This document shows, piece by piece, positions 1 to 64,000 of a DNA stretch of 64,000 nucleotides; position 1 is the stretch's first letter; every line of letters begins with the position of its first letter. Below the pieces are notes generated by a model. It worked only from the letters and a program-made list of their open reading frames with translations, searched no databases and had not been told where the DNA came from. This DNA comes from Phyllobacterium endophyticum (GTDB taxonomy: Bacteria > Pseudomonadota > Alphaproteobacteria > Rhizobiales > Rhizobiaceae). Location of the stretch: contig NZ_PGGN01000006.1 in assembly GCF_003010935.1 (NCBI RefSeq), positions 1 to 64,000 of the forward strand, in the 5' to 3' direction. A program made the translations under genes and the position numbers.

Positions 1-496
1 TAATCTTGTCACAAGAACCGATCGATCAACCAGAAAGCAAAGCAAACCAGCAACCAAACCATAGGGCGCATTCGGCAACCGCCAGCGGCGCCCCGCCCTC
101 GTTGTGTCGGTATATAGACCCCACCCCGCAAAACTGTCAACACCGATTTTGAAGAAAATGTGAAATATGTGACAGGGTTCTTCTACCCCTTGCGATATGA
201 GACGGTTTATTGCCCTCGTCACTGCGGACAAAGTGGATTGTGACCGGCCCGGCCACAAACATGCCCAATTCAAATCTTAGCGGTGCCTTCGCATGCGAAG
301 GGTAGTGCCAACTTCTTGCGGGAACCACTCACCGTTTACACAGGGCCGTTCGGGGCGGCGCGTTGACATAGATCGGCTGCGGGGGCAAAACTGCGTCCCA
401 AATCGATTTCACACCAGCATAAGGCTGATCGGCGAGCGCCGAAATCTCTCAGAGCCCGCATTTTCTACAACGGCGACAGGATCGACTTTTAACAGT
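1..496. other. Non-coding left edge, upstream of M23 peptidase
   Basis: I see no convincing gene here. An open frame runs upstream of the M23 peptidase from 293, but its codons look non-coding and it lacks the family's expected N-terminus. The stretch around 100-190 is AT-richer than the genes and could hold a promoter for the peptidase or a 5' region of a gene lying to the left. No RNA gene could be recognised. Confidence 0.4.
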
Positions 497-2446
497 ATGA
501 ACGATTACGAGGGGCACTCATCGATCGATCCGGGCAACGAGCCGCCGTTGATTACGGACGGCCGTCGGGGTCCGCCGGATCGGCGCGAGATCTCTGCGCG
601 CTGGCTGGCCGGCACCTTTCTCACGGGTATTACGTCGAGCATACTGATGGGTGTGGCACTGTTCGCAGCGCTCGACGGCCGGGAACAGCTGGCGACACCG
701 CCGGAACTGATGGCGCGCAACGCCATGCCTGATCCCGGGAGTTCCGACGGCGTCAAGGGTGCGCGGGTTGCGGCAACGACGCCGATCCAGAAGAATCGCG
801 ACCGCCGGCGGCTCGACGTCTCGACAATGTTTAAGGACGGCGAGCGTGACGTCATTCGCACGGTGCCCTTTGAATTCGTCCATATCGCACTTGCCGATGT
901 CCACAATACGAACCGCCGATATCCTTCCTTCAATCCTCTCGACGTCTTCGCGGAGGCCAATGAAGGTACTGATCCGACGCCAAAGACCGGTTTGATCTAC
1001 GGCGCCAAGGTCGAAAGCGAAGTGAGCCTTCGTACCCTCGATTTCCCCTTGGCCACTGCTCAATATGATCCATCGGACGATTTGAGCGTCGATGAGGTGG
1101 AAGAAGTTGTCCGCAACACCGGCTCTCTTTTGACCGACGGAGCCATTCAGGTTGCATCCCTCCACTATGTCGATCCCCAGCGCTTCGGCACGGACGAAGA
1201 CCCGTTCAATTTGCGTAGCCAGCTTACGGCCAGGATTATCCAGGAAAATGTCAGCGTTTTCCCGCGTCTCTCGGATGATGCCGAGAGCGCAGGTTATTCG
1301 GAGGAACTCATTCCGTTCCGGAGCGACAAGGATATCCTCGGCGCGCTGAATGACGCCGGCCATGAAAACGCCGATGCAACGGGGATGTCGGAGGCGATCG
1401 CAAAACTGTTGAATTCTCCGCGCTTGAAAAGCGGCAGTGTCCTGCGGCTTGGCATAGAATCGCAAAACGACGTCGACCGGATCATGCGAGCGAGCGTTTA
1501 CAATGGTTCCACGCATGTGCTGACAATCGCCCTCAACGATCACGAGCAATATGTCCCGGCGGACGAACCGGAAATGACCCCGGGACTGCAGGTCGCCTTC
1601 GACGATAATCCGCCTGCCGCGCGCCGTTCTGAAGACCTGCCCACGGTATATGATGGAATTTACCGTGCCGGTATTGCCTATGGGATGACAGATCCCATGA
1701 TCAAGCAGCTCATCAGGATGCTTGCTTCGGAGGTCGATTTTCAGTCGCAACTATCGCCGACCGATCAGCTGGAGGCGTTGTTCTCACTTCCGGCGGATTC
1801 GGAGAAAGCAGGCGACGATTCGGAGATACTCTACGTCGCGGCGAATTTCGGCGGCGACTTGAAGAAGTTTTATCGTTTCCACGGCAAGGACGGCAACACC
1901 GACTATTACGACGAAGATGGAAAGAGCTCCAAACAGTTCCTGTTACGCAAGCCGGTCCCGAACGGAGTCTTCCGCTCACCCTTCGGCATGCGCCGCCATC
2001 CGATTCTGGGATACTCCAGGATGCACACCGGGGTGGATTGGTCAGCGCCCCGCGGCACGCCGATCATCGCTGCGGGCAACGGTGTCGTCGAGCGCGCCGG
2101 CTGGACGAACGGCTACGGCAATCAAACCATCATCCGCCATTCCAATGGCTATGAAAGCAGCTATTCGCACCAGAATGCCATAGCCAGCGGCGTTGCCCCG
2201 GGAGCGAAGGTCAGACAGGGCCAGGTTATCGGTTTCCTTGGTTCGACCGGTCTTTCGACGGGGCCGCACCTTCATTACGAGGTGATCGTCAATGGCTCCA
2301 AGGTAGATCCGATGCGCATCCGCCTGCCAAGTGGCGGAGCGCTTGGAGGCGATGACCTGATAGCATTCAAACGCGAACGGGAACGGATCGATCAACTGCT
2401 CAAGGATGACAATACGCGGGGAACCAAGGTCGCGGCCAGCGGCTAG
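497..2446 (+). CDS. M23 family metallopeptidase, membrane-anchored
   Basis: Probable zinc peptidoglycan endopeptidase of the LytM/M23 family (649 aa from this start). A transmembrane segment lies at about residues 37-60 (WLAGTFLTGITSSILMGVAL), placing the rest in the periplasm. A long, poorly conserved middle part precedes the C-terminal M23 domain, where the zinc and catalytic residues are visible: H510 and D514 in HTGVDW, and H591/H593 in GPHLHYEV. The open frame extends back to 293, but ATG 497 is preferred because it opens a hydrophilic leader just before the membrane helix; the upstream 68 residues look non-coding. The next gene, an L,D-transpeptidase, is convergent 14 bp away and also acts on the wall. 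Whether it cuts or activates amidases, as LytM factors do, cannot be told. Confidence 0.85.
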   Translation: MNDYEGHSSIDPGNEPPLITDGRRGPPDRREISARWLAGTFLTGITSSILMGVALFAALDGREQLATPPELMARNAMPDPGSSDGVKGARVAATTPIQKNRDRRRLDVSTMFKDGERDVIRTVPFEFVHIALADVHNTNRRYPSFNPLDVFAEANEGTDPTPKTGLIYGAKVESEVSLRTLDFPLATAQYDPSDDLSVDEVEEVVRNTGSLLTDGAIQVASLHYVDPQRFGTDEDPFNLRSQLTARIIQENVSVFPRLSDDAESAGYSEELIPFRSDKDILGALNDAGHENADATGMSEAIAKLLNSPRLKSGSVLRLGIESQNDVDRIMRASVYNGSTHVLTIALNDHEQYVPADEPEMTPGLQVAFDDNPPAARRSEDLPTVYDGIYRAGIAYGMTDPMIKQLIRMLASEVDFQSQLSPTDQLEALFSLPADSEKAGDDSEILYVAANFGGDLKKFYRFHGKDGNTDYYDEDGKSSKQFLLRKPVPNGVFRSPFGMRRHPILGYSRMHTGVDWSAPRGTPIIAAGNGVVERAGWTNGYGNQTIIRHSNGYESSYSHQNAIASGVAPGAKVRQGQVIGFLGSTGLSTGPHLHYEVIVNGSKVDPMRIRLPSGGALGGDDLIAFKRERERIDQLLKDDNTRGTKVAASG

Positions 2447-2460
2447 CGGCGCGCCAGCAT

Positions 2461-3819
2461 CTATTCCTGGAATTCAACCGTCACGCCTTTTTGGACCAGC
2501 TTGGACAATTCCGTTGCGTCCCAGTTCGTCAGCCGCACGCAGCCATGGCTGTTCGTCTTGCCTATCTTCGAAGGTTCCGGCGTGCCGTGTATGCCATAGG
2601 TCGGCTTCGACAGGGCTATCCAGACAGTACCGACTGGGCCGTTCGGCCCCGGCGGTATGGTCAGGACCGAGTTGTTCTCGCCCTGCTTGAAGTTGATCTT
2701 GGGATTGTACGTATAGTTCGGATTGAGTGCGATGCGCTCGACCTGTACGGTTCCCGAAGGCGATGGAGTATCTGTGGATCCGATCGTTGCGGGGTAGGCA
2801 ACCACCAGCTTTCCTTCAGCATTATAGCCGCGAACCTGTTTGCGCCCCTTGTCGGCGATGATGCGCGTCACGGCACCGCCAGCATCCTGGCCAGTATTGG
2901 CCACCTGTATCGCAACACCCGGCGTGTTGAAGTCCCCGCCTGGATTGATTTCTTTCAGATAGTTCTCATCCATGTGGAATCGCTCGGCAAGCAATTCAGT
3001 CACCGATGTAAACGCCATGCGTTCAAGTTGCGCCTTGTGGCTGTAATCTTCGGGAATGGATGCAACGAACGGATAAGCGGCATCTTCCGACGTGATCGTG
3101 TAGGATTTGAACGCCGGGCCGCCGGTCTGTTCCAGCGACGCGTTGATCCCTTCTTCGTTGAGAGGGTCGAATTGCTGCCCTGTCATTTCCTCGAAGGCCG
3201 CCACGGCTTTATCGACATTTCCGCCCTTGTGACCATCTATAACACCCGGTGACACGCCTATGCGATCCAGCAGGACCTGGATGGCGGCGATCTTGGCTTT
3301 AGCACCCTGTCCCTTCGGCAGTTCGATTGTCGGCGCCGGATCGGGATGAACCGGTATCTGCTCCTGTTGAGGAGCATCCGTCAGCCCGTCTCCAGGCATT
3401 GCCGGATCGATGAAATCGCTCTCGCCATTGGCAGGCGGCAGCGGTTCGCGATCGATACTGCCATAATCCTGTTCGGATGGCAGCGCGTTGGAAGGGGCGT
3501 AAGGATCGTTCGCTATGGCACCAGTATCATAGGGATCTTGCGGCGCATCGGGAAAATAATCCGTGTTTTCACTCGGTTGCGCTTCTTCGATGGAGACGAT
3601 CCGGCCGCGGCGATCCACTGTGACCCTACGGCCATACTCATCGAAATAGGACCGGTAAGCCTGGCGCCGCTCGCGCGGCTCGAACCATTGTGCAACGTCA
3701 TATGGACCCGCGTCTTTGGCGCGAGGTGCAACAGGTTCAGCCTGCGCGGCTTCTGGCACGAAGATGCCGGCCGCAGCCAGCAGCAAAATTCCGAGTGTCG
3801 ATTGAAGGTAGAACGCCAT
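2461..3819 (-). CDS. L,D-transpeptidase (YkuD) with peptidoglycan-binding region
   Basis: Periplasmic L,D-transpeptidase (452 aa), expected to make 3-3 peptidoglycan crosslinks or attach proteins to the wall. A signal peptide (MAFYLQSTLGILLLAAAG, then AQA) opens the protein. A Pro/Asp-rich linker follows, then a region resembling a PGB_1 peptidoglycan-binding domain (IQVLLDRIGVSPGVIDG). The C-terminal YkuD domain has the catalytic motif with H in GIHGTPEP and SHGCVRL, catalytic C427. The frame can start at 3861, but ATG 3819 gives the signal peptide directly and has GGAAG upstream, so it is preferred. It is downstream of clpB on the same strand, beyond a terminator hairpin, so it is probably transcribed separately. 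Confidence 0.9.
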   Translation of the reverse strand: MAFYLQSTLGILLLAAAGIFVPEAAQAEPVAPRAKDAGPYDVAQWFEPRERRQAYRSYFDEYGRRVTVDRRGRIVSIEEAQPSENTDYFPDAPQDPYDTGAIANDPYAPSNALPSEQDYGSIDREPLPPANGESDFIDPAMPGDGLTDAPQQEQIPVHPDPAPTIELPKGQGAKAKIAAIQVLLDRIGVSPGVIDGHKGGNVDKAVAAFEEMTGQQFDPLNEEGINASLEQTGGPAFKSYTITSEDAAYPFVASIPEDYSHKAQLERMAFTSVTELLAERFHMDENYLKEINPGGDFNTPGVAIQVANTGQDAGGAVTRIIADKGRKQVRGYNAEGKLVVAYPATIGSTDTPSPSGTVQVERIALNPNYTYNPKINFKQGENNSVLTIPPGPNGPVGTVWIALSKPTYGIHGTPEPSKIGKTNSHGCVRLTNWDATELSKLVQKGVTVEFQE

Positions 3820-3937
3820 GCTTGCCGCTTCCGGTTTAACTGATAACTCGCCGTTAAGCATAAATGACCGACTTTTCTGTCTTTATGGTTAATGCCGAGA
3901 CACTTCTATCGTTGCATTTATTGGATGAACGAGACAT

Positions 3938-3963
3938 GAAAATGGCCGCCCGGTGGCGGCCAT
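3938..3963 (-). terminator. Rho-independent terminator of clpB
   Basis: A perfect 9-bp stem (ATGGCCGCC / GGCGGCCAT, 3942-3963) with a 4-nt loop is followed on the minus strand by TTTTC. It lies 31 bp past the clpB stop, so it should end clpB transcription. Confidence 0.75.
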
Positions 3964-3993
3964 CCTCTTTGTTTCAATCCGATCGAAGCGTGA

Positions 3994-6606
3994 TCACGCA
4001 GCCTCGGCCTTTTCACGTTCGGCGGTGGATTTGGCCGGCTTGAAGTTGAGCCGGTCCGATCCCGCCGTGATCTTGACCGTCGAACCATCCAGTATCTCGC
4101 CGAGCAGGATCTTTTCCGCCAGCGGATCCTGAACCTCCTTCTGTATTACGCGTTTCAATGGCCGCGCTCCATACGCAGGATCATAGCCCTTTTCGGCCAG
4201 CCAGTTCGTGGCATCATCATCGATACTCAGGACGATCTTGCGATCTGTGAGAAGCGATTGAAGGTGCCGCAGCTGGATAGCCACGATCTTGCCCATCTCC
4301 TTGCGCTGCAACCTGTGGAAAAGGATGATTTCATCCACGCGATTGAGGAATTCAGGACGGAATGAGGCTCTGACCACGTTCATCACCTCTTCTCGAACCT
4401 CTCCGACATCCTGGCCCTCGCCCAACCCGACAAGATATTCTGCGCCAAGGTTCGACGTCATGATGATCAGTGTGTTGCGGAAGTCGACCGTGCGTCCCTG
4501 ACCATCGGTCAGACGTCCATCGTCAAGTACCTGCAGAAGCACGTTGAAGACGTCCGGATGAGCCTTCTCGATTTCGTCGAAGAGAACCACCTGGTAGGGC
4601 CGGCGCCGGACAGCTTCGGTAAGAGCACCACCTTCTTCATAGCCGACATAGCCGGGTGGTGCGCCGATCAGGCGCGATACCGAATGCTTCTCCATATATT
4701 CGGACATGTCGAGGCGAACCATTGCCGTCTCGTCGGAGAACAGGAACGAAGCCAGCGTTTTCGTCAGCTCCGTCTTGCCGACACCTGTTGGTCCCAGGAA
4801 GATGAACGAGCCGATGGGCCGGTTCGGGTCCTGCAAGCCGGCACGCGCGCGGCGAATGGCCTTCGATACAGCCTGAACTGCTTCTCCCTGCCCGACAACC
4901 CGCTTGGCGAGTTCATCTTCCATGCGCAGCAGCTTTTCCCGTTCGCCTTCCAGCATCCGGTCCACCGGAATTCCTGTCCAGCGCGAAACAACCTGAGCGA
5001 TATGATCCGGAGTGACGATTTCTTCCACCATCGACGTTGAACCGTCATGCTGTTCGGCCTCTGCAAGCTGCTTCTCCAGCTGCGGGATTTTTCCGTAGGC
5101 AAGCTCGCCCGCTTTCTGAAATTCACCGTTACGCTGGGCAGAGGCCAGCGCATTGCGTGCATCGTCGAGCTGACGCTTCAGGTCGGCCGCATGACCGAGC
5201 TTTTGCTTTTCGGCCTGCCAGGTGTTGGTAATCGCCGTCGACTGCTCTTCCAGATCGGCGAGTTCCTTCTCCAGCCGCTCAAGGCGATCCCGGGAAGCAT
5301 CGTCCTTTTCGACCTTCAACGCTTCACGTTCGATCTTGAGCTGCATGATGCGCCGGTCGATCTCGTCCAGTTCTTCCGGTTTTGAATCGACCTGCATCCG
5401 AAGCCGCGCCGCGCCTTCGTCAATCAGGTCGATTGCCTTGTCGGGCAAAAACCGATCCGTGATGTACCGGTTTGACAACGTCGCCGCCGCAACGAGCGCC
5501 GAATCGGAAATCCGCACCTTGTGGTGCTGCTCGTATTTTTCCTTCAGACCGCGCAAGATCGAAACGGTATCCTCTACTGTCGGCTCATCGACAAACACCG
5601 GCTGGAACCGGCGAGCCAAAGCCGCATCCTTTTCCACGTGCTTGCGATACTCGTCGAGAGTCGTGGCGCCGACGCAGTGAAGTTCACCGCGAGCCAAGGC
5701 GGGTTTCAGGAGGTTGGACGCATCCATGGCGCCTTCGCTCTTGCCCGCACCGACAAGCGTGTGCATCTCGTCGATGAACAGGATGATTTCGCCATTGGCT
5801 GAAGTCACTTCGGACAGAACGGCTTTCAGCCGCTCCTCGAATTCACCGCGATATTTCGCCCCGGCGATCAAAGCACCCATATCCAGCGCCATCAACTGCT
5901 TGTCTTTCAGCGATTCCGGCACGTCACCATTGACGATGCGCAACGCCAAGCCTTCGGCAATTGCCGTCTTGCCAACCCCAGGCTCGCCAATCAGCACCGG
6001 ATTGTTCTTGGTGCGCCGCGACAGGACTTGAATGGTTCGGCGTATTTCATCATCGCGTCCAATGACGGGATCGAGCCTGCCCGCCCGTGCATCGGCCGTC
6101 AAATCGCGTGCATATTTCTTCAAGGCATCATAGCTGTTCTCCGCAGAGGCGGAATCAGCAGTCCGGCCCTTGCGGATATCATTGATCACGGCATTGAGGC
6201 CCGCAGCGGTCACACCGGCGCGGCTCAATATCTCGGAAGTCTTGGCGGACTTCTCGATCGCCAGAGCAGTCAACAGGCGCTCGACAGTGACGAAGCTGTC
6301 ACCGGCTTTTTGAGCAAGCTCCTCCGCGGTCGTGAAAACCTTGGCAAGCGGCTGAGCCAGGTAAAGCTGGCCGTTACCGCCGGTTACTTTCGGCAATGCG
6401 TCTAGCGCAGCCTGCAGCCCGAGCCGCACATCAGCTATGCGACCGCCCGCCCGCTCGATCAACGATGCGGCAAGCCCTTCCTCGTCATCGACGAGCACCT
6501 TGAGCAAGTGCTCCGGCGCAAATTGCTGATGGCTGGAAGAGAGGGCGAAAGTCTGTGCCGATTGTATGAAGCCGCGGACGCGCTCTGTATATTTCTCTAT
6601 ATTCAT
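3994..6606 (-). CDS. clpB: ATP-dependent disaggregase ClpB
   Basis: Hsp100 AAA+ disaggregase (870 aa, the usual length). It threads proteins out of aggregates together with DnaK in the cytosol. Domains in order: Clp N-terminal domain (about 1-145), first AAA+ module with Walker A GEPGVGKT (207-214) and FIDEMHTL, a coiled-coil middle domain (about 400-530, rich in E/K/L), and a second AAA+ module with GPTGVGKT and [10 protein letters not shown], then the small C-terminal domain. The ClpB middle domain separates it from ClpA and ClpC. ATG 6606 has AAGGAG seven bases upstream. A sigma-32-like promoter lies about 95-125 bp upstream, in line with heat-shock control. Confidence 0.98.
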
Positions 6607-6942
6607 CTCTGTCTCCTTTTACCGTCCAGCCCGATTCCGGCACTGGATGGCGTGTTGGTGACGGGTCCCCTGCAAGAGGCAGACCCATTCGCTCGATGCG
6701 AATATGGGAATATTGTCCGCAGCCTGCAAGATCGAAGGTCTGGCTTTTATCACGTACCTAGCCCGGTAATTTACCACAAGAGGCCCCTCCTTTGCCACGC
6801 TCGCCTTTCACGCTTGGGACGTTCCAAGCAGCCAGGATGTCGGCAAGGAGTCGGGGAGCATTATCACGGTCAGCCCTCGAACCGCGCACAGCCCGAGAAG
6901 GACTTTAGTTGAAGTGTCTCGGCCACTTCCAAAAATCAAAAC
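6607..6942. other. Intergenic region between clpB and the DUF4167 gene
   Basis: Apart from the clpB promoter described separately, no gene is supported here. Open frames on the plus strand have no ribosome binding site and no recognisable content. The clpB leader is about 95 bp long. Confidence 0.5.
6702..6730 (-). promoter_or_regulatory. Sigma-32 (RpoH)-like promoter of clpB
   Basis: Read on the minus strand: CTTGCAG (-35, 6724-6730), 14-nt spacer, TCCCATAT (-10, 6702-6709). The E. coli sigma-32 consensus is CTTGAAA, 13-15 nt, CCCCATNT, and alphaproteobacterial RpoH sites are similar. The -10 ends about 95 bp before the clpB ATG. Position and gene function agree; start-site mapping is lacking. 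Confidence 0.65.
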
Positions 6943-6970
6943 GCCACCCGCAGGTTCCCCTGCGAGTGGC
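6943..6970 (-). terminator. Terminator downstream of the DUF4167 gene
   Basis: A 12-bp stem with one G-T pair and a GGAA tetraloop on the minus strand (6943-6954 with 6959-6970) is followed by GTTTTGATTTTT. It lies 24 bp past the DUF4167 stop. Confidence 0.7.
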
Positions 6971-6994
6971 GCAAAAAGCTTCAATCCGATGAGA

Positions 6995-7855
6995 TCAGAC
7001 GTCGGATCCAGCCGCAGCTCTGCGCTTCTTTACCTCGGCCACAATACCGGCTGGCGAAAGATCATTGGCGGTTTCTGGAGCACTTGCTTCAGCCGCATTC
7101 TCCTCCACGCCTGGTTCACGCGGACGGGCCGGCCGGCGCCCACGCGGTGCGCGGCGTGCGGGTTTTGCTTCAGCAGGCGCGTCCTCGGCCACTGCAGAAC
7201 CATTTTCAACCGGCTGACGCTGGGGTTGCGGCTGGCGCTGACTGGCAGTGTCATCGTCATAAACGACTTCGGCGGGGGTGCCCTGAATGATCGGCTGTGG
7301 TCCACTGCCATTGATTGGCTGATGTACCACACGTTCTTGCCGGTCCTGCCGTTCATGTCGATCGTGGCGTTCCGAACGGTCCTGGCGCTCCGGGCGATCC
7401 TGACGTTCGGGCCTGTCCTGGCGGTCTTGCCGTTGCGGACGTTCCTGGCGCTGGGAGAATTCCTGGCGTTCTGGAACTTCCTGACGATCACTATCATTGC
7501 CGTTGCCGCCGTTGCCATTGTTCATGCCATCGTCGTCATAACCGTTCTCATCGTCCTGATCCTGATCCTGATCATCGCGTTGATACTGGACGGGCGCTTG
7601 AGCCTGAGCTGCAAGTATTATTCGATTATAATGCTCGGCGTGCTGGAGATAGTTTTCAGCCATCACGCGGTCGCCGGCGCTCTGTGCATCCCGTGCAAGA
7701 GTAGTATATTTTTCGGCGACGTGCTGAGCGTTCCCCCGGATTTTGACATCGGGACCGTTGCTCTCGTAGTTACGGGATAATGGGTTGGGACCCTTACTGC
7801 GGTTATTGTTGTTACCGCGTCCGCGCATGCGCCTATTCTGCTGTACTGGCCTCAT
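6995..7855 (-). CDS. DUF4167 domain-containing protein, low-complexity C-terminal part
   Basis: 286-aa protein of unknown function. The first 85 or so residues form the DUF4167 domain, seen in almost all Hyphomicrobiales: an Arg/Asn-rich start (MRPVQQNRRMRGRGNNNN) and the helix RDAQSAGDRVMAENYLQHAE. The middle (about 110-185) is low complexity, with repeated RQDRPERQDR-type units and an acidic Asp-rich patch. The C-terminus has Arg/Pro-rich and Ala-rich stretches. Such composition suggests nucleic-acid binding or a disordered scaffold, but this is inference. It follows prmC in the same direction after 284 bp. ATG 7855 is the only start that keeps the conserved N-terminus. Confidence 0.85.
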   Translation of the reverse strand: MRPVQQNRRMRGRGNNNNRSKGPNPLSRNYESNGPDVKIRGNAQHVAEKYTTLARDAQSAGDRVMAENYLQHAEHYNRIILAAQAQAPVQYQRDDQDQDQDDENGYDDDGMNNGNGGNGNDSDRQEVPERQEFSQRQERPQRQDRQDRPERQDRPERQDRSERHDRHERQDRQERVVHQPINGSGPQPIIQGTPAEVVYDDDTASQRQPQPQRQPVENGSAVAEDAPAEAKPARRAPRGRRPARPREPGVEENAAEASAPETANDLSPAGIVAEVKKRRAAAGSDV

Positions 7856-8139
7856 ACTTATCTCTTTTCAGAAAATTAGGGGCGCTAATTTGCTCACCAT
7901 TTGAGTCAAAAAGCTTCGCTTCTCAAGTGCCGACCTGAAGCGCGCCCCGCGCTCCGATCGCATCCAAAGTTCATAAAACTTTTGTGCTTCCGCAAAAACC
8001 GATTCCCCAAAGCTATTTCCGACGAGAAATCAAACATCTGGAATTCCGTACCAATTGCTTGATAGGCAGACCAGATTTGTTTCGGTTTAGAGCGGTAACC
8101 GGAAACTAGCCGTGTTCACGGCAAATTCCAAGCCTTTTT

Positions 8140-9018
8140 TCAATCTTTTTCCATTGGTGTGAACAAAAGCGCTCTTTCGTGCCCACCAATATCCTTCTGG
8201 ACAGTAACCAAAGCGAAACTCTCCCTGGAAAAAATCGCCTCTACGTCACTGCGCTGTTCCGCGCCCACTTCCAAGGCAACCGCACCACCCTGCCTCAGGC
8301 ACCGCCGCGATTGCCTGGCGATGATCCGATAGGGGGCAAGTCCATCTGGGCCGCCATCGAGGGCTTTCACCGGATCATGCCGCGCTACTTCCGTCTGCAA
8401 GCCTTGTAAGTCGGCGGTCGGTATGTAGGGCGGGTTGGAAATAATCATGTCGAATGAGCCACTTACATTAGAAAACCAATCCGAATGAAGGCCGGCAAAA
8501 CGATCAGATACATTGTTTAGTTGGGCATTGTCGCGTGCAGTATCAAGGGCTCCTGTGGAAATATCGACGCCAACCGCACGCAGTTGACGCAGTTGATCGA
8601 GCAGCGCCAGAGCTATCGCACCTGTCCCTGTTCCAAGGTCTATCAAATCTGAAACACCCTGCTCTTCGATCCGCTGGCGCAAGAACGGAATCGCCAGTTC
8701 GACCAGAGCTTCGGTGTCCGGGCGGGGTTCGAGTGTATCGGGAGAAAGCCCTAGTTCTATGCCATGGAAAGCCCGCCTGCCGATGATGCGGTGTACTGAT
8801 TCGCCGTTGATTCGCCGGGCGAGAATCGTGTGAAGCCGCTCTGCCGTTTGGCTGTCGATGGCATGAGCCGGGTTTCGGATCACTTCGAGCCGATCACATC
8901 CGGTTACCCATTCGACCAGCAATCTCGCGTCCAGATCGGGGGTTTCGATTTGCGTTTTCAAAAGCCGGAGACGCGCCTCTTTGTGCAAGTCGGCAAGGCG
9001 CGTTCCGTCCTTTTCCAT
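8140..9018 (-). CDS. prmC: Peptide chain release factor N5-glutamine methyltransferase PrmC
   Basis: Cytosolic SAM-dependent methyltransferase (292 aa) that modifies the Gln of the GGQ motif of release factors. A helical N-terminal domain (1-85) is followed by the Rossmann domain with the SAM loop DLGTGTGAIALALL and the hallmark NPPYIP motif, which binds the Gln substrate. It starts 5 bp after the stop of prfA, its own substrate gene, and the two are surely co-transcribed. ATG 9018 is used; a TTG-rich region upstream offers no better start. Confidence 0.96.
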   Translation of the reverse strand: MEKDGTRLADLHKEARLRLLKTQIETPDLDARLLVEWVTGCDRLEVIRNPAHAIDSQTAERLHTILARRINGESVHRIIGRRAFHGIELGLSPDTLEPRPDTEALVELAIPFLRQRIEEQGVSDLIDLGTGTGAIALALLDQLRQLRAVGVDISTGALDTARDNAQLNNVSDRFAGLHSDWFSNVSGSFDMIISNPPYIPTADLQGLQTEVARHDPVKALDGGPDGLAPYRIIARQSRRCLRQGGAVALEVGAEQRSDVEAIFSRESFALVTVQKDIGGHERALLFTPMEKD

Positions 9019-9023
9019 GGCAC

Positions 9024-10103
9024 TCAGAAGCTTTCGTTCATCTGGGCCAGCAAGGCCGTCTGGTAATCGGATATCAGCGCACCGATGAGTTCATCCAGAT
9101 CGCCTTCCATGATGCGATCGAGCTTGTATAGCGTCAGGTTGATGCGGTGGTCGGTGACGCGGCCCTGCGGGAAATTATAGGTACGAATTCGTTCGGAACG
9201 ATCACCTGAACCGACTTGGCTGCGCCGCGCCTCCGAGCGCTCGCTATCGGCTTTCTGGCGTTGCATGTCGAACAGGCGCGAACGCAGCACCTGCATGGCT
9301 CGGGCGCGGTTCTGGTGCTGCGACTTTTCCGCCTGCACGACGACAATGCCCGAAGGGATATGCGTGATGCGCACGGCAGAGTCGGTCGTGTTGACGTGCT
9401 GACCGCCCGATCCCGATGCGCGCATCGTATCGATGCGGATATCATCGGGACGTATATCGATATCGATTTCTTCTGCTTCCGGCAGCACTGCTACGGTCGC
9501 AGCCGACGTATGGATTCGGCCGCTCGCTTCGGTATCAGGAACGCGTTGCACCCGGTGCACACCGGATTCGAACTTCAGCTTGGCAAAGACCCCCTTGCCT
9601 GAAACCATCGCGATGACTTCCTTGTAGCCGCCAGCCTCCCCCTCGCTTGCAGAGATAAGTTCGACGCGCCAGCCATTGGAAGCCGCATAGCGTTCGTACA
9701 TGCGAAAGAGATCGCCACCAAACAACGCCGCTTCCGAACCGCCGGTGCCGGCGCGAATCTCGAGGATCGCGTTGCGCTCATCGGCGACGTCCTTCGGCAG
9801 GAGCAGAACCTGGATATCTTTTTCCAGTTCCTCGACACGCTCCTCGATTTCGGGGAGTTCGGCTTCGGCAAGCTCGCGCATGTCCTTGTCAGTGGCACTG
9901 TCATCGAGCATCGCCCGCAATCCATCGGCTTCGCCGCGCGCAGCAAGCAGCTCGCGAATCTTGGCGACGACAGGCTCGAGCTCGAAATATTCCGAGGCAA
10001 GCTTCACATAGGTGTCGGAGTCGGGATTGCTCGCCATCTGCGTCTCCATCATGGAGAAACGCTTCAGCAGTTGATCCATACGATCCTGCGGAATAGAACT
10101 CAC
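9024..10103 (-). CDS. prfA: Peptide chain release factor 1
   Basis: RF1 (359 aa) reads UAA and UAG in the ribosomal A site and triggers peptide release. The GGQ motif is present in [16 protein letters not shown]. The stop-codon-reading tripeptide, P-A-T in E. coli RF1, sits in [14 protein letters not shown] and here reads P-D-T; it is the P-x-T form of RF1, not the S-P-F of RF2. GTG is the start codon, with GAGG upstream. It lies 7 bp after ptsP and 5 bp before prmC, forming a ptsP-prfA-prmC unit. Confidence 0.97.
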
Positions 10104-10110
10104 TCAAACC

Positions 10111-12387
10111 TCACAATGGAACGCCTGCTCGCTCTGCGTACTTGGTCAGGACGTGGCGCAGCGATCCTGTTTCGCCGTGGTTGTCGATCGCATCGGCGAG
10201 TTGCGCGCTCAATTCGGCCACGTCAAGCGTGCCGAGCATGGCCTTTATAGGGCCGATGGATGCCGGGGACATCGAGATCGAGCGATATCCAAGTCCGATA
10301 AGCGCCATGGCAGAGAGCGGTTTTCCCGCCATTTCGCCGCAAAGCGTCACATCGGTGTTGTTGCGGTTTCCGGCATCGGCAATCTGACGCAATACGCGCA
10401 GGAACGGTACGGACAGGTTGTCGAACCGGTTGGTAATGATCGAGTTGCCCCGGTCGACTGCCATGACGAATTGGAACAGGTCATTCGAACCGACCGAGAC
10501 GAAGTCAACAACGGACATCAACTCATCCAATTGCCAGAGCAGCGATGGCACCTCGACCATGGCGCCGATCTTGACGCGTGTTGGAAGATTGTACGCGAAG
10601 CGCGACAGATGCTGAACCTCGCGATTGATGAGCTCGCTCGCCTTGCGAACTTCCGCCACCTCCGTGACCATCGGCAGCATCAGGCGAAGCTCGCGCCCGC
10701 CCGCGGCCTTCAACAATGCGCGGACCTGCGTGCGCAGCAAGCCGGGACGGTCAAGCGTAAGGCGGATCGCCCGCCAGCCCATGGCAGGGTTTTCCTCGTT
10801 GGCGTCGCTGCGGAAATAGGGCAGCACCTTGTCTCCGCCTATATCGAGCGTCCGGAATGTCACCGGTTTTTCGCCCGCGGCGTCGAGAACCGAGCGATAG
10901 AGCCGCTCCTGCTGTTCGGCACGCGGGAACGTCGAAGCAACCATGAACTGCAGTTCGGTGCGAAAGAGCCCGATGCCGGCAGCGCCGGCTTCGGCCAGCT
11001 GCGGCAGATCGACGAGCAGCCCCGCGTTCATCAGGAGCGAGATGTGTGTACCATCCTTCGTCAGGGAAGGTTGATCGCGCAATTCCCGGTAAAGCGCCTG
11101 GCGCTTGGCCCGGAACTTGACCTTTTCCGAATAGGCGGCTTCCACGTCCGCTTGCGGACGCAGATGAACGCGCCCGTCGTCGCCATCGACGATAACGGCG
11201 TCATTGTTTTCCGCCATGGAGACGACGCCCTTGACCTGTCCCGCAACGGGAATGCCCATGGCGCGGGCAACGATCACCACATGGCTCGTCGCGGCGCCAT
11301 CTTCAAGCACAAGGCCCCGCAGCCGTTCACGTGGATAATCCAGAAGCTCTGCTGCGCCCATCGAGCGGGCAATGATGATCGCGTCCTTGGCGAGCGAACC
11401 GGCCATGGTCTTGACATCCCGTCCCATAAGCTGGCGCAGCAAACGATTGGCGAGATCGTCGAAGTCGCTCAGCCGCTCGCGCATATAGGGATCGGTCAGG
11501 TGCATCATGCGGGCGCGGGTATCGCTCTGGACTTTCTCCACTGCAGCTTCTGCGGTAAGCCCGTTCCGGATAGCTTCTTCGAGACGCCGCACCCATCCGG
11601 TATCATGGGCGAACATGCGATAGGCTTCGAGCACTTCACGATGCTCGCCCTCGAAGGCGACGTCACGGCGCGACAGCATATCGTCGATCGATATCCGCAG
11701 CGAACCGAGCGAACTCTCGAGCCGGTCGATTTCCGTATCGATGTTCTCGTTGAAGAGATTGGTAACGACGATACGCGGCTCATGCAAAACGACGTGCCCG
11801 AGCCCAACGCCATCATTGAAGGCGCTGCCGCTGAAGCTCATCGGCTTGCCCATGTCTAGTTCGACACCTGGACGCGCGAGCCGGGTCAGGCTGCCTGCGG
11901 CGACCATTTCCGCCAGCACCATCGCCGTCGTCTCGAGCGCTTCAACTTCATCTTCGCGGTACACACGCTTGGTCCGGTTCTGTACCACAAGGACACCGAG
12001 CGTGCGTCCGGCGCGGAGGATTGGCACGCCCAGGAAGGAATTGTATATCTCCTCCCCGGTCTCCGGCAGATAGGCGAATGCGGGGTGGGTCTGCGCATCG
12101 GTCAGATTGAGCGGCCGGGCACTCGCTGCAATGGTACCGACAAGCCCCTGGCCCAATCGCAACTGCGCCAGGTGGACAGCGGACGGATTCAAGCCTTCGG
12201 TTGCGTAGAGTTCCAGAACCCCGTCGGAGCGCAGCACGTAAAACGAACACACTTCCGCGACCATGTTTTGCGCGATGTCGCGAACAATCCGGTCAAGCCT
12301 CTCCTGCGGCTCAAGGGCCTCCGCCATCAATTCGCGGAGACGCTTCAGCATGACACGGGGACCTGTTGTCTGCTCGCGCGTTGGCAC
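10111..12387 (-). CDS. ptsP: Nitrogen PTS enzyme I (PtsP), GAF domain plus EI
   Basis: PEP-protein phosphotransferase of the nitrogen-related PTS (758 aa), which autophosphorylates from PEP and passes phosphate to NPr. The N-terminal GAF domain (about 20-165), which senses glutamine in studied PtsP proteins, precedes the EI domain. The phospho-histidine swivel motif is seen in GAATSHVVIVARAMG. The PEP-binding barrel shows GLFRTELQFM and the signature FVSVGSNDLFQFVMAVDR. Starts with GTG at 12387; an ATG at 12351 is possible. Gene order lysC-ptsP-prfA-prmC is typical for rhizobia. Confidence 0.96.
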   Translation of the reverse strand: MPTREQTTGPRVMLKRLRELMAEALEPQERLDRIVRDIAQNMVAEVCSFYVLRSDGVLELYATEGLNPSAVHLAQLRLGQGLVGTIAASARPLNLTDAQTHPAFAYLPETGEEIYNSFLGVPILRAGRTLGVLVVQNRTKRVYREDEVEALETTAMVLAEMVAAGSLTRLARPGVELDMGKPMSFSGSAFNDGVGLGHVVLHEPRIVVTNLFNENIDTEIDRLESSLGSLRISIDDMLSRRDVAFEGEHREVLEAYRMFAHDTGWVRRLEEAIRNGLTAEAAVEKVQSDTRARMMHLTDPYMRERLSDFDDLANRLLRQLMGRDVKTMAGSLAKDAIIIARSMGAAELLDYPRERLRGLVLEDGAATSHVVIVARAMGIPVAGQVKGVVSMAENNDAVIVDGDDGRVHLRPQADVEAAYSEKVKFRAKRQALYRELRDQPSLTKDGTHISLLMNAGLLVDLPQLAEAGAAGIGLFRTELQFMVASTFPRAEQQERLYRSVLDAAGEKPVTFRTLDIGGDKVLPYFRSDANEENPAMGWRAIRLTLDRPGLLRTQVRALLKAAGGRELRLMLPMVTEVAEVRKASELINREVQHLSRFAYNLPTRVKIGAMVEVPSLLWQLDELMSVVDFVSVGSNDLFQFVMAVDRGNSIITNRFDNLSVPFLRVLRQIADAGNRNNTDVTLCGEMAGKPLSAMALIGLGYRSISMSPASIGPIKAMLGTLDVAELSAQLADAIDNHGETGSLRHVLTKYAERAGVPL

Positions 12388-12501
12388 TTGGAGCCCTTCT
12401 CCATAACGATACCGGCAAGACCGGATGGCCTAGCCGCGTTCGATTCATCATGTCAGCCAGCGATGCAGCCGACAAACATTTTCTTGATTCTAGGTCACGA
12501 C

Positions 12502-13755
12502 CTAATGCTTATCCAGACCATACACGGAATGCAAAGTACGTACGGCAAGTTCCGCATAGGGACCATCGATAAGGATGGAAATTTTTATCTCGGAAGTGGT
12601 GATGGCCCGGATATTGATCCCTTTGTCCGCCAGCGCACGAAACGCCGTCGCGGCAACGCCGGCATGGCTGCGCATGCCGATGCCGATGACGGAGACTTTG
12701 ACCATGCCGGCTTCAGACTGGATGATATCGCAGCCGATCTCCGCCTTCACGTTTTCGAGCACCACGAGAGCTTTGTCGAGATCGCCCGAGGGTACGGTAA
12801 AGGTCATGTCCGTCTTGGTACCGTCTTCCGAAACGTTCTGGACGATCATGTCGACGTTGATATGCGATTCCGCCAGCGGGCCGAAAATCGCAGCTGATAT
12901 GCCGGGGCGGTCGGCGACGCGGCGCAGCGAGATCTGGGCTTCGTCCTTGGCGTAGGCAATTCCTGTGACAACCTGCTGTTCCACGATTTCTTCCTCGTCG
13001 CAAATGAGTGTTCCGGGCGGATTGATGAGATCACCCATGCCCGGCGCATCGGGATCTTCGAAACTGGACCTTACAAAGGTGCGCACCTTATGCACCATGG
13101 CGAGCTCGACGGAGCGAACCTGCAACACTTTGGCGCCGAGTGAAGCCATTTCCAGCATTTCTTCGAACGATATCCGCGAGAGCCGGCGAGCCTTTGGTTC
13201 GACGCGGGGGTCGGTCGTATAAACGCCGTCCACGTCGGTATAGATATCACATCGATCGGCTTTGACCGAAGCAGCGATGGCAACCGCGCTCGTGTCTGAA
13301 CCGCCGCGTCCGAGCGTGGAAATGCGATTGTCAGGTCCGATACCCTGAAAACCGGAGATCACAGCCACCTGACCTTCCGCGAACCGCTCGATCAGGAACG
13401 AACCGTCAATGTCGAGAATCCGGGCCGCTCCATGCGCGTTGTCAGTCTTTATGGGAATCTGCCAGCCTTGCCAGGAACGGGCATGCACCCCCATCGCTTG
13501 CAGCGCGATTGCAAGCAGGCCCGCCGTCACCTGCTCGCCCGATGCGACGATGGCATCATATTCGCGCGCGTCGTGCATTGGCGACGTCTGCCGGGTCCAG
13601 GCAACAAGTTCATTGGTCTTCCCGGCCATGGCGGAAACGACGACCGCGACCTCATGTCCGGCATCGACCTCACGTTTGACATGCCTTGCCACATTGCGGA
13701 TGCGGTCGATATCGGCCACCGAAGTGCCGCCGAATTTCATCACGATGCGTGCCAT
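12502..13755 (-). CDS. lysC: Aspartate kinase
   Basis: Catalyses the first step of Lys, Thr, Met and diaminopimelate synthesis, phosphorylating L-aspartate (417 aa). The kinase domain opens with MARIVMKFGGTSVAD, and two ACT domains in the C-terminal third (for example VTGIAYAKDEAQISLR and VSVIGIGMRSHAGVAA) mediate feedback control. The open frame extends to 13968, but family length and the KFGGTS start fix ATG 13755. No strong Shine-Dalgarno is visible. It is divergent from ubiG and runs into ptsP after a 114-bp gap. Confidence 0.97.
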   Translation of the reverse strand: MARIVMKFGGTSVADIDRIRNVARHVKREVDAGHEVAVVVSAMAGKTNELVAWTRQTSPMHDAREYDAIVASGEQVTAGLLAIALQAMGVHARSWQGWQIPIKTDNAHGAARILDIDGSFLIERFAEGQVAVISGFQGIGPDNRISTLGRGGSDTSAVAIAASVKADRCDIYTDVDGVYTTDPRVEPKARRLSRISFEEMLEMASLGAKVLQVRSVELAMVHKVRTFVRSSFEDPDAPGMGDLINPPGTLICDEEEIVEQQVVTGIAYAKDEAQISLRRVADRPGISAAIFGPLAESHINVDMIVQNVSEDGTKTDMTFTVPSGDLDKALVVLENVKAEIGCDIIQSEAGMVKVSVIGIGMRSHAGVAATAFRALADKGINIRAITTSEIKISILIDGPYAELAVRTLHSVYGLDKH

Positions 13756-13943
13756 GGGAAGGTACCGTTCTGGAATGCCTGAAATAAACTGGATGGGTGC
13801 GCCGCATAAATCAGACAGCCACCCGCCAATTGAATGCGGCTCACATATCGAAATTATCACCAGACTGCAAGAACAGGGCGCGATTTGAGACTTGACATTT
13901 TTTGTCTTACGAGGCCACTCGAAGCAGGAACGAGGACAAACCG

Positions 13944-14687
13944 ATGGCGACAGCAGAGCGCACGACAATCGATGCCGCGGAAATCGAGCGTTTTTCGCGC
14001 ATGGCAGCCGAATGGTGGAACCCTCAAGGGAAATTCCGGCCGCTGCACAAGTTCAACCCGACCCGTCTTGCCTATATCAAGGAGAAGGTCTGCGCCCATT
14101 ATGGCATTGATCCGAATGTCCCGGCGCCTTTCGCGGGCCTGCGCATTCTTGACATCGGCTGCGGCGGCGGCCTCCTGTGCGAACCCATGGCGCGCCTGGG
14201 GGCGACCGTCGTTGGCGCCGATGCGGGCGAAACGAACATCGAAGTTGCGAAGATCCATGCCGCGCAGAGCGGGCTTTCGATCGATTATCGCGCAACGACG
14301 GCAGAAGCTCTCGCCGATGCGGGAGAACAGTTCGACGTCGTCCTGAATATGGAAGTCGTCGAACATGTTGCCGATGTCGAGCTCTACATTTCTGCCTGTT
14401 CGCAAATGGTCAAACCCGGTGGCATGACGTTCGTCGCCACTATCAACAGAACCCTGAAGGCGCTCGGCCTTGCCATATTCGGTGCGGAATATGTGCTCCG
14501 CTGGTTGCCGCGCGGGACGCATCAATACGAGAAACTGGTGCGACCGGAAGAGCTCGAGGCCGCACTGTCACGCTCCGGTCTGCACGTCGTCGAAATTACC
14601 GGCGTCAGTTACAATCCGTTGGCGGACAGCTGGAACAGATCGAACGACACGAGTGTCAACTACATGGTTCTGGCAACGAGGCCCTAG
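13944..14687 (+). CDS. ubiG: Ubiquinone biosynthesis O-methyltransferase UbiG
   Basis: SAM-dependent methyltransferase (247 aa) that does both O-methylations of ubiquinone synthesis, at the inner membrane surface. The sequence shows the family start [19 protein letters not shown], the SAM motif [18 protein letters not shown], and NMEVVEHV. The frame can begin at a TTG at 13902, but ATG 13944 has GAGG eight bases upstream and matches the usual length. It is divergent from lysC, and its stop is 2 bp from the convergent EamA permease. A TTGACA hexamer at 13892 may be its -35, but no clear -10 follows. Confidence 0.95.
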
Positions 14688-14689
14688 GA

Positions 14690-15604
14690 TCAGGACGTTG
14701 AAGTCTCTCCTGCCATCTGTTGCTGCGCCTTCGTCGTCATCAGGACGCCGACAGTGATGATCGCCGCGCCGATCCAGGTCGCGAGTTGGTATACCTCGCC
14801 GAGAAAAAGCGTGCCCGCCAGCAGCGCGACTGCCGCCCCGACATAGCCGATCTGGCTGAGATACACCGGCCCGCCGACTGCCTGCAACCGGAAGTACAGC
14901 GCAAACATGCAGGCGGACGTCAGGACCTGCACGATCACAAGCCAGGGAACGCTGCCGAGCGGAGTAACAGGGAATGTTCCCGTCATCAGGAAAATGATCG
15001 GAACCAGCAGCACCGCCGTGGTCAGGTGGCTCCCCGCCGCAAGTTCGGTCGGGTCGGCATCTTTCGGCCAATCGATCGTGCGATAAACGTTTCCGAGCGC
15101 AAGCAGCACCGGGATGAGCAGGCCGATTGCGACCCAGAGGGGTTCCGCCGGCTGGCCGACCTGACCGCGGGTAAACCCCACGAGGACCGCCCCGGCGAAG
15201 CCAACGAATATGCCGGCAAGTCCAAGGAAATTGGGACTGCGCATCCTCAAGAGGATTGACAGAAGCAGCGTGAACACTGGCGACAATGTATACATGATCC
15301 CCGTAAACCCGGAGCCGAGATGCGGGATTGCCGAAAGGGTCATGAGGTTGGGAATGGCATAGGAGATCAGAGCGGCAATGACATAGTAGCGCGCCCTGTG
15401 CGCATCGATACGCGGACGCTTTCCCATGAGAAGGAAGGCTGCCAGAAGCACCGTCCCGGCGCCGACCGAGATAACGAACGCCCAAAGTGATGGCGCAATG
15501 CCCGCGGCAAAAGCCAACTTGCCGAATGGCAGCGTCAGTCCGAGAAAAGCGCCGGTGAGGAGCAGCAGCGCGGGGGCGGAGTTCAGAAAGGACATGGAAA
15601 TCAT
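14690..15604 (-). CDS. DMT-superfamily (EamA) permease
   Basis: 304-aa integral membrane protein with about ten hydrophobic helices arranged as two EamA repeats, as in drug/metabolite transporters. Substrate unknown. The repeat boundaries fall near residue 150, where the second half begins (FVGFAGAVLVGFTRG, then WVAIGLLIPVLLALGNVYR). It stands alone between convergent ubiG and the DUF1178 gene. ATG 15604 and ATG 15595 are both possible starts. This is one of three EamA proteins in the window (the others at 31.1-32.1 and 44.1-45.0 kb). Confidence 0.88.
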   Translation of the reverse strand: MISMSFLNSAPALLLLTGAFLGLTLPFGKLAFAAGIAPSLWAFVISVGAGTVLLAAFLLMGKRPRIDAHRARYYVIAALISYAIPNLMTLSAIPHLGSGFTGIMYTLSPVFTLLLSILLRMRSPNFLGLAGIFVGFAGAVLVGFTRGQVGQPAEPLWVAIGLLIPVLLALGNVYRTIDWPKDADPTELAAGSHLTTAVLLVPIIFLMTGTFPVTPLGSVPWLVIVQVLTSACMFALYFRLQAVGGPVYLSQIGYVGAAVALLAGTLFLGEVYQLATWIGAAIITVGVLMTTKAQQQMAGETSTS

Positions 15605-15659
15605 CCGGCGAGTCAGAATTGACTACGGCACCATAGAGATCGTCCCCGGCCTATCAAGT

Positions 15660-16073
15660 TCAATTGTGATCGTCGGGAAAGACCGGAAGCGGCATGACAT
15701 CCACACCGTCATCCACGAGTGATTCCACTTCGTCGGGCGTTGCCTCTCCGTAAATACCGCGTTGTTCAGCCTCGCCGAAGTGAATTTTCCGGGCCTCTTC
15801 GGCAAAATCACTGCCAACATAATCGGAATTTTCGCGAACCTTCTTCGCCATTTCACGCAACTCACTTGCCATCTTGCTCATCGCGATGGCGATTTTTTCT
15901 TGTCGGCGGCTGGTCGCAACCGACGGTGCCATCAAGGCTTTTTCGACCTTGTACGAATTGCACAGCGGGCAAGAAACGAAGTGCTTCTCGACCTGGGTAT
16001 CGAAGTCGTCATTGTTGCGAAACCAGCCTTCGAACTCGTGGTCTTGCTCGCACCGAAGAGAGAAGCGAATCAT
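15660..16073 (-). CDS. DUF1178 family protein
   Basis: 137-aa cytosolic protein of unknown function. The family start MIRFSLRCEQDHEFEGWFRN is seen, with C8 and the pair C35-P-L-C38 (FVSCPLCNSYKVEKALMAP) forming a likely zinc ribbon. The C-terminal EFDGEATPDEV-like segment (IYGEATPDEVESLVDDGVDV) matches the family. The start codon overlaps the stop of the nitrilase-family gene by 4 bp, so the two are translationally coupled; this pairing is common in alphaproteobacteria. Confidence 0.92.
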   Translation of the reverse strand: MIRFSLRCEQDHEFEGWFRNNDDFDTQVEKHFVSCPLCNSYKVEKALMAPSVATSRRQEKIAIAMSKMASELREMAKKVRENSDYVGSDFAEEARKIHFGEAEQRGIYGEATPDEVESLVDDGVDVMPLPVFPDDHN

Positions 16074-16936
16074 GATGCGGCGTTGAACCTCGTCGCCTGG
16101 CCATCGTTTTCAACGACAACGCCGAATGGCCTGGCATTCTTCAGATTGGGCACTTTCGCGCGCGCCGCAGCGCTCAATGCCGGATCGACCTGCGCGACAA
16201 TAACTCCAGGTTCCGCGTGATCGGCCTCGGCCAGGATTTCGCCCCAAGGCGCGACGATCATCGAGTGGCCATAGGTTTCCCGTCCATCCTCATGCACGCC
16301 GCCTTGGGCCGCCGAGATCATGAAGGCACCATTCTCGATAGCCCGCGCCCGCTGTAGCACGTGCCAGTGCGCTTCGCCGGTCTGTCGGGTAAAGGCGGCG
16401 GGCGCCGAAATCACGGATGCGCCGGCCAGGGCTTGCGCACGAAAAAGTTGCGGAAACCGCACGTCGTAGCAGATTGCAAATCCGAGCCTGGCAAAAGGCA
16501 GGTCGATGACGACCGTATCGCCGCCCGGGGCGTAGACGGCGGACTCGCGCCAGCTTTCACCATTGTCGAGATCGACGTCGAACATATGAATCTTGTCGTA
16601 TCTGGTCAGGACATTCCCATCCGGGCCAAACAGAAAAGCCCGATTGGCTATCTTGCCATCGTCGCGGGCAATTGCAGTCGATCCAATATGAAGATGGATA
16701 CCATGTTTGGCGGCAAGCTCCGAAGCGGTGCGGACGATGATATCCTCGCTCTCGCCTTTCAGGACACTTGCCAGCGATTTGCGGTCACGCTGCAACGCCC
16801 CGGTCATTTCCGGGGTCTGTATATACACGGCACCCCGGCTCGCGGCATCCGCAATATAAGTCGCGAGATCGGCGGCATTGCGCTCAGGGTCTATGCCCGA
16901 GCGCATCTGGATGGCGGCAGCGCGAAATGAACTCAT
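16070..16936 (-). CDS. Carbon-nitrogen hydrolase (nitrilase superfamily, Nit-like)
   Basis: 288-aa amidase-fold enzyme. The catalytic triad is visible: E43 in QTPEMTG, K115 in RYDKIHMFD, C156 in GFAICYDVRFPQL. The protein resembles the Nit1/NitFhit branch, whose studied members are deaminated-glutathione amidases, which repair a by-product of transaminases. That role is likely but not proven. It sits between grxC and the DUF1178 gene on the same strand, 22 bp after grxC, so the operon joins glutathione-linked functions. Confidence 0.93.
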   Translation of the reverse strand: MSSFRAAAIQMRSGIDPERNAADLATYIADAASRGAVYIQTPEMTGALQRDRKSLASVLKGESEDIIVRTASELAAKHGIHLHIGSTAIARDDGKIANRAFLFGPDGNVLTRYDKIHMFDVDLDNGESWRESAVYAPGGDTVVIDLPFARLGFAICYDVRFPQLFRAQALAGASVISAPAAFTRQTGEAHWHVLQRARAIENGAFMISAAQGGVHEDGRETYGHSMIVAPWGEILAEADHAEPGVIVAQVDPALSAAARAKVPNLKNARPFGVVVENDGQATRFNAAS

Positions 16937-16958
16937 ATCATCGTCCTCAAGTCGTCAT

Positions 16959-17228
16959 TCAAGCAAGTTCGCCGGTCTTCAACAACCCATCGAGACGGCC
17001 CTGGTTTTCCAGCGCATAGAGGTCATCGCAGCCACCAACATGGGTTCTGCCGATGAACACTTGCGGAAATGTCGTACGGCCATTTGACCGTGCCAGCATT
17101 TCCTGACGGGCTGAAGGTTCGATAGAGGCGTTGTGCTCGGTGAACGCGGCACCTTTTTCCGACAAGAGACTCTTGGCGGCTGTACAAAAGCCACAACCAT
17201 TACGTGTGTAAATTGTCACATCAACCAT
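16959..17228 (-). CDS. grxC: Glutaredoxin 3
   Basis: Small cytosolic thiol-disulfide oxidoreductase (89 aa) using glutathione. The active site is C12-G-F-C15 (NGCGFCTAAK), a variant of the usual CPYC. The TFPQVFIG segment carries the cis-Pro loop, and HVGGCDDLYAL the GSH-binding motif. ATG 17228 has GGAG seven bases upstream. First gene of the grxC-nitrilase-DUF1178 unit. Confidence 0.95.
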   Translation of the reverse strand: MVDVTIYTRNGCGFCTAAKSLLSEKGAAFTEHNASIEPSARQEMLARSNGRTTFPQVFIGRTHVGGCDDLYALENQGRLDGLLKTGELA

Positions 17229-17365
17229 TAGAAAGCTCCGTTTGCCATTCTATATAGGCATCAAAGCTTCAGGCGAAAAGAGCTGTTTTTTTGAGCACAA
17301 GCGGCATCATAGGCGAATTAACCAACTTGATGTGCGGCAATTGCTGTCTTGAGCGGTGAAGCGGA

Positions 17366-17415
17366 GTTTTCCACTGCCACATGAGCACCGGAACGCAGGA
17401 AAACGACATTGCAGC
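17366..17415. repeat. Partial copy of an ~90-bp palindromic intergenic repeat
   Basis: GTTTTCC ... GAGCACCGGAACGCAGGAAAAC followed by GACATTGCAG. The arms GTTTTCC/GGAAAAC can pair. It shares GAGCACCGGAA-GCAG-AAAAC with the copy at 41.66 kb, so I take it for a shortened member of the same family, lying between comF and grxC. Confidence 0.5.
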
Positions 17416-18183
17416 TTAAAGGGACAGTTCCTTCGAGAGCACACGGCCGAATGTCAGGACATCGACATTTGCCGCACCGCCCCTGAGCAGAGCGCGCGAG
17501 GCAGCCTTCACCGTTGCTCCGGTCGTATAGACATCATCGATCAGAAGGACATTGCGGCCGCGCACCTTGATCTCCTGCGCAACCGGCACCTTGAATGCAC
17601 CACGCACATTGATCACACGCTCCTTGAGGCCGAGTCCCACCTGCTGTTTCGTCTGCTTGGTACGCTTGAGCGCATCGGGATCGAATATTTTTCCGCTCGA
17701 CCGCGCCAGATGCCGGGCCAGTTCCGCCGATTGGTTGAACCTGCGGAACCAGAAACGCCACGCATGCAGCGGCACTGGGACGATGATGTCGCAATTGTCG
17801 AGCAACTCCCCGCCGGCCCGTTCCATCCAGCCGGCCATCCATGGACCCAGATCAGTGCGGTCATTATATTTGAGCCGATGCACCATGTCGCGAATTACAC
17901 CTTCGTGCACGGCAACGGATCGGGCGTGCCGGAATGGCGGCGGCTCGGCTATCGCTTCCGCGGAAAGGATTTCAGCGCCAAGATCATGGCTGAAGGGGAT
18001 GCCGAGCACCGGACAATAGGGTTTCTCGATAAAGCGCACTTTGGACCAGCATTGACCGCACAATGACCCGGGCTGGGCGACGTGCTTCTCACAACCTGCG
18101 CAAACCGGCGGGAACATCAGCCCGAATAGCTGTTGCGCCACGTTTCGCGTAAGAAGCCCTGCGCCTCGTCCGACAGTTTTCAT
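17416..18183 (-). CDS. comF: ComF family phosphoribosyltransferase-like protein
   Basis: 255-aa protein with an N-terminal zinc finger (CAGCEKH ... CGQCW) and a PRTase type I domain whose PRPP loop is VLLIDDVYTTGATVKAA. ComF proteins are needed for late steps of DNA uptake in transformable bacteria, but in rhizobia the role is unknown; the protein may act in nucleotide or DNA metabolism. Full length for the family. Divergent from the methyltransferase at 18.3 kb, with about 110 bp between them. Confidence 0.9.
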   Translation of the reverse strand: MKTVGRGAGLLTRNVAQQLFGLMFPPVCAGCEKHVAQPGSLCGQCWSKVRFIEKPYCPVLGIPFSHDLGAEILSAEAIAEPPPFRHARSVAVHEGVIRDMVHRLKYNDRTDLGPWMAGWMERAGGELLDNCDIIVPVPLHAWRFWFRRFNQSAELARHLARSSGKIFDPDALKRTKQTKQQVGLGLKERVINVRGAFKVPVAQEIKVRGRNVLLIDDVYTTGATVKAASRALLRGGAANVDVLTFGRVLSKELSL

Positions 18184-18296
18184 TGCAATTCGCTCCTCGG
18201 CGACGCATCTAAGGCAATTCGGGCAGATCTGTGTAGAGGCTTGCCTCCGGGATCGCAGTAAAATTGAAGACTATACAGACAACAGAGAAATCCGGA

Positions 18297-19178
18297 ATGG
18301 ATCGCCACCAGGTTTTCGATAGGAATCTATTGCTGACAAGACGGTTGCGTGCCCTGCAACAGCATGGCAGCGCTGCGGATTTTCTCCTCGTCCGGGCCGC
18401 GGAGGATTTGGAAGAGCGGCTCTCCGCAGTCGAGCGAAACTTTGATATCGCCGTTGACCTGGCAAGCCACACGGATCTCGCCGCGCAGGCGTTGAGGCGT
18501 TCGGGCAAAGCCGCGATGATTGTGCGAGTAGAACGGGGAGCGCCCTTCCTCGATGGCGACTTTCCGGCGATTGTCGCGGATGAGGAATTTCTGCCGCTAA
18601 AACCCGGCAGCATCGATCTGATCGTCTCGCTCTTATCGCTCCACCTGACCAATGATACGCCGGGCGCTCTCGTGCAGATCCGTCGCGCGCTGAAACCCGA
18701 TGGCCTGCTCCTCGGTGCAATGGCTGGCGAAAATACCTTGGCGGAGCTGCGGGAGTGCCTGCTGGTCGCCGAAAGCGAGATTTATGGCGGCGCCTCACCC
18801 CGTGTCGCACCCTTTGCCGATGTCCGCGATGTCGGCGGTCTGCTGCAGCGTGCGGGCTTTACCCTGCCTGTCACCGATATAGAAACCTATACCGTGCGCT
18901 ACGACTCGGCCTTCGCCCTGATGCGAGACCTTCGTGCCATGGGGATGCAGAATGTTCTCATCGGACGCTCGCGCCGGCCCTTGACGCGCAGCTTCTTCAT
19001 GCGGGTTGCCGAACTATATGCACAGCGCTTCAGCGATCCAGACGGCCGTATCCGGGCAACTTTCTCATTCGTCTGGATGTCCGGTTGGGCCGCGCACGAA
19101 TCTCAGCAGAAGCCTCTCAAGCCTGGGTCTGCCAAGGCATCGCTGGCTGATTTTCTCAAGGATGCCGAGAAAAAGTAG
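18297..19178 (+). CDS. NDUFAF5-like SAM-dependent methyltransferase
   Basis: 293-aa class I methyltransferase fold. FDRNLLLTRRLRALQQHGSA and DFLLVRAAEDLEERL match the alphaproteobacterial relatives of mitochondrial NDUFAF5, an arginine hydroxylase for complex I assembly, which also belongs to the BioC-like group. The SAM-binding glycine motif is weak here (IAVDLASHTDLAAQAL in place of a GxGxG loop), as in NDUFAF5. Role in complex I assembly is inference from resemblance. The frame opens at a TTG at 18264, but ATG 18297 has GAG upstream and fits better. Confidence 0.8.
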   Translation: MDRHQVFDRNLLLTRRLRALQQHGSAADFLLVRAAEDLEERLSAVERNFDIAVDLASHTDLAAQALRRSGKAAMIVRVERGAPFLDGDFPAIVADEEFLPLKPGSIDLIVSLLSLHLTNDTPGALVQIRRALKPDGLLLGAMAGENTLAELRECLLVAESEIYGGASPRVAPFADVRDVGGLLQRAGFTLPVTDIETYTVRYDSAFALMRDLRAMGMQNVLIGRSRRPLTRSFFMRVAELYAQRFSDPDGRIRATFSFVWMSGWAAHESQQKPLKPGSAKASLADFLKDAEKK

Positions 19179-19190
19179 GTTCTTGAGGCT

Positions 19191-19520
19191 CTAGCAGTCG
19201 CCGGATCTTGTGCCGTCGCTTGCGATGATGCAGACCGCCGAAGGCGAAGGCTGCAAAACACTGCGCCGGATCGTATAGGTCGAGGTGGTCACCGGGTCCG
19301 CCTTCTTGATCGAGCCAGTCTGGATTTCGTCGATCGATCGGCTGGTCGAATAGTCGACCACCGCTTGCGAACCGCGATCCGCGAGGGGCGCAATGACCAG
19401 CGCCAACGCGACGGCGGCGGATCCGAACAACAGGGTAATCCTCAAGATTCCTCCGGCTGCACCTGAAAGAACACTCGGTTGCAACAGATCATCATCGAGA
19501 TAGTCGTTCTTTCGCCCCAT
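19191..19520 (-). CDS. Hypothetical single-pass membrane protein
   Basis: 109 aa from this start. MGRKNDYLDDDLLQPSV is followed by one transmembrane helix (GGILRITLLFGSAAVALALV) and a short exported C-terminal part ending in CIIASDGTRSGDC with two cysteines. No function known. The frame can begin at 19580, but ATG 19520 has AGGTGG just upstream. Convergent with the methyltransferase, 12 bp apart. Confidence 0.65.
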   Translation of the reverse strand: MGRKNDYLDDDLLQPSVLSGAAGGILRITLLFGSAAVALALVIAPLADRGSQAVVDYSTSRSIDEIQTGSIKKADPVTTSTYTIRRSVLQPSPSAVCIIASDGTRSGDC

Positions 19521-19654
19521 GCCCCACCTGAAATACGCGTCAAGATTAACTAAAACTCGCTCAATCAGGTGAAGGATCAATTAAGCATCAGAGTTAACGC
19601 AGCAAGAATACACGCGGCGGTTGTTAAGAGACACGCTGTCACGCGATGACAACG

Positions 19655-19717
19655 GTGATTTTTGCACGCCGAAGCGCAAAAAGCGCCTCTTGCAGGCCGT
19701 CAGAATCTGAATACGAC
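19655..19717 (+). repeat. Dispersed repeat with CAGGCCGTCA core (copy 1)
   Basis: Contains GCGCAAAAAGCGCC, a small palindrome, then TTGCAGGCCGTCAG and TGAATACGA. The same layout recurs at 52289-52350 and, less closely, at 40181-40275. It lies between the single-pass membrane protein and mutT. Confidence 0.6.
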
Positions 19718-19739
19718 CGGCGCTTGAATTTTGAAAAAA

Positions 19740-20147
19740 TTACAGGAGATCGACCAAGAACGGGATAAGTGGAATATCCGCGGGCGGCATCGGATAATCG
19801 CGCATATCCCTGGGACGGACCCATTTGAGAACCTGCCCCTCCATCCCACGCGGAATTCCCTCATAGCGCCGGCAGATGAACAATGGCATCAAAAGGTGAA
19901 ACGTTTCGTAAGTATGACTGGCAAAGGTCAGCGGCGCCAGGCAGGCGGGTTTGACGACAATGCCAAGTTCTTCGTGCAACTCGCGTATCAGGCATTCTTC
20001 CGGTGTTTCACCCGGGTCCATCTTGCCGCCCGGAAACTCCCAGAGTCCGGCAAGCGTCTTGCCTTCGGGGCGCTGCGTCAACAGAACCCTGCCGTCAGCG
20101 TCAACCAGCGCACAGGCTGTCACCAGCAGGATCGGGTGCTCGCTCAT
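19740..20147 (-). CDS. mutT: Nudix hydrolase MutT (8-oxo-dGTP diphosphatase)
   Basis: 135-aa Nudix enzyme that cleans oxidised nucleotides from the pool. The Nudix box is complete: GGKMDPGETPEECLIRELHE then ELGI. VTACALVDADGRVLLTQRP is the typical MutT start strand. The frame extends to 20279, but ATG 20147 overlaps the GNAT stop by 4 bp and gives the right length. End of the parvulin-argJ-GNAT-mutT run. Confidence 0.93.
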   Translation of the reverse strand: MSEHPILLVTACALVDADGRVLLTQRPEGKTLAGLWEFPGGKMDPGETPEECLIRELHEELGIVVKPACLAPLTFASHTYETFHLLMPLFICRRYEGIPRGMEGQVLKWVRPRDMRDYPMPPADIPLIPFLVDLL

Positions 20148-20896
20148 GTCTCTGGAGCCCGCCTGTAAGCATAGCGATAGGCTTCCCTGAACCCCATCTG
20201 CTCGTAGAGTGCAATTGCCCCGGTATTCGCCATTTCTACCTGTAGCCAAGCCTTCTTCGCGCCTTGCTGGAGGGCCCATTTCAAAGCTGATTTTATGATG
20301 GTGCGTCCGAGCCCCACACGTCGGCGGCTTGCCGCCGTTCCGATGTTGAAGAGGCCGGCCAAGGCGCCGTCCTGAACGCAGATTGCCGTTGAAACCGGCA
20401 AGGCCCCTTCTTCGATGACGAATAATCCCTTGCTTGGGCGAATTGCGTTGATCACTTCGAACAGGCCGGGCTTGAGCGCTGGATCATCATTCTGAACCTC
20501 GAGCGCAGCATCGATGAAACGGCCTATGTCCTTTAGTGGAATTTGATCCAGTGCATCGCCAAGCTCGATCTCGCTCAGATCAGCCGCCATGACCATTGAT
20601 TCGTCGAACCTTATCCAGCCCAACTCGTTCAGATAGCTGTCGAGCGCTTCGGGCGCGAGCGGCGATTGACGGAAGATCGGCGGGCGGCCATAAGCGCGAA
20701 AGCGCTGCGCTGCACGTGTGACGCGCTGTTCCATATTATCCGTGTCGCCGGGGTCAAGCGGGTTGACCGAATTGAGGCGTTTGGACGGGTGGCTGGCTGT
20801 CATTCTGATGGCCCAGCTCCCATCATAATGGACGGAGGATGCCGGCCACGACCGGAATCCTACCGCCTCGAACTGTCTGATCTGGGCTAATTGCAT
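20144..20896 (-). CDS. GNAT family N-acetyltransferase
   Basis: 250 aa with a C-terminal GNAT fold. Acetyl-CoA motif A is seen as AASRRRVGLGRTIIKSALKW, and motif B as MANTGAIALYEQMGF. The N-terminal half is less conserved and may be a degenerate second GNAT domain. Acceptor unknown. The gene overlaps mutT by 4 bp and follows argJ by 92 bp on the same strand; this argJ-GNAT-mutT order is common in rhizobia. Confidence 0.88.
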   Translation of the reverse strand: MQLAQIRQFEAVGFRSWPASSVHYDGSWAIRMTASHPSKRLNSVNPLDPGDTDNMEQRVTRAAQRFRAYGRPPIFRQSPLAPEALDSYLNELGWIRFDESMVMAADLSEIELGDALDQIPLKDIGRFIDAALEVQNDDPALKPGLFEVINAIRPSKGLFVIEEGALPVSTAICVQDGALAGLFNIGTAASRRRVGLGRTIIKSALKWALQQGAKKAWLQVEMANTGAIALYEQMGFREAYRYAYRRAPET

Positions 20897-20988
20897 GCGC
20901 GATCCTTGTTAAAGCCCAAACGAAAATCCGTCACCGAAGCGCAGATAAACGCCATTTGCAGCCCGTCATGGCTGATGTCTTTGGGCTT

Positions 20989-22230
20989 TCAGCTGCGATA
21001 ATCGCCATTGATCGCCACATATTCCTTGGTCAGATCGCAAGTCCAGACCGTGGCCTTGCCTTTGCCGAGGCCAATGTCGACGCTTATCTTTATCTCATCG
21101 TTCTTCATGTAAGCGGAGGTGGCGGCTTCCGAATAGTCGGGGTCGCGCTCGCCTTCGCGAGCAACACGTATCTCCCCGAACGAGATTGCCAGTCGGTCGC
21201 GGTCTGCCGGTTCGCCAGCCTTGCCGACAGCCATCACGATGCGCCCCCAATTGGCATCCTCGCCGGCAGCCGCAGTCTTGACCAGCGGGGAATTGGCAAT
21301 CGACAGGGCAATCCGCTTGGCCGATCGCGACGATGTTGCACCCGTGACACTGATTTCCAGCATCTTGCGTGCACCCTCCCCGTCCCTCACCACCTGCAGC
21401 GCAAGATCCTTCAGCACGCGGTCCAGCGCCTTGGCAAAAGGCTTGAGACGCTTGTCCTTGAGCTTTGTCACAGGTTCTGCACCGCGCTCGGCAGCCGATC
21501 CGGTTGCGAACAGAAGCAACGTGTCCGACGTCGAGGTATCGCTGTCGACAGTCACCGAATTGAAGCTCTTGCCGACGGATTTGGACAGTAATCGCTGCAG
21601 GACGTCTGCCGCAATGGGTGCATCGGTCGCAACGAATGAAAGCATTGTCGCCATGTCGGGAGCAATCATGCCCGCACCCTTGGCGATGCCGTTGATCGTC
21701 ACCGGAACGCCGCCAAGAAGGACAGTTTCTGTCGAGAGTTTAGGGAACGTATCCGTCGTCATGATGGCGCTTGCAGCGTCTGGCCAGCGGTCGGCAACCG
21801 CGTTGTTCACCATGTCCGCCAGGAGGTGGCTGAACTTGCCGGCGTCGAGCGGCTCGCCGATCACGCCCGTCGAGGCCAAAAAGATACTGTGGGGCTTGGC
21901 CCCCACGGCTTTTGCAGCCGCAGCGGCAGTCATTTTAGCGGACTCGCGCCCCTTTTTTCCGGTAAAGGCATTGGCATTGCCGGAATTCACCACGACCGCG
22001 CGCGCCGTTCCGCCTTCGAGACTGGCCCGGCAGAAATCCACTGCCGCGGAAGGGCATTTTGACCGCGTGAATACGCCGGCAACTGCCGTTGGCCTGTCGA
22101 ATACAATGAGCAGCACATCCGTGCGACCCTTGTACTTTATTCCGGCCTCCGCGGTGGCGATCCGCACGCCCTGGATGCCCGGCATTGAAGGATAGTGTTT
22201 TGGAGCAAGCGGAGAGACGGATGCGGACAT
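20989..22230 (-). CDS. argJ: Bifunctional ornithine acetyltransferase / N-acetylglutamate synthase ArgJ
   Basis: Arginine synthesis: moves the acetyl group from N-acetylornithine to glutamate, and may also use acetyl-CoA (413 aa). It self-cleaves before a threonine, here T195 in [11 protein letters not shown], giving alpha and beta chains. The GNANAFTG segment is also typical. The frame reaches 22305, but ATG 22230 gives the family's N-terminus ([18 protein letters not shown]). Second gene of the parvulin-argJ-GNAT-mutT run. Confidence 0.96.
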
Positions 22231-22270
22231 GGGGGCCTCGCAAGGGTTGACGAAGTGGGCGCTGATCGTC

Positions 22271-22293
22271 TCTCCCCCACATACGGGGGGAGA
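22271..22293. repeat. C-rich/G-rich hairpin between parvulin gene and argJ
   Basis: TCTCCCCC and GGGGGGAGA flank a 6-nt loop, then ATAAG. Same kind as the arms of the composite repeats at 41.5, 51.1 and 63.55 kb. It could slow transcription between the two genes. Confidence 0.55.
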
Positions 22294-22309
22294 TAAGCCA
22301 GGCATTGTA

Positions 22310-23245
22310 TTATTGCTGGGCTTCGGTTGCGGCCTTGATGGCAGCGCCCGTCGCAGGATCCGCGAATTCGACCTTCAGGTCGCCGCGTTCCTTCTTGACC
22401 AGTTCCATGTAGCGTTCGCGAATGAGGATCGACTTGACCTGATCCTTGACCTGATCGAACGCCGGCGGCTGCTGGGTACGCTTGTCCTCAAGCTTGATGA
22501 TGTGAAAGCCGAACTGGCTCTGGACCGGCGTTTCAGTATATTTGCCAATTTCAAGCGCGTTCGCCGCCTTTTCGAATTCAGGCACCATCTGGCCCGGTCC
22601 GAAGTAGCCGAGATCGCCGCCCTGTGCGGCAGAGCCGTCGGTCGACTTCTCCTTGGCGACATCTTCAAATTTCGCTCCGCCATCCAGCTGCTTGATGATG
22701 GCCTCGGCTTCCTCCTTCGTCTTCACCAGAATGTGACGGGCGCGGACTTCGCTTTGCGGAGGCATCGCAGCGATCTCCTTGTCGTAGCGTGCACGAATAT
22801 CGGCATCGGTGATCTTGTCGACAACCTGCTGCTTGAAGTAGTCATTGTGAAGCGCACGATCCTTCAGGAACTCCAGTCGCGACTTGAATTCAGGCGTCTG
22901 GTCAAGCTTCTCGGCTTCAGCTTTTGCTGCAAGTGACTTGATGTCGATAATGGCTGCCAGGGCGGCCAAACGCCGCTGATCATCGGGCAGCTTCGCGAAT
23001 TGTGGGTCGAGGTCCGTGGAAATCTGGTCGACTTCCTTGTTGGTGATATTGATACCGCCGATTGTTGCCAGAACCTTGTCGGGATCTGATTTGGCTGCAT
23101 CTGTCTTTGCCGCATCCGGTTTCGCGGGTTCCGGTGTGGCCGCATCCTGGGCCATTGCCCAATTCTGGGGCAGTATCACGGGGGAAATACCGGTTAAAAG
23201 GGCAGTGACAGTCATTAATGAAAGGGTCTTACGCAATTGGTTCAT
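22310..23245 (-). CDS. Parvulin-type peptidyl-prolyl cis-trans isomerase
   Basis: Periplasmic folding factor (311 aa). Signal peptide [19 protein letters not shown], with a likely cut after AMA. A SurA-like helical N-terminal part is followed by the PpiC rotamase domain (about 165-265): [46 protein letters not shown]. It is expected to help outer membrane or secreted proteins fold. It is divergent from secA, the export motor, with 267 bp between. The Ala/Lys/Asp-rich linker after the signal ([20 protein letters not shown]) is low complexity. Confidence 0.93.
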
Positions 23246-23512
23246 GGGTCAATTTCTCCTTGGGAGGACCGGTACGGGCTATGAATACGGCAGAATTTTG
23301 CCACGAGGCTGCGATTGATCGCTTGTCGCTCCACATTGACATAATTCGTGCCCCCTCTTATCTGTCCATCGGCTTTGCGTCCAGATAGCTTGGGATCAGA
23401 TCGACTTATACCTTGGACTTGATGTCCACATTGTATCGGCTCTTTCATTTCGCGCTGTTTTGACGCCTCAAATACCAGAATAGCTGGCAAAACGTATAAG
23501 AGAGGACCAGGG

Positions 23513-26239
<2,727 letters not shown>

Positions 26240-26251
26240 TCGCCAATGAGC

Positions 26252-26282
26252 AAAAGGCCGCGTTTTCACAGCGCGGCTTTTT
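26252..26282 (+). terminator. Rho-independent terminator of secA
   Basis: GCCGCG (26257-26262) and CGCGGC (26272-26277) pair, with flanking A and T runs ending in TTTTT. It starts 12 bp after the secA stop. Confidence 0.8.
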
Positions 26283-26363
26283 CCTTTCCCGTGCAGGTTA
26301 CCATCCACTTTCCGAACCGTTTCTAAAGGTTTACGCATTAATAGGTCCGGGTATCGGAAACGA

Positions 26364-27797
26364 GTGGAGCTGCCTTTGCGAATCTCTGCGGTTAAAGCTG
26401 CAGACCGGTTTTTGCCTGACAAACTGTCCCGGCGGCTCGGTCCTTGGCTCTTGCGGATTGATCGGCTGTTCGACGGCTCTAGCGAGCATGCCGCGGCCCA
26501 GCGCGTATCGCTGATCGCCTTTACCATCCGCATCGTCAGTGCAGCGATCGCACTTGTCTCCCAGGTTATCTTTGCCCGCTGGATGGGCCAGTTCGAATAC
26601 GGGATTTTTGTCCTTGTCTGGGTGACTGTCGTCATCCTCGGCAATCTCTCCTGTCTTGGTTTCCAGACAAGCGTCATCCGCTTCGTCCCCGAATATCTGG
26701 AACGAGGGGAGCTCGATCATCTGCGAGGTATTCTGCTGACGAGCAAGCTCTTCGCCGTTGGACTGACGACCTGCGTCGCTATTGTCGGTGCCGTCGGTGT
26801 CTATTACTTCCGCAATGCAATCGAATCCTACTACGTCGCTCCCTTCATCATCGGCTTCATATGCCTTCCTATGATTGCGCTTGGCGACACGCTGGATGGC
26901 ACTGCCAGGTCGCGGTCATGGGCCCTTGTCGCGCTTACACCTACCTATATCATCCGCCCGATCCTCGCTCTCCTGGTCATGACCATCGCGCACGCAAGCG
27001 GGTTCGCGCCAACGGCGATGACCGCGATCGTCTCTGCGATCATTGCGACTTACATGACCACGCTGATGCAGCTTTTTGTCGTCAACCGCCGGTTCATGGC
27101 GGTCGTCTCGCCTGGGTCAAGGACAATCCGCTTCGGCGAGTGGTTCGCTGTCTCGCTGCCGATCTTCCTGGTCGAGGGCTTCTTCTTCCTTTTGACCAAT
27201 GCCGACGTGCTGATGGTCGGCCGCTTCCTGGAGCCTGACAAGGTCGCGACGTATTTTGCCACCGTAAAGCTGCTGGCGCTTGTGCATTTCGTCTATTTCT
27301 CGGTCAAGGCCGGTGCCGCTCAGCGCTATTCCGAGCTGATGCACACCCACGACCATGCCCAGCTAGCGCAATTCGCCCGCGATACCGCGCGGTGGACCTT
27401 CTGGCCCTCATTGGCCATGGCGATCATTCTTCTCATCCTGGGCAAACCGCTGCTCCTGCTTTTTGGCGCCCAGTTTACCGACGGTTACCCTCTTTTGTTT
27501 GTCCTAGTGGTCGGCGTCGTCGCCCGGGCTTCCGTTGGGCCGGCAGAGAGCCTTCTGAACATGGCCGGCAAACAGAAAATCTGTGCGTCCGTGTATGCGC
27601 TCACACTGATTGTTAACATCTGTCTCAGCATTCTGCTGATACCAGTCTACGGGCTCCCCGGCGCTGCTTTTGCCACGGCATTCTCGATGGTGTTCGAAGC
27701 AGTGACGCTGGCGCTGACCGTTTACAGTCGTTTGAACATTGCGATGTTCGTTTTTGCCGGCAGAGCCCGCACGGGCGCGGCCAAGGAAGAAGTCTGA
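26364..27797 (+). CDS. Polysaccharide flippase / lipid-linked oligosaccharide exporter (MOP superfamily)
   Basis: 477-aa integral membrane protein with 12-14 predicted helices. The Wzx/MATE-like N-terminal part begins near residue 55 (RVSLIAFTIRIVSAAIALVS, FARWMGQFEYGIFVLVW). Such proteins flip lipid-linked sugars across the inner membrane. Start is uncertain: GTG 26364, or TTG 26376 with GGAG six bases upstream. Its stop overlaps the start of the next gene (TGATG), so the unit is translationally coupled. The three-gene set suggests export of a surface glycan. Confidence 0.85.
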   Translation: MELPLRISAVKAADRFLPDKLSRRLGPWLLRIDRLFDGSSEHAAAQRVSLIAFTIRIVSAAIALVSQVIFARWMGQFEYGIFVLVWVTVVILGNLSCLGFQTSVIRFVPEYLERGELDHLRGILLTSKLFAVGLTTCVAIVGAVGVYYFRNAIESYYVAPFIIGFICLPMIALGDTLDGTARSRSWALVALTPTYIIRPILALLVMTIAHASGFAPTAMTAIVSAIIATYMTTLMQLFVVNRRFMAVVSPGSRTIRFGEWFAVSLPIFLVEGFFFLLTNADVLMVGRFLEPDKVATYFATVKLLALVHFVYFSVKAGAAQRYSELMHTHDHAQLAQFARDTARWTFWPSLAMAIILLILGKPLLLLFGAQFTDGYPLLFVLVVGVVARASVGPAESLLNMAGKQKICASVYALTLIVNICLSILLIPVYGLPGAAFATAFSMVFEAVTLALTVYSRLNIAMFVFAGRARTGAAKEEV

Positions 27798-29080
27798 TGG
27801 CAGCAACACCGCTTCTCGAAGAATTGGCCGGAGGCCCCTCCTCGCAGATACTCTCGCAGCTCTCGGGGTTCGAATCGCATGAGGCGGCCAAGCAACTCGA
27901 GGAAACGCTGGGCACACGCGCCGTTCCGCGCAAGCTTTCCGTCTACTCGGCCTCGGCCGGTTTCGAATTGCTGGAGGAACTCGAATATCTGACCTACCGC
28001 ACGATCGAGCCGAACATCTTCTTCAATCCGCGCTTCCTCGCCCCCGCCATGCCGCGCCTTGACGACCGGCAGGTCCGTTTCATGGTCATGCGCGACGAAA
28101 ACGACGTGAAGAGCCGCCTGCGCTTCCTCATGCCCTATACGATCGAGCGTCCGGGTTTCAACGTCACGGCTTCCATTATCCGCGCCTGGGCCACACCATT
28201 CGGACCGCAAGGCACGCCGCTGATCGATCGGGATGATCCTGTCGGCGTCATCAACGATCTGTTCGACATGCTGGCGCGCAAGCACTTGAAGTTCCCGGAA
28301 ATCCTTGTCCTTCCTGACATGCTGCTCAACCGGACTGTGGCGCAACTGATCCGCTCCATCGCCCTGGACCGCAACCTCCCGCTGATGACTGTCAACCAGA
28401 TCGAACGCCCCTTCCTCGAAAGTACCAGGGAGGGTTCAGAGTATCTCCGTGACGCCATTGGCGCCAAACATGCCAAAGAATACCGGCGGTTATGGCGCCG
28501 TCTCGCCGAAAAAGGCAAGCTGACCTATAGTGTCGCTCGAAGCGAAGAAGAAATTCGGGCTCGGCTGGAAGATTTTCTCGTTCTTGAAGCGAGCGGCTGG
28601 AAGGGCCAGCGCGGCTCGGCAATGGCGGTCGATAGGTTCCGCGCAGCGTTTGCCCGTGAGGCAGTCAACAACCTGGCGGCCCGCGATCTCGCCCGCATCC
28701 ACACACTCGAACTCGATGGCAAGGTCATTGCCGTTCTCGTGGTCTTTGTCGAAGCTGGCGAAGCCTGGACGTGGAAAACCGCCTATGACGAGAGCCTGGC
28801 GGCTTATTCGCCCGGGGTCCTCCTGATGATCGAGATGCTGAAAAACCACCTGGATGATCCGAATATCGAGCGCACCGATTCATGCGCCGTTCCCGACCAC
28901 CCGGTGGTTTCCCGGCTTTTCATGGAGCGCGAGCCGGTCGGGACGCTGGTGATCGGACTGACACCGGCCGCCGACCGTGCAGCCCGGCAGGCAGCTTCAC
29001 AGCTTCACCTCTATCGGCGCACGCAAAATATCGCACGGCTCGTTCGCGAACGCCTCCGCAACATGAGGGGACGTAAGTGA
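27797..29080 (+). CDS. GNAT-fold (BioF2/FemAB-like) acyltransferase
   Basis: 427 aa, no signal peptide. The C-terminal half looks like the BioF2-like/CelD acetyltransferase domain: RRLAEKGKLTYSVARSEEEI, FLVLEASGWKGQRGSAM, IAVLVVFVEAGEAWTWKTAY, YSPGVLLMIEML. Proteins of this kind accompany exopolysaccharide and cellulose loci and may decorate glycans. Coupled by overlap to the flippase upstream and by 4 bp to the channel-like gene downstream. A decayed copy of its 3' end seems to lie at 38.47 kb. Confidence 0.82.
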   Translation: MAATPLLEELAGGPSSQILSQLSGFESHEAAKQLEETLGTRAVPRKLSVYSASAGFELLEELEYLTYRTIEPNIFFNPRFLAPAMPRLDDRQVRFMVMRDENDVKSRLRFLMPYTIERPGFNVTASIIRAWATPFGPQGTPLIDRDDPVGVINDLFDMLARKHLKFPEILVLPDMLLNRTVAQLIRSIALDRNLPLMTVNQIERPFLESTREGSEYLRDAIGAKHAKEYRRLWRRLAEKGKLTYSVARSEEEIRARLEDFLVLEASGWKGQRGSAMAVDRFRAAFAREAVNNLAARDLARIHTLELDGKVIAVLVVFVEAGEAWTWKTAYDESLAAYSPGVLLMIEMLKNHLDDPNIERTDSCAVPDHPVVSRLFMEREPVGTLVIGLTPAADRAARQAASQLHLYRRTQNIARLVRERLRNMRGRK

Positions 29081-29583
29081 TCGGGCTTTCAGCCCCCGAA
29101 CCTGTTCTGGAAATTGCCGTCGGCACCGTGTTCCTGATTGTCATTATCTTCGTTCATGGCGCGGGAATCCGCATCATAAATCGGCGGTTCAGCAAATCCT
29201 GGATACGCATGACCAGGACTACGCCACATTGGCGGCTCAACCTTCTGCTCGCATTGACCATCGCGTCTCTGGTCATCCTGCACTTCGCGGAAACCCTCAT
29301 CTGGGCTATCCCGATCTACGAGCGCGGCGTCATCCCCTCGATGCGGGACAGCTACTACTATGTTCTCGAGAGCTATACCACGCTTGGTGAAGGCAATATC
29401 GCTCTGCCTGACCGCTGGCGTCTGCTGGGGCCGATCATAGCAATATCGGGCTTGTTCACGTTTGGCTGGACCGCAAGCATTCTCGTCAGCATCATGACGG
29501 AGTTCGGCAGGCTCGACAGGGCACGGGCCAAGGGTTCGGACGACGAAGATCTTTCAGACAACTCGGACCCTGATCTGCGGTAG
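29077..29583 (+). CDS. Two-TM potassium-channel-like membrane protein
   Basis: 168 aa with three hydrophobic segments: 12-29 (IAVGTVFLIVIIFVHGAG), about 50-70, and 119-140. Between the last two is a pore-loop-like stretch, SYYYVLESYTTLGEGNIALP. In K+ channels this position carries T-x-G-Y-G-D; here it is T-L-G-E-G-N. This fits the Ion_trans_2 fold, but ion selectivity cannot be assumed. GTG start, 4-bp overlap with the upstream gene. Acidic C-terminal tail. Third gene of the flippase unit. Confidence 0.7.
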   Translation: MIGLSAPEPVLEIAVGTVFLIVIIFVHGAGIRIINRRFSKSWIRMTRTTPHWRLNLLLALTIASLVILHFAETLIWAIPIYERGVIPSMRDSYYYVLESYTTLGEGNIALPDRWRLLGPIIAISGLFTFGWTASILVSIMTEFGRLDRARAKGSDDEDLSDNSDPDLR

Positions 29584-29625
29584 ATTGCCATGGCGATGCC
29601 CCCGGCGTGGATGCGAAATCGAATA

Positions 29626-29979
29626 TCAGTTCGAATTTTGTCCGCAAAAGCGGGCCGACGCGGTGCCGATTGTCTGAAGGCGGCCGTTGGCCGTGACCGT
29701 GGTCGCGCAAATCGTCGTCCGCGGGTTCCACCAGAATACGGTCTGTCCCTGTTCAACGCCGATTCTGTAACCTCTGGCCTGCATCTGGCCTTTTGCGCTG
29801 GCGACAGGCGCATTCACCAGATCCGCAATGTCCATCGGCGCACCGTTGGAAGCTGTTGCCGTCGCATCCATGCTCGCCGGTACGGCGGATGCGGGCACCG
29901 CGTCAGAATCGTCCCCACTTGATTGACAGCTGACCAGTGTCAGGGCTGAAACGATTGTCATTGCTGCTATGATGCGCAT
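29626..29979 (-). CDS. Hypothetical lipoprotein
   Basis: 117 aa. The signal peptide MRIIAAMTIVSALTLVSC ends in a lipobox (LVSC), so it should be lipid-anchored in the periplasm. An Ala/Ser-rich linker leads to a small domain with two cysteines (TTICATTV, ARFCGQ) that may form a disulfide. No known function. Convergent with the channel-like gene. Confidence 0.75.
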   Translation of the reverse strand: MRIIAAMTIVSALTLVSCQSSGDDSDAVPASAVPASMDATATASNGAPMDIADLVNAPVASAKGQMQARGYRIGVEQGQTVFWWNPRTTICATTVTANGRLQTIGTASARFCGQNSN

Positions 29980-30052
29980 CGATTGCTTCCTCCAGAGGTT
30001 GTTGTGTCGGCATACTTGAGCTGTTTACCCAATCATCGGCGGATCTTCGTAT

Positions 30053-31063
30053 CTATCCTCCACGAACGGGCGCAGGCACGTCGACGCGAATGAGCCTTGA
30101 GAAGTCAGGCGTCAGGCCTGCAGCCGATGCACGTTTGTCGATATGAGCCCGCTCCCGCAGTTCTGACAGCGGCAGGCTTGTGTCGAGTGCTCCATTTTCA
30201 TAGGCATATTCGGGCAGGTAACCGTTCACGATCAGCCGCCAATCAAGCGGAATGGCATCGCCGACCGCCCTTATCATCTTCACGATGGTCGTCGTGCAGT
30301 TCGTCGTTATCGAATTGTAGAATTCCGGCGTCGCCGCCAGCGCATTGGCGTCGACCACATATTCGAGCAGCAGGGCCCGCGCAGCTTCGGGAGAGGCCTT
30401 GAGGCGATAGATTTGCACGTCCTCTCCGCGGAAGTTCGAACGGACACCGACCACGTCTCGCTCGTCAGCGGCGACTATGACCAGGGGATGGCTCTTGAAC
30501 AGATCTGCAACAGGCGAAAACGAGCCGCCGACGCGCCGGCGCACCTCTACCGACCACGCGATATAGTCGTCACCTTCGAAGCCGAAGCTCATCATCACGT
30601 GGGCAATATTCGGATTTCCCCACTGGGACATGAAAAGGTCGGCGGACCTGATCTTTTTCAAGTCGTAGGTTCGTGTGGTCCAACGTTCGACGAAATCGGT
30701 CTTGCCCCGCCATTCAAAGTCGCGGACGTTTGTCAGCGTCAGCAAATCGCCGTCGCGCTCTCCCGTCACCTGCCGGGCCACCTCCGGCGCCCAGTCCGCC
30801 TGCTCAAGCGGCTTTATCGTGCGCCACCATGTCAGTAGCAAGCCGAAGCAAACCAGAAATACGATCAGGGACTGAACACGCAGGCGCGTGAACAGCGCGA
30901 TCACGGTTGCGAGGCCAAGCAGTCCGAACAAGCAGCCGGCAGCAACCCTGAGAGGCTCGGGCAAAGGCAGCCGGAAGTAGAGCGCGGCGACCGCCCAAGC
31001 CGTCGCAAGCATCACGATCGCGCCGAGCATGATCGCGATTGTCACACGCCCCGCGCGCAGCAT
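30053..31063 (-). CDS. DUF4105 (Lnb N-terminal-like periplasmic) membrane protein
   Basis: 336 aa. Three hydrophobic segments in the first 90 residues anchor a periplasmic domain resembling DUF4105, the N-terminal domain of bacterial Lnb: SADLFMSQWGNPNIAHVMMSF, then the conserved N-C-T of SITTNCTTTIVKMI, likely a Cys-based active site with the earlier His. Function unknown. The frame extends to 31210, but ATG 31063 has GGGGGAAG upstream. It follows the EamA permease by 25 bp in the same direction. Confidence 0.85.
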   Translation of the reverse strand: MLRAGRVTIAIMLGAIVMLATAWAVAALYFRLPLPEPLRVAAGCLFGLLGLATVIALFTRLRVQSLIVFLVCFGLLLTWWRTIKPLEQADWAPEVARQVTGERDGDLLTLTNVRDFEWRGKTDFVERWTTRTYDLKKIRSADLFMSQWGNPNIAHVMMSFGFEGDDYIAWSVEVRRRVGGSFSPVADLFKSHPLVIVAADERDVVGVRSNFRGEDVQIYRLKASPEAARALLLEYVVDANALAATPEFYNSITTNCTTTIVKMIRAVGDAIPLDWRLIVNGYLPEYAYENGALDTSLPLSELRERAHIDKRASAAGLTPDFSRLIRVDVPAPVRGG

Positions 31064-31088
31064 CGAACTTCCCCCATAACTGCTGATC

Positions 31089-32069
31089 TTAGCCTCCCGA
31101 GATCGTTTTTGCCGCTGGTTTGCTCGAAGGCTTGAGCAGGATGACGAGTAGCAGACCAACGACGATGATCGCCGCCCCTTCCAGATGATAGGATTGCAGG
31201 CGCTCGCCAAGGATCAGATAGGCGAGCACGGCGGTAAAGATCGTCTGGAGATATAGCAGCACGCCCGCCCGCGCCGCACCCAGTGCTTCAATACTCCAAT
31301 TGAAGAGGTAGTACATCAGCGCCCCGCCCGGAACCGCCACATAGGCCAGCGCGATGAGCCCGCTTGCATCGAGCGCGAAACGGTCCTCGGAAGCCAGTTC
31401 CCAGAGATAGAACGGCAGAGCTGTAAGCGCCGCAGCGCCAAGCAGTACGACAAGGAGCGGCAGACGCTTCAGATCGAATTTCGCGCGGCGAAGCAGCACG
31501 GCATATAGACCGAAGCAAAACGCGCCGGCGACGATCCACAATTCGCCGGGATTGATGTCCAGACGCAAAAGCGCCGCGGGGCTGCCCTTGACGATAATGA
31601 CGACGATCCCGACGAAGGCTATGATCGAGCCGATCACCTGCCAAACTCCCATTGGCTCGCCCAAAATGAAACGGGCGAGGATCATGGTGACGATGGGGAT
31701 CAGGGCCATGATGATGCCTGCCGTGGTGGCGTCGGCATATTTCAGCCCCACGAAAACCAGGCCCTGGCAGATCGCAAGCCCAATCCCACCTACCAAGAGC
31801 AGTTCGAGAAAACGGGCCCGCACGAGCCCGGCCATGGCGTTGAAGTGTCCGTGTACGATCGGTAGCAGGATTGCCCAGGCAATCAGCACGCGCCAGAAGC
31901 ACAGCGCCCAGGGCGGCATCTCCGGAACAACCCATTTTGCCGCAATATAGACGCCGGCCGACAGCAGCCAGCAGAACACTCCCACGGAATAGGCGACTGC
32001 AACTGATTTGCCTCCTACCCCATCCGTCCCGGCTGCGCCATTGTGGATTGCCCAGACATTCATCGCCAT
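31089..32069 (-). CDS. DMT-superfamily (EamA) permease
   Basis: About 326 aa, ten hydrophobic helices in two EamA repeats, inner membrane. Motifs such as CFWRVLIAWAILLPIV and ALGAARAGVLLYLQTIFTAV are typical of the second helix and the repeat end. Substrate unknown. Possible starts lie at 32105, 32069 and 32063 with no clear ribosome binding site; 32069 gives a normal length. Probably co-transcribed with the DUF4105 gene. Confidence 0.85.
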   Translation of the reverse strand: MAMNVWAIHNGAAGTDGVGGKSVAVAYSVGVFCWLLSAGVYIAAKWVVPEMPPWALCFWRVLIAWAILLPIVHGHFNAMAGLVRARFLELLLVGGIGLAICQGLVFVGLKYADATTAGIIMALIPIVTMILARFILGEPMGVWQVIGSIIAFVGIVVIIVKGSPAALLRLDINPGELWIVAGAFCFGLYAVLLRRAKFDLKRLPLLVVLLGAAALTALPFYLWELASEDRFALDASGLIALAYVAVPGGALMYYLFNWSIEALGAARAGVLLYLQTIFTAVLAYLILGERLQSYHLEGAAIIVVGLLLVILLKPSSKPAAKTISGG

Positions 32070-32125
32070 GTCCGAATTATGCCACAGTTCCGGCAACCTG
32101 CACAATTATTGCGGCAGCACTCACG

Positions 32126-32593
32126 TCAGGGTGCCGGATTTAACGTGACGGTCGTAACCCCTCCGGCGAAATTGATGCCTTCCTGGCCCTCTACCGAGAT
32201 AGGCTGCAGGGAAAACGCTCTGCCCGTACCACCAACCAGAATGTTCGCACCTGCTCCCGGGCCGACCGAAGCGTTTGCTCCGACACCCGCATAGGTGCCG
32301 GCGAGCGCTCCCGCTGGAAGTCCGCTCGTTGCTGCTACGACGCCCCAGATCAGGTGCCCCGATGCGACCTCGCCGATCGCGACTCCATATTGGTCGAGCG
32401 ATCCCGTATAATTATCGATATTGCCGCCATTGTTCTGCTTGAACGTGCAGGAAAGCTTTTGCTTCTCCACGACGAACATTCCTATTCCCTTGGAAATGTC
32501 GCAGGAGAGCATGCCGATTTGAGAAGATTGGGCACTCGCCTCAAACGGGATTAACAAGGCAGCGCACCCAAGCATCTTGTGAAACAAAGTCAT
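32126..32593 (-). CDS. DUF992 family secreted protein
   Basis: 155 aa with a signal peptide (MTLFHKMLGCAALLIPFEASA). The mature protein has the DUF992 features: GMLSCDISKGIGM, KLSCTFKQ, a Gly/Ala-rich middle (YAGVGANASVGPGAGAN) and a LQPISVEGQEGINFAGG end. The family is abundant in Hyphomicrobiales and has no known function; the Gly-rich part suggests a beta-barrel-like or envelope protein. ATG 32593 has AGGAG six bases upstream. Its promoter region holds one arm of a 22-bp inverted repeat. Confidence 0.9.
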   Translation of the reverse strand: MTLFHKMLGCAALLIPFEASAQSSQIGMLSCDISKGIGMFVVEKQKLSCTFKQNNGGNIDNYTGSLDQYGVAIGEVASGHLIWGVVAATSGLPAGALAGTYAGVGANASVGPGAGANILVGGTGRAFSLQPISVEGQEGINFAGGVTTVTLNPAP

Positions 32594-32677
32594 TTTCAAC
32601 TCCTGCTCCTGTGGAAACGGTGGGAGCACCGTGGAAGCCGCTCCTGCTTACGACATAGGTCCGCTTCAACCCGCAGA

Positions 32678-32889
32678 AGTGAAGTACGTAACAGTTACAG
32701 GTGCACAGCGCATGCGCGGCGACCCCATCCCGCTCTCGTTTTCTATAAGCCTCGACCTCATTGACCGCCACTTGCTGTGCCGCACGCATGAGGTGAATCG
32801 AGCGGTCGGCCAACCCCGTGGATGTTGATAATTAAAGTCTTGACGGGCCGCCGGGGAGACCGGCGTTTGTAACTGTTACGTACTTCACT
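32678..32889. repeat. 22-bp inverted repeat, possible paired operator
   Basis: Arms at 32678-32699 and 32868-32889 are exact reverse complements over 22 nt, 168 nt apart. Each holds an interrupted palindrome, GTAACAGTTAC, extended by TACGTACTTCACT. Two sites with inner dyad symmetry between divergent genes (DUF992 leftward, sulfatase rightward) look like operators of a dimeric regulator such as TetR type. No regulator gene is adjacent. Confidence 0.6.
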
Positions 32890-33115
32890 CGGAAGCTGAT
32901 CCAAGAATAGCTTGGAGGAGCAGGCATACGCCGAAGAAAATACCTGGACGCGTATTGCCGGGGACGGCACCTCACGCTGCGGATCTGCGCACACTTCGTA
33001 CCATTCGAACACTTTGACAATCAATGCTCGCATCGCTGTTTCGCACCGGGAGAAAGTTCAGGCCGCCGACCGCCCGCGAACCGATAAGTACGTGATCAAA
33101 CCGAGGAGTTGAAAA
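32700..33115. other. Gene-free region upstream of the sulfatase
   Basis: Apart from the inverted repeat, no gene is supported. Short open frames have biased translation from the repeat and no ribosome binding site. A TTGACG hexamer follows AAAGTC near 32839. GAGGAG lies before the sulfatase start. Confidence 0.4.
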
Positions 33116-34786
33116 ATGACCGGGAGAATGCTGAAGTTCCGTCTTGGCGCATTGGTCGCCGGGACGGTGTTGTGCGGTGCGCTCGCACCCGCCGAAGCGC
33201 AGGACGCGCAAAAAAAGCCCAACATCCTGTTCATCGTCTCCGATGACACGGGGTATGGTGATCTTGGACCTTATGGCGGCGGCGAAGGACGCGGCATGCC
33301 GACACCAAGCATCGACAAACTTGCAGACGAGGGCATGACGTTCTTCTCGTTTTATGCCCAGCCAAGTTGCACGCCCGGCCGTGCCGCCATGCAGACCGGC
33401 CGCATTCCGAACCGCAGCGGCATGACCACAGTGGCCTTCCAGGGCCAGGGCGGAGGCCTGCCGGCGGCGGAATGGACGCTCGCGTCGGTGCTGAAGCGCG
33501 GGGGCTACCACACCTACTTCACTGGCAAGTGGCATCTCGGTGAAGCCGACTATGCACTTCCGATTGCCCAAGGCTATGACGAGATGAAATATACGGGCCT
33601 TTATCATCTCAATGCCTATACCTACGCCGATCCGACCTGGTTCCCTGACATGCCTACGGATCTCAGGGAGATGTTCCAGAAAGTGACCAAGGGCTCGCTG
33701 TCCGGCAAGGCCGGAGGTCCGGCAACAGAGGACTTCAAGATCAACGGCCAATATGTCGATACCCCGACGATCGATGGCAAGGAAGGCGTGGTCGGTATTC
33801 CGTTCTTCGATGGCTATGTCGAGAAAGCAGCGATTGAATTCCTTGACGCGGCGTCGCAAAAGCCGGACGAGCCCTTCTTCATCAACGTCAATTTCATGAA
33901 GGTTCACCAGCCGAACCTGCCGGCACCCGAATTCCAGCACAAGTCCCTGTCGAAAAGCAAATATGCGGATTCGGTAGTGGAACTTGACACGCGTATCGGG
34001 CGCATCATGGACAAGCTGCGCGAAACCGGCCTCGACCGGAATACTCTGGTTTTCTACACGACGGACAATGGCGCTTGGCAGGATGTCTATCCTGATGCCG
34101 GTTACACGCCCTTCCGCGGTACCAAGGGCACCTTGCGCGAAGGCGGCAACCGCGTTCCCGCAATTGCCGTATGGCCCGGCAAGATCAAGCCCGATACGAA
34201 GAATCATGACGTTGTCGGCGGCCTCGATCTCATGGCAACATTCGCCTCCGTCGCCGGTGTTCCGCTGCCTGACAAGGATCGCGAGGACAAACCCATCATC
34301 TTCGACAGCTATGATATGTCGCCGGTCCTGCTTGGTACGGGCAAATCCGAGCGTAAATCCTGGTTCTACTTTACCGAGGACGAACTCTCGCCAGGCGCCA
34401 TTCGCTTCAACAACTACAAGTTCGCGTTCAATATCCGCGGCGACGACGGAGCGTCGACCGGTGGTCTGGCCGTGGACTCCAATCTTGGCTGGAAGGGTGC
34501 GGAGAAATACGTCGCCACGGTACCGCAGGTGTTCGACCTGTGGCAGGACCCGCAGGAGCGCTATGACATCTTCATGAACAACTTCACCGAGCGGACCTGG
34601 ATGGGCGTCGTCATGGGTGAAGAGCTGAAGAAGATCATGAAGACCTATGTCGATTATCCGCCACGGAAAATGCAGAGTGTCGGCTACACGGGACCAATCA
34701 CGCTTTCGAACTACGAGAAGTTCCAGTGGGTGCGGGACTCGCTCGCGAAAGAGGGTGTCACCCTCACCTTGCCCACCGGCAATTGA
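33116..34786 (+). CDS. Secreted arylsulfatase, Cys-type
   Basis: 556 aa with a signal peptide (LGALVAGTVLCGALAPAEAQ). Type I sulfatase: metal-binding D43-D44 in FIVSDDTGYGDLG, and the modification site C85-T-P-G-R (PSCTPGRAAMQTGR), where Cys is oxidised to formylglycine. The FTGKWHLGE and TTDNGAWQD motifs complete the site. It should remove sulfate esters or act on phosphonates in the periplasm. No formylglycine-generating enzyme or anSME is in the window. ATG 33116 has GAGGAG upstream. First of three genes for exported proteins on this strand. Confidence 0.94.
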   Translation: MTGRMLKFRLGALVAGTVLCGALAPAEAQDAQKKPNILFIVSDDTGYGDLGPYGGGEGRGMPTPSIDKLADEGMTFFSFYAQPSCTPGRAAMQTGRIPNRSGMTTVAFQGQGGGLPAAEWTLASVLKRGGYHTYFTGKWHLGEADYALPIAQGYDEMKYTGLYHLNAYTYADPTWFPDMPTDLREMFQKVTKGSLSGKAGGPATEDFKINGQYVDTPTIDGKEGVVGIPFFDGYVEKAAIEFLDAASQKPDEPFFINVNFMKVHQPNLPAPEFQHKSLSKSKYADSVVELDTRIGRIMDKLRETGLDRNTLVFYTTDNGAWQDVYPDAGYTPFRGTKGTLREGGNRVPAIAVWPGKIKPDTKNHDVVGGLDLMATFASVAGVPLPDKDREDKPIIFDSYDMSPVLLGTGKSERKSWFYFTEDELSPGAIRFNNYKFAFNIRGDDGASTGGLAVDSNLGWKGAEKYVATVPQVFDLWQDPQERYDIFMNNFTERTWMGVVMGEELKKIMKTYVDYPPRKMQSVGYTGPITLSNYEKFQWVRDSLAKEGVTLTLPTGN

Positions 34787-34795
34787 CGACACAAA

Positions 34796-34821
34796 CGGCC
34801 CCCGGTTTTGACCGGGGGCCG
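34796..34821 (+). terminator. Strong hairpin after the sulfatase, no T-run
   Basis: An 11-bp perfect stem (34796-34806 with 34811-34821), loop TTTG, lies 10 bp past the sulfatase stop. The next bases are ATCAACTTCT, not a U-tract. It may end most transcription, or protect the 3' end of the sulfatase message while letting some read-through into the next gene. Confidence 0.55.
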
Positions 34822-34856
34822 ATCAACTTCTGCGCGGCTATTAGAGGGCTTCCATC

Positions 34857-35855
34857 ATGTTCACGACATATCAACTTGCCCGCACCCTCGCGCTGGGCAT
34901 CGCGACCACGCTTCTTTTCGTCGTCCATGCGTGGGCGCAAAACGATCCGCTTCCGTCATGGAATGACACGGCCCCGAAAGCCGCCATCGTCGCCTTCGTC
35001 GAGAAGGTGACCAAGGAGGGCTCGACCGACTTCGTAGCGGAACCAGAACGCATCGCCGTATTCGACAATGACGGCACCTTGTGGACCGAGCATCCGATGT
35101 ACACCCAGCTCGCCTTCGTCCTCGACCGCGTCAAGGCCGAGGCCGCATCTCACCCCGAATGGAAGGATACGCAGCCCTTCAAGGCGGTGCTCGAGAGTGA
35201 TATGAAGACGCTTGCCGCCTTGGGAGAAAAAGGCCTGGTGGAACTCCTCATGACCACCCACTCCGGAATGACGGCCCAGGAATTTCAGACGATAGTGACC
35301 GACTGGATTGCCACCGCGCGTGACCCCCGGTTCAAGAAGCCTTACACCGACCTTGTCTATCAGCCGATGCTCGAACTGCTCGCTTATCTGCGCGCCAATG
35401 GCTTCAAGACCTTCATCGTGTCGGGTGGCGGCATCGAGTTCATGCGGCCGTGGACCGATAAGGTTTACGGAATCCCGCCCGAACAGGTGGTCGGTTCATC
35501 GATCAAAACACAGTTCGAGATGAAGGACGGCGCACCGACCTTGATGCGGCTACCACAAGTCAATTTCATCGATGACAAGGCGGGCAAGCCCGTCGGTATC
35601 AACGAGCACATTGGCCGCCGTCCGATCGCCGCGTTCGGCAATTCCGATGGTGACCTCGAGATGCTGCAATGGACGACTTTGGGCGGCAAGCCGGGCTTCG
35701 GGCTGATCGTTCACCATACGGATGCCGAGCGCGAATATGCCTATGATCGCAACACCGACTTCGGACGCCTCGACAAGGCGCTCGATGCTGCGAGCGTGAA
35801 CCAGTGGACAGTCGTCGACATGAAGGCTGACTGGAAGCAAATCTTTCCCGATTGA
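34857..35855 (+). CDS. Secreted HAD-family hydrolase
   Basis: 332 aa with a signal peptide (about 1-28, ending HAWA). HAD motif I is D70-N-D72-G-T-L in AVFDNDGTLWTE; motif II TFIVSGGGIEFM; motif IV with GNSDGDLEM. It resembles phosphoserine-phosphatase-like HAD enzymes with a large cap (residues about 80-190). Substrate unknown; location suggests it acts with the sulfatase on exported or imported esters. 71 bp after the sulfatase and 40 bp before the cytochrome gene. Confidence 0.9.
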   Translation: MFTTYQLARTLALGIATTLLFVVHAWAQNDPLPSWNDTAPKAAIVAFVEKVTKEGSTDFVAEPERIAVFDNDGTLWTEHPMYTQLAFVLDRVKAEAASHPEWKDTQPFKAVLESDMKTLAALGEKGLVELLMTTHSGMTAQEFQTIVTDWIATARDPRFKKPYTDLVYQPMLELLAYLRANGFKTFIVSGGGIEFMRPWTDKVYGIPPEQVVGSSIKTQFEMKDGAPTLMRLPQVNFIDDKAGKPVGINEHIGRRPIAAFGNSDGDLEMLQWTTLGGKPGFGLIVHHTDAEREYAYDRNTDFGRLDKALDAASVNQWTVVDMKADWKQIFPD

Positions 35856-35895
35856 GCGATTGCTGTCCCGGATACTGCAGGAAGAAAACGCCGCA

Positions 35896-38184
35896 ATGGA
35901 TAGGCTGAATGTTCGCTTGGCGGGAATTCTTTTGGCGAGCTTTTCCCTTTGCGGCCTGCTTGCGTTCCCCTTGCATGCTCGCGCCGAGAATGTCTCGACT
36001 GCTGCTGTCGACCCGCTGATTTCGATCCACGACGGTTTCGTCGACGAGAAGAAGTGCGCCTCCTGCCACGCCAGCGAGGCCGAGGCCTTTGCCAAGTCAA
36101 ATCATGCCAAGGCGATGGCCCTCGCCGGCGACGAGACCGTGCGGGGTAATTTCAATAATGTCGAACTCGAACATGACGGTATCGCTTCGACCTTCTTTCG
36201 CCGCGACAGTCGCTTCTTCGTGCGCACCGAGGGCCCTGATGGCAAGCAGGCAGAGTTCGAGATAAAATACACCTTCGCCTATGAGCCGCTTCAGCAGTAC
36301 CTCGTCGACCTCGGCGGAGGGCGGTTGCAGGCTCTCGACATGGCATGGGACACGAACAAGCGGGAGTGGTTCTGGCTTGGTCAGGGCAAACCGGCCAAGC
36401 CCGGTTCGACCTATCACTGGACGGGCCCGTTCTACCGCTGGAACCGGACCTGCATCGATTGTCATTCGACCGATCCTCAGGCCAATTTCCAGCCGGGGAC
36501 GAAGGAATATCGGTCAACCTATGTGGCGACCAGCATCGGTTGTCAGTCCTGTCATGGCGGCGGCGCAAAACATGTGGAATGGGCCGAGGCAAAGTCGCAG
36601 TCTGCCCTGACGACCATAGGCCCCGATCTGGGACTTGCGAAACCTGATGCGAGCACTTGCTTTGGCTGCCACTCGCGGCGGACCCGGCTTCTCGGCGGTC
36701 AACAGGCCGGACAGCCGTTTCTCGATCAATTCTCGCCGGCGCTGCTCCGGCCGGACCTTTATTTCCCGGACGGCCAGATCCTTGACGAGGTCTTCGAGTA
36801 CGGTTCCTTCCAGCAAAGCAAGATGGCGAAAGCGGGCGTTACCTGTCTCGATTGCCACACGCAGCATGAAGCCAAGCTCAAGGCGCAGGGCAATGCCCTG
36901 TGCACCCAATGCCATACAGAAATCACTCCGGAACGCTTTGCCCACTACAATCCGGCAGGCGATTTCGATACTCCAGCCCATACGCATCATCCGATGGGTT
37001 CACCCGGCGCGCAGTGCACCAGCTGCCACATGCCCGAGCGCACCTACATGAAGGTGGATCCGCGGCGCGACCACTCCCTGACGATCCCTCGGCCCGACCT
37101 GTCGGCGGCTTACGGCACACCCAATGCCTGCACCACCTGCCATGCGGGCAAGCCCGACACCTGGGCGGCCGAAATCATGGACGCGTGGTACGGCACGTCA
37201 TGGCGCGAACGCCCGACCATCGCCCATGCCTTCGCCGGCGCGGCGCAAGACGATCCGGCTTCCATCGAGGCCCTGCGCAAGATCGTGGCGGACCGCGAGC
37301 AGGCTGCCATCATCAAGGGCAGCGCGATCGCGGCCATGAGCCGGATCGGTGGAGCAGACGTCGTCGCGGATATAAAGGCGGCGGCGGAAAATTCCGATCC
37401 GCTCGTCCGGCTCGGAGCTGCGGAAGCCGGGAATAACCTGCCGCCTGAGCGCAGGTCCTATGCGATCGGCAAGCTGCTCGGTGACGAAACACGGGCCGTG
37501 CGCGTAGCAGCGGCTACGGCGCTGGGCAGCACACCGCCGCTGAATTTCCTCGGCGATGAACGAAAAAAATTCGCTGCCGCCATCGAAGATCTTCGCGCCT
37601 ATGTTAAAGCCAATGCCGATGCTGCCGAAGTGCAGAACAACTTCGGATCGTTCCTTTTGGGCCAGCAGCGCCCCGGCGAAGCGGAGACGGCATTCCGTGA
37701 GGCTATCGCGCTTGATCCTGCACTCTCCGGAGCGAGGATTAACCTTGCCGAGCTTTACCGTGCGACCGGCCAAGACGAAAAATCCGAACGCGCATACGCC
37801 GAGGCGATCGCAATCTCGCCCGACCAGGCCGATTTGCGTTACGGCCATGCCTTGTCGCTCGTTCGCCGCAAGGCCATGCCGAGCGCTATTGATGAACTCG
37901 AACGGGCCGTGAGCCTCGACCCCCGCAATTCCCGCTATAGGACAACTCTCGCCATTGCGCTCGATTCGGTCGGGCGCACCGCGGATGCTTTCGCAATGCT
38001 CGACCAACCTCTTCCGGGCGAAACCGACGCAAACCAGCTTGGCACCACAATCCAGTTTGGCCTCAAACTCCGGCGCTATTCGGAGACACTCAAACATGCT
38101 GAGGCGCTTGCCCGCCTGCAGCCCGGTGACCCGCAGATAGCAGATCTTGTAAGACAGCTGCGGGTGATTGTTGAGAAAGAATGA
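35896..38184 (+). CDS. Octaheme c-type cytochrome with HEAT-like and TPR repeats
   Basis: 762 aa from ATG 35896 (the frame opens at a CTG/TTG-type codon at 35860). A signal peptide (MDRLNVRLAGILLASFSLCG to ARA) sends it to the periplasm. Eight CxxCH heme sites are at residues 54-58, 186-190, 216-220, 255-259, 317-321, 336-340, 374-378 and 412-416 (CASCH, CIDCH, CQSCH, CFGCH, CLDCH, CTQCH, CTSCH, CTTCH). Residues about 430-560 are helical HEAT-like repeats, and 570-750 TPR repeats (for example AEVQNNFGSFLLGQQRPGEA). The heme part resembles cytochrome c554/NrfA-like multiheme proteins. Role unknown; an electron carrier that also binds partners is an inference. Third gene of the exported set. 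Confidence 0.88.
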   Translation: MDRLNVRLAGILLASFSLCGLLAFPLHARAENVSTAAVDPLISIHDGFVDEKKCASCHASEAEAFAKSNHAKAMALAGDETVRGNFNNVELEHDGIASTFFRRDSRFFVRTEGPDGKQAEFEIKYTFAYEPLQQYLVDLGGGRLQALDMAWDTNKREWFWLGQGKPAKPGSTYHWTGPFYRWNRTCIDCHSTDPQANFQPGTKEYRSTYVATSIGCQSCHGGGAKHVEWAEAKSQSALTTIGPDLGLAKPDASTCFGCHSRRTRLLGGQQAGQPFLDQFSPALLRPDLYFPDGQILDEVFEYGSFQQSKMAKAGVTCLDCHTQHEAKLKAQGNALCTQCHTEITPERFAHYNPAGDFDTPAHTHHPMGSPGAQCTSCHMPERTYMKVDPRRDHSLTIPRPDLSAAYGTPNACTTCHAGKPDTWAAEIMDAWYGTSWRERPTIAHAFAGAAQDDPASIEALRKIVADREQAAIIKGSAIAAMSRIGGADVVADIKAAAENSDPLVRLGAAEAGNNLPPERRSYAIGKLLGDETRAVRVAAATALGSTPPLNFLGDERKKFAAAIEDLRAYVKANADAAEVQNNFGSFLLGQQRPGEAETAFREAIALDPALSGARINLAELYRATGQDEKSERAYAEAIAISPDQADLRYGHALSLVRRKAMPSAIDELERAVSLDPRNSRYRTTLAIALDSVGRTADAFAMLDQPLPGETDANQLGTTIQFGLKLRRYSETLKHAEALARLQPGDPQIADLVRQLRVIVEKE

Positions 38185-38258
38185 AGCGCTCGCAACCTTT
38201 TCAGAGCATCGGGTATCCCGACTTGCCATACCGCTGGAGATGGGTTGAAGCCTGTCGT

Positions 38259-38343
38259 TGGTGCCCCCTGCCGGAATCGAACCAGCACTCCTTTCGGAAC
38301 CTGATTTTGAGTCAGGCGCGTCTACCAATTCCGCCAAGGGGGC
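38259..38343 (-). tRNA. tRNA-Leu (CAA)
   Basis: 85 nt including an encoded CCA. Acceptor arms GCCCCCT and AGGGGGC pair fully. The anticodon stem CCTGA/TCAGG holds the loop CTCAAAA, giving anticodon CAA (Leu, UUG codons). Long variable arm (TTCCGAAAGGAGT) and the D-arm GGCGGAATTGGTAGACGCG are those of leucine tRNA. It is the intact member of a duplicated pair. Confidence 0.95.
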
Positions 38344-38465
38344 CGCAAGAGCGTTCGGACACAGGTGAACCCACGCCCGTGACAAGCCAAATACATGCAG
38401 AGCCACCCTTCGGTCAACAATAATAAGATGATTTGTTGATTGCAACGCGGCATGGGTTGCCCATT
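38259..38465 (-). repeat. Left copy of the tRNA-Leu direct repeat
   Basis: The tRNA gene and about 120 bp upstream of it recur at 39846-40060 in the same orientation. Shared blocks upstream include GCAAGAGCGT, ATACATGCAGAGC, TTTCGGTCAACA or CTTCGGTCAACA, and TAAGATGATTT. The match begins exactly at the CCA end of the tRNA. Confidence 0.75.
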
Positions 38466-38471
38466 CGGACG

Positions 38472-38585
38472 CTGAAGGATCAAATGCCGACCGCGCCGCC
38501 CCTAAGACGGCCTCACAGCTTCACCTTAGCGGCGCGCACGCAGAATCGCACGCCTCGTTCGCGAGTGGATGCGGAATTGAGAAAA
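38472..38585 (+). pseudogene. Remnant of a GNAT-fold (BioF2-like) gene 3' end
   Basis: Aligns by eye with 28957-29070, the 3' end of the acyltransferase at 27.8 kb. Shared blocks include GCCGACCG-GC-GCCC, TCACAGCTTCACCT, CGGCGC-CACGCA, and ATCGCACG-CTCGTTCGCGA. Frameshifts break the reading frame after ASQLHL. Only the last 35 codons remain. It is the only recognisable non-tRNA remnant between the tRNA copy and the orphan gene. Confidence 0.6.
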
Positions 38586-38684
38586 CAAAGGTGAGTTCGC
38601 GATAAGTTTTGAAGTGTGTGGTGTCTACACCAAAATTCGGCGACCGGGACGAGAGTAAATTACCAATATGTTCAGGTTTTGCGT
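38586..38684. other. Short gene-free stretch before the orphan gene
   Basis: AT-richer than the flanks. GTGTGGTGTCTACACC is a small palindrome. No gene seen. Confidence 0.35.
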
Positions 38685-39767
38685 TCAATCCACCAGTTCA
38701 AAGTTTACCGGCAACGAACTCTTGGCACCAGCGTCAGAGAAGTAGTGGTTTCCGTGTTCCAGCCCTCTGCACTGGAGGTATGCCAACTTCGACCCGTGCA
38801 ACGAAGCGACTTGAGATTTGGACAGAACGAAGCTAAAGGCCTTGCTCACCTTGGCACGATCGGTGGTCATTGTGAACGCTCCCTTCCAAACTCCCTCCTC
38901 CCAAAAAAAATTCTGGTCAAAGAATTTCTCTATTGCGAGATCCTTTTCGACTGCCCCCCGGCCCGGAATGCAGGTCTTCGGTCCGGCCAATAGGCCGCTA
39001 TCACGGGCCACCATCTTCGCGTTTGATATCGCCGCGTCATCCCTCCAGATAATTCGTTGCGATAGTTCGGACAAAGGCCCGACTGTTAAGGTGGTAAAGG
39101 GATCTGTTCCATTCGAAGAATTAAGAATCGCATCAGGAGAAAGTTCAATAATCTTGTCCGATGGGCTGGTTAATCGCATCGCAAGCGTCTGGAACGACTC
39201 GGCTCTTGACGTATTGTTTAGCGCTTGAACTCCAGTAAGGAATTCACCAACTCCCAAATAGACTGACACCATTCCATCGCTTGTGATGTGAACGTCCTTT
39301 TGAGTAAATTGGCGAGCAGGTGTGTTTATCTCAATAAATTTTGGATAAGGGCCCGAAATGGGGCCGGTCCAATCCTCAAATCCAGCTTTTCGAACTCTGA
39401 CGTTGTAGACCGATTGCACCTTCTTGCGAGACATCGGCACTATAAAAGTACCATCTGAGAGGGAAATGCTGCGGCCCAGACCGACAATGTCGACAACAGC
39501 GCCCTCGATACTCCTGCCCGTTTCATCAGTAACGTTGCCCTCGACAAGGAAGACCTCGTTCATGTAGCTATCAGCCATGAAGCCGCCGATGGCCAATAAT
39601 CCAAACAACGCGGACACCCCAAAACCGTATCGCACCAGTATGGGTCGTTCTCTACCGTCTTTGGCGGCAACATACAGAATTGAACCAATAATAAGCAGTG
39701 AAAGAGCTGCCAAGGCAAGTGGTGTATTGATGCTACCGATTATTGTAGCGAAACCGTCTGTACTCAT
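38685..39767 (-). CDS. Orphan membrane protein with carboxypeptidase-regulatory-like domain
   Basis: 360 aa. Two transmembrane helices at the N-terminus (about 15-35, SINTPLALAALSLLIIGSIL, and 45-65) are followed by a domain like carboxypeptidase-regulatory or CNA-B beta-sandwiches: FLVEGNVTDETGRSIEGAVV, then SLSDGTFIVP. The C-terminal 200 residues are not recognisable. ATG 39767 with AGGTG upstream; a GTG two codons earlier is also possible. The gene is visibly AT-richer than its neighbours and sits between two copies of tRNA-Leu, so it was probably acquired. Role unknown. Confidence 0.75.
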   Translation of the reverse strand: MSTDGFATIIGSINTPLALAALSLLIIGSILYVAAKDGRERPILVRYGFGVSALFGLLAIGGFMADSYMNEVFLVEGNVTDETGRSIEGAVVDIVGLGRSISLSDGTFIVPMSRKKVQSVYNVRVRKAGFEDWTGPISGPYPKFIEINTPARQFTQKDVHITSDGMVSVYLGVGEFLTGVQALNNTSRAESFQTLAMRLTSPSDKIIELSPDAILNSSNGTDPFTTLTVGPLSELSQRIIWRDDAAISNAKMVARDSGLLAGPKTCIPGRGAVEKDLAIEKFFDQNFFWEEGVWKGAFTMTTDRAKVSKAFSFVLSKSQVASLHGSKLAYLQCRGLEHGNHYFSDAGAKSSLPVNFELVD

Positions 39768-39845
39768 AGGCACCTGAAATCAAAAAAAATAATATTCAAT
39801 ACGTCATAAAAAAATCGCGGGAAACTTCTCACGATGCCCAGCTTA

Positions 39846-39929
39846 TGGTGCCCCCTGCCGAAATCGAACCAGCACTCCTTTTGGAATGTGACTTGACTCA
39901 GGCGCGTCTGCCCATTCCGCAAAGGGGGA
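39846..39929 (-). pseudogene. Decayed tRNA-Leu copy
   Basis: 84 nt, clearly related to the tRNA at 38259. T-arm (GGTTCGATTTC), 3' acceptor and CCA remain, but base 1 no longer pairs, the D-arm is altered (GGAATGGGCAGACGCG), and the anticodon stem is broken (CCTGA opposite CACAT), so no clear anticodon can be read. It is most likely non-functional. Confidence 0.85.
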
Positions 39930-40060
39930 TCGCAAGAGCGTCGGACATGGGTGTACCACGACCATCAAAAACCAGATACATGCAGAGCTACCTTTCGGTC
40001 AACAGCTATAAGATGATTTCTAGAATGTAACACATCGTGTGTTGCCCCGTCCGCACGAGA
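39846..40060 (-). repeat. Right copy of the tRNA-Leu direct repeat
   Basis: Counterpart of 38259-38465, same orientation, about 75-80% alike by eye, including the region 5' of the tRNA. It marks the other edge of the inserted or duplicated segment. Confidence 0.75.
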
Positions 40061-40329
40061 CAAATAGAGGCGAATGACCCGGGACAACAGCCTTGGCAAA
40101 AGATTGAGCGAAATGATTTTAATTGGCCGCATTTTGCTCTAGGGTCTGGCGAGATTCAGGTCAGGACGAGCGGAAATGGTGATTTTTAAGGACCGGCGCG
40201 GTGTGAACATTCTTGTTCAAGGGCGCCGGGAGAGCATAAAAATGCCATTCCAGGCCGTCACGGGGTGAATATCGACAGACCCTGAAGACCGCACGACTCT
40301 CCAACAGCCTCCCCGACAGGAACTAGCCT
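40061..40329. other. Intergenic region before the YqaA-like gene
   Basis: No gene seen. It holds the dispersed repeat described at 40181-40275 and ends with ACAGGAAC ahead of ATG 40330. Confidence 0.45.
40181..40275 (+). repeat. Dispersed repeat with CAGGCCGTCA core (copy 2, longer form)
   Basis: TTTTTAAGGACCGGCGCG, a small hairpin GAACA/TGTTC, GGGCGCCGGGAG, AAAAATGCC, then CCAGGCCGTCACGGGGTGAATATCGAC. The right end matches 19655-19717 and 52289-52350, and the left end matches the copy at 41661, linking these forms into one family. Confidence 0.6.
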
Positions 40330-40920
40330 ATGCTGCGCAGACTATACGATTGGACCATGTCGCTCGCCGCCCGCAAATCTGCGGAGGTCTGGCTTGCCGT
40401 CATCGCGTTCATAGAGAGTTCGGTGTTTCTTGTCCCGGCCGATGTACTCTACCTTCCGATGGCGCTGGCGCGTCCTGAACGAGCTTATCGCTATGCCCTC
40501 GTCGCAACCGTTGCATCTGTTCTCGGCGGCATAGCCGGCTGGCTGCTCGGCTACTATGCCTATGAGACATTGGCCAAGCCGATCCTCGAAATGTACGGCA
40601 AGCTCGACGCGTTCGAACACTTGCGCGGTTCAACCAGCGCCGATGCAATCTTGCTACTCCTCGTCACCTCGGGGCTCGCCCACCTGCCGCCGATCAAGAT
40701 CGTGACGATCCTGTCGGGAGCGGCAGGCATCAATATCTGGCTGTTCGTCGTTTCGGCGGTTCTTGCGCGCGGTGCGCGCTTTTTCTTTCTCGCATGGCTT
40801 TTGAGGCGCTATGGCGAGCCTATCCGCCATTTTATCGAGAAGCGGCTTGGTCTTATTGCCGGTGCAGCAGCGCTTGTTCTGATATTGCTTTATGCATTGT
40901 TTCACTACACCCAGTTGTAA
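40330..40920 (+). CDS. YqaA family / DedA-like membrane protein (VTT domain)
   Basis: 196 aa with about five hydrophobic segments. FIESSVFLVPADVLYLPMAL and GGIAGWLLGYYAYET match the YqaA/SNARE-associated (VTT) family, inner membrane proteins related to DedA lipid scramblases. Function in rhizobia unknown. It is followed after 32 bp by dsbB and the two are likely one transcript. Confidence 0.9.
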   Translation: MLRRLYDWTMSLAARKSAEVWLAVIAFIESSVFLVPADVLYLPMALARPERAYRYALVATVASVLGGIAGWLLGYYAYETLAKPILEMYGKLDAFEHLRGSTSADAILLLLVTSGLAHLPPIKIVTILSGAAGINIWLFVVSAVLARGARFFFLAWLLRRYGEPIRHFIEKRLGLIAGAAALVLILLYALFHYTQL

Positions 40921-40952
40921 CCAGGCCGCATGAATAAGGACGTCCAGACAAC

Positions 40953-41456
40953 ATGAATGTTACGAACACCCACATCCATTTCAGGACGGCTGTGTTTCTC
41001 CTCGTCGCGATGATTTTCACAGTCGGGTCAGCGCTCGGATTTCAATATATCGGCGGCTACCTTCCGTGCAAATTATGCCTTGAGCAGCGCTTTCCCTATT
41101 ATGCCGGAATTCCTTTGATGGTGCTCGCGGTGGCGTCGGCAGGTTTGAAATGGCCGGCGGGCCTGACCCGGCTTCTCCTGGCTCTCGGCGGACTCCTCAT
41201 GCTCATCGGTCTCGGCCTCGCCATCTTTCACGCGGGCGTTGAATGGAAATTCTGGGCGGGACCCACCGATTGCACGGCGGTATCCATGTCGATCACCACG
41301 GATGCAGGCAGTCTCTTGAACGATATGAACGCCATTCATCCGCCTGCATGCGATACGGCGGCACTGCGCGTGTTCGGCCTGTCCTTCGCCGGCTGGAATG
41401 CGATCGCGAGCTTCATTCTCATGATCGTTGCATTTCGTGGTGCAGCGAAGACTTAG
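40953..41456 (+). CDS. dsbB: Disulfide bond formation protein B
   Basis: 167-aa inner membrane protein with four helices. It reoxidises periplasmic DsbA and passes electrons to quinone. Both redox cysteine pairs are present: C39-K-L-C42 (LPCKLCLEQRFPYY) and C107 with C133 (TDCTAV, PPACDTA). Possibly serves exported Cys-rich proteins. Second gene after the YqaA-like gene. Confidence 0.92.
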   Translation: MNVTNTHIHFRTAVFLLVAMIFTVGSALGFQYIGGYLPCKLCLEQRFPYYAGIPLMVLAVASAGLKWPAGLTRLLLALGGLLMLIGLGLAIFHAGVEWKFWAGPTDCTAVSMSITTDAGSLLNDMNAIHPPACDTAALRVFGLSFAGWNAIASFILMIVAFRGAAKT

Positions 41457-41463
41457 ACGGTTC

Positions 41464-41598
41464 TTATCTCCCCCTCGTGGGGGAGAAAGCCATTTCAGCA
41501 TCTTAGCCTCTTTGCTAAGTGCTAGAAATCGCCAGAGAGGGGATTTGCTTCTAGACTACCCCCTCTCTTCGATCTCCTTCCCACAAGGGGAGAGATAG
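41464..41598. repeat. Composite palindromic repeat element A
   Basis: A chain of hairpins: TCTCCCCC/GGGGGAGA at 41467-41486, TTAGC/GCTAA at 41503-41518, a larger stem AGAGAGGGG/CCCCTCTCT, and a closing G/C-rich arm. The left 80 bp is almost the exact reverse complement of the right part of the element at 51089-51269. Probably a non-coding mobile repeat of RIME/REP type. Confidence 0.7.
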
Positions 41599-41660
41599 TC
41601 GGCGCTAGCCAGCCGGGATTGGCCGGGACCATCTGAGAATTCAGCCTGGCGAGTCAGCTG

Positions 41661-41745
41661 GTGCGGTTTTCGAGGACCGGCGCGCAGCGTACAGGGTGTA
41701 CGTGAGCACCGGAAGCGCAGAAAACCGCATCAGATGGCCATCGGG
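41661..41745. repeat. Dispersed palindromic repeat (nested hairpin form)
   Basis: GCGGTTTTC pairs with GAAAACCGC; inside, GCGTAC pairs with GTACGT around a short loop. Includes GAGGACCGGCGCG and GAGCACCGGAAGCGCAG. It shares left-half motifs with 40181 and GAGCACCGGAA with 17366. Confidence 0.6.
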
Positions 41746-41762
41746 GTGGATTGGCAGAGGTC

Positions 41763-42344
41763 TCAGGGTTCGAGCTCGACATCCCAGTACAGATAATCCA
41801 TCCAGCTTTCATGCAGATGGTTTGGTGGAAACAGGCGGCCGTTATTGTGCAGGTCATGCACGGTCGGCTCGTAAGGCTTCTGCCGCGGCCACATTTTGGC
41901 GCGGTTGGGCATCAGTCCGCCCTTGCGAAGATTGCATGGTGAACAGGCAGCCACGACATTCTCCCAGATTGTCTCGCCGCCCGCACAGCGCGGGATGACA
42001 TGATCGAAGGTCAGATCTTCATCGGAGCCGCAATATTGACATTCGAAACGGTCGCGCAGGAAGACATTGAACCTTGTGAAGGCGGGGTTGCGCGAAGGTT
42101 TGATGTAGGTCTTGAGCGAAACCACGCTTGGCAGGCGCATCGCGAAGGAGGGCGAGGAAACCTCATGCTCGTATTCGGCGACGATGTTCACACGGTCAAG
42201 AAAAACCGCCTTGATCGCGTCCTGCCAGGACCATAGCGACAAGGGATAATAACTGAGCGGACGATAGTCCGCATTGAGTACCAGAGCCGGTAACCCGTCC
42301 GGCGAGACGGCTATTGTCAAGGAATCAACTCCCAATCCAACCAT
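41763..42344 (-). CDS. HNH endonuclease
   Basis: 193 aa. The HNH fold shows zinc cysteines CQYCG and CSPCN around the motif FDHVIPRCAGG and WENVVAAC. Similar conserved HNH proteins occur in nearly all alphaproteobacteria as stand-alone genes, so a housekeeping rather than selfish role is likely, but none is proven. Start uncertain: ATG 42344 or TTG 42320, the latter with GGGAG eight bases upstream. Confidence 0.85.
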   Translation of the reverse strand: MVGLGVDSLTIAVSPDGLPALVLNADYRPLSYYPLSLWSWQDAIKAVFLDRVNIVAEYEHEVSSPSFAMRLPSVVSLKTYIKPSRNPAFTRFNVFLRDRFECQYCGSDEDLTFDHVIPRCAGGETIWENVVAACSPCNLRKGGLMPNRAKMWPRQKPYEPTVHDLHNNGRLFPPNHLHESWMDYLYWDVELEP

Positions 42345-42429
42345 CAAGCATCATTATTGTAAGCCGGACGTGACAGGAATGTGAAGCAAATTGCGGTGTT
42401 ATGCAGGGAAAAACGCCGCTATTTCAACT

Positions 42430-43074
42430 TCATGGCGCTGGTGTGCCATCGCGGCCACGCGTTGCTGCATAGTAAGCCCAGAAAAGACGCGCCGCAATAC
42501 CGCGCCAGGGAGACCAGCGTTCGGCCAGGAGCCGCAGTGCCTTGGAGTCCGGCCGTACTGATTCGCCATAGGCGTGGGCGTAAGCGTGCTGGAGCGCGAC
42601 ATCACCGGAAGGAAAGACATCCGCGTGCCCAGCGGAGAACAGCAGATAGACTTCCGCCGTCCACGGTCCGATGCCCTTGACATTGGTCATTATCTGCATG
42701 GCCTGGTCGATAGGCATATCGGCGAGGGCCCCGAGATCAAGTTCTCCAGCGATGATCGCCTCGCTGATGCGCACGAGCGTCGCCTGCTTGGCACGGGAAA
42801 GGCCGGCGCGCCGCCACGCTTCCTCGCCGCTCGCCAGATAGTTTTCCGGTGTCAGCGGGTCGATGATGCTGACGAGCCGTTTCCAGATCGAATCCGCGCT
42901 GGCCTTCGAGACCTGCTGCGAGACGATTACCGAAGCAAGGCTTTCGAACCCGGGAACCGAGCGTCGCAGCGGCAGCGGCCCTGCCCGCTCGGCGATTGCC
43001 GCGAGTTCGGGATGGCGACCTACCAGGACTTCCAATCCTTCCGCAATGTCTTCCAGCGTGTCTATCCTGCGCAT
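42430..43074 (-). CDS. alkA: DNA-3-methyladenine glycosylase II (AlkA type)
   Basis: 214-aa base-excision enzyme that removes alkylated purines. Helix-hairpin-helix motif VKGIGPWTAEVYLLF and catalytic Asp in VFPSGDVALQ. It is the short single-domain form without the AlkA N-terminal domain. Divergent from gluQRS, 82 bp apart. Confidence 0.9.
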   Translation of the reverse strand: MRRIDTLEDIAEGLEVLVGRHPELAAIAERAGPLPLRRSVPGFESLASVIVSQQVSKASADSIWKRLVSIIDPLTPENYLASGEEAWRRAGLSRAKQATLVRISEAIIAGELDLGALADMPIDQAMQIMTNVKGIGPWTAEVYLLFSAGHADVFPSGDVALQHAYAHAYGESVRPDSKALRLLAERWSPWRGIAARLFWAYYAATRGRDGTPAP

Positions 43075-43156
43075 TGAAACCGGCCCACTTTGCTTCGTTT
43101 GGCAAACACCGTATCAATCCAGGAGGTACACCTGCAAGAATGCCAGTTCATCACTC

Positions 43157-44083
43157 ATGACAGATCCGGTCTTTCGCTTTGCTCCAAGTCCAAATGGCCA
43201 TCTGCATCTTGGCCACGCCTATTCCGCTTTGTTGAACCAGCGGATGGCCGATGCATGTGGCGGGCGGTTGCTGCTGCGCATGGAAGATATCGACCGCGAG
43301 CGCTGCACTCCTGCGCTGGAGCAATCCATGCAGGAGGATTTGCACTGGATCGGCTTCGAATGGGAGAAGCCCGTTCGCCGCCAATCCGAGCACTTTTCCG
43401 TCTATGAGGAGGCACTCGACAGGCTGATCGGACTGGAGCTCGTCTATCCGGCGTTTCTCAGCCGCGGCGGGATCAGGCGGGAAATCGGACATATTGCGGG
43501 AGGCGTGGACAATTGGCCCCGCGATCCCGATGGTGCACTGCTTTATCCGCACACAGACCGGCAGCTCCCAGCCCGCGAGCGTGACAGGAGGATCGCCCAA
43601 GGGCAACCCTTCTCATGGCGGCTGAACATGGATCGCGCGTTGAACCATATCAGCGCGCCGCTCAGCTGGCGCGAAATATCACTCGACTCTCCTATCGAGG
43701 AGGCAGCTATGGTGGAAGCTGCGCCGCAGGTTTGGGGTGACGTCATCATCGCCCGTAAGGACATTCCGACGAGCTATCACCTGTCCGTCGTCATCGACGA
43801 TGCGTTGCAAGGCATCACCCATGTCGTCCGCGGCAAGGACCTCTTCCATGCAACCAGCGTCCATCGCCTGCTGCAGCAGATCTTCGACATCGAGCCGCCT
43901 CTCTATCATCACCATTCGCTTTTGCTCGACAAGGACGGCAAGAAGCTTTCCAAAAGCCGCAAGGACACGTCGTTGCGCTCCCTGCGCGAAGACGGCGCCA
44001 CTCCAGCGGAGATAAAGGCAATGGTGGGATTGTCGTTCGAAGGGCACAATGGCGACGAATGGTTCGACAAGCTGCGGCGTTAA
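43157..44083 (+). CDS. gluQRS: Glutamyl-Q tRNA(Asp) synthetase
   Basis: 308-aa paralogue of glutamyl-tRNA synthetase lacking the anticodon-binding domain. It activates glutamate and adds it to queuosine of tRNA-Asp. HIGH-type motif HLHLGHAY in FAPSPNGHLHLGHAYSALLN, and KLSKS in GKKLSKSRKD. The frame is open back to 42863, antisense to alkA, but ATG 43157 opens the conserved domain. The conserved zinc cysteines of many GluQRS are not all evident. No strong ribosome binding site. Confidence 0.93.
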   Translation: MTDPVFRFAPSPNGHLHLGHAYSALLNQRMADACGGRLLLRMEDIDRERCTPALEQSMQEDLHWIGFEWEKPVRRQSEHFSVYEEALDRLIGLELVYPAFLSRGGIRREIGHIAGGVDNWPRDPDGALLYPHTDRQLPARERDRRIAQGQPFSWRLNMDRALNHISAPLSWREISLDSPIEEAAMVEAAPQVWGDVIIARKDIPTSYHLSVVIDDALQGITHVVRGKDLFHATSVHRLLQQIFDIEPPLYHHHSLLLDKDGKKLSKSRKDTSLRSLREDGATPAEIKAMVGLSFEGHNGDEWFDKLRR

Positions 44084-44138
44084 CGACTTCTGGTTGTCCG
44101 GATCAATTCGGTATAGATCAGCACACGAACGCATCGAT

Positions 44139-45038
44139 ATGGTCCTGCCGATAATGCCCGCCCGCTATTTTCCCGCACTCTTCGTCATCCTCTGGGCTTC
44201 CGGCTTCATCGGTGCGCGCTATGCCATGCCCTATATGGAGCCGTTCTATTTCCTGACCGTCCGCTTCGCCATCGCGGGCGCTATCCTCGGACTATGGGTT
44301 GCCCTTGCCGGCAACCATTGGCCGGGCAAACGCAGCGCGCTCCATGCGGTGATAGCGGGATGCCTCATCCATGGTGCCTACCTGGGCGCCGCCTTCTGGG
44401 CCATCCACAATGGCTTGCCCGCAGGCATGTCGGCACTCGTCGTTGGCTTGCAGCCTTTGATCACGGCACTCATCGCTGGCGTGGTCCTGCGCGAATCCAT
44501 CCAGCGGCGGCATCTGGCCGGGCTGGCGGTCGGCTCTATCGGCGTCGCGATGGTTCTGTGGCCGAAGCTGGCGATATCCGCAGGCGGCATTACGCCGGCT
44601 ACAGTTTCGGCGGCGATTTTTTCTGTCGTCGCCATCAGCATCGGTACAGTCTGGCAAAAGCGCTTTGTCCGCAATATCGACCTGAAGGCAGGCACGAGCC
44701 TGCAATATCTTGGCGCCGCCGTCCTCACCGGCATTTTCTCGCTATTGCTTGAAACGCACACCGTAATATGGTCGGGCGAGTTGGTGTTTGCGATGTTCTG
44801 GCTGGTGTTCGTGCTGTCGATCGGTGCCGTTCTTCTGCTGATGCTGCTCATCAACCAGGGAGCGGTGTCGAAGGTTGCTTCGCTGTTCTATCTTGTTCCG
44901 GGCGTCACGGCGCTGATGGCCTATGCGCTCTTCGGCGAGACACTGACACCGTTTCAGCTCGTGGGAATGTTCATAGCGACCCTTGGCGTCGCGCTCTCGA
45001 CCGGTCAGGCGCGTTCAGCCTCCACGCTCTCCCAGTAA
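44139..45038 (+). CDS. DMT-superfamily (EamA) permease
   Basis: 299 aa, two EamA repeats, ten helices, inner membrane. FPALFVILWASGFIGARYAMP is the typical first helix. Substrate unknown. The frame opens at 44049 inside gluQRS; ATG 44139 is preferred because it precedes the first helix closely. Its last 34 bp overlap the end of the convergent BrkB gene. Confidence 0.88.
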   Translation: MVLPIMPARYFPALFVILWASGFIGARYAMPYMEPFYFLTVRFAIAGAILGLWVALAGNHWPGKRSALHAVIAGCLIHGAYLGAAFWAIHNGLPAGMSALVVGLQPLITALIAGVVLRESIQRRHLAGLAVGSIGVAMVLWPKLAISAGGITPATVSAAIFSVVAISIGTVWQKRFVRNIDLKAGTSLQYLGAAVLTGIFSLLLETHTVIWSGELVFAMFWLVFVLSIGAVLLLMLLINQGAVSKVASLFYLVPGVTALMAYALFGETLTPFQLVGMFIATLGVALSTGQARSASTLSQ

Positions 45039-45859
45039 CGGATGATCGCAGCGTTGATCTCGGCGCCGATGATGAAGATCGCGGCAATGATATAAAGGAA
45101 AACAATGGCCGCCATGATCGATGCAAGGCCGGCATAGGTCGATACATAATTGGCGAAGGTTTCAAGATAGCTGGCGAAGATCGTCGCGCCAATGGTCCAG
45201 GCGAGGAGCGTCACCAACACGCCTGGCAGTATCTCCATGAAGGTGCGATGCCCCGCGGGTAACCAGAGATGCACGACAAGCAGGCCGATAATGAGCACCG
45301 CAGAAGCAATACAGTACCGCCAGAAGCCGATCGTTGCGGAAATAAGCACGAGTTCGGGAATATAGATGGTGGCGATGCGCATGGCGAGCGGCGCGAGGAT
45401 CAAAAGAAAGCTTATGGCCATGATGCCGATCGTTGCGACGACGACATAGCCGAGGCTTTGCAGGCGGCAATAGATGATCGAACGCGTGTCGATGACCCTA
45501 TAGGCACGGTTGAGCGCGACCCGAAGCGCCTCGATACCGTTCGACGCAAAATAGGCCGCTGCGATCACGCTGATGGTCAGGAGGCCGCCGCGCTGGATAT
45601 TGAGAACATTGCGCACTTCCTGCGCTATCGGCTTGGCAATGACTTCCGGCCACGTATCGAAAATGACGTGAACGGCAGTATCGGTGAAGGCGCTCGCACC
45701 GAGAAAACTCGCCAGCGACGTGGCAAAAATCAGAAACGGGAACAGGGCCATGATGCCGGAAAGGGCCACGTGGCTTGCCAGTGCCCACCCATCATCAGTG
45801 CTGAAATGCCGCCACGTGTCGGCGATAACGCGCCGAAGAAAAGATTTTGCCCTACGCAT
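45005..45859 (-). CDS. YihY/BrkB family membrane protein
   Basis: 284 aa with six hydrophobic helices, once called ribonuclease BN but not a nuclease. FSTDDGWALASHVALSGIMALFPF, NSGI-like ASNGIEALRVALNRAYRV and WTIGATIFASYLETFANY are family marks. Function unknown; membrane integrity or transport suspected. TTG 45883 is an alternative start. Tail-to-tail overlap of 34 bp with the EamA gene. Confidence 0.88.
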   Translation of the reverse strand: MRRAKSFLRRVIADTWRHFSTDDGWALASHVALSGIMALFPFLIFATSLASFLGASAFTDTAVHVIFDTWPEVIAKPIAQEVRNVLNIQRGGLLTISVIAAAYFASNGIEALRVALNRAYRVIDTRSIIYCRLQSLGYVVVATIGIMAISFLLILAPLAMRIATIYIPELVLISATIGFWRYCIASAVLIIGLLVVHLWLPAGHRTFMEILPGVLVTLLAWTIGATIFASYLETFANYVSTYAGLASIMAAIVFLYIIAAIFIIGAEINAAIIRYWESVEAERA

Positions 45860-45974
45860 CGATAATGTTTTGCCCGCTTGCAACGGCTAATGCAAGGGAA
45901 GCATTTATGGAAGCTTCGGGCTCGATGAACCAGCGGCGAAACCAGTCGACCCTGGTAGACACATGAAGCTCAGC

Positions 45975-46352
45975 CTACCAGCCCTGGCGCCAATTTGTAC
46001 CGTCGATACTTGTCATCACCTGGCCGGTGGTCAGATTTGCAATACCAAGTAGATCATTCGCGCCATTGGCATTTACGTCCATCGCGAACGCGACGAACGG
46101 GCCCGAAAGGCCCAAATCAATATTCTGGGCCATGCGTAATTGAAAAGCCGTCTGGTAGAACGTCGGGATTGCAGCGCTCAGCTTCTTGCCCTCCAGGTAG
46201 TAGCTGACATTCCGTTCACGCGTCGCCCAGTGAGCAGCTACATCCTGAGGCGTCGGGCCACCGCCTGTCGGCCTGTCGAAAGGCCATGGAGTTGAGAAAA
46301 TGTCACCAATATCCGAGGTATCGGTAATTGTGATCGTAGGCAGTTCACCCAT
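45975..46352 (-). CDS. Small orphan protein, function unknown
   Basis: 125 aa, no signal peptide or membrane segment. Thr/Asp-rich start (LPTITITDTSDIG), then DVNANGANDLLGIANLTTGQ, which resembles a Ca-binding VCBS/FG-GAP style repeat, but a single weak one. ATG 46352 has CGGAGAG upstream. Its surroundings are AT-rich, and it stands alone between BrkB and the SDR gene, so it may be acquired. Confidence 0.6.
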   Translation of the reverse strand: MGELPTITITDTSDIGDIFSTPWPFDRPTGGGPTPQDVAAHWATRERNVSYYLEGKKLSAAIPTFYQTAFQLRMAQNIDLGLSGPFVAFAMDVNANGANDLLGIANLTTGQVMTSIDGTNWRQGW

Positions 46353-46665
46353 AAAACTCTCCGACTAAAAATGACAGGTTCAAAATATAAGTAATATTCG
46401 ATAATATTGCGGTAAAGCAAGTCAGGTTGTCAATATAGATTTCAAGATAAAGCCTTGATCAACTTGTGATACACTTCTAGTTGAGCTACTCAGACCTACT
46501 AGTGCATCACCATCCTCATTTGGACTACAACCCGTTCTGTTCGACATACGGAACGGACATAAGCGCCATCACTCCGGTTCCGCGACCTTCCTCACCTCGC
46601 GATTGCAAGGCAACGGCGAATATGGGAAGTCTTCTCGTCCAACCAGTTGAAAACATCCGGTAAGC
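46353..46665. other. AT-rich intergenic region before the SDR gene
   Basis: No gene is supported. The first 150 bp is AT-rich and likely contains the promoter of the small orphan on the left. A short open frame at 46481 has no binding site. Confidence 0.4.
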
Positions 46666-47499
46666 ATGACGCGTTCAAGAACGATTTTGATCACAGGATG
46701 TTCCAGCGGGATAGGCGCCCATTGCGCCCGCGCATTGAAGGCTGACGGCTGGACAGTTTTTGCAACGGCACGCCAGACATCCGACATAGCGGAACTTGAG
46801 GCAGATGGTCTCTCGGCGCACTATCTCGATTACCGGGAACCTGCCTCCATCGCCGCACTTGTCAAGACCGTGCTCGATAAAACTGGCGGCACGCTCGACG
46901 CGCTCTTCAACAATGGCGCCTACGCGCTGCCCGGCGCCGTGGAAGATCTTCCCATCGCCGGTCTGCGGGAGCAGTTCGATGCCAATTTCTTCGGCTGGCA
47001 TGAACTCACGCGGCAGCTTGTGCCTGTCATGCGCAGGCAAGGCCACGGCCGTATTGTCCATTGTTCGTCCATCCTCGGCCTTGTGCCGATGAAATGGCGC
47101 GGGGCCTATGTCGCGTCCAAGTTCGCTCTTGAGGGGCTAATGCTGGTACAGCGGATGGAACTGGAAGACGCGGGTATTCATGTGTCGCTGATCGAGCCCG
47201 GAGCAATCGCAACCCGGTTCACGCAGAACGCCTATCATCAGATCGAAAAGCATATCGACGTCGAAAACTCGGTGCATCGCGACGAGTATCGAAGGCTGAT
47301 TGCCCGCCTGTCAGGCGGTGGCACGAAGTCGAGATTCAAGCTCGGTCCCGAAGCGGTCTATGCGGTCTTGAAAGATGCATTGGAAAATCCGCGCCCGCGT
47401 CCCCATTATCTGGTGACGCACCCGGCAAGAATAACGAATTTCGCCCGCAGATTTCTAACGTCACGTGCGCTATATCGCATGCTTGCGAGCCAGTCATGA
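46666..47499 (+). CDS. Short-chain dehydrogenase/reductase
   Basis: 277-aa classical SDR. Cofactor loop TGCSSGIG, structural NNGAY (a variant of NNAG), active-site S in HCSSILGL and the YVASK motif. The Tyr-x-x-x-Lys pair is intact. Substrate unknown. The C-terminal part (PRPHYLVTHPARI) resembles SDRs acting on lipophilic substrates. First of a run with the HIG1-like and adenosyltransferase genes. Confidence 0.9.
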   Translation: MTRSRTILITGCSSGIGAHCARALKADGWTVFATARQTSDIAELEADGLSAHYLDYREPASIAALVKTVLDKTGGTLDALFNNGAYALPGAVEDLPIAGLREQFDANFFGWHELTRQLVPVMRRQGHGRIVHCSSILGLVPMKWRGAYVASKFALEGLMLVQRMELEDAGIHVSLIEPGAIATRFTQNAYHQIEKHIDVENSVHRDEYRRLIARLSGGGTKSRFKLGPEAVYAVLKDALENPRPRPHYLVTHPARITNFARRFLTSRALYRMLASQS

Positions 47500-47542
47500 C
47501 AGGAGCAGACTGCAGCACAGTCTGACGATCAAGGAATACATA

Positions 47543-47740
47543 ATGGATATCATCTTCAAATTTCTTGCGCTTGTCGCAATCGCGGCTGTTACGATTGTGC
47601 TGCTTGTCGGCCTGCGCAACATGATGAAGGGCGGTGACGCCAATTTCTCCAACAAGATGATGCAGCTGCGCATTTTCCTGCAGTTGATCGCGATCATTCT
47701 TATCGTCGGCGCGATCTACTTCCACCGCTCGGCAGGCTAG
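47543..47740 (+). CDS. Twin-transmembrane HIG1-domain protein
   Basis: 65 aa. Two helices, MDIIFKFLALVAIAAVTIVL and FLQLIAIILIVGAIYF, joined by the conserved loop GGDANFSNKMMQLRI. HIG1 proteins support cytochrome oxidase in mitochondria; the alphaproteobacterial ones are uncharacterised. ATG 47543 has AAGGAA upstream; the longer frame from 47465 overlaps the SDR gene and is not used. Followed by the adenosyltransferase in an arrangement common in rhizobia. Confidence 0.88.
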   Translation: MDIIFKFLALVAIAAVTIVLLVGLRNMMKGGDANFSNKMMQLRIFLQLIAIILIVGAIYFHRSAG

Positions 47741-47804
47741 AGCAATTCCGGGAAAAGTGTGGAGCGGTTTCCGTCCGGTATTGCGTTAAAAACAGATGAT
47801 AGAC
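47739..47804 (+). repeat. Dispersed rhizobial intergenic repeat upstream of the adenosyltransferase
   Basis: AGAGCAATTCCGGGAAAAGT, then GTGGAGCGGTTTCCGTCCGG and TATTGCGTTAAAAACAGATG. I recognise this as a very common Hyphomicrobiales repeat (AGAGCAATTCC...GGAATTGC). It sits between the HIG1-like gene and the adenosyltransferase and ends ten bases before its ATG. Confidence 0.65.
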
Positions 47805-47814
47805 GGGTTGTCTC

Positions 47815-48396
47815 ATGGTCAAGCTCAACAAGATATATACCCGCACGGGCGATGACGGCACCACCGGCCTTGGCAGTGGCGAACGGCGTCTGAAGCATGA
47901 CCTGCGGGTCGAGGCTTATGGAACGGTGGACGAAGCCAATTCCTGTGTCGGACTTGCGCGCCTCCACACGCAACGCGATTACCCCGAGCTCGATACAATG
48001 CTCATGCGCATCCAGAACGATCTGTTCGATCTCGGTGCCGATCTTGCAACGCCCGATACGGGGCAAACGCTGCCCTACGAGCCCCTGCGCATCATCGACA
48101 GTCAGGTCCTGCGGCTTGAAGCGGAGATCGACCAGCTGAATGCAGACCTAGCGCCGCTGCGCTCCTTCGTCCTTCCCGGCGGCTCGGCTGCTTCCGCTGC
48201 GCTGCATCTCGCACGCACTGTCGCGCGGCGTGCCGAGAGAAAGATGGTCGAACTCGCGGGAAAACCCGGCGAAACCGTTACCCCTGCTGCGCTGAAATAC
48301 ATCAATCGGGTCTCGGATTTTCTGTTTGTCGCGGCGCGCGTCGTCAATGACAATGGCGCGAAGGACGTGTTATGGGTGCCCGGCCACAATCGCTAG
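47815..48396 (+). CDS. Cob(I)yrinic acid a,c-diamide adenosyltransferase, PduO/MMAB type
   Basis: 193 aa. Transfers the adenosyl group of ATP to reduced corrinoid, making adenosylcobalamin. The PduO start YTRTGDDGTTGLGSGER and the loop RVEAYGTVDEANS (with the conserved Asp/Glu and Asn) are intact, as is the C-terminal NRVSDFLFVAARVVN. It lies within a cluster with etfBA and hbd further on, possibly linked to methylmalonyl-CoA mutase metabolism. Confidence 0.94.
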   Translation: MVKLNKIYTRTGDDGTTGLGSGERRLKHDLRVEAYGTVDEANSCVGLARLHTQRDYPELDTMLMRIQNDLFDLGADLATPDTGQTLPYEPLRIIDSQVLRLEAEIDQLNADLAPLRSFVLPGGSAASAALHLARTVARRAERKMVELAGKPGETVTPAALKYINRVSDFLFVAARVVNDNGAKDVLWVPGHNR

Positions 48397-48429
48397 ATAT
48401 TATAATCTCTGATCCAGGAACCGGCGCCG

Positions 48430-49191
48430 ATGTTCATTCCATTGCATGACGCCAACAGCCTCAAATACATCAAGCTGCAATATGTGACACTTTCGCTGAT
48501 CGTGATCAACGTCGTCGTCTACCTGTTGATGAGCGTTTCCGGCGACAGCGCGCAAGCCGCGGCCATCGGGCTTGGCTATATACCCGCCATCGTCCATGAC
48601 CTGGCGGTTCTGCCGGTCGATTTCTACATCGTGCCGCCGGATTTCACCTACGTCACCTATGCGTTTCTCCATGCGGATATCTTCCATCTCGGCGGCAACA
48701 TGCTGTTCCTGTGGGTTTTCGGCGACAATGTCGAAGACGCACTCGGCCATATAAGGTTTCTGATCTTCTATATTCTGTGTGCTGCCGCCGGGGCCTTTCT
48801 GCACGGCGTGATCGTGCCCTTTTCGGAAGCACCCCTGATCGGTGCTTCCGGCGCCATTGCCGGCATCGTCTCCGCCTATCTCCTGCTTCATCCCCGCGTC
48901 AAAGTCTGGGTGCTGGCATTTGGCCGTATCCCGTTGCGCATCCCCGCCATCTATCCGCTCGTGCTGTGGGTCCTGACACAATTTGGGATGCTGGTCTTCG
49001 GAGGCAGCGAGCAGATATCATGGCCGGCACATGTCGGCGGGATCATCGCCGGCGCCCTGCTGATTGTCATCATGAAGCGTCGCAGCGTGCCATTATTCGA
49101 CCGCGCAATCGTCTCGCCGCGCGCCGTGGTTGTAGAGAAGCAACCGGAGCCTGCAACCCGCGAGGCGGAACCCGTCAAGTGGGGCCGCTGA
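48430..49191 (+). CDS. Rhomboid family intramembrane serine protease
   Basis: 253 aa, six core helices. Catalytic dyad: S140 in GASGAIAG and H201 in WPAHVGGI. HADIFHLGGNMLFLWVFG is the conserved L1 loop and helix 2. Cleaves membrane protein substrates within the bilayer; substrates unknown. The basic C-terminal tail (RRSVPLFDRAIVSPRAVVVE) is cytosolic. Just 33 bp after the adenosyltransferase. Confidence 0.92.
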   Translation: MFIPLHDANSLKYIKLQYVTLSLIVINVVVYLLMSVSGDSAQAAAIGLGYIPAIVHDLAVLPVDFYIVPPDFTYVTYAFLHADIFHLGGNMLFLWVFGDNVEDALGHIRFLIFYILCAAAGAFLHGVIVPFSEAPLIGASGAIAGIVSAYLLLHPRVKVWVLAFGRIPLRIPAIYPLVLWVLTQFGMLVFGGSEQISWPAHVGGIIAGALLIVIMKRRSVPLFDRAIVSPRAVVVEKQPEPATREAEPVKWGR

Positions 49192-49373
49192 TCGGTGATT
49201 CAATCGGTTGAACCTCCGGCAGGCCGATTGACCTTTACGTCGCTCGTAATTACGGTCCCGCCCAACTTAGGGCCAGCGTGTCGTTTTTCTCACCTCCGTG
49301 TCGGCATTCGGCAAGCAGGTGCCTTCACCGGACAGGTAAATCTGTCCTTTGCATATTTTGAGAGGGAGTCCCC

Positions 49374-50123
49374 ATGAAAGTCCTCGTACCGGTAAAACGG
49401 GTTGTCGATTACAACGTGAAGATCAGGGTAAAAGGCGACGGCTCCGGCGTTGAACTCGCCAATGTGAAGATGTCGATGAACCCGTTCGACGAGATTGCGG
49501 TCGAGGAGGCCCTGCGTCTGAAGGAGGCCGGCAAGGTCGAGGAAGTGGTCGTCGTGTCGATCGGTCCGTCACAGGCACAGGAAACCATTCGCACTGCTCT
49601 CGCCATGGGTGCCGACCGCGGCATCCTGGTCAAGGTCGACGATATCGTCGAGCCTCTCGCCGTTGCCAAGATCCTGAAGGGCGTCGTCGATGCCGAACAG
49701 CCTCAGCTTGTTATTCTCGGCAAGCAGGCTATCGACGACGATGCAAATCAGACCGGCCAGATGCTGTCGGCGCTGCTTGGATGGAGCCAGGGCACATTCG
49801 CTTCAAAGGTCGAACTCGCTGAAGGCTCAGCCAAGGTGACGCGCGAAGTCGATGGCGGTTTGCAGACCATAGAAATCACGTTGCCGGCGATCGTCACCAC
49901 CGACCTTCGCTTGAACCAGCCGCGCTATGCCTCGCTGCCGAACATCATGAAGGCGAAGAAGAAGCCGCTGGACGAAAAATCCGCCGCAGATTACGGCGTC
50001 GACACCAAGCCGCGCCTCAACGTCCTGAAGACCGAGGAGCCGGGTGGCCGCAAGGCGGGTGTAAAGGTCAAGGATGTGGCAGAACTCGTCAGCAAGCTGA
50101 AGAACGAAGCCGGCGTTCTCTGA
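49374..50123 (+). CDS. etfB: Electron transfer flavoprotein beta subunit
   Basis: 249-aa subunit of the ETF dimer, which takes electrons from acyl-CoA and other dehydrogenases to ETF-quinone oxidoreductase. [20 protein letters not shown] and the signature segment VEVE-EAL ([20 protein letters not shown]) match, along with [10 protein letters not shown] and the AMP-binding [26 protein letters not shown] precedes the ATG. 22 bp before etfA. Confidence 0.97.
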
Positions 50124-50145
50124 ATACAAAGGAAAGGACAATAAA

Positions 50146-51075
50146 ATGGCTATTCTTCTTTTTGCCGAACACGATAACGAGACCCTTTCCGACCAGACCG
50201 CCAAGGCTCTGACGGCAGCCCTTGCCATCGGCTCCGATGTGCATGTGCTCATCGCAGGCAAAGGTGCCACGGGCGTTGCCGAGCAGGCTGCAAGGCTCGC
50301 AGGTGTCAAGAAAGTTCTGCTCGCAGATAGCGACGACCTGGCGAACCGCCTTGCTGAAGCAAGCGCAGCACTCATCGTTTCGCTCGCCGGTGACTACGAC
50401 ACGATCATCGCTGCGGCGACCACCAACGGCAAGAACATCCTGCCTCGCGTTGCAGCCCTGCTCGACGTCATGCAGGTCTCGGACATCATCGAGGTGATCT
50501 CGCCCGATACGTTCAAGCGCCCGATCTATGCCGGCAATGCCCTTCAGACCGTACAGGCGACCGATGCCAAGAAGGTCATCACCGTACGCACCGCAACCTT
50601 TGCGGCGGCCGGTGAAGGCGGATCGGCTCCGGTCGAAAACGTCTCCGCAGCAGCAAATCCCGGCCTTTCCAAGTTTGTCGAGGCCAAGCTTTCCGGCGGC
50701 GACCGTCCTGAGTTGACCTCGGCGCGGATCATCATTTCCGGCGGTCGCGCCCTCGGTTCGAACGAGAAGTTCAAGGAAGTCATTCTTCCTGTTGCCGATA
50801 AGCTCGGGGCGGCCGTTGGTGCATCGCGCGCCGCGGTGGACGCGGGCTACGCTCCCAATGATTGGCAGGTCGGCCAGACCGGCAAGGTGGTTGCACCGGA
50901 TCTCTATATCGCTGTCGGCATTTCCGGCGCGATCCAGCATCTTGCCGGCATGAAGGATTCCAAGGTCATCGTCGCCATCAACAAGGACGAGGAAGCTCCG
51001 ATCTTCCAGGTTGCTGATTATGGCCTCGTCGGTGATCTCTTCGTTCTATTGCCTGAGCTTGAAAAAGCGCTCTGA
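50146..51075 (+). CDS. etfA: Electron transfer flavoprotein alpha subunit
   Basis: 309-aa FAD-binding subunit of ETF. The C-terminal FAD domain carries [40 protein letters not shown] and the conserved [20 protein letters not shown]. Paired with etfB. A palindromic repeat, not a classical terminator, follows the stop. Confidence 0.97.
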
Positions 51076-51088
51076 GAAAGCCGCAGCC

Positions 51089-51269
51089 TTATCTCTCCCC
51101 TTCTTGTGGGAGAGATAGGATTTTCTTGGATTTAGCCCTTCGCTAAATCCTTAGAAAATCAAGAGAGGGGATTGAAGCCATCATCCACTATCCCCTCTCT
51201 GGCGATTTCTAGCACTTGGCAAGGGCTAAGATGCTGAAATCGCTTTCTCCCCCGCAGAGGGGGAGATAA
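51089..51269. repeat. Composite palindromic repeat element B (inverted relative to A)
   Basis: Five hairpins in order: TCTCTCCCC/GGGAGAGA (51092-51115); a 16-bp-class stem with GGATTTAGC/GCTAAATCC (about 51119-51160); AGAGAGGGG/CCCCTCTCT (about 51163-51200); GATTTC/GAAATC with inner pairing (about 51204-51242); and TCTCCCCC/GGGGGAGA (51246-51267). Right half is nearly the reverse complement of element A's left half. Lies between etfA and hbd. Confidence 0.7.
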
Positions 51270-51353
51270 TCGACATTTTCTGATGGCCGGGGTAGACGAA
51301 CGCTATCCCGGCCATTTACTTTGTGTGCTACAAATAAAAAATTGGATGGAAAC

Positions 51354-52235
51354 ATGGCTGGATCGATCAAGACCGTAGGCATTATCGGCGCCGGACAAAT
51401 GGGCAGCGGTATCGCTCATGTCTGCGCTTTGGCTGGATACGATGTTTTGATCCACGATCAGTCAGCCGAGCAGATCGAAAAGGCGCTCGCCACGGTCAAC
51501 GGCAACATGGCTCGCCAGGTTTCCCACGGGAAGCTCGAGGAAGCGCAACGCGTCAAGGGAATGTCGCGCATCCGCCCGGCAATGCGGATGGAGGACCTTT
51601 CCGGCGTCGATCTTGCCATCGAGGCTGCGACGGAAGACGAGACCGTAAAGCGCAAGATATTCGCGCAGCTTTGTCCGAACCTCAATCCGGAGGCTATCCT
51701 CGCCACCAATACATCGTCCATATCGATCACGCGACTGGCCGCGACAACCGATCGCCCGGAACGTTTCATCGGCATTCACTTCATGAATCCGGTTCCGGTG
51801 ATGCATCTGGTCGAGCTTATTCGCGGCATCGCAACAGAGAACATTACGTTCGAGACCGCGCGAGAGTTTGTCGCCAGCCTCGACAAAACCATCACCGTCT
51901 CGGAGGATTTTCCGGCCTTTATCGTCAATCGCATCCTTTTGCCGATGATCAACGAAGCCATCTACGTGCTCTATGAGGGCGTAGGCTCGGTCGATGCCAT
52001 CGATACGGCGATGAAACTCGGCGCAAACCACCCGATGGGCCCATTGCAGCTGGCTGATTTCATCGGCCTCGATACGTGCCTTTCGATCATGCAGGTATTG
52101 TATGATGGTCTCGCGGATTCCAAATATCGCCCCTGCCCGCTGCTGGTAAAATATGTCGAAGCGGGCTGGCTCGGACGCAAGGCCGGCCGTGGCTTCTATG
52201 ATTATCGCGGCGAACATCCCGTTCCGACCCGCTGA
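51354..52235 (+). CDS. hbd: 3-Hydroxybutyryl-CoA dehydrogenase
   Basis: 293-aa NAD(P)-dependent enzyme interconverting acetoacetyl-CoA and 3-hydroxybutyryl-CoA in the cytosol. NAD loop GIIGAGQMGSGIAH, catalytic HFMNPVPVMHLVE, and NHPMGPLQLADFIGLD. The frame opens at 51321, but ATG 51354 after GGATGG gives the proper N-terminus. It follows etfBA, a common order in rhizobia linking beta-oxidation to ETF. Confidence 0.95.
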   Translation: MAGSIKTVGIIGAGQMGSGIAHVCALAGYDVLIHDQSAEQIEKALATVNGNMARQVSHGKLEEAQRVKGMSRIRPAMRMEDLSGVDLAIEAATEDETVKRKIFAQLCPNLNPEAILATNTSSISITRLAATTDRPERFIGIHFMNPVPVMHLVELIRGIATENITFETAREFVASLDKTITVSEDFPAFIVNRILLPMINEAIYVLYEGVGSVDAIDTAMKLGANHPMGPLQLADFIGLDTCLSIMQVLYDGLADSKYRPCPLLVKYVEAGWLGRKAGRGFYDYRGEHPVPTR

Positions 52236-52288
52236 ATGTGCTCAACGCATGATTGTTGAGGTTGATGCCATGACGCGGCGAAAACGGC

Positions 52289-52350
52289 GGGTTTCGGGCG
52301 CTGGAGTGCGCAAAAGCGCCATTTGCAGGCCGTCAGAGCGTGAATATCGA
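52289..52350 (+). repeat. Dispersed repeat with CAGGCCGTCA core (copy 3)
   Basis: TTTCGGGCGCTGGAGTGCGC, AAAAGCGCC, then TTTGCAGGCCGTCAGAGCGT and GAATATCGA. Its right end touches the proposed exoD start, so the repeat supplies the leader of that gene. Confidence 0.6.
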
Positions 52351-52973
52351 TGATCGGCGACGATAGCGCGCCACGCGGCCCGGATACGCGGCGCTTGTCC
52401 AGAGTGCTTGTCGAGATCGGTGCGAGCCGGGAGGGACGAATATCGCTGGACGACATTCTTGAAGCCTTGTCCGAACGGAGTTTCGGCGCGTTGATGATCC
52501 TTTTTGCAGCGCTTAATCTTGTGCCGCTGCCTCCGGGAACTTCGACGATTTTCGGCATTCCGCTGGTGCTGCTCTCGATCCAGATGATGATCGGTCTTGA
52601 ACAGCCATGGTTTCCGGCATTCATGCGGCGCAAGTCGATGCGCTCCGAAACCTATCGTCGGTTCATTGCGAGGATTGAGCCTATGCTCGTCCGCTTTGAA
52701 AAGCTGGCGCGCCCGCGCTATTGGTTCGTGCCGCAAACGCTTGTGGAGCGCGGCGTCAGCATCGTGGCGCTGCTGATGTCGCTGATCGTCATCCTGCCTG
52801 TTCCGATCATCAATCAGTTGCCTGCCCTCAGCATCATCCTGCTGTCGATCGGGCTTGGCGAGCAGGACGGCGTCTGGCTTGGCACCGGGCTTCTGGTGGC
52901 AGCACTCGCGGCTGGCATCGCCATCGGTCTTGGGGCGTCGGTTGGTCTCGCCGCCCTGCACATTTTCGGTTGA
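52350..52973 (+). CDS. exoD: Exopolysaccharide synthesis ExoD family protein
   Basis: 207 aa. [20 protein letters not shown] and [19 protein letters not shown] are ExoD marks; three or four hydrophobic segments follow in the C-terminal part. In Rhizobium meliloti ExoD mutants are alkali sensitive and poor at nodulation; exact function unknown. No strong ribosome binding site before ATG 52350, since the sequence is repeat. 5 bp before yaiI. Confidence 0.88.
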
Positions 52974-52978
52974 GAAGC

Positions 52979-53452
52979 ATGGAAGAGAAGAAGATCACGA
53001 TCTATGTCGACGCCGACGCCTGTCCGGTAAAGGCGGAAGTCTATCGTGTGGCCGAACGCTATGGCGTCAAGGTTTTCGTCGTTTCCAATTCGATGATGGC
53101 CATTCCGCGCGATCCAATGATCGAGCGCGTCATCGTCGGCGATGGATTCGATGCGGCCGACGACTGGATCGCCGAGCGGGTATCCCGCGGCGATGTCGTG
53201 GTCACCGCCGACATTCCGCTGGCCAGTCGTTGCGTCAAGGCGGGGGCAGACGCCATCTCCCCGACTGGCAGAGCCTTTACCGAAGCCTCCATCGGCAACA
53301 CGCTTGCCACGAGAAACCTCATGGATGAGCTGCGATCCGCCGGCCAGATCACCGGCGGTCCCCGGCCCTTTTCACCGAAGGATCGTTCAAGCTTTCTTTC
53401 CGCGCTCGACCTCGCTATTGTGCGTTTGAAACGTGCGGGCTTCACCTCCTGA
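52979..53452 (+). CDS. YaiI/YqxD family (UPF0178, DUF188) protein
   Basis: 157 aa, PIN-like fold. [20 protein letters not shown] with its Asp/Cys, [15 protein letters not shown], and [16 protein letters not shown] are conserved family segments. The role is unknown; PIN-like fold suggests RNA-related activity. The long frame from 52721 is antisense-like overlap with exoD; ATG 52979 is the true start by homology. Confidence 0.92.
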
Positions 53453-53602
53453 GGGGAGTGCGGATGGGAGCTATGCGTTTCTTGGCATTGACGGAACGCG
53501 TCGCAGGCTCTACGAGAGCGCAACAAAGCTACATGCGTGCCGCTCGTGCTCCCATTGACGCCGAGCCGAACACACGCCCAAACCAGCACTGAAAGTTCAT
53601 CG

Positions 53603-55531
53603 ATGACTATTTTTGATTCTATCGCCCCGGCATTGTCCGGTGCATTGGCAGCCCGTGGCTACGAGACCCTGACGCCGGTGCAGACCGCTGTTCTGGCGCC
53701 CGAGGCGAAAGGCGCTGATCTTCTTGTCTCCGCCCAGACCGGCTCCGGCAAGACCGTCGCCTTCGGTATCGCCATTGCACCGACCTTGCTTGAAGGCGAA
53801 GACCGCTTCACGTCCATCGGCGCTCCTTATGCGCTCGTCATCGCGCCGACGCGCGAACTGGCATTGCAGGTTCGCCGCGAACTCGAATGGCTTTATGAGC
53901 CGACCGGCGCGCGCATTGCGTCCTGCGTTGGCGGAATGGACATGACCAAGGAGCGCCGTGCGCTGCAACAGGGTGCGCATATCGTGGTCGGTACACCCGG
54001 CCGTCTGCGCGATCACATCACCCGCGGTTCACTCGACATGAAGGAACTGCGCGCGGTCGTTCTCGATGAAGCCGACGAGATGCTCGACCTCGGGTTCCGC
54101 GAAGACCTCGAATTCATACTCGGCGAAGCACCGAAGGACCGCCGCACCCTGATGTTCTCGGCGACGGTACCAAAACCGATTGCCCTCCTCGCCAAGCAGT
54201 TCCAGAAAGACGCCCTGCGCATCTCCGCCACGAGCGACCGCGAGCAGCACGCCGATATCGAATACCACATCATGCCGGTTGCCCCGCGTGAGCGCGAAAA
54301 CGCCATCATCAATTCCCTGCTCTTCTATGATGCGCAAAACACCATCATTTTCGGGTCGACCCGCGAGGCGGTGAAACACCTGACCAGCCGCCTGTCCAAT
54401 CGCGGCTTTTCTGTCGTCTCCCTTTCGGGCGAACTCAGCCAGGCGGAACGCACCAACGCCCTGCAGGCCATGCGCGATGGACGTGCCCGCGTTTGCGTCG
54501 CAACCGACGTTGCGGCGCGCGGTATCGACCTCCCCAATCTCGACCTCGTCATCCATGCTGACCTGCCGAACAATTCCGAAACGCTTTTGCACCGCTCCGG
54601 TCGTACCGGACGTGCTGGCCGCAAGGGTATCTGCGTGCTGATCGTGCCGGCTTCGCGCCGCCGCACCGCAGAGCGCCTGTTGCAGGGTGCCAAACTGTCG
54701 ACGACGATGGTGCCGCCGCCGGACGCTGATGCCATCAACAAGCGCAACCATGACCGCATTCTCAACGATCCTTCGCTGACGGAAGTCATGACGGAAGAAG
54801 AGAGCGGCTATGTCGCGGAACTGCTCGGCCTGCATTCTCCCGAACAGATCGCCGCCGCCTGGTTGCGCCAGCAGATGGCTGCACGTCCTGCACCGGAAGA
54901 ACTGTCGAATACGCCGTCCCATGTACTCGAGCCCATTCGCGACTCCGGTCGCAAGGGCAGCTTCGAGGATCGCCCGGGTCGCGGCGAGCGCGCATCGCGC
55001 CCGGATCGTTTCGTCGAGTTCGAAAGCGGCGCATGGTTCTCCTTGAGTGTCGGCCGCAAGCAGCGCGCCGAGCCGCGCTGGCTCCTGCCGCTGATCTGCA
55101 AGGCGGGCGACATTACCAAGACCGATGTCGGCTCGATCAAGATCCTCGAGACGGAGACGCGGTTCGAGATTACCGCGAGCAAAGCCGATGCCTTCATGGC
55201 GCGTATCAAACAATATGGTACGGGCGAAAAGGGCGTGAACATCACGCGTAGCGAAGGCCCCGGCCATGCCGCGCCACGCGGTGATTTCAAGCCGAAGAAG
55301 CAGTTCGGCGAGAAGCGCGAATTCGACAATCGCAAGCCGCGCTCCAATGATGAGAAGCCGAGGGCCGATTGGGCGGCCAAGCCAGCAAAGGCAAAGCCGG
55401 AAGGCTGGACCGCCGAAAAGCCTGAGAAACCGAAGAAAACGCCAAAAGAGCGCAAACCCGGCGAACTGCATGGCTTTGACAAGTACAAAGCCAAGAAGGC
55501 GCGCAAAGCCGCGGCAGGTGGAACTGAGTAA
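53603..55531 (+). CDS. DEAD-box RNA helicase with DbpA RNA-binding domain
   Basis: 642 aa. All helicase motifs are present: Q motif region (YETLTPVQTAVL), AQTGSGKT, PTRELALQ, VGTPGRLRDH, DEADEMLDLGF, SATVP, and RSGRTGRAGRKG. A DbpA-type domain (about 490-565: WFSLSVGRKQRAEPRWLLPL, DVGSIKILETETRFEI) targets the helicase to 23S rRNA in E. coli DbpA. The last 80 residues are Lys/Arg/Pro-rich. A ribosome assembly role is likely. A strong terminator follows. Confidence 0.93.
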   Translation: MTIFDSIAPALSGALAARGYETLTPVQTAVLAPEAKGADLLVSAQTGSGKTVAFGIAIAPTLLEGEDRFTSIGAPYALVIAPTRELALQVRRELEWLYEPTGARIASCVGGMDMTKERRALQQGAHIVVGTPGRLRDHITRGSLDMKELRAVVLDEADEMLDLGFREDLEFILGEAPKDRRTLMFSATVPKPIALLAKQFQKDALRISATSDREQHADIEYHIMPVAPRERENAIINSLLFYDAQNTIIFGSTREAVKHLTSRLSNRGFSVVSLSGELSQAERTNALQAMRDGRARVCVATDVAARGIDLPNLDLVIHADLPNNSETLLHRSGRTGRAGRKGICVLIVPASRRRTAERLLQGAKLSTTMVPPPDADAINKRNHDRILNDPSLTEVMTEEESGYVAELLGLHSPEQIAAAWLRQQMAARPAPEELSNTPSHVLEPIRDSGRKGSFEDRPGRGERASRPDRFVEFESGAWFSLSVGRKQRAEPRWLLPLICKAGDITKTDVGSIKILETETRFEITASKADAFMARIKQYGTGEKGVNITRSEGPGHAAPRGDFKPKKQFGEKREFDNRKPRSNDEKPRADWAAKPAKAKPEGWTAEKPEKPKKTPKERKPGELHGFDKYKAKKARKAAAGGTE

Positions 55532-55557
55532 ATCAGCCCCGTTCATTTGTTTTTAAT

Positions 55558-55587
55558 AAAGCTCCATCTCGCGATGGAGCTTTTTTT
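55558..55587 (+). terminator. Rho-independent terminator of the DEAD-box helicase
   Basis: GCTCCATC (55561-55568), loop TCGC, GATGGAGC (55573-55580), then seven T. An upstream AAA extends the stem. Confidence 0.9.
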
Positions 55588-55899
55588 ATGCCGGATATCT
55601 TACCAGGAACTGCTGAAGCGCGCCGCCTTTCACTACCCCCTTCGTGCCAGCCTCTGCCTGGAAAGGAAGGGTGGAAACGCCGGCGTGCTTTCTTCTCCCA
55701 AAACGGGAGAAGGTGGCCCGAAGGCCGGAGGAGAGGGCGAGAACCCCGACAGAACTGGCACGATCATTGCTTTGTCGATTGATGTGAGCCTGTGCGCATG
55801 AATTCGTGTCGGCGCATGACTATTTGCCATCCCATATTTTTTGTCTTTTCACGGTCGACTATTTCAAAGAATGCGACCTCTAGTTGAGGAATATTTACA
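55588..55899. other. Intergenic region with a palindromic repeat
   Basis: No gene is supported. At 55692-55712, CTTCTCCC/GGGAGAAG flanks AAAAC, followed by GGTGGCCCGAAGGCC; this is a known type of rhizobial repeat. The AT-rich end (55830-55899) is probably the promoter of the lipoprotein. Confidence 0.5.
55692..55727. repeat. Palindromic intergenic repeat CTTCTCCC...GGGAGAAG
   Basis: Two adjacent palindromes: CTTCTCCCAAAACGGGAGAAG, then GGCCCGAAGGCC. Similar elements are widespread in rhizobia. Confidence 0.6.
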
Positions 55900-58386
55900 A
55901 TGACGCAATGGTTGAAACCAAACACGCGTTTCGCGTGCAAACTTGCACAAACAGCGTGCATATCGGCGCTGCTTGCTGCCGCTTTATCAGGCTGTAACGA
56001 GGACAAGGCGCCTGTTTCCGGCTCGACATTCGATCCGGTGGCCACGAAGGCGGTGGTCGAGACACCGAAGCTCGACCCGAAGGACGAGCCGGTCAAGGGA
56101 ACCGTAACCGTCGGCAAGCCGGCAGGCGATCCGGTCACGACGGGAGGCCTTGCCACTCCGCTGCCGGCAAAAGTCGGACGCTTCACCGAAATCGCACCCG
56201 ATACGGCAGGCGGTGCGACATTCCGCTCATCGCCGGAGATGCACTATGATCTCGGTAATCTCGTTGCTTCTAATGCATTCGGGCTTGCCTCATCTAAGGA
56301 TGACAAGGCTCTCATCGTGCCCATTCAAGGCTGGGTACGCTATCCACAGGAAGCCCTCAGCAAACAAGCACCCACGCGTTTCCCTGTCATCGTGTTTGAG
56401 CATGGCAACCATGATCTGATCGACCCGAGCTATAAGGGATATGATTATCTCGCCGAGGAATTGGCCAGCCATGGTTATGTAGTAGTCTCGCTTGATGGCA
56501 CATTCGTAAACTACATGGCCGGTGCTGGCGACGGAGATTGGAGCGGTCAAGCACGAGCGCAGTTGATCCTCGGCACGCTCGACCGCCTGCGCGAGATCGA
56601 CAAGAAGGGCCAGGAAGGGGCCCTTAACGTCTTGAAGGGTAAACTCGACTTCACTCGCATTGGCATTATGGGTCATTCCCGTGGCGGCCAAGGTGTGTCG
56701 AATGCAATAAAGTACAATCAGACGAGGGTTAGCGTTCACGAAGCTGATCTGAAGGACGTGGCCATCGAATACAGTGCGATAATAAAGGCAATCAGTGCGG
56801 AAGATTTGGCTTTTGCCGCGACAGAACGGCTCGACGATGAGTACTGGGGCAAATTCGGCTACGACAGCACTAAGATAAGCGCGATATTACTGTACAGGTC
56901 ATACAAAGATCTTCTAAATGCAGTAATACCGGCATCTACACAACCGGCCGTAGAGCCGAAACCTGAGACGATCGTGCCTGCCGGAATTGACGAGGAGAAA
57001 TTTAGGGCCGCGTATGACAAGTATCAATTTGCGCTACCTGACGTGGAATCCACAAAAGCAATTCTGAGCGCAAATCCTTCGGTCTACGCGCAATTTTTTC
57101 CTGAACTGGCAGCCGCGTTCAAACCCGCCATGACTATTCCGGCGGTAGAGGCAAAAGCGGCAAGGATAGTGCCTGCAAGTATTGACGATGCCAAATTCAC
57201 GGAGGCCGTTAAGAAATACAACATTTTCTACGCAGCAACTCGGGAAACCATCGCACCTTACGACTTCAAGGCAGCGTTCATGCTCGCCCCGATGGATAAC
57301 AACAATAACCTCGGTGTAAATAATGTCCCCTTGGCCAATTTGCTGCCAACTTGCGACGGCGATGTGAGCGGTCTATATGGCGCACGATCTTTCGACCACA
57401 ACCGCATTGGCCCTGTTACGGATATGGCGCCGCGCTATCAAATCCAAGTTTTTGGTGCAAATCACAATTTCTACAATACGGAATGGAGGGACGATGACTC
57501 ATCAACCTCAGGGACAGGATATTGTTCGGCAAGCCGGCCGGGCTCCATTCGCCTTAACCGGGTTGATCAGCGCCGTGGCGGCAGCTTCCTGATCAATTCC
57601 TTCATGCGATATCATGTGGGCGGGGAGCAGAAGTTCGCAGCCTACTGGAATGGGACAGCGCAATTGCCAAACGCCGCCTGCCCATCGACGGACGGCCCTT
57701 GCGACGAACGCATCATCTTGACGGTCCAAAAGGATGCCACCCGCCGCAAGCTGATTGCGCGTTTCGAGCGGGATGACAGCACCGACCGCAACGAACTTGG
57801 CGGGACACTCAGTCTGAACGGCTTCACCGGCTCCGCGCGCTGCGACATGCCGATAGGCGGAGACTACAGCGCGAGTGGCATATGCACTCCAGCCAGACTG
57901 GACGCATTCGATTTATTGTCCATTGCCGATCATCTTCAACTTGCCTGGTCTGCGCCAAATGCCTCGGTCGTCACCGACCTGAGGGGACTTTCTGCAAGAG
58001 GCATGGATTCGCTTACCTTCCGCATTGGCGTGGTGCGCCCCATGGGCCAGGAGGTACTGGTCACACTAACTGACGGCGCGAGCAGGACTGCAACCTTGAC
58101 GGCAAGCGATTTCAGCAATGCGCTCTACAATGCACCAAGAGCAAAGGCGGACGGCCGACCACTGGTTGACCATCCCGACGATGCAGCCTTCGCCTATCAG
58201 GGCGAGGTGAAGATCCTCATGAACATGGTCGCCATCCCGCTTGCCGCCTTCGAGGGTGTCGATACCAACAACCTCAAGGAGTTGAAACTCGTCTTCCCCA
58301 AGGAGGGCGGCAAGGTGGCGATTACCGATATCGAGCTTCAGAACCTTGGCCGGGACAAGCCGGCACAAAAGCTCGCCGGGAAATAG
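55900..58386 (+). CDS. Large lipoprotein with alpha/beta-hydrolase fold
   Basis: 828 aa. Signal peptide with lipobox ALSGC (cysteine near residue 31), so lipid-anchored and extracytoplasmic. The hydrolase core has FPVIVFEHGNHDL, GYDYLAEELASHGYVVVSLD and the nucleophile elbow GHSRGG with S260; a likely catalytic His lies in FGANHNFYN. Between about 290 and 450 there is an AT-richer insertion with an internal duplication (TIVPAGIDEEKF / RIVPASIDDAKF). The C-terminal 250 residues look beta-rich (RGLSARGMDSLTFRIGVV). Related to chlorophyllase/PAF-acetylhydrolase-like proteins; substrate unknown. Confidence 0.8.
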   Translation: MTQWLKPNTRFACKLAQTACISALLAAALSGCNEDKAPVSGSTFDPVATKAVVETPKLDPKDEPVKGTVTVGKPAGDPVTTGGLATPLPAKVGRFTEIAPDTAGGATFRSSPEMHYDLGNLVASNAFGLASSKDDKALIVPIQGWVRYPQEALSKQAPTRFPVIVFEHGNHDLIDPSYKGYDYLAEELASHGYVVVSLDGTFVNYMAGAGDGDWSGQARAQLILGTLDRLREIDKKGQEGALNVLKGKLDFTRIGIMGHSRGGQGVSNAIKYNQTRVSVHEADLKDVAIEYSAIIKAISAEDLAFAATERLDDEYWGKFGYDSTKISAILLYRSYKDLLNAVIPASTQPAVEPKPETIVPAGIDEEKFRAAYDKYQFALPDVESTKAILSANPSVYAQFFPELAAAFKPAMTIPAVEAKAARIVPASIDDAKFTEAVKKYNIFYAATRETIAPYDFKAAFMLAPMDNNNNLGVNNVPLANLLPTCDGDVSGLYGARSFDHNRIGPVTDMAPRYQIQVFGANHNFYNTEWRDDDSSTSGTGYCSASRPGSIRLNRVDQRRGGSFLINSFMRYHVGGEQKFAAYWNGTAQLPNAACPSTDGPCDERIILTVQKDATRRKLIARFERDDSTDRNELGGTLSLNGFTGSARCDMPIGGDYSASGICTPARLDAFDLLSIADHLQLAWSAPNASVVTDLRGLSARGMDSLTFRIGVVRPMGQEVLVTLTDGASRTATLTASDFSNALYNAPRAKADGRPLVDHPDDAAFAYQGEVKILMNMVAIPLAAFEGVDTNNLKELKLVFPKEGGKVAITDIELQNLGRDKPAQKLAGK

Positions 58387-58401
58387 GAGTGTCGCAAGCT
58401 T

Positions 58402-58426
58402 CACCCTCCCCTTGACGGGGAGGGTG
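58402..58426. repeat. G/C-rich palindrome after the lipoprotein gene
   Basis: CACCCTCCCC pairs with GGGGAGGGTG over a short loop. It is 16 bp past the stop and may act as a 3' end signal; no T-run. Confidence 0.5.
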
Positions 58427-58514
58427 GGACCGCAAGGCCGGGGGGCGCTATAGAGGGTTCAGGTTGCGACCGAGACATACTCTCGTCCGCCACCTTTCTG
58501 TCATCGCATCCCCT

Positions 58515-58620
58515 TCCGTCATCCTCGGGCTTGACCCGAGGACCCACACTTTCTCGAAGAAACAAGAACGCAGTGCTGGACACCCCAATGGGTCCTCGGG
58601 TCAAGCCCGAGGATGACGGA
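58515..58620. repeat. 32-bp perfect inverted repeat, alphaproteobacterial type
   Basis: Arms at 58515-58546 and 58589-58620 are exact reverse complements with a 42-nt spacer. Each arm contains the smaller palindrome CCTCGGGCTTGACCCGAGG. Sequences of the form GTCATCCTCGGGCTTGACCC are common intergenic repeats in rhizobia. Between the lipoprotein gene and convergent plsC. Confidence 0.75.
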
Positions 58621-58645
58621 GGGGGGTACGTTCACCTGAAAGGCT

Positions 58646-59431
58646 CTAGGCACCCACCCCGAGTTCTTTCAGCCGCTGCACCGCTGTTGGCGGCATGGGC
58701 GGCGGATTTTCCGATTTCGCCGCTTCGATCAGGAGCTCGTCGCAAGCGGCTTCGGTGACCTCTTCGAGCTTTTCGAGGAAGGCATCATTGTCCAGGCCGG
58801 GCTGGATAGGCGGCAGGATCCGGCAGCGGATTACCCCGGGATAGCGCATGAACTTGCGCCGCGGCCAATAGAGGCCGGCATTATGTGCTATCGGAACGAC
58901 AGGCACGCCAAGTTCGCCATAGATATGCGCAACGCCATATTTGTAATGCGGCGGCGCGCCGGGTGACGTACGCGTGCCCTCGGGATAGATCATCAGCTGC
59001 CGGCCTCCCGCGACAGCCGCGCGCGCGCCCCTGACCGCCATTTTCATGGCCGCCGAACGCTTGCCGCGATCGATAGGCACCATTTTCATCTTCTGGATGT
59101 ACCAGCCGAACAGCGGAATCCACGTCAGCTCCCGCTTGAGGATATAGACCGGGTCGTCGATATGCGGCAGGAAGGCATAGGTGTCCCAGAAGGATTGGTG
59201 CTTCGGCGCGCAGATATACGGACCGTCCGGTATGTTCTCCAGCCCTTCGATTTCAAGGTCCGTGCCGACGACCGCTTTTTGCAGCCACAAGTTCGAGCGT
59301 GCCCAGTTTTTCGGAACGCTCCACGCCTGCTTGCGCGGGCTCAGGAAATAGTAGGGCGTGAAGATGATCATCTGGACGATCAGATTCAGGTAGAAGAGCG
59401 TGTTGAAGGCGAGTGATCGAATGATCGTCAT
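58646..59431 (-). CDS. plsC: 1-Acyl-sn-glycerol-3-phosphate acyltransferase
   Basis: 261-aa inner membrane enzyme that makes phosphatidic acid. Motif I H78-Q-S-F-W-D83 in APKHQSFWDTYAF, and motif III YPEGTRTSPGA. MTIIRSLAFNTLFYLNLIVQ forms the membrane helix. The frame reaches 59590, but ATG 59431 has AGAGG upstream, which belongs to a terminal repeat of the element next to it. Confidence 0.93.
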   Translation of the reverse strand: MTIIRSLAFNTLFYLNLIVQMIIFTPYYFLSPRKQAWSVPKNWARSNLWLQKAVVGTDLEIEGLENIPDGPYICAPKHQSFWDTYAFLPHIDDPVYILKRELTWIPLFGWYIQKMKMVPIDRGKRSAAMKMAVRGARAAVAGGRQLMIYPEGTRTSPGAPPHYKYGVAHIYGELGVPVVPIAHNAGLYWPRRKFMRYPGVIRCRILPPIQPGLDNDAFLEKLEEVTEAACDELLIEAAKSENPPPMPPTAVQRLKELGVGA

Positions 59432-59433
59432 TA

Positions 59434-59789
59434 AGAGCCTCTTGCGACAATATTGGCGTAGTTCTGTTTCTCGGATGGCGAGGCGATCCACGCGGAAGGT
59501 GGCGAGGTCGATGCTTTTCCATCGTCCCACGCCGCCTGACAAAGTGGTTGGCCGCCAGCCGGAAACCCAGCCGTTGGTTTGCTTTCGCAAACCAACAAGC
59601 TTTTAAACCCGCTGATCGAATTAACCGCGTTTCGCAGAAAACGCGGTTCGATCAGTGGGCCGGGAGAATTCGAACCAAATCCATCGGGCTTCGGCATCGT
59701 CCGAGGAAAGGCATCGGCCTCGCCATACCTCTTGACCTTGTCCACAAATTCCTCCGGCAGAACACGTCAATAGTGTCGCAAGAGGCTCT
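59434..59789. mobile_element. MITE-like 356-bp element with 22-bp terminal inverted repeats
   Basis: Ends 59434-59455 (AGAGCCTCTTGCGACAATAT...) and 59768-59789 are inverted repeats matching at 21 of 22 positions. Inside are two strong hairpins: GTTGGTTTGC/GCAAACCAAC with a 4-nt loop (59573-59596), and a compound stem CTGATCG, AACCGCGTTT / AAACGCGGTT, CGATCAG (59612-59655). No transposase gene is present and no clear target duplication was found. Short frames cross it on both strands without binding sites. It holds the plsC ribosome binding site in its left end. Confidence 0.65.
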
Positions 59790-59851
59790 CAGGTCGGGAC
59801 TCTGGGTTGGCCTGCGGCCTTCCTATACCAATGCGGCGCTGCCGTGAACTC

Positions 59852-60562
59852 TCAAAACGACGGCAGGCTGTTGCGCACCGATCCCGCCAGTCCGGCAAAG
59901 CTTGCAGGAAGACGCGAGCGGATTTCGGCGCCGATATATTTGATATATTCGACCAGTAGCACCCGCAGCACCATGCCGCGTGTAATCCAGTCGCCGTCGC
60001 GCAAATTCGTATTGATGATCGGATAGGGGATGAACTCGATGTCCTGCGACACGCGCCGCAGTTCCACCATCGTGCGCGGGATATGATAATTGTTCGTGAC
60101 GACAATCACGCGCTTGTAGCGATTGGAGTGCGCCCATTTTACGCTTTCGGCAGCATTGCCGACCGTGTCCATCGCCGAGCGATCGATGTCGACGCAACAC
60201 TCGAACAGGGTGGCGTCGCCGCCGGTCACGCGCTGCAACTGACTGCGATTGGTGGTCGGATGCACACCGCTGATGAACAGGCGCTCTCCCCGCTTGTTCT
60301 TGAGAAGGTCGAGCGCTCCTTCGATGCGGGAATAGCCGCCAGTCAGCACCACGATCCCATCGGCAGCCCGTGTCAGGTCCGGTGGCTCCAGCGTCGTCAC
60401 GCGATCGGCAAAAAAGATGAAGCCGCCAGTGAACAGGACTATACCGGCGATGCAGATGATGAACAGCGGCAGCACCACCCGCCGGCGCACGAATGAAAGC
60501 ATTCGGTCCGCGCGGCCCGTAGCCATGTGATCAGTCTGCTTGCTGTCGTTTGCGCCGTCCAT
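59852..60562 (-). CDS. YdcF family protein (DUF218)
   Basis: 236 aa. One N-terminal helix (VVLPLFIICIAGIVLFTGGF) anchors a periplasmic DUF218 domain: GIVVLTGGYSRIEGALDLLK, RLFISGVHP, TVGNAAESVKWA and VVTNNYHIPRTMVELRR. The family includes ElyC/SanA, which affect the cell envelope. Reads toward plsC. 67 bp after ftsX. Confidence 0.9.
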   Translation of the reverse strand: MDGANDSKQTDHMATGRADRMLSFVRRRVVLPLFIICIAGIVLFTGGFIFFADRVTTLEPPDLTRAADGIVVLTGGYSRIEGALDLLKNKRGERLFISGVHPTTNRSQLQRVTGGDATLFECCVDIDRSAMDTVGNAAESVKWAHSNRYKRVIVVTNNYHIPRTMVELRRVSQDIEFIPYPIINTNLRDGDWITRGMVLRVLLVEYIKYIGAEIRSRLPASFAGLAGSVRNSLPSF

Positions 60563-60629
60563 GATGGATCGAAATTCGCCTTGCTCGAGATAATATAAAA
60601 TTCAGTCGTTAAAATGAAGTAGTGGCCGT

Positions 60630-61634
60630 TCAGGTTTCGTGGCTTTCGCCGCTGCGCCCGTCGACTCGTCTTAAATGGGCTATGACTGTCATTCGTGTTG
60701 TAATCATGGTCAAGATGCTGACGGCGAGTATGATGAGAACCACGCCCGTATAACCGCCGGATCCGATGGAGAAATTGCCAAACAACGCTGTTGCCTGGTC
60801 CGCCTCGGGCGTTGCCAGATTATGGGACGACCACCACCCGATGCACAGGAAAATGATGATTGCCAGTGCTCCGCCGCATGCTGCGCCCTTGAGTGCAGTC
60901 CAGAAGAAATGCCGCTCGAATTGACGCGCCACGAATTTCTGTTCCGCACCGATGAAATGCAGCACCTCGATAATGTGTCCGTTGCCGGCCATCGCCCCGC
61001 GCGTCGCGAAGATGACGGTCAGCACGGTCGCTGCCACGACGAGTGCAAGCACCGCCGTGCCGATCAGGACAGTCGAGCGCGCCATGGATACGAGACGGTC
61101 GACCCAATTGCGGTGATCGTCGAAACTCGCACCCGGAACCTCCTTGACCAGCGCCGTGCGAAGAGCGGCGAAATTTGGCGGAGACGCTTCGTCGAGCGTC
61201 ACGATAACCAGCCGGGGCACTGGCAGTTCGTCGATGTCGAGCCCGGTCCCGAGCCATGGCTCCAGCAGGCGCTCGGTGGCGGCGCGGTCGACGATGCGCG
61301 TCGATTTCACGCCGGAAAAACCCTGCGCGATGGTGCTTGCCTCGTTGAGCAGCGCCTCCATGTCCTGGCCCTCGACCGGGCGTATCTGGATGGTGGCTTC
61401 GGTCGATATCTGGCTCTGCCAGGTCGCGGCGGTCGATTGAACGAGACTGACCGCGCCGATGGTGAGGCAGGCAAGGAAAGTCATGATGGCGATGACGATC
61501 ATCAGGGCGTGGCCAACCACATTGCCGGCGGGAACGATGGGAGCCTGGCCGCTCGTGGCGCGAAACCGCTCCATGCCCCGCCCGAACAGATCGAGCGCCA
61601 GATATTTTATCCGGGCGGCATCAATCATAGACAT
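60630..61634 (-). CDS. ftsX: Cell division protein FtsX
   Basis: 334-aa four-helix permease-like protein of the FtsEX complex, which links ATP use to peptidoglycan hydrolysis at the septum. A first helix near residues 43-65 precedes the periplasmic loop; three helices in the C-terminal half. VLHFIGAEQKFVARQFERHF is the conserved FtsX segment. ATG overlaps the end of ftsE by 14 bp, so the two are coupled. Confidence 0.94.
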   Translation of the reverse strand: MSMIDAARIKYLALDLFGRGMERFRATSGQAPIVPAGNVVGHALMIVIAIMTFLACLTIGAVSLVQSTAATWQSQISTEATIQIRPVEGQDMEALLNEASTIAQGFSGVKSTRIVDRAATERLLEPWLGTGLDIDELPVPRLVIVTLDEASPPNFAALRTALVKEVPGASFDDHRNWVDRLVSMARSTVLIGTAVLALVVAATVLTVIFATRGAMAGNGHIIEVLHFIGAEQKFVARQFERHFFWTALKGAACGGALAIIIFLCIGWWSSHNLATPEADQATALFGNFSIGSGGYTGVVLIILAVSILTMITTRMTVIAHLRRVDGRSGESHET

Positions 61635-62310
61635 CGAGCCTTCCCTGGTCGAGGATCATCCGGCGCGCATTGATCTGGTCCATCAGGGTCAGGTCGTGAG
61701 TTGCGATGACCACCGCCGTGCCCGATCGGTTCAACTCGCCGAAAAGCCGCAGAAGACGTCTCGCCAGCGGCGGATCCACGTTGCCGGTCGGTTCATCCGC
61801 CAGCAGGATCTCGGGCTGGTCAATCAGCGCACGCGCGATTGCCGCGCGCTGCTTTTCACCGCCGGAAAGCACTGGCGGCAGAACATGCATGCGCTCGCCA
61901 AGGCCCACCCAGTCCAGAAGCTCTTCCACTTCGGCCCGGTAGGTCGCCTCTTCCTTGCCGCGCACACGCAACGGCAGCGCGACATTCTGATAGGTCGTCA
62001 TGTGGTCGAGCAGGCGGAAATCCTGGAAGACAACGCCGATCCGCCGCCGCAGCAGCGGCATTTCCTTCGACGAAATCGTCGCGATATCCTTGCCGAATAC
62101 GTTGATCAGGCCGCGCGTCGGCTTCAGCGTCATGAACAACAGGCGCAGCAGGGATGTCTTGCCGGCGCCCGACGGGCCGGTCAGAAACTGGAACGACCTC
62201 GGTGAAATGTGAAGGCTGACGTCGCGCAGAACCTCCGGACCCATTCCATACCGCAAACCGACATTCTCAAAGCGAATCAAGCGTAGCTTTCCGATCTCAT
62301 ATCCATGCAT
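61621..62310 (-). CDS. ftsE: Cell division ATP-binding protein FtsE
   Basis: 229-aa ABC ATPase. Walker A GPSGAGKTSLLRLL, signature LSGGEKQRAAIARAL, Walker B ILLADEPTGNVDP. Partner of FtsX. The start MHGYEIGKLRLIRFENVGLR fits the rhizobial FtsE N-terminus. Divergent from the next small gene with 153 bp between. Confidence 0.96.
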   Translation of the reverse strand: MHGYEIGKLRLIRFENVGLRYGMGPEVLRDVSLHISPRSFQFLTGPSGAGKTSLLRLLFMTLKPTRGLINVFGKDIATISSKEMPLLRRRIGVVFQDFRLLDHMTTYQNVALPLRVRGKEEATYRAEVEELLDWVGLGERMHVLPPVLSGGEKQRAAIARALIDQPEILLADEPTGNVDPPLARRLLRLFGELNRSGTAVVIATHDLTLMDQINARRMILDQGRLDVYD

Positions 62311-62463
62311 GTTCTATTTTGTGTGGATCGCTTTGACCACCCATCAAACGCGCTCAGTTGTGACCGAAACATTAATTTTTATCGGTTACGGTTCGCCATG
62401 ATTCGGAACAAGTTGCCTGCATGATGGAGGCTGCCCGAAAAACCGTTCGCAAAGATCGATACC

Positions 62464-62844
62464 ATGGAAGCCAACGACAATCCGCAATCTGCCTCCACCT
62501 CGTCCACCGGCGAAGCCGCTTCCTGCATGGACAGAGACGGTGCCGAGGACGCGAGCTTCGAAAGCCTGGCGCCGCGCCGTGCCAGCAGTCAAGCGGGTGC
62601 TGATACGTGGCAGCTTCTGTTGCCGAGCGACGAGGCGATGACGATATTGCAGGCTTCGGAAACAGCCGGCAGACGTGCGCCCGGTTTCGGTTATTGGCTA
62701 ATGGTCGCTCTGGTTGCAGGATCGGTCTTCTGGATTTCGGGCGGTCACGTCTTGGTCGCGAACGGCCCGTCCGCAAGCGCACCGATGATCGATGCATCCA
62801 TGACAACGGGGTCGATCGAGCACGGGAACGAACCGGCCCGCTAG
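62464..62844 (+). CDS. Hypothetical single-pass membrane protein
   Basis: 126 aa. A Ser/Ala-rich cytosolic N-terminal part is followed by one helix (FGYWLMVALVAGSVFWISGG) and a short exported tail. Similar small proteins sit near ftsE in rhizobia, but none has a known function. It is divergent from ftsE and precedes hpt. Confidence 0.7.
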   Translation: MEANDNPQSASTSSTGEAASCMDRDGAEDASFESLAPRRASSQAGADTWQLLLPSDEAMTILQASETAGRRAPGFGYWLMVALVAGSVFWISGGHVLVANGPSASAPMIDASMTTGSIEHGNEPAR

Positions 62845-63001
62845 GTCTAAACCCTGGAGTTTCGAGCGACCTGGCTGCAAAACTCGCATGACCTGAATTT
62901 TGGACCGGCACTGGATTTGCCGGCAGCGATCGGGCTATAGCGGTTGCAGTCAGGGCCGCCACGGCAGAATATCCTTCGGGCTCTCAATCAGGAAGAACTG
63001 C

Positions 63002-63538
63002 ATGCCAAAAGTCGGCGGTAAGAATATTGACGTACTTTTCAGCGCCGAGACCATCGCGGCACGGAATCTCGAGCTGGCGAAGGCAATCGTAGCGCGCAAT
63101 TTCGAAAACTTGCTGGTCATCTCCATCCTCAAGGGATCGTTCATTTTTGCCGCCGACCTCATCCGCGCCATGCATGATGCAGGAGCGGAGCCGGACGTGG
63201 AGTTCATCACGGTCTCGAGCTACGGCAAGGGCACCGAGAGCACCGAGGTGCGGCTTCTCCGGGATATAGACAGCGACGTGCACGGCCGCGACGTGCTGTT
63301 GATCGACGACATTCTCGAATCGGGAAAGACACTGAAATTCACCCGCGAGCTGATGCTGCAGCGCGGCGCCCGCAGCGTTTCGATCGCCGTTCTTCTCGAC
63401 AAGAGCGTCAAGCGGAAGACCGACATAGAGGCCGATTTCAAGGGCTTCGAATGCCCGGATTATTTTGTCGTGGGATATGGCATGGATGTCGGCCACTCTT
63501 TCCGGCAACTGCCCTATGTGGGTGTAGTCACCGAGTAG
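63002..63538 (+). CDS. hpt: Hypoxanthine phosphoribosyltransferase
   Basis: 178-aa purine salvage enzyme turning hypoxanthine (and guanine) plus PRPP into nucleotides. ISILKGSFIFAADL is the N-terminal region, the PRPP loop is DVLLIDDILESGKTL, and DYFVVGYGMD the hood end. The frame begins at 62900, but ATG 63002 with AGGAAG upstream matches the family. Convergent with the TIGR02302 gene. Confidence 0.95.
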   Translation: MPKVGGKNIDVLFSAETIAARNLELAKAIVARNFENLLVISILKGSFIFAADLIRAMHDAGAEPDVEFITVSSYGKGTESTEVRLLRDIDSDVHGRDVLLIDDILESGKTLKFTRELMLQRGARSVSIAVLLDKSVKRKTDIEADFKGFECPDYFVVGYGMDVGHSFRQLPYVGVVTE

Positions 63539-63550
63539 CTTGCGATGTCG

Positions 63551-63573
63551 ATCTCCCCCCTTGTGGGAGAGAT
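63551..63573. repeat. TCTCCC/GGGAGA hairpin between hpt and the TIGR02302 gene
   Basis: ATCTCCCCCC, TTGT, GGGAGAGAT. Same kind as the end hairpins of composite elements A and B, alone here. Could end transcription from both sides. Confidence 0.6.
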
Positions 63574-63590
63574 GATCGGCATCCGCGGTG

Positions 63591-64000
63591 TCAATCGAAT
63601 TTCAGCAATCTCTCGAGATATTCTTTTTCCATTTGCGGGCTGAGGGCGTTGCCGAGGCGTTTGCGAATTTCTTCGAGGATTTCGCGCGCCCGCTGAATAT
63701 CCAGTTCTTGCGGCACCATGTTCTTGGAATCGTCGACGAATTCACCGGTGGCGCGCTGGCGTCCGAGGGGATCGAGCCTGCCGTTTTGCTGCTGCTGTCC
63801 GTTGGGTCCGCCGGTCTGGCCTTCCTGACCCATCGCCTGCTGCATCTGCTTCATCATGTCCTGTCCGCCGCGGCGCAGGGCATCGAGCGCATTGCTCTCC
63901 TTGTCGAGCGCCTGGCCGCCATCGGCCTGGCCCAGCGCCTTGCCTGCCTCGCCCATCGACTTGTTGGCATCGCCAAAACCCTCGCCGGGGTTGATACCCA
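63591..64000 (-). CDS. TIGR02302/DUF4175 family protein, C-terminal part (cut by window edge)
   Basis: The frame is open to the right edge, so only the last 136 codons are present. Gln/Gly-rich low-complexity sequence (KQMQQAMGQEGQTGGPNGQQ) with the preceding GINPGEGFGDANKSMGEAGK read directly at 63957-63998. It ends with the family's C-terminus DPLGRQRATGEFVDDSKNMV, RAREILEEIRKRLGNALSPQ. The full proteins in rhizobia are about 850 aa with N-terminal membrane helices; function unknown. Confidence 0.85.
   Translation of the reverse strand, partial: GINPGEGFGDANKSMGEAGKALGQADGGQALDKESNALDALRRGGQDMMKQMQQAMGQEGQTGGPNGQQQQNGRLDPLGRQRATGEFVDDSKNMVPQELDIQRAREILEEIRKRLGNALSPQMEKEYLERLLKFD

Follow-up and report, generated by a model that had tools for sequence, protein, structure and literature searches.

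An octaheme cytochrome encoded beside an exported sulfatase in Phyllobacterium endophyticum is a candidate periplasmic sulfatase maturase

The window analyzed here is a 64,000-nucleotide stretch of the Phyllobacterium endophyticum genome (contig NZ_PGGN01000006.1). It carries three genes on one strand, separated by 70 bp (sulfatase/HAD) and 40 bp (HAD/cytochrome) (Table 1). The open reading frames agree with the initial annotation in this respect, as do the N-termini, which by eye carry signal peptides in all three products. The first product is predicted to be an exported type I sulfatase of the Cys-type: it matches PF00884 (163 bits, cut-off 25), begins with a hydrophobic signal and contains the motif CTPGRAAMQTG. 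Its CTPGR, residues 85-89, fits (C/S)-X-(P/A)-X-R, the type I active-site motif as defined in PMC6189696. The second is predicted to be an exported HAD phosphatase, class IB-like (PF12710, 54 bits, cut-off 27; TIGR01488 under its cut-off). In the third, Pfam finds Cytochrome_C7, Cytochrome_C554 and several TPR models, while HEAT_2 (27.6 bits) falls marginally short of its cut-off of 27.7. The hairpin noted earlier between the sulfatase and HAD genes does exist (71-nt stretch, -29.5 kcal/mol, z -3.2). It was dismissed as an operon terminator because the + strand has no T-run; the terminator-like pattern lies on the - strand. The perfect inverted repeat upstream is possibly an operator.

Table 1. 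Features of the sulfatase-HAD-cytochrome locus (window coordinates).
Feature	Position	Strand	Basis or remark
Perfect 22-bp inverted repeat	arms 32678-32699 and 32868-32889	.	upstream of operon
Sulfatase gene	33116..34786	+	ORF list
Codon of Cys85 (C-T-P-G-R)	33368..33370	+	sequence; predicted formylglycine residue
Hairpin between sulfatase and HAD genes	34796..34821	.	strong; terminator-like for - strand transcripts only
HAD gene	34857..35855	+	ORF list
Cytochrome gene	35896..38184	+	ATG 35896; ORF list begins at upstream in-frame TTG 35860
Heme domain	36019..37227	+	holds the eight CXXCH and the seven other invariant His
HEAT then TPR superhelix	37240..38150 (approximate limits)	+	Pfam

Type I sulfatases depend on formylglycine, and two classes of enzyme that make it are known. 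The initial annotation saw no formylglycine enzyme in the window, and this holds genome-wide: PF03781 (FGE) has no match in the whole 5.5-Mb genome (99.98% complete). The best match there to TIGR03942, the anSME model, reaches just 20 bits (cut-off 349), and the genome has no true anSME. Two further Cys-type sulfatase-family proteins of this genome have no signal peptide (L003, L004). They would be out of reach of a periplasmic cytochrome, so that the absence of FGE alone is no proof of another maturase.

We examined the cytochrome family by alignment and structure prediction. Eight CXXCH motifs are found in 123 of 125 aligned members, the window protein included, and all 16 conserved Cys columns fall in these motifs. 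The heme domain holds seven further invariant His. Invariant columns number 58 of 403 across 69 sequences, well beyond what heme attachment involves, suggesting that the cytochrome has a catalytic site of its own. An AlphaFold2 model of the mature protein reached a mean pLDDT of 91.8 and a pTM of 0.91 (heme domain, mean pLDDT 89.7). Foldseek placed the heme domain closest, within the PDB, to OcwA (6i5b; TM 0.62-0.63, E about 1e-14, probability 1.00) and then to MccA (4rkm, 4rkn; E 1.6e-3 to 1.2e-2, probability 0.95-0.99), at 12-18% sequence identity in the structural alignments. On this model, the heme domain shares the fold of OcwA and MccA, one common to OcwA/MccA/NrfA-type multiheme enzymes. 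Its sequence profile also matches c554 and NrfA chains. The window protein differs from OcwA and MccA in the HEAT/TPR tail that follows the heme domain; with the full-length model, the matches listed were TPR superhelices only, such as the OGT TPR domain. We know of no sulfatase partner of OcwA or of the octaheme sulfite reductase MccA. Enzymes of the OcwA/MccA/NrfA type have one substrate-binding heme lacking a sixth protein ligand. Here only seven other invariant His accompany the eight proximal ones, and conserved Met or other residues could ligate heme as well; the model was built without hemes. The superhelix could possibly offer a binding surface for unfolded sulfatase.

We asked how the cytochrome is distributed with respect to sulfatases in two sets of genomes. 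The alpha set comprised 297 genomes of the window's order (72 with sulfatase, 225 without), and the gamma set 194 genomes of the order of G309, a Pseudomonas (98 with, 96 without). Sulfatases were counted with the window sulfatase as query at E<=1e-20, a search that misses PAS-like CSPTR sulfatases. The cytochrome was present in 44/72 alpha sulfatase genomes versus 5/225 others (p about 1e-27), and in 71/98 gamma sulfatase genomes versus 3/96 others (p about 3e-26). Three of the five alpha genomes scored as having a cytochrome and no sulfatase (G030, G139, G143) carry a PAS-like CSPTR sulfatase near the cytochrome; such a sulfatase also occurs in G212, in locus L045. One gamma genome, G379, is cytochrome-positive by a C-terminal match alone, and the gamma results hold without it.

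Physical linkage follows the same pattern. A sulfatase lies within 8 kb of the cytochrome at 39 of 50 loci of the window's order and at 38 of 80 cross-phylum loci, with none at the other 42; FGE lies within that distance at 0/50 and 0/80. Neighbors at 18 of the 42 sulfatase-less loci, viewed by eye, revealed no common alternative partner. When the cross-phylum neighbors were clustered, sulfatase was the most recurrent (36/80 loci), the next real family being HAD (16). The trio had been considered an unusual pairing; in fact it recurs across many bacteria, and this co-occurrence and linkage rule out a chance neighborhood. The sulfatases concerned belong to several subfamilies (CTPGR, CTAGR, CSPTR). 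Of 110 sulfatases at cytochrome loci, 101 have Cys where formylglycine would form, and the other nine are fragments in which that column is missing; Cys85 is invariant in a 16-row alignment. By a crude home-made rule, not SignalP, signal peptides were called in 104/127 cytochromes, 82/95 sulfatases at cytochrome loci and 52/60 HADs. One cytochrome may accompany several sulfatases, as in G345 with one cytochrome match and nine sulfatase matches, which is what would be expected of a maturase. The initial annotation had named independent occurrence of the three genes in related genomes as evidence against a functional set. On this point the outcome is mixed: the cytochrome proved tied to sulfatase genes, and sulfatase-HAD pairs also occur without it, sometimes beside FGE. 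Two Paraburkholderia plasmids carry sulfatase-HAD with neither cytochrome nor FGE within 6 kb, and one Flammeovirga plasmid carries a sulfatase alone.

The cytochrome alternates with FGE between genomes. Taking PF03781 matches at E<=1e-65 as strong FGE, we found it in 26 of the 28 cytochrome-free sulfatase genomes of the alpha set versus 14 of the 44 that have the cytochrome (p 1.7e-7). Both exceptions lie at contig ends: in G168 (L217) the FGE gene beside sulfatase-HAD is cut by the contig end, and in G267 (L218) a C-terminal cytochrome fragment stands at the contig start near a sulfatase. With these two reassigned, the counts become 27/27 versus 14/45 (p 1.4e-9). Five alpha genomes (G024, G078, G189, G282 and G286) have borderline PF03781 matches; a loose limit of 1e-40 gives 26/28 versus 19/44 (p 1.5e-5). 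Likewise, in the gamma set FGE occurs in 11 of 27 sulfatase genomes without the cytochrome versus 1 of 71 with it (p about 1e-6). The other 16 of these 27, many of them fragmented assemblies, have neither FGE nor an anSME over cut-off; TIGR03942 exceeds its cut-off in 2 of 70 gamma genomes. Some sulfatases of the 16 have no signal peptide.

FGE is marked by an active-site cysteine pair, C...[YH]C, which was present in 19 of 24 FGE seed ORFs; the remaining five were either variants or ORFs picked in antisense or in the wrong frame. Weak PF03781 matches were rejected as FGEs: among 22 matches in 20 stretches, only that of G407 has the pair. The pair is absent from the best listed PF03781 match in the 10 of 16 gamma genomes inspected, and the other six have weak matches only (E 4.6e-11 to 1.6e-34). 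The initial annotation had proposed a check for FGE or anSME elsewhere in genomes bearing the set. The window genome has neither, and FGE coexists with the cytochrome in the 14 alpha genomes and one gamma genome counted above, as well as in 10 of the 32 named genomes with the cytochrome that were checked; Rhizobium mongolense USDA 1844, which carries the set, has a weak PF03781 match only.

The alternation extends to single genera, which include cytochrome-only and FGE-only members, and to the sulfatase locus itself. FGE, looking exported in each case, fills the cytochrome's place beside sulfatase-HAD in G220 (FGE-sulfatase-HAD; sulfatase 82% and HAD 71% identical to the window's), in G131 (sulfatase-HAD-FGE; sulfatase 72% identical) and, with a paralogous sulfatase, in G168 (sulfatase-HAD-FGE). 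In the sulfatase tree, an AU test did not reject a single clade for the two FGE-linked sulfatases that group with the window's own (p 0.18), so repeated swapping within that group is not proven. Nine label changes occur on the tree, a number as low in 13 of 500 shuffles, which points to some clustering of the labels. As the HAD gene adjoins the sulfatase whether the partner is cytochrome or FGE, a role in substrate use is more likely for it than one in maturation.

We infer that, alongside an exported sulfatase and a phosphatase with an accessory role, this operon supplies a periplasmic enzyme dedicated to sulfatase maturation and of a hitherto undescribed kind, and put the probability of this at roughly 0.6. 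A periplasmic heme-based maturase is the best reading of the cytochrome on the genomes and models at hand, because the window genome, free of FGE and anSME, has an exported Cys-type sulfatase; because the cytochrome co-occurs with sulfatases and stands in place of FGE, both from genome to genome and next to orthologous sulfatases; and because its predicted fold is common to OcwA and MccA, and neither its eight CXXCH nor its seven additional His vary. Several observations speak against this reading: 16 of the gamma sulfatase genomes have neither the cytochrome nor FGE, the window genome has two cytosolic Cys-type sulfatases with no known maturase, FGE and the cytochrome coexist in part of the genomes, 42 of the 80 cross-phylum loci have no sulfatase close by, and the Paraburkholderia and Flammeovirga plasmids carry sulfatase genes unaccompanied by either candidate. 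The initial annotation had suggested that the cytochrome moves electrons either for oxidation of the substrate or for sulfatase maturation; the tie to sulfatases, the alternation with FGE and the lack of FGE and true anSME in the window genome favor the latter.

The strongest competing explanation, which we nevertheless hold unlikely, is that the cytochrome acts in the catabolism of the desulfated compounds (alcohol, phenol or sugar), transferring electrons or serving as a redox enzyme. Electron transfer is the usual job of multiheme cytochromes, and the shared neighbors, namely Phenol_MetA_deg, DUF1254/DUF1214, an outer-membrane-like protein, regulators and HAD, fit a catabolic island. Against this, the cytochrome accompanies sulfatases of three subfamilies, often one cytochrome to many sulfatases; the sulfatase is its most recurrent cross-phylum neighbor; and it alternates with FGE, whose target is the sulfatase itself. 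Less probable still is that the cytochrome aids maturation by another enzyme, as electron acceptor, cofactor supplier or TPR chaperone. MoxR, DUF58, VWA and BatD genes, a possible machine, adjoin it in a few loci (L058 and L061 by Pfam; L057 and L060 by eye), and an aerobic Cys-type system with no enzyme assigned has been inferred in E. coli, as cited in PMC6189696; against this, no other gene recurs as consistently beside the cytochrome, and the invariant heme-domain columns suggest that it has its own catalytic site. That shared lifestyles explain the association, with the FGE anticorrelation arising from lineage or from the distribution of cytosolic sulfatases, is the least likely: the taxa are not independent and FGE coexists with cytochrome and sulfatase in part of the genomes, but linkage is close in many lineages and phyla, single genera are split, and FGE sits where the cytochrome would be, next to a sulfatase of 82% identity.

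Sulfatase maturation by the cytochrome might proceed as follows. The HEAT/TPR superhelix would bind the sulfatase just after export, before it has folded, and the cytochrome would oxidize the active-site Cys of C-x-[P/A]-x-R to formylglycine. The thiol would likely lose two electrons to give a thioaldehyde, which would hydrolyze to the aldehyde and H2S. Oxidation would likely occur at the heme that seems to be left with no conserved distal His, and electrons would pass via the other hemes to the respiratory chain. The cytochrome would thereby take over the role of FGE, a copper enzyme, and of anSME, a radical-SAM enzyme. We give even odds to the wider proposal, that octaheme cytochromes with a HEAT/TPR tail form a third formylglycine-forming class, periplasmic and coupled to the respiratory chain, and that where FGE is missing they serve the exported Cys-type sulfatases of Alphaproteobacteria, Gammaproteobacteria and other phyla.

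FGE resembles the cytochrome in its linkage with Cys-type sulfatases: the 1.5-kb flanks include a sulfatase at 21 of 30 FGE loci. The cytochrome differs in lacking both a PF03781 domain and the C...[YH]C pair, and in bearing hemes, whereas FGE uses copper. The task proposed here is that of anSME (TIGR03942, radical SAM), a cytosolic Fe-S enzyme; this model was not among the NCBIfam matches of the window cytochrome. A third prokaryotic maturation system has been postulated since 2007 and inferred in E. coli, with no enzyme assigned to it (Benjdia 2007, as cited in PMC6189696 and PMC8326336). As described there, it resembles our case in maturing Cys-type sulfatases without FGE or known anSME homologues; we claim no identity with the cytochrome. 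Genes for planctomycete-specific cytochrome c (PSCyt) proteins, according to PMC5615132, also place c-type cytochrome domains near sulfatases, in Verrucomicrobia; these are other domain families, and no PSCyt model matched the window cytochrome. Our search of the open-access PMC literature, with subscription papers and preprints outside its scope, found no proposal of a cytochrome as a sulfatase maturase.

A named, tractable candidate makes the question of a third system directly testable, for example in laboratory strains such as Sinorhizobium meliloti 1021, which carries a member of the cytochrome family; a putative FGE is also reported for that species (PMC6189696). If the reading is true, it would explain how bacteria free of FGE activate their exported sulfatases, and would assign a function to a widespread family whose members bear no annotation beyond 'tetratricopeptide repeat' or 'cytochrome c3 family' protein. 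Heme chemistry would then join the tools for placing aldehydes in proteins.

The cytochrome and the sulfatase are a conserved pair. Among 297 genomes of the window's order (alpha set), the cytochrome was found in 49 and the window's sulfatase type (E<=1e-20) in 72; both occurred in 44, the cytochrome only in 5, the sulfatase only in 28 and neither in 220 (p about 1e-27; here and in the genome counts below, taxa are unevenly sampled and statistics use no species tree, ignoring kinship). Likewise, in the order around Pseudomonas fontis (G309; gamma set, sulfatases called at E<=1e-50), the cytochrome was present in 71 of 98 sulfatase genomes versus 3 of 96 others. Within 8 kb of the cytochrome, 50 alpha loci from the 48 cytochrome genomes besides the window's held a sulfatase in 39, a HAD gene in 17 and a formylglycine-generating enzyme (FGE) gene in none. 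The pairing, thought unusual in the initial annotation, recurs across these genomes.

The best 80 cross-phylum loci from a scan of public genomes include Proteobacteria, one Gemmatimonadetes, Balneolales and Bacteroidetes bins. Over the same distance, a sulfatase was seen in 38 (27 of the 48 loci flanked by 6 kb or more on each side) and none in 42; HAD was seen in 17 and FGE in 0. Clustering ranked sulfatase as the commonest neighbour family (36/80), followed by HAD (16/80) once antisense shadow ORFs were put aside. Clustering also placed in 11/80 loci genes like L036:10473-11261, which encodes an exported protein of ~265 residues (APYFWAAGL...) without Pfam match, near cytochrome and sulfatase. 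DUF1254/DUF1214 proteins lie near the cytochrome (L134:4589-6097 and similar in 6/80) and also beside PAS-like sulfatases. In four loci the cytochrome stands in a run with MoxR ATPase, DUF58, VWA and BatD genes, some with HAD or sulfatase (L058 and L061 assigned by Pfam, L057 and L060 by eye), and in L056 and L067 window-type sulfatase copies are split or partly missing close to an intact cytochrome.

The window does hold three exported genes on one strand, as first described. The absence of FGE from the window extends to the whole genome (5.5 Mb, 99.98% complete), with zero PF03781 matches; the best match to the model of anSME, the radical-SAM maturase, scored just 20 bits. Its four PF00884 genes are the window sulfatase, L001, without the active-site motif, and two Cys-type sulfatase-family proteins in which a signal peptide is not visible, L003 (G000:C4, CAPAR) and L004 (G000:C6, CMPAR). 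These two would have to be matured, if at all, with neither FGE nor a true anSME encoded in the genome.

Features of the three-gene operon and its flanks
Feature	Position	Strand	Remarks
Inverted repeat, perfect, 22 bp	32678-32699 and 32868-32889		168 bp apart; between DUF992 gene and sulfatase; palindromic core GTAACTGTTAC; a 14-base piece occurs once in Phyllobacterium trifolii locus L114, upstream of sulfatase
Exported sulfatase	33116-34786	same as HAD and cytochrome	Cys type, CTPGR
Exported HAD phosphatase	34857-35855	same as sulfatase and cytochrome	
Exported cytochrome	ATG 35896, end 38184	same as sulfatase and HAD	eight CXXCH, then HEAT and TPR repeats
tRNA-Leu (caa)	38259-38343	-	directly 3' of cytochrome gene

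The same operon is carried by Sinorhizobium meliloti pSymA (identified from the annotation in strains ml28 and ABS7, and with our own models in 1021) and by a Rhizobium leguminosarum plasmid; annotated plasmid copies adjoin a divergent histidine kinase and response regulators. The cytochrome occurs in 149 of 72,556 plasmid records.

At cytochrome loci the formylglycine position is Cys in 101 of 110 sulfatases and Ser in none, the column missing in 9 fragments. CTAGR, CSPTR and CTPGR are the commonest motifs; two CREGR readings among the 101 may be misalignments. By a crude rule (signal peptides throughout were called so or by eye), 82/95 appear exported.

FGE alternates with the cytochrome. 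At E<=1e-65 for PF03781, FGE was found in 26 of 28 alpha sulfatase genomes that lack the cytochrome, against 14 of the 44 that carry it (p 1.7e-7). Both exceptions among the 28 were inspected: G168 has a sulfatase-HAD-FGE order (L217; sulfatase paralogous, FGE truncated by the contig end), and in G267 a contig begins with a C-terminal cytochrome piece, which lies 4.5 kb from the sulfatase (L218). Counting gene pieces, FGE or the cytochrome is thus present in all 72 alpha sulfatase genomes. Cytochrome-only members occur in 20 alpha genera, FGE-only members in 25 and both-bearing members in 7, several single genera showing more than one state. In gamma sulfatase genomes, FGE was found in 1/71 with cytochrome versus 11/27 without; 16 of these 27 had none of FGE, anSME and cytochrome. 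Of 70 gamma genomes tested, anSME passed the cut-off in 2, both cytochrome carriers. Among 32 genomes behind named loci of the best 80, 10 had a strong FGE alongside the cytochrome and 3 had zero PF03781 matches. In these three (Pseudomonas kielensis and two bins, one of Gemmatimonadetes and one of Methylococcaceae), 118-646 bp separate the cytochrome from a sulfatase.

The two also alternate at the operon level. G220 reads FGE-sulfatase-HAD (identity to the window proteins 82% for sulfatase, 71% for HAD) and G131 sulfatase-HAD-gap-FGE (sulfatase 72%). The FGEs of G220, G131 and G168 begin with signal-peptide-like stretches, which many other fetched FGEs lack by the same crude rule. The sulfatase-HAD pair also occurs without the cytochrome, sometimes beside FGE. 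Where neither is near (e.g. L199-L207, two Paraburkholderia plasmids), a maturase would need to act from elsewhere in the genome.

In 125 aligned cytochromes, 15 His columns range from invariant to 97% conserved: eight belong to CXXCH motifs, and the remaining seven are 71, 175, 227, 325, 363, 366 and 394 (numbered from base 35893). All 16 conserved Cys columns lie in CXXCH. Seven His outside CXXCH for eight hemes suggests, from the alignment, that the site of one heme is open or unusual; a catalytic role for His175 or other residues is possible. AlphaFold2 models of the mature protein and of the heme domain reach a mean pLDDT of 91.8 and 89.7, respectively. The top PDB matches of the heme domain are OcwA, then MccA; a sequence profile matches both, and also c554 and NrfA. 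The predicted HEAT/TPR tail matches peptide-binding superhelices, that of OGT among them.

At the genomic level the cytochrome behaves like a maturase: it follows exported Cys-type sulfatases of several subfamilies, a single copy can accompany many sulfatases, and it takes FGE's place in relatives. The most likely chemistry is heme-based, in which the active-site Cys would undergo two-electron oxidation at a heme and the electrons would exit via the heme chain. The HAD gene accompanies the sulfatase under either cytochrome or FGE, which points to a role in substrate use.
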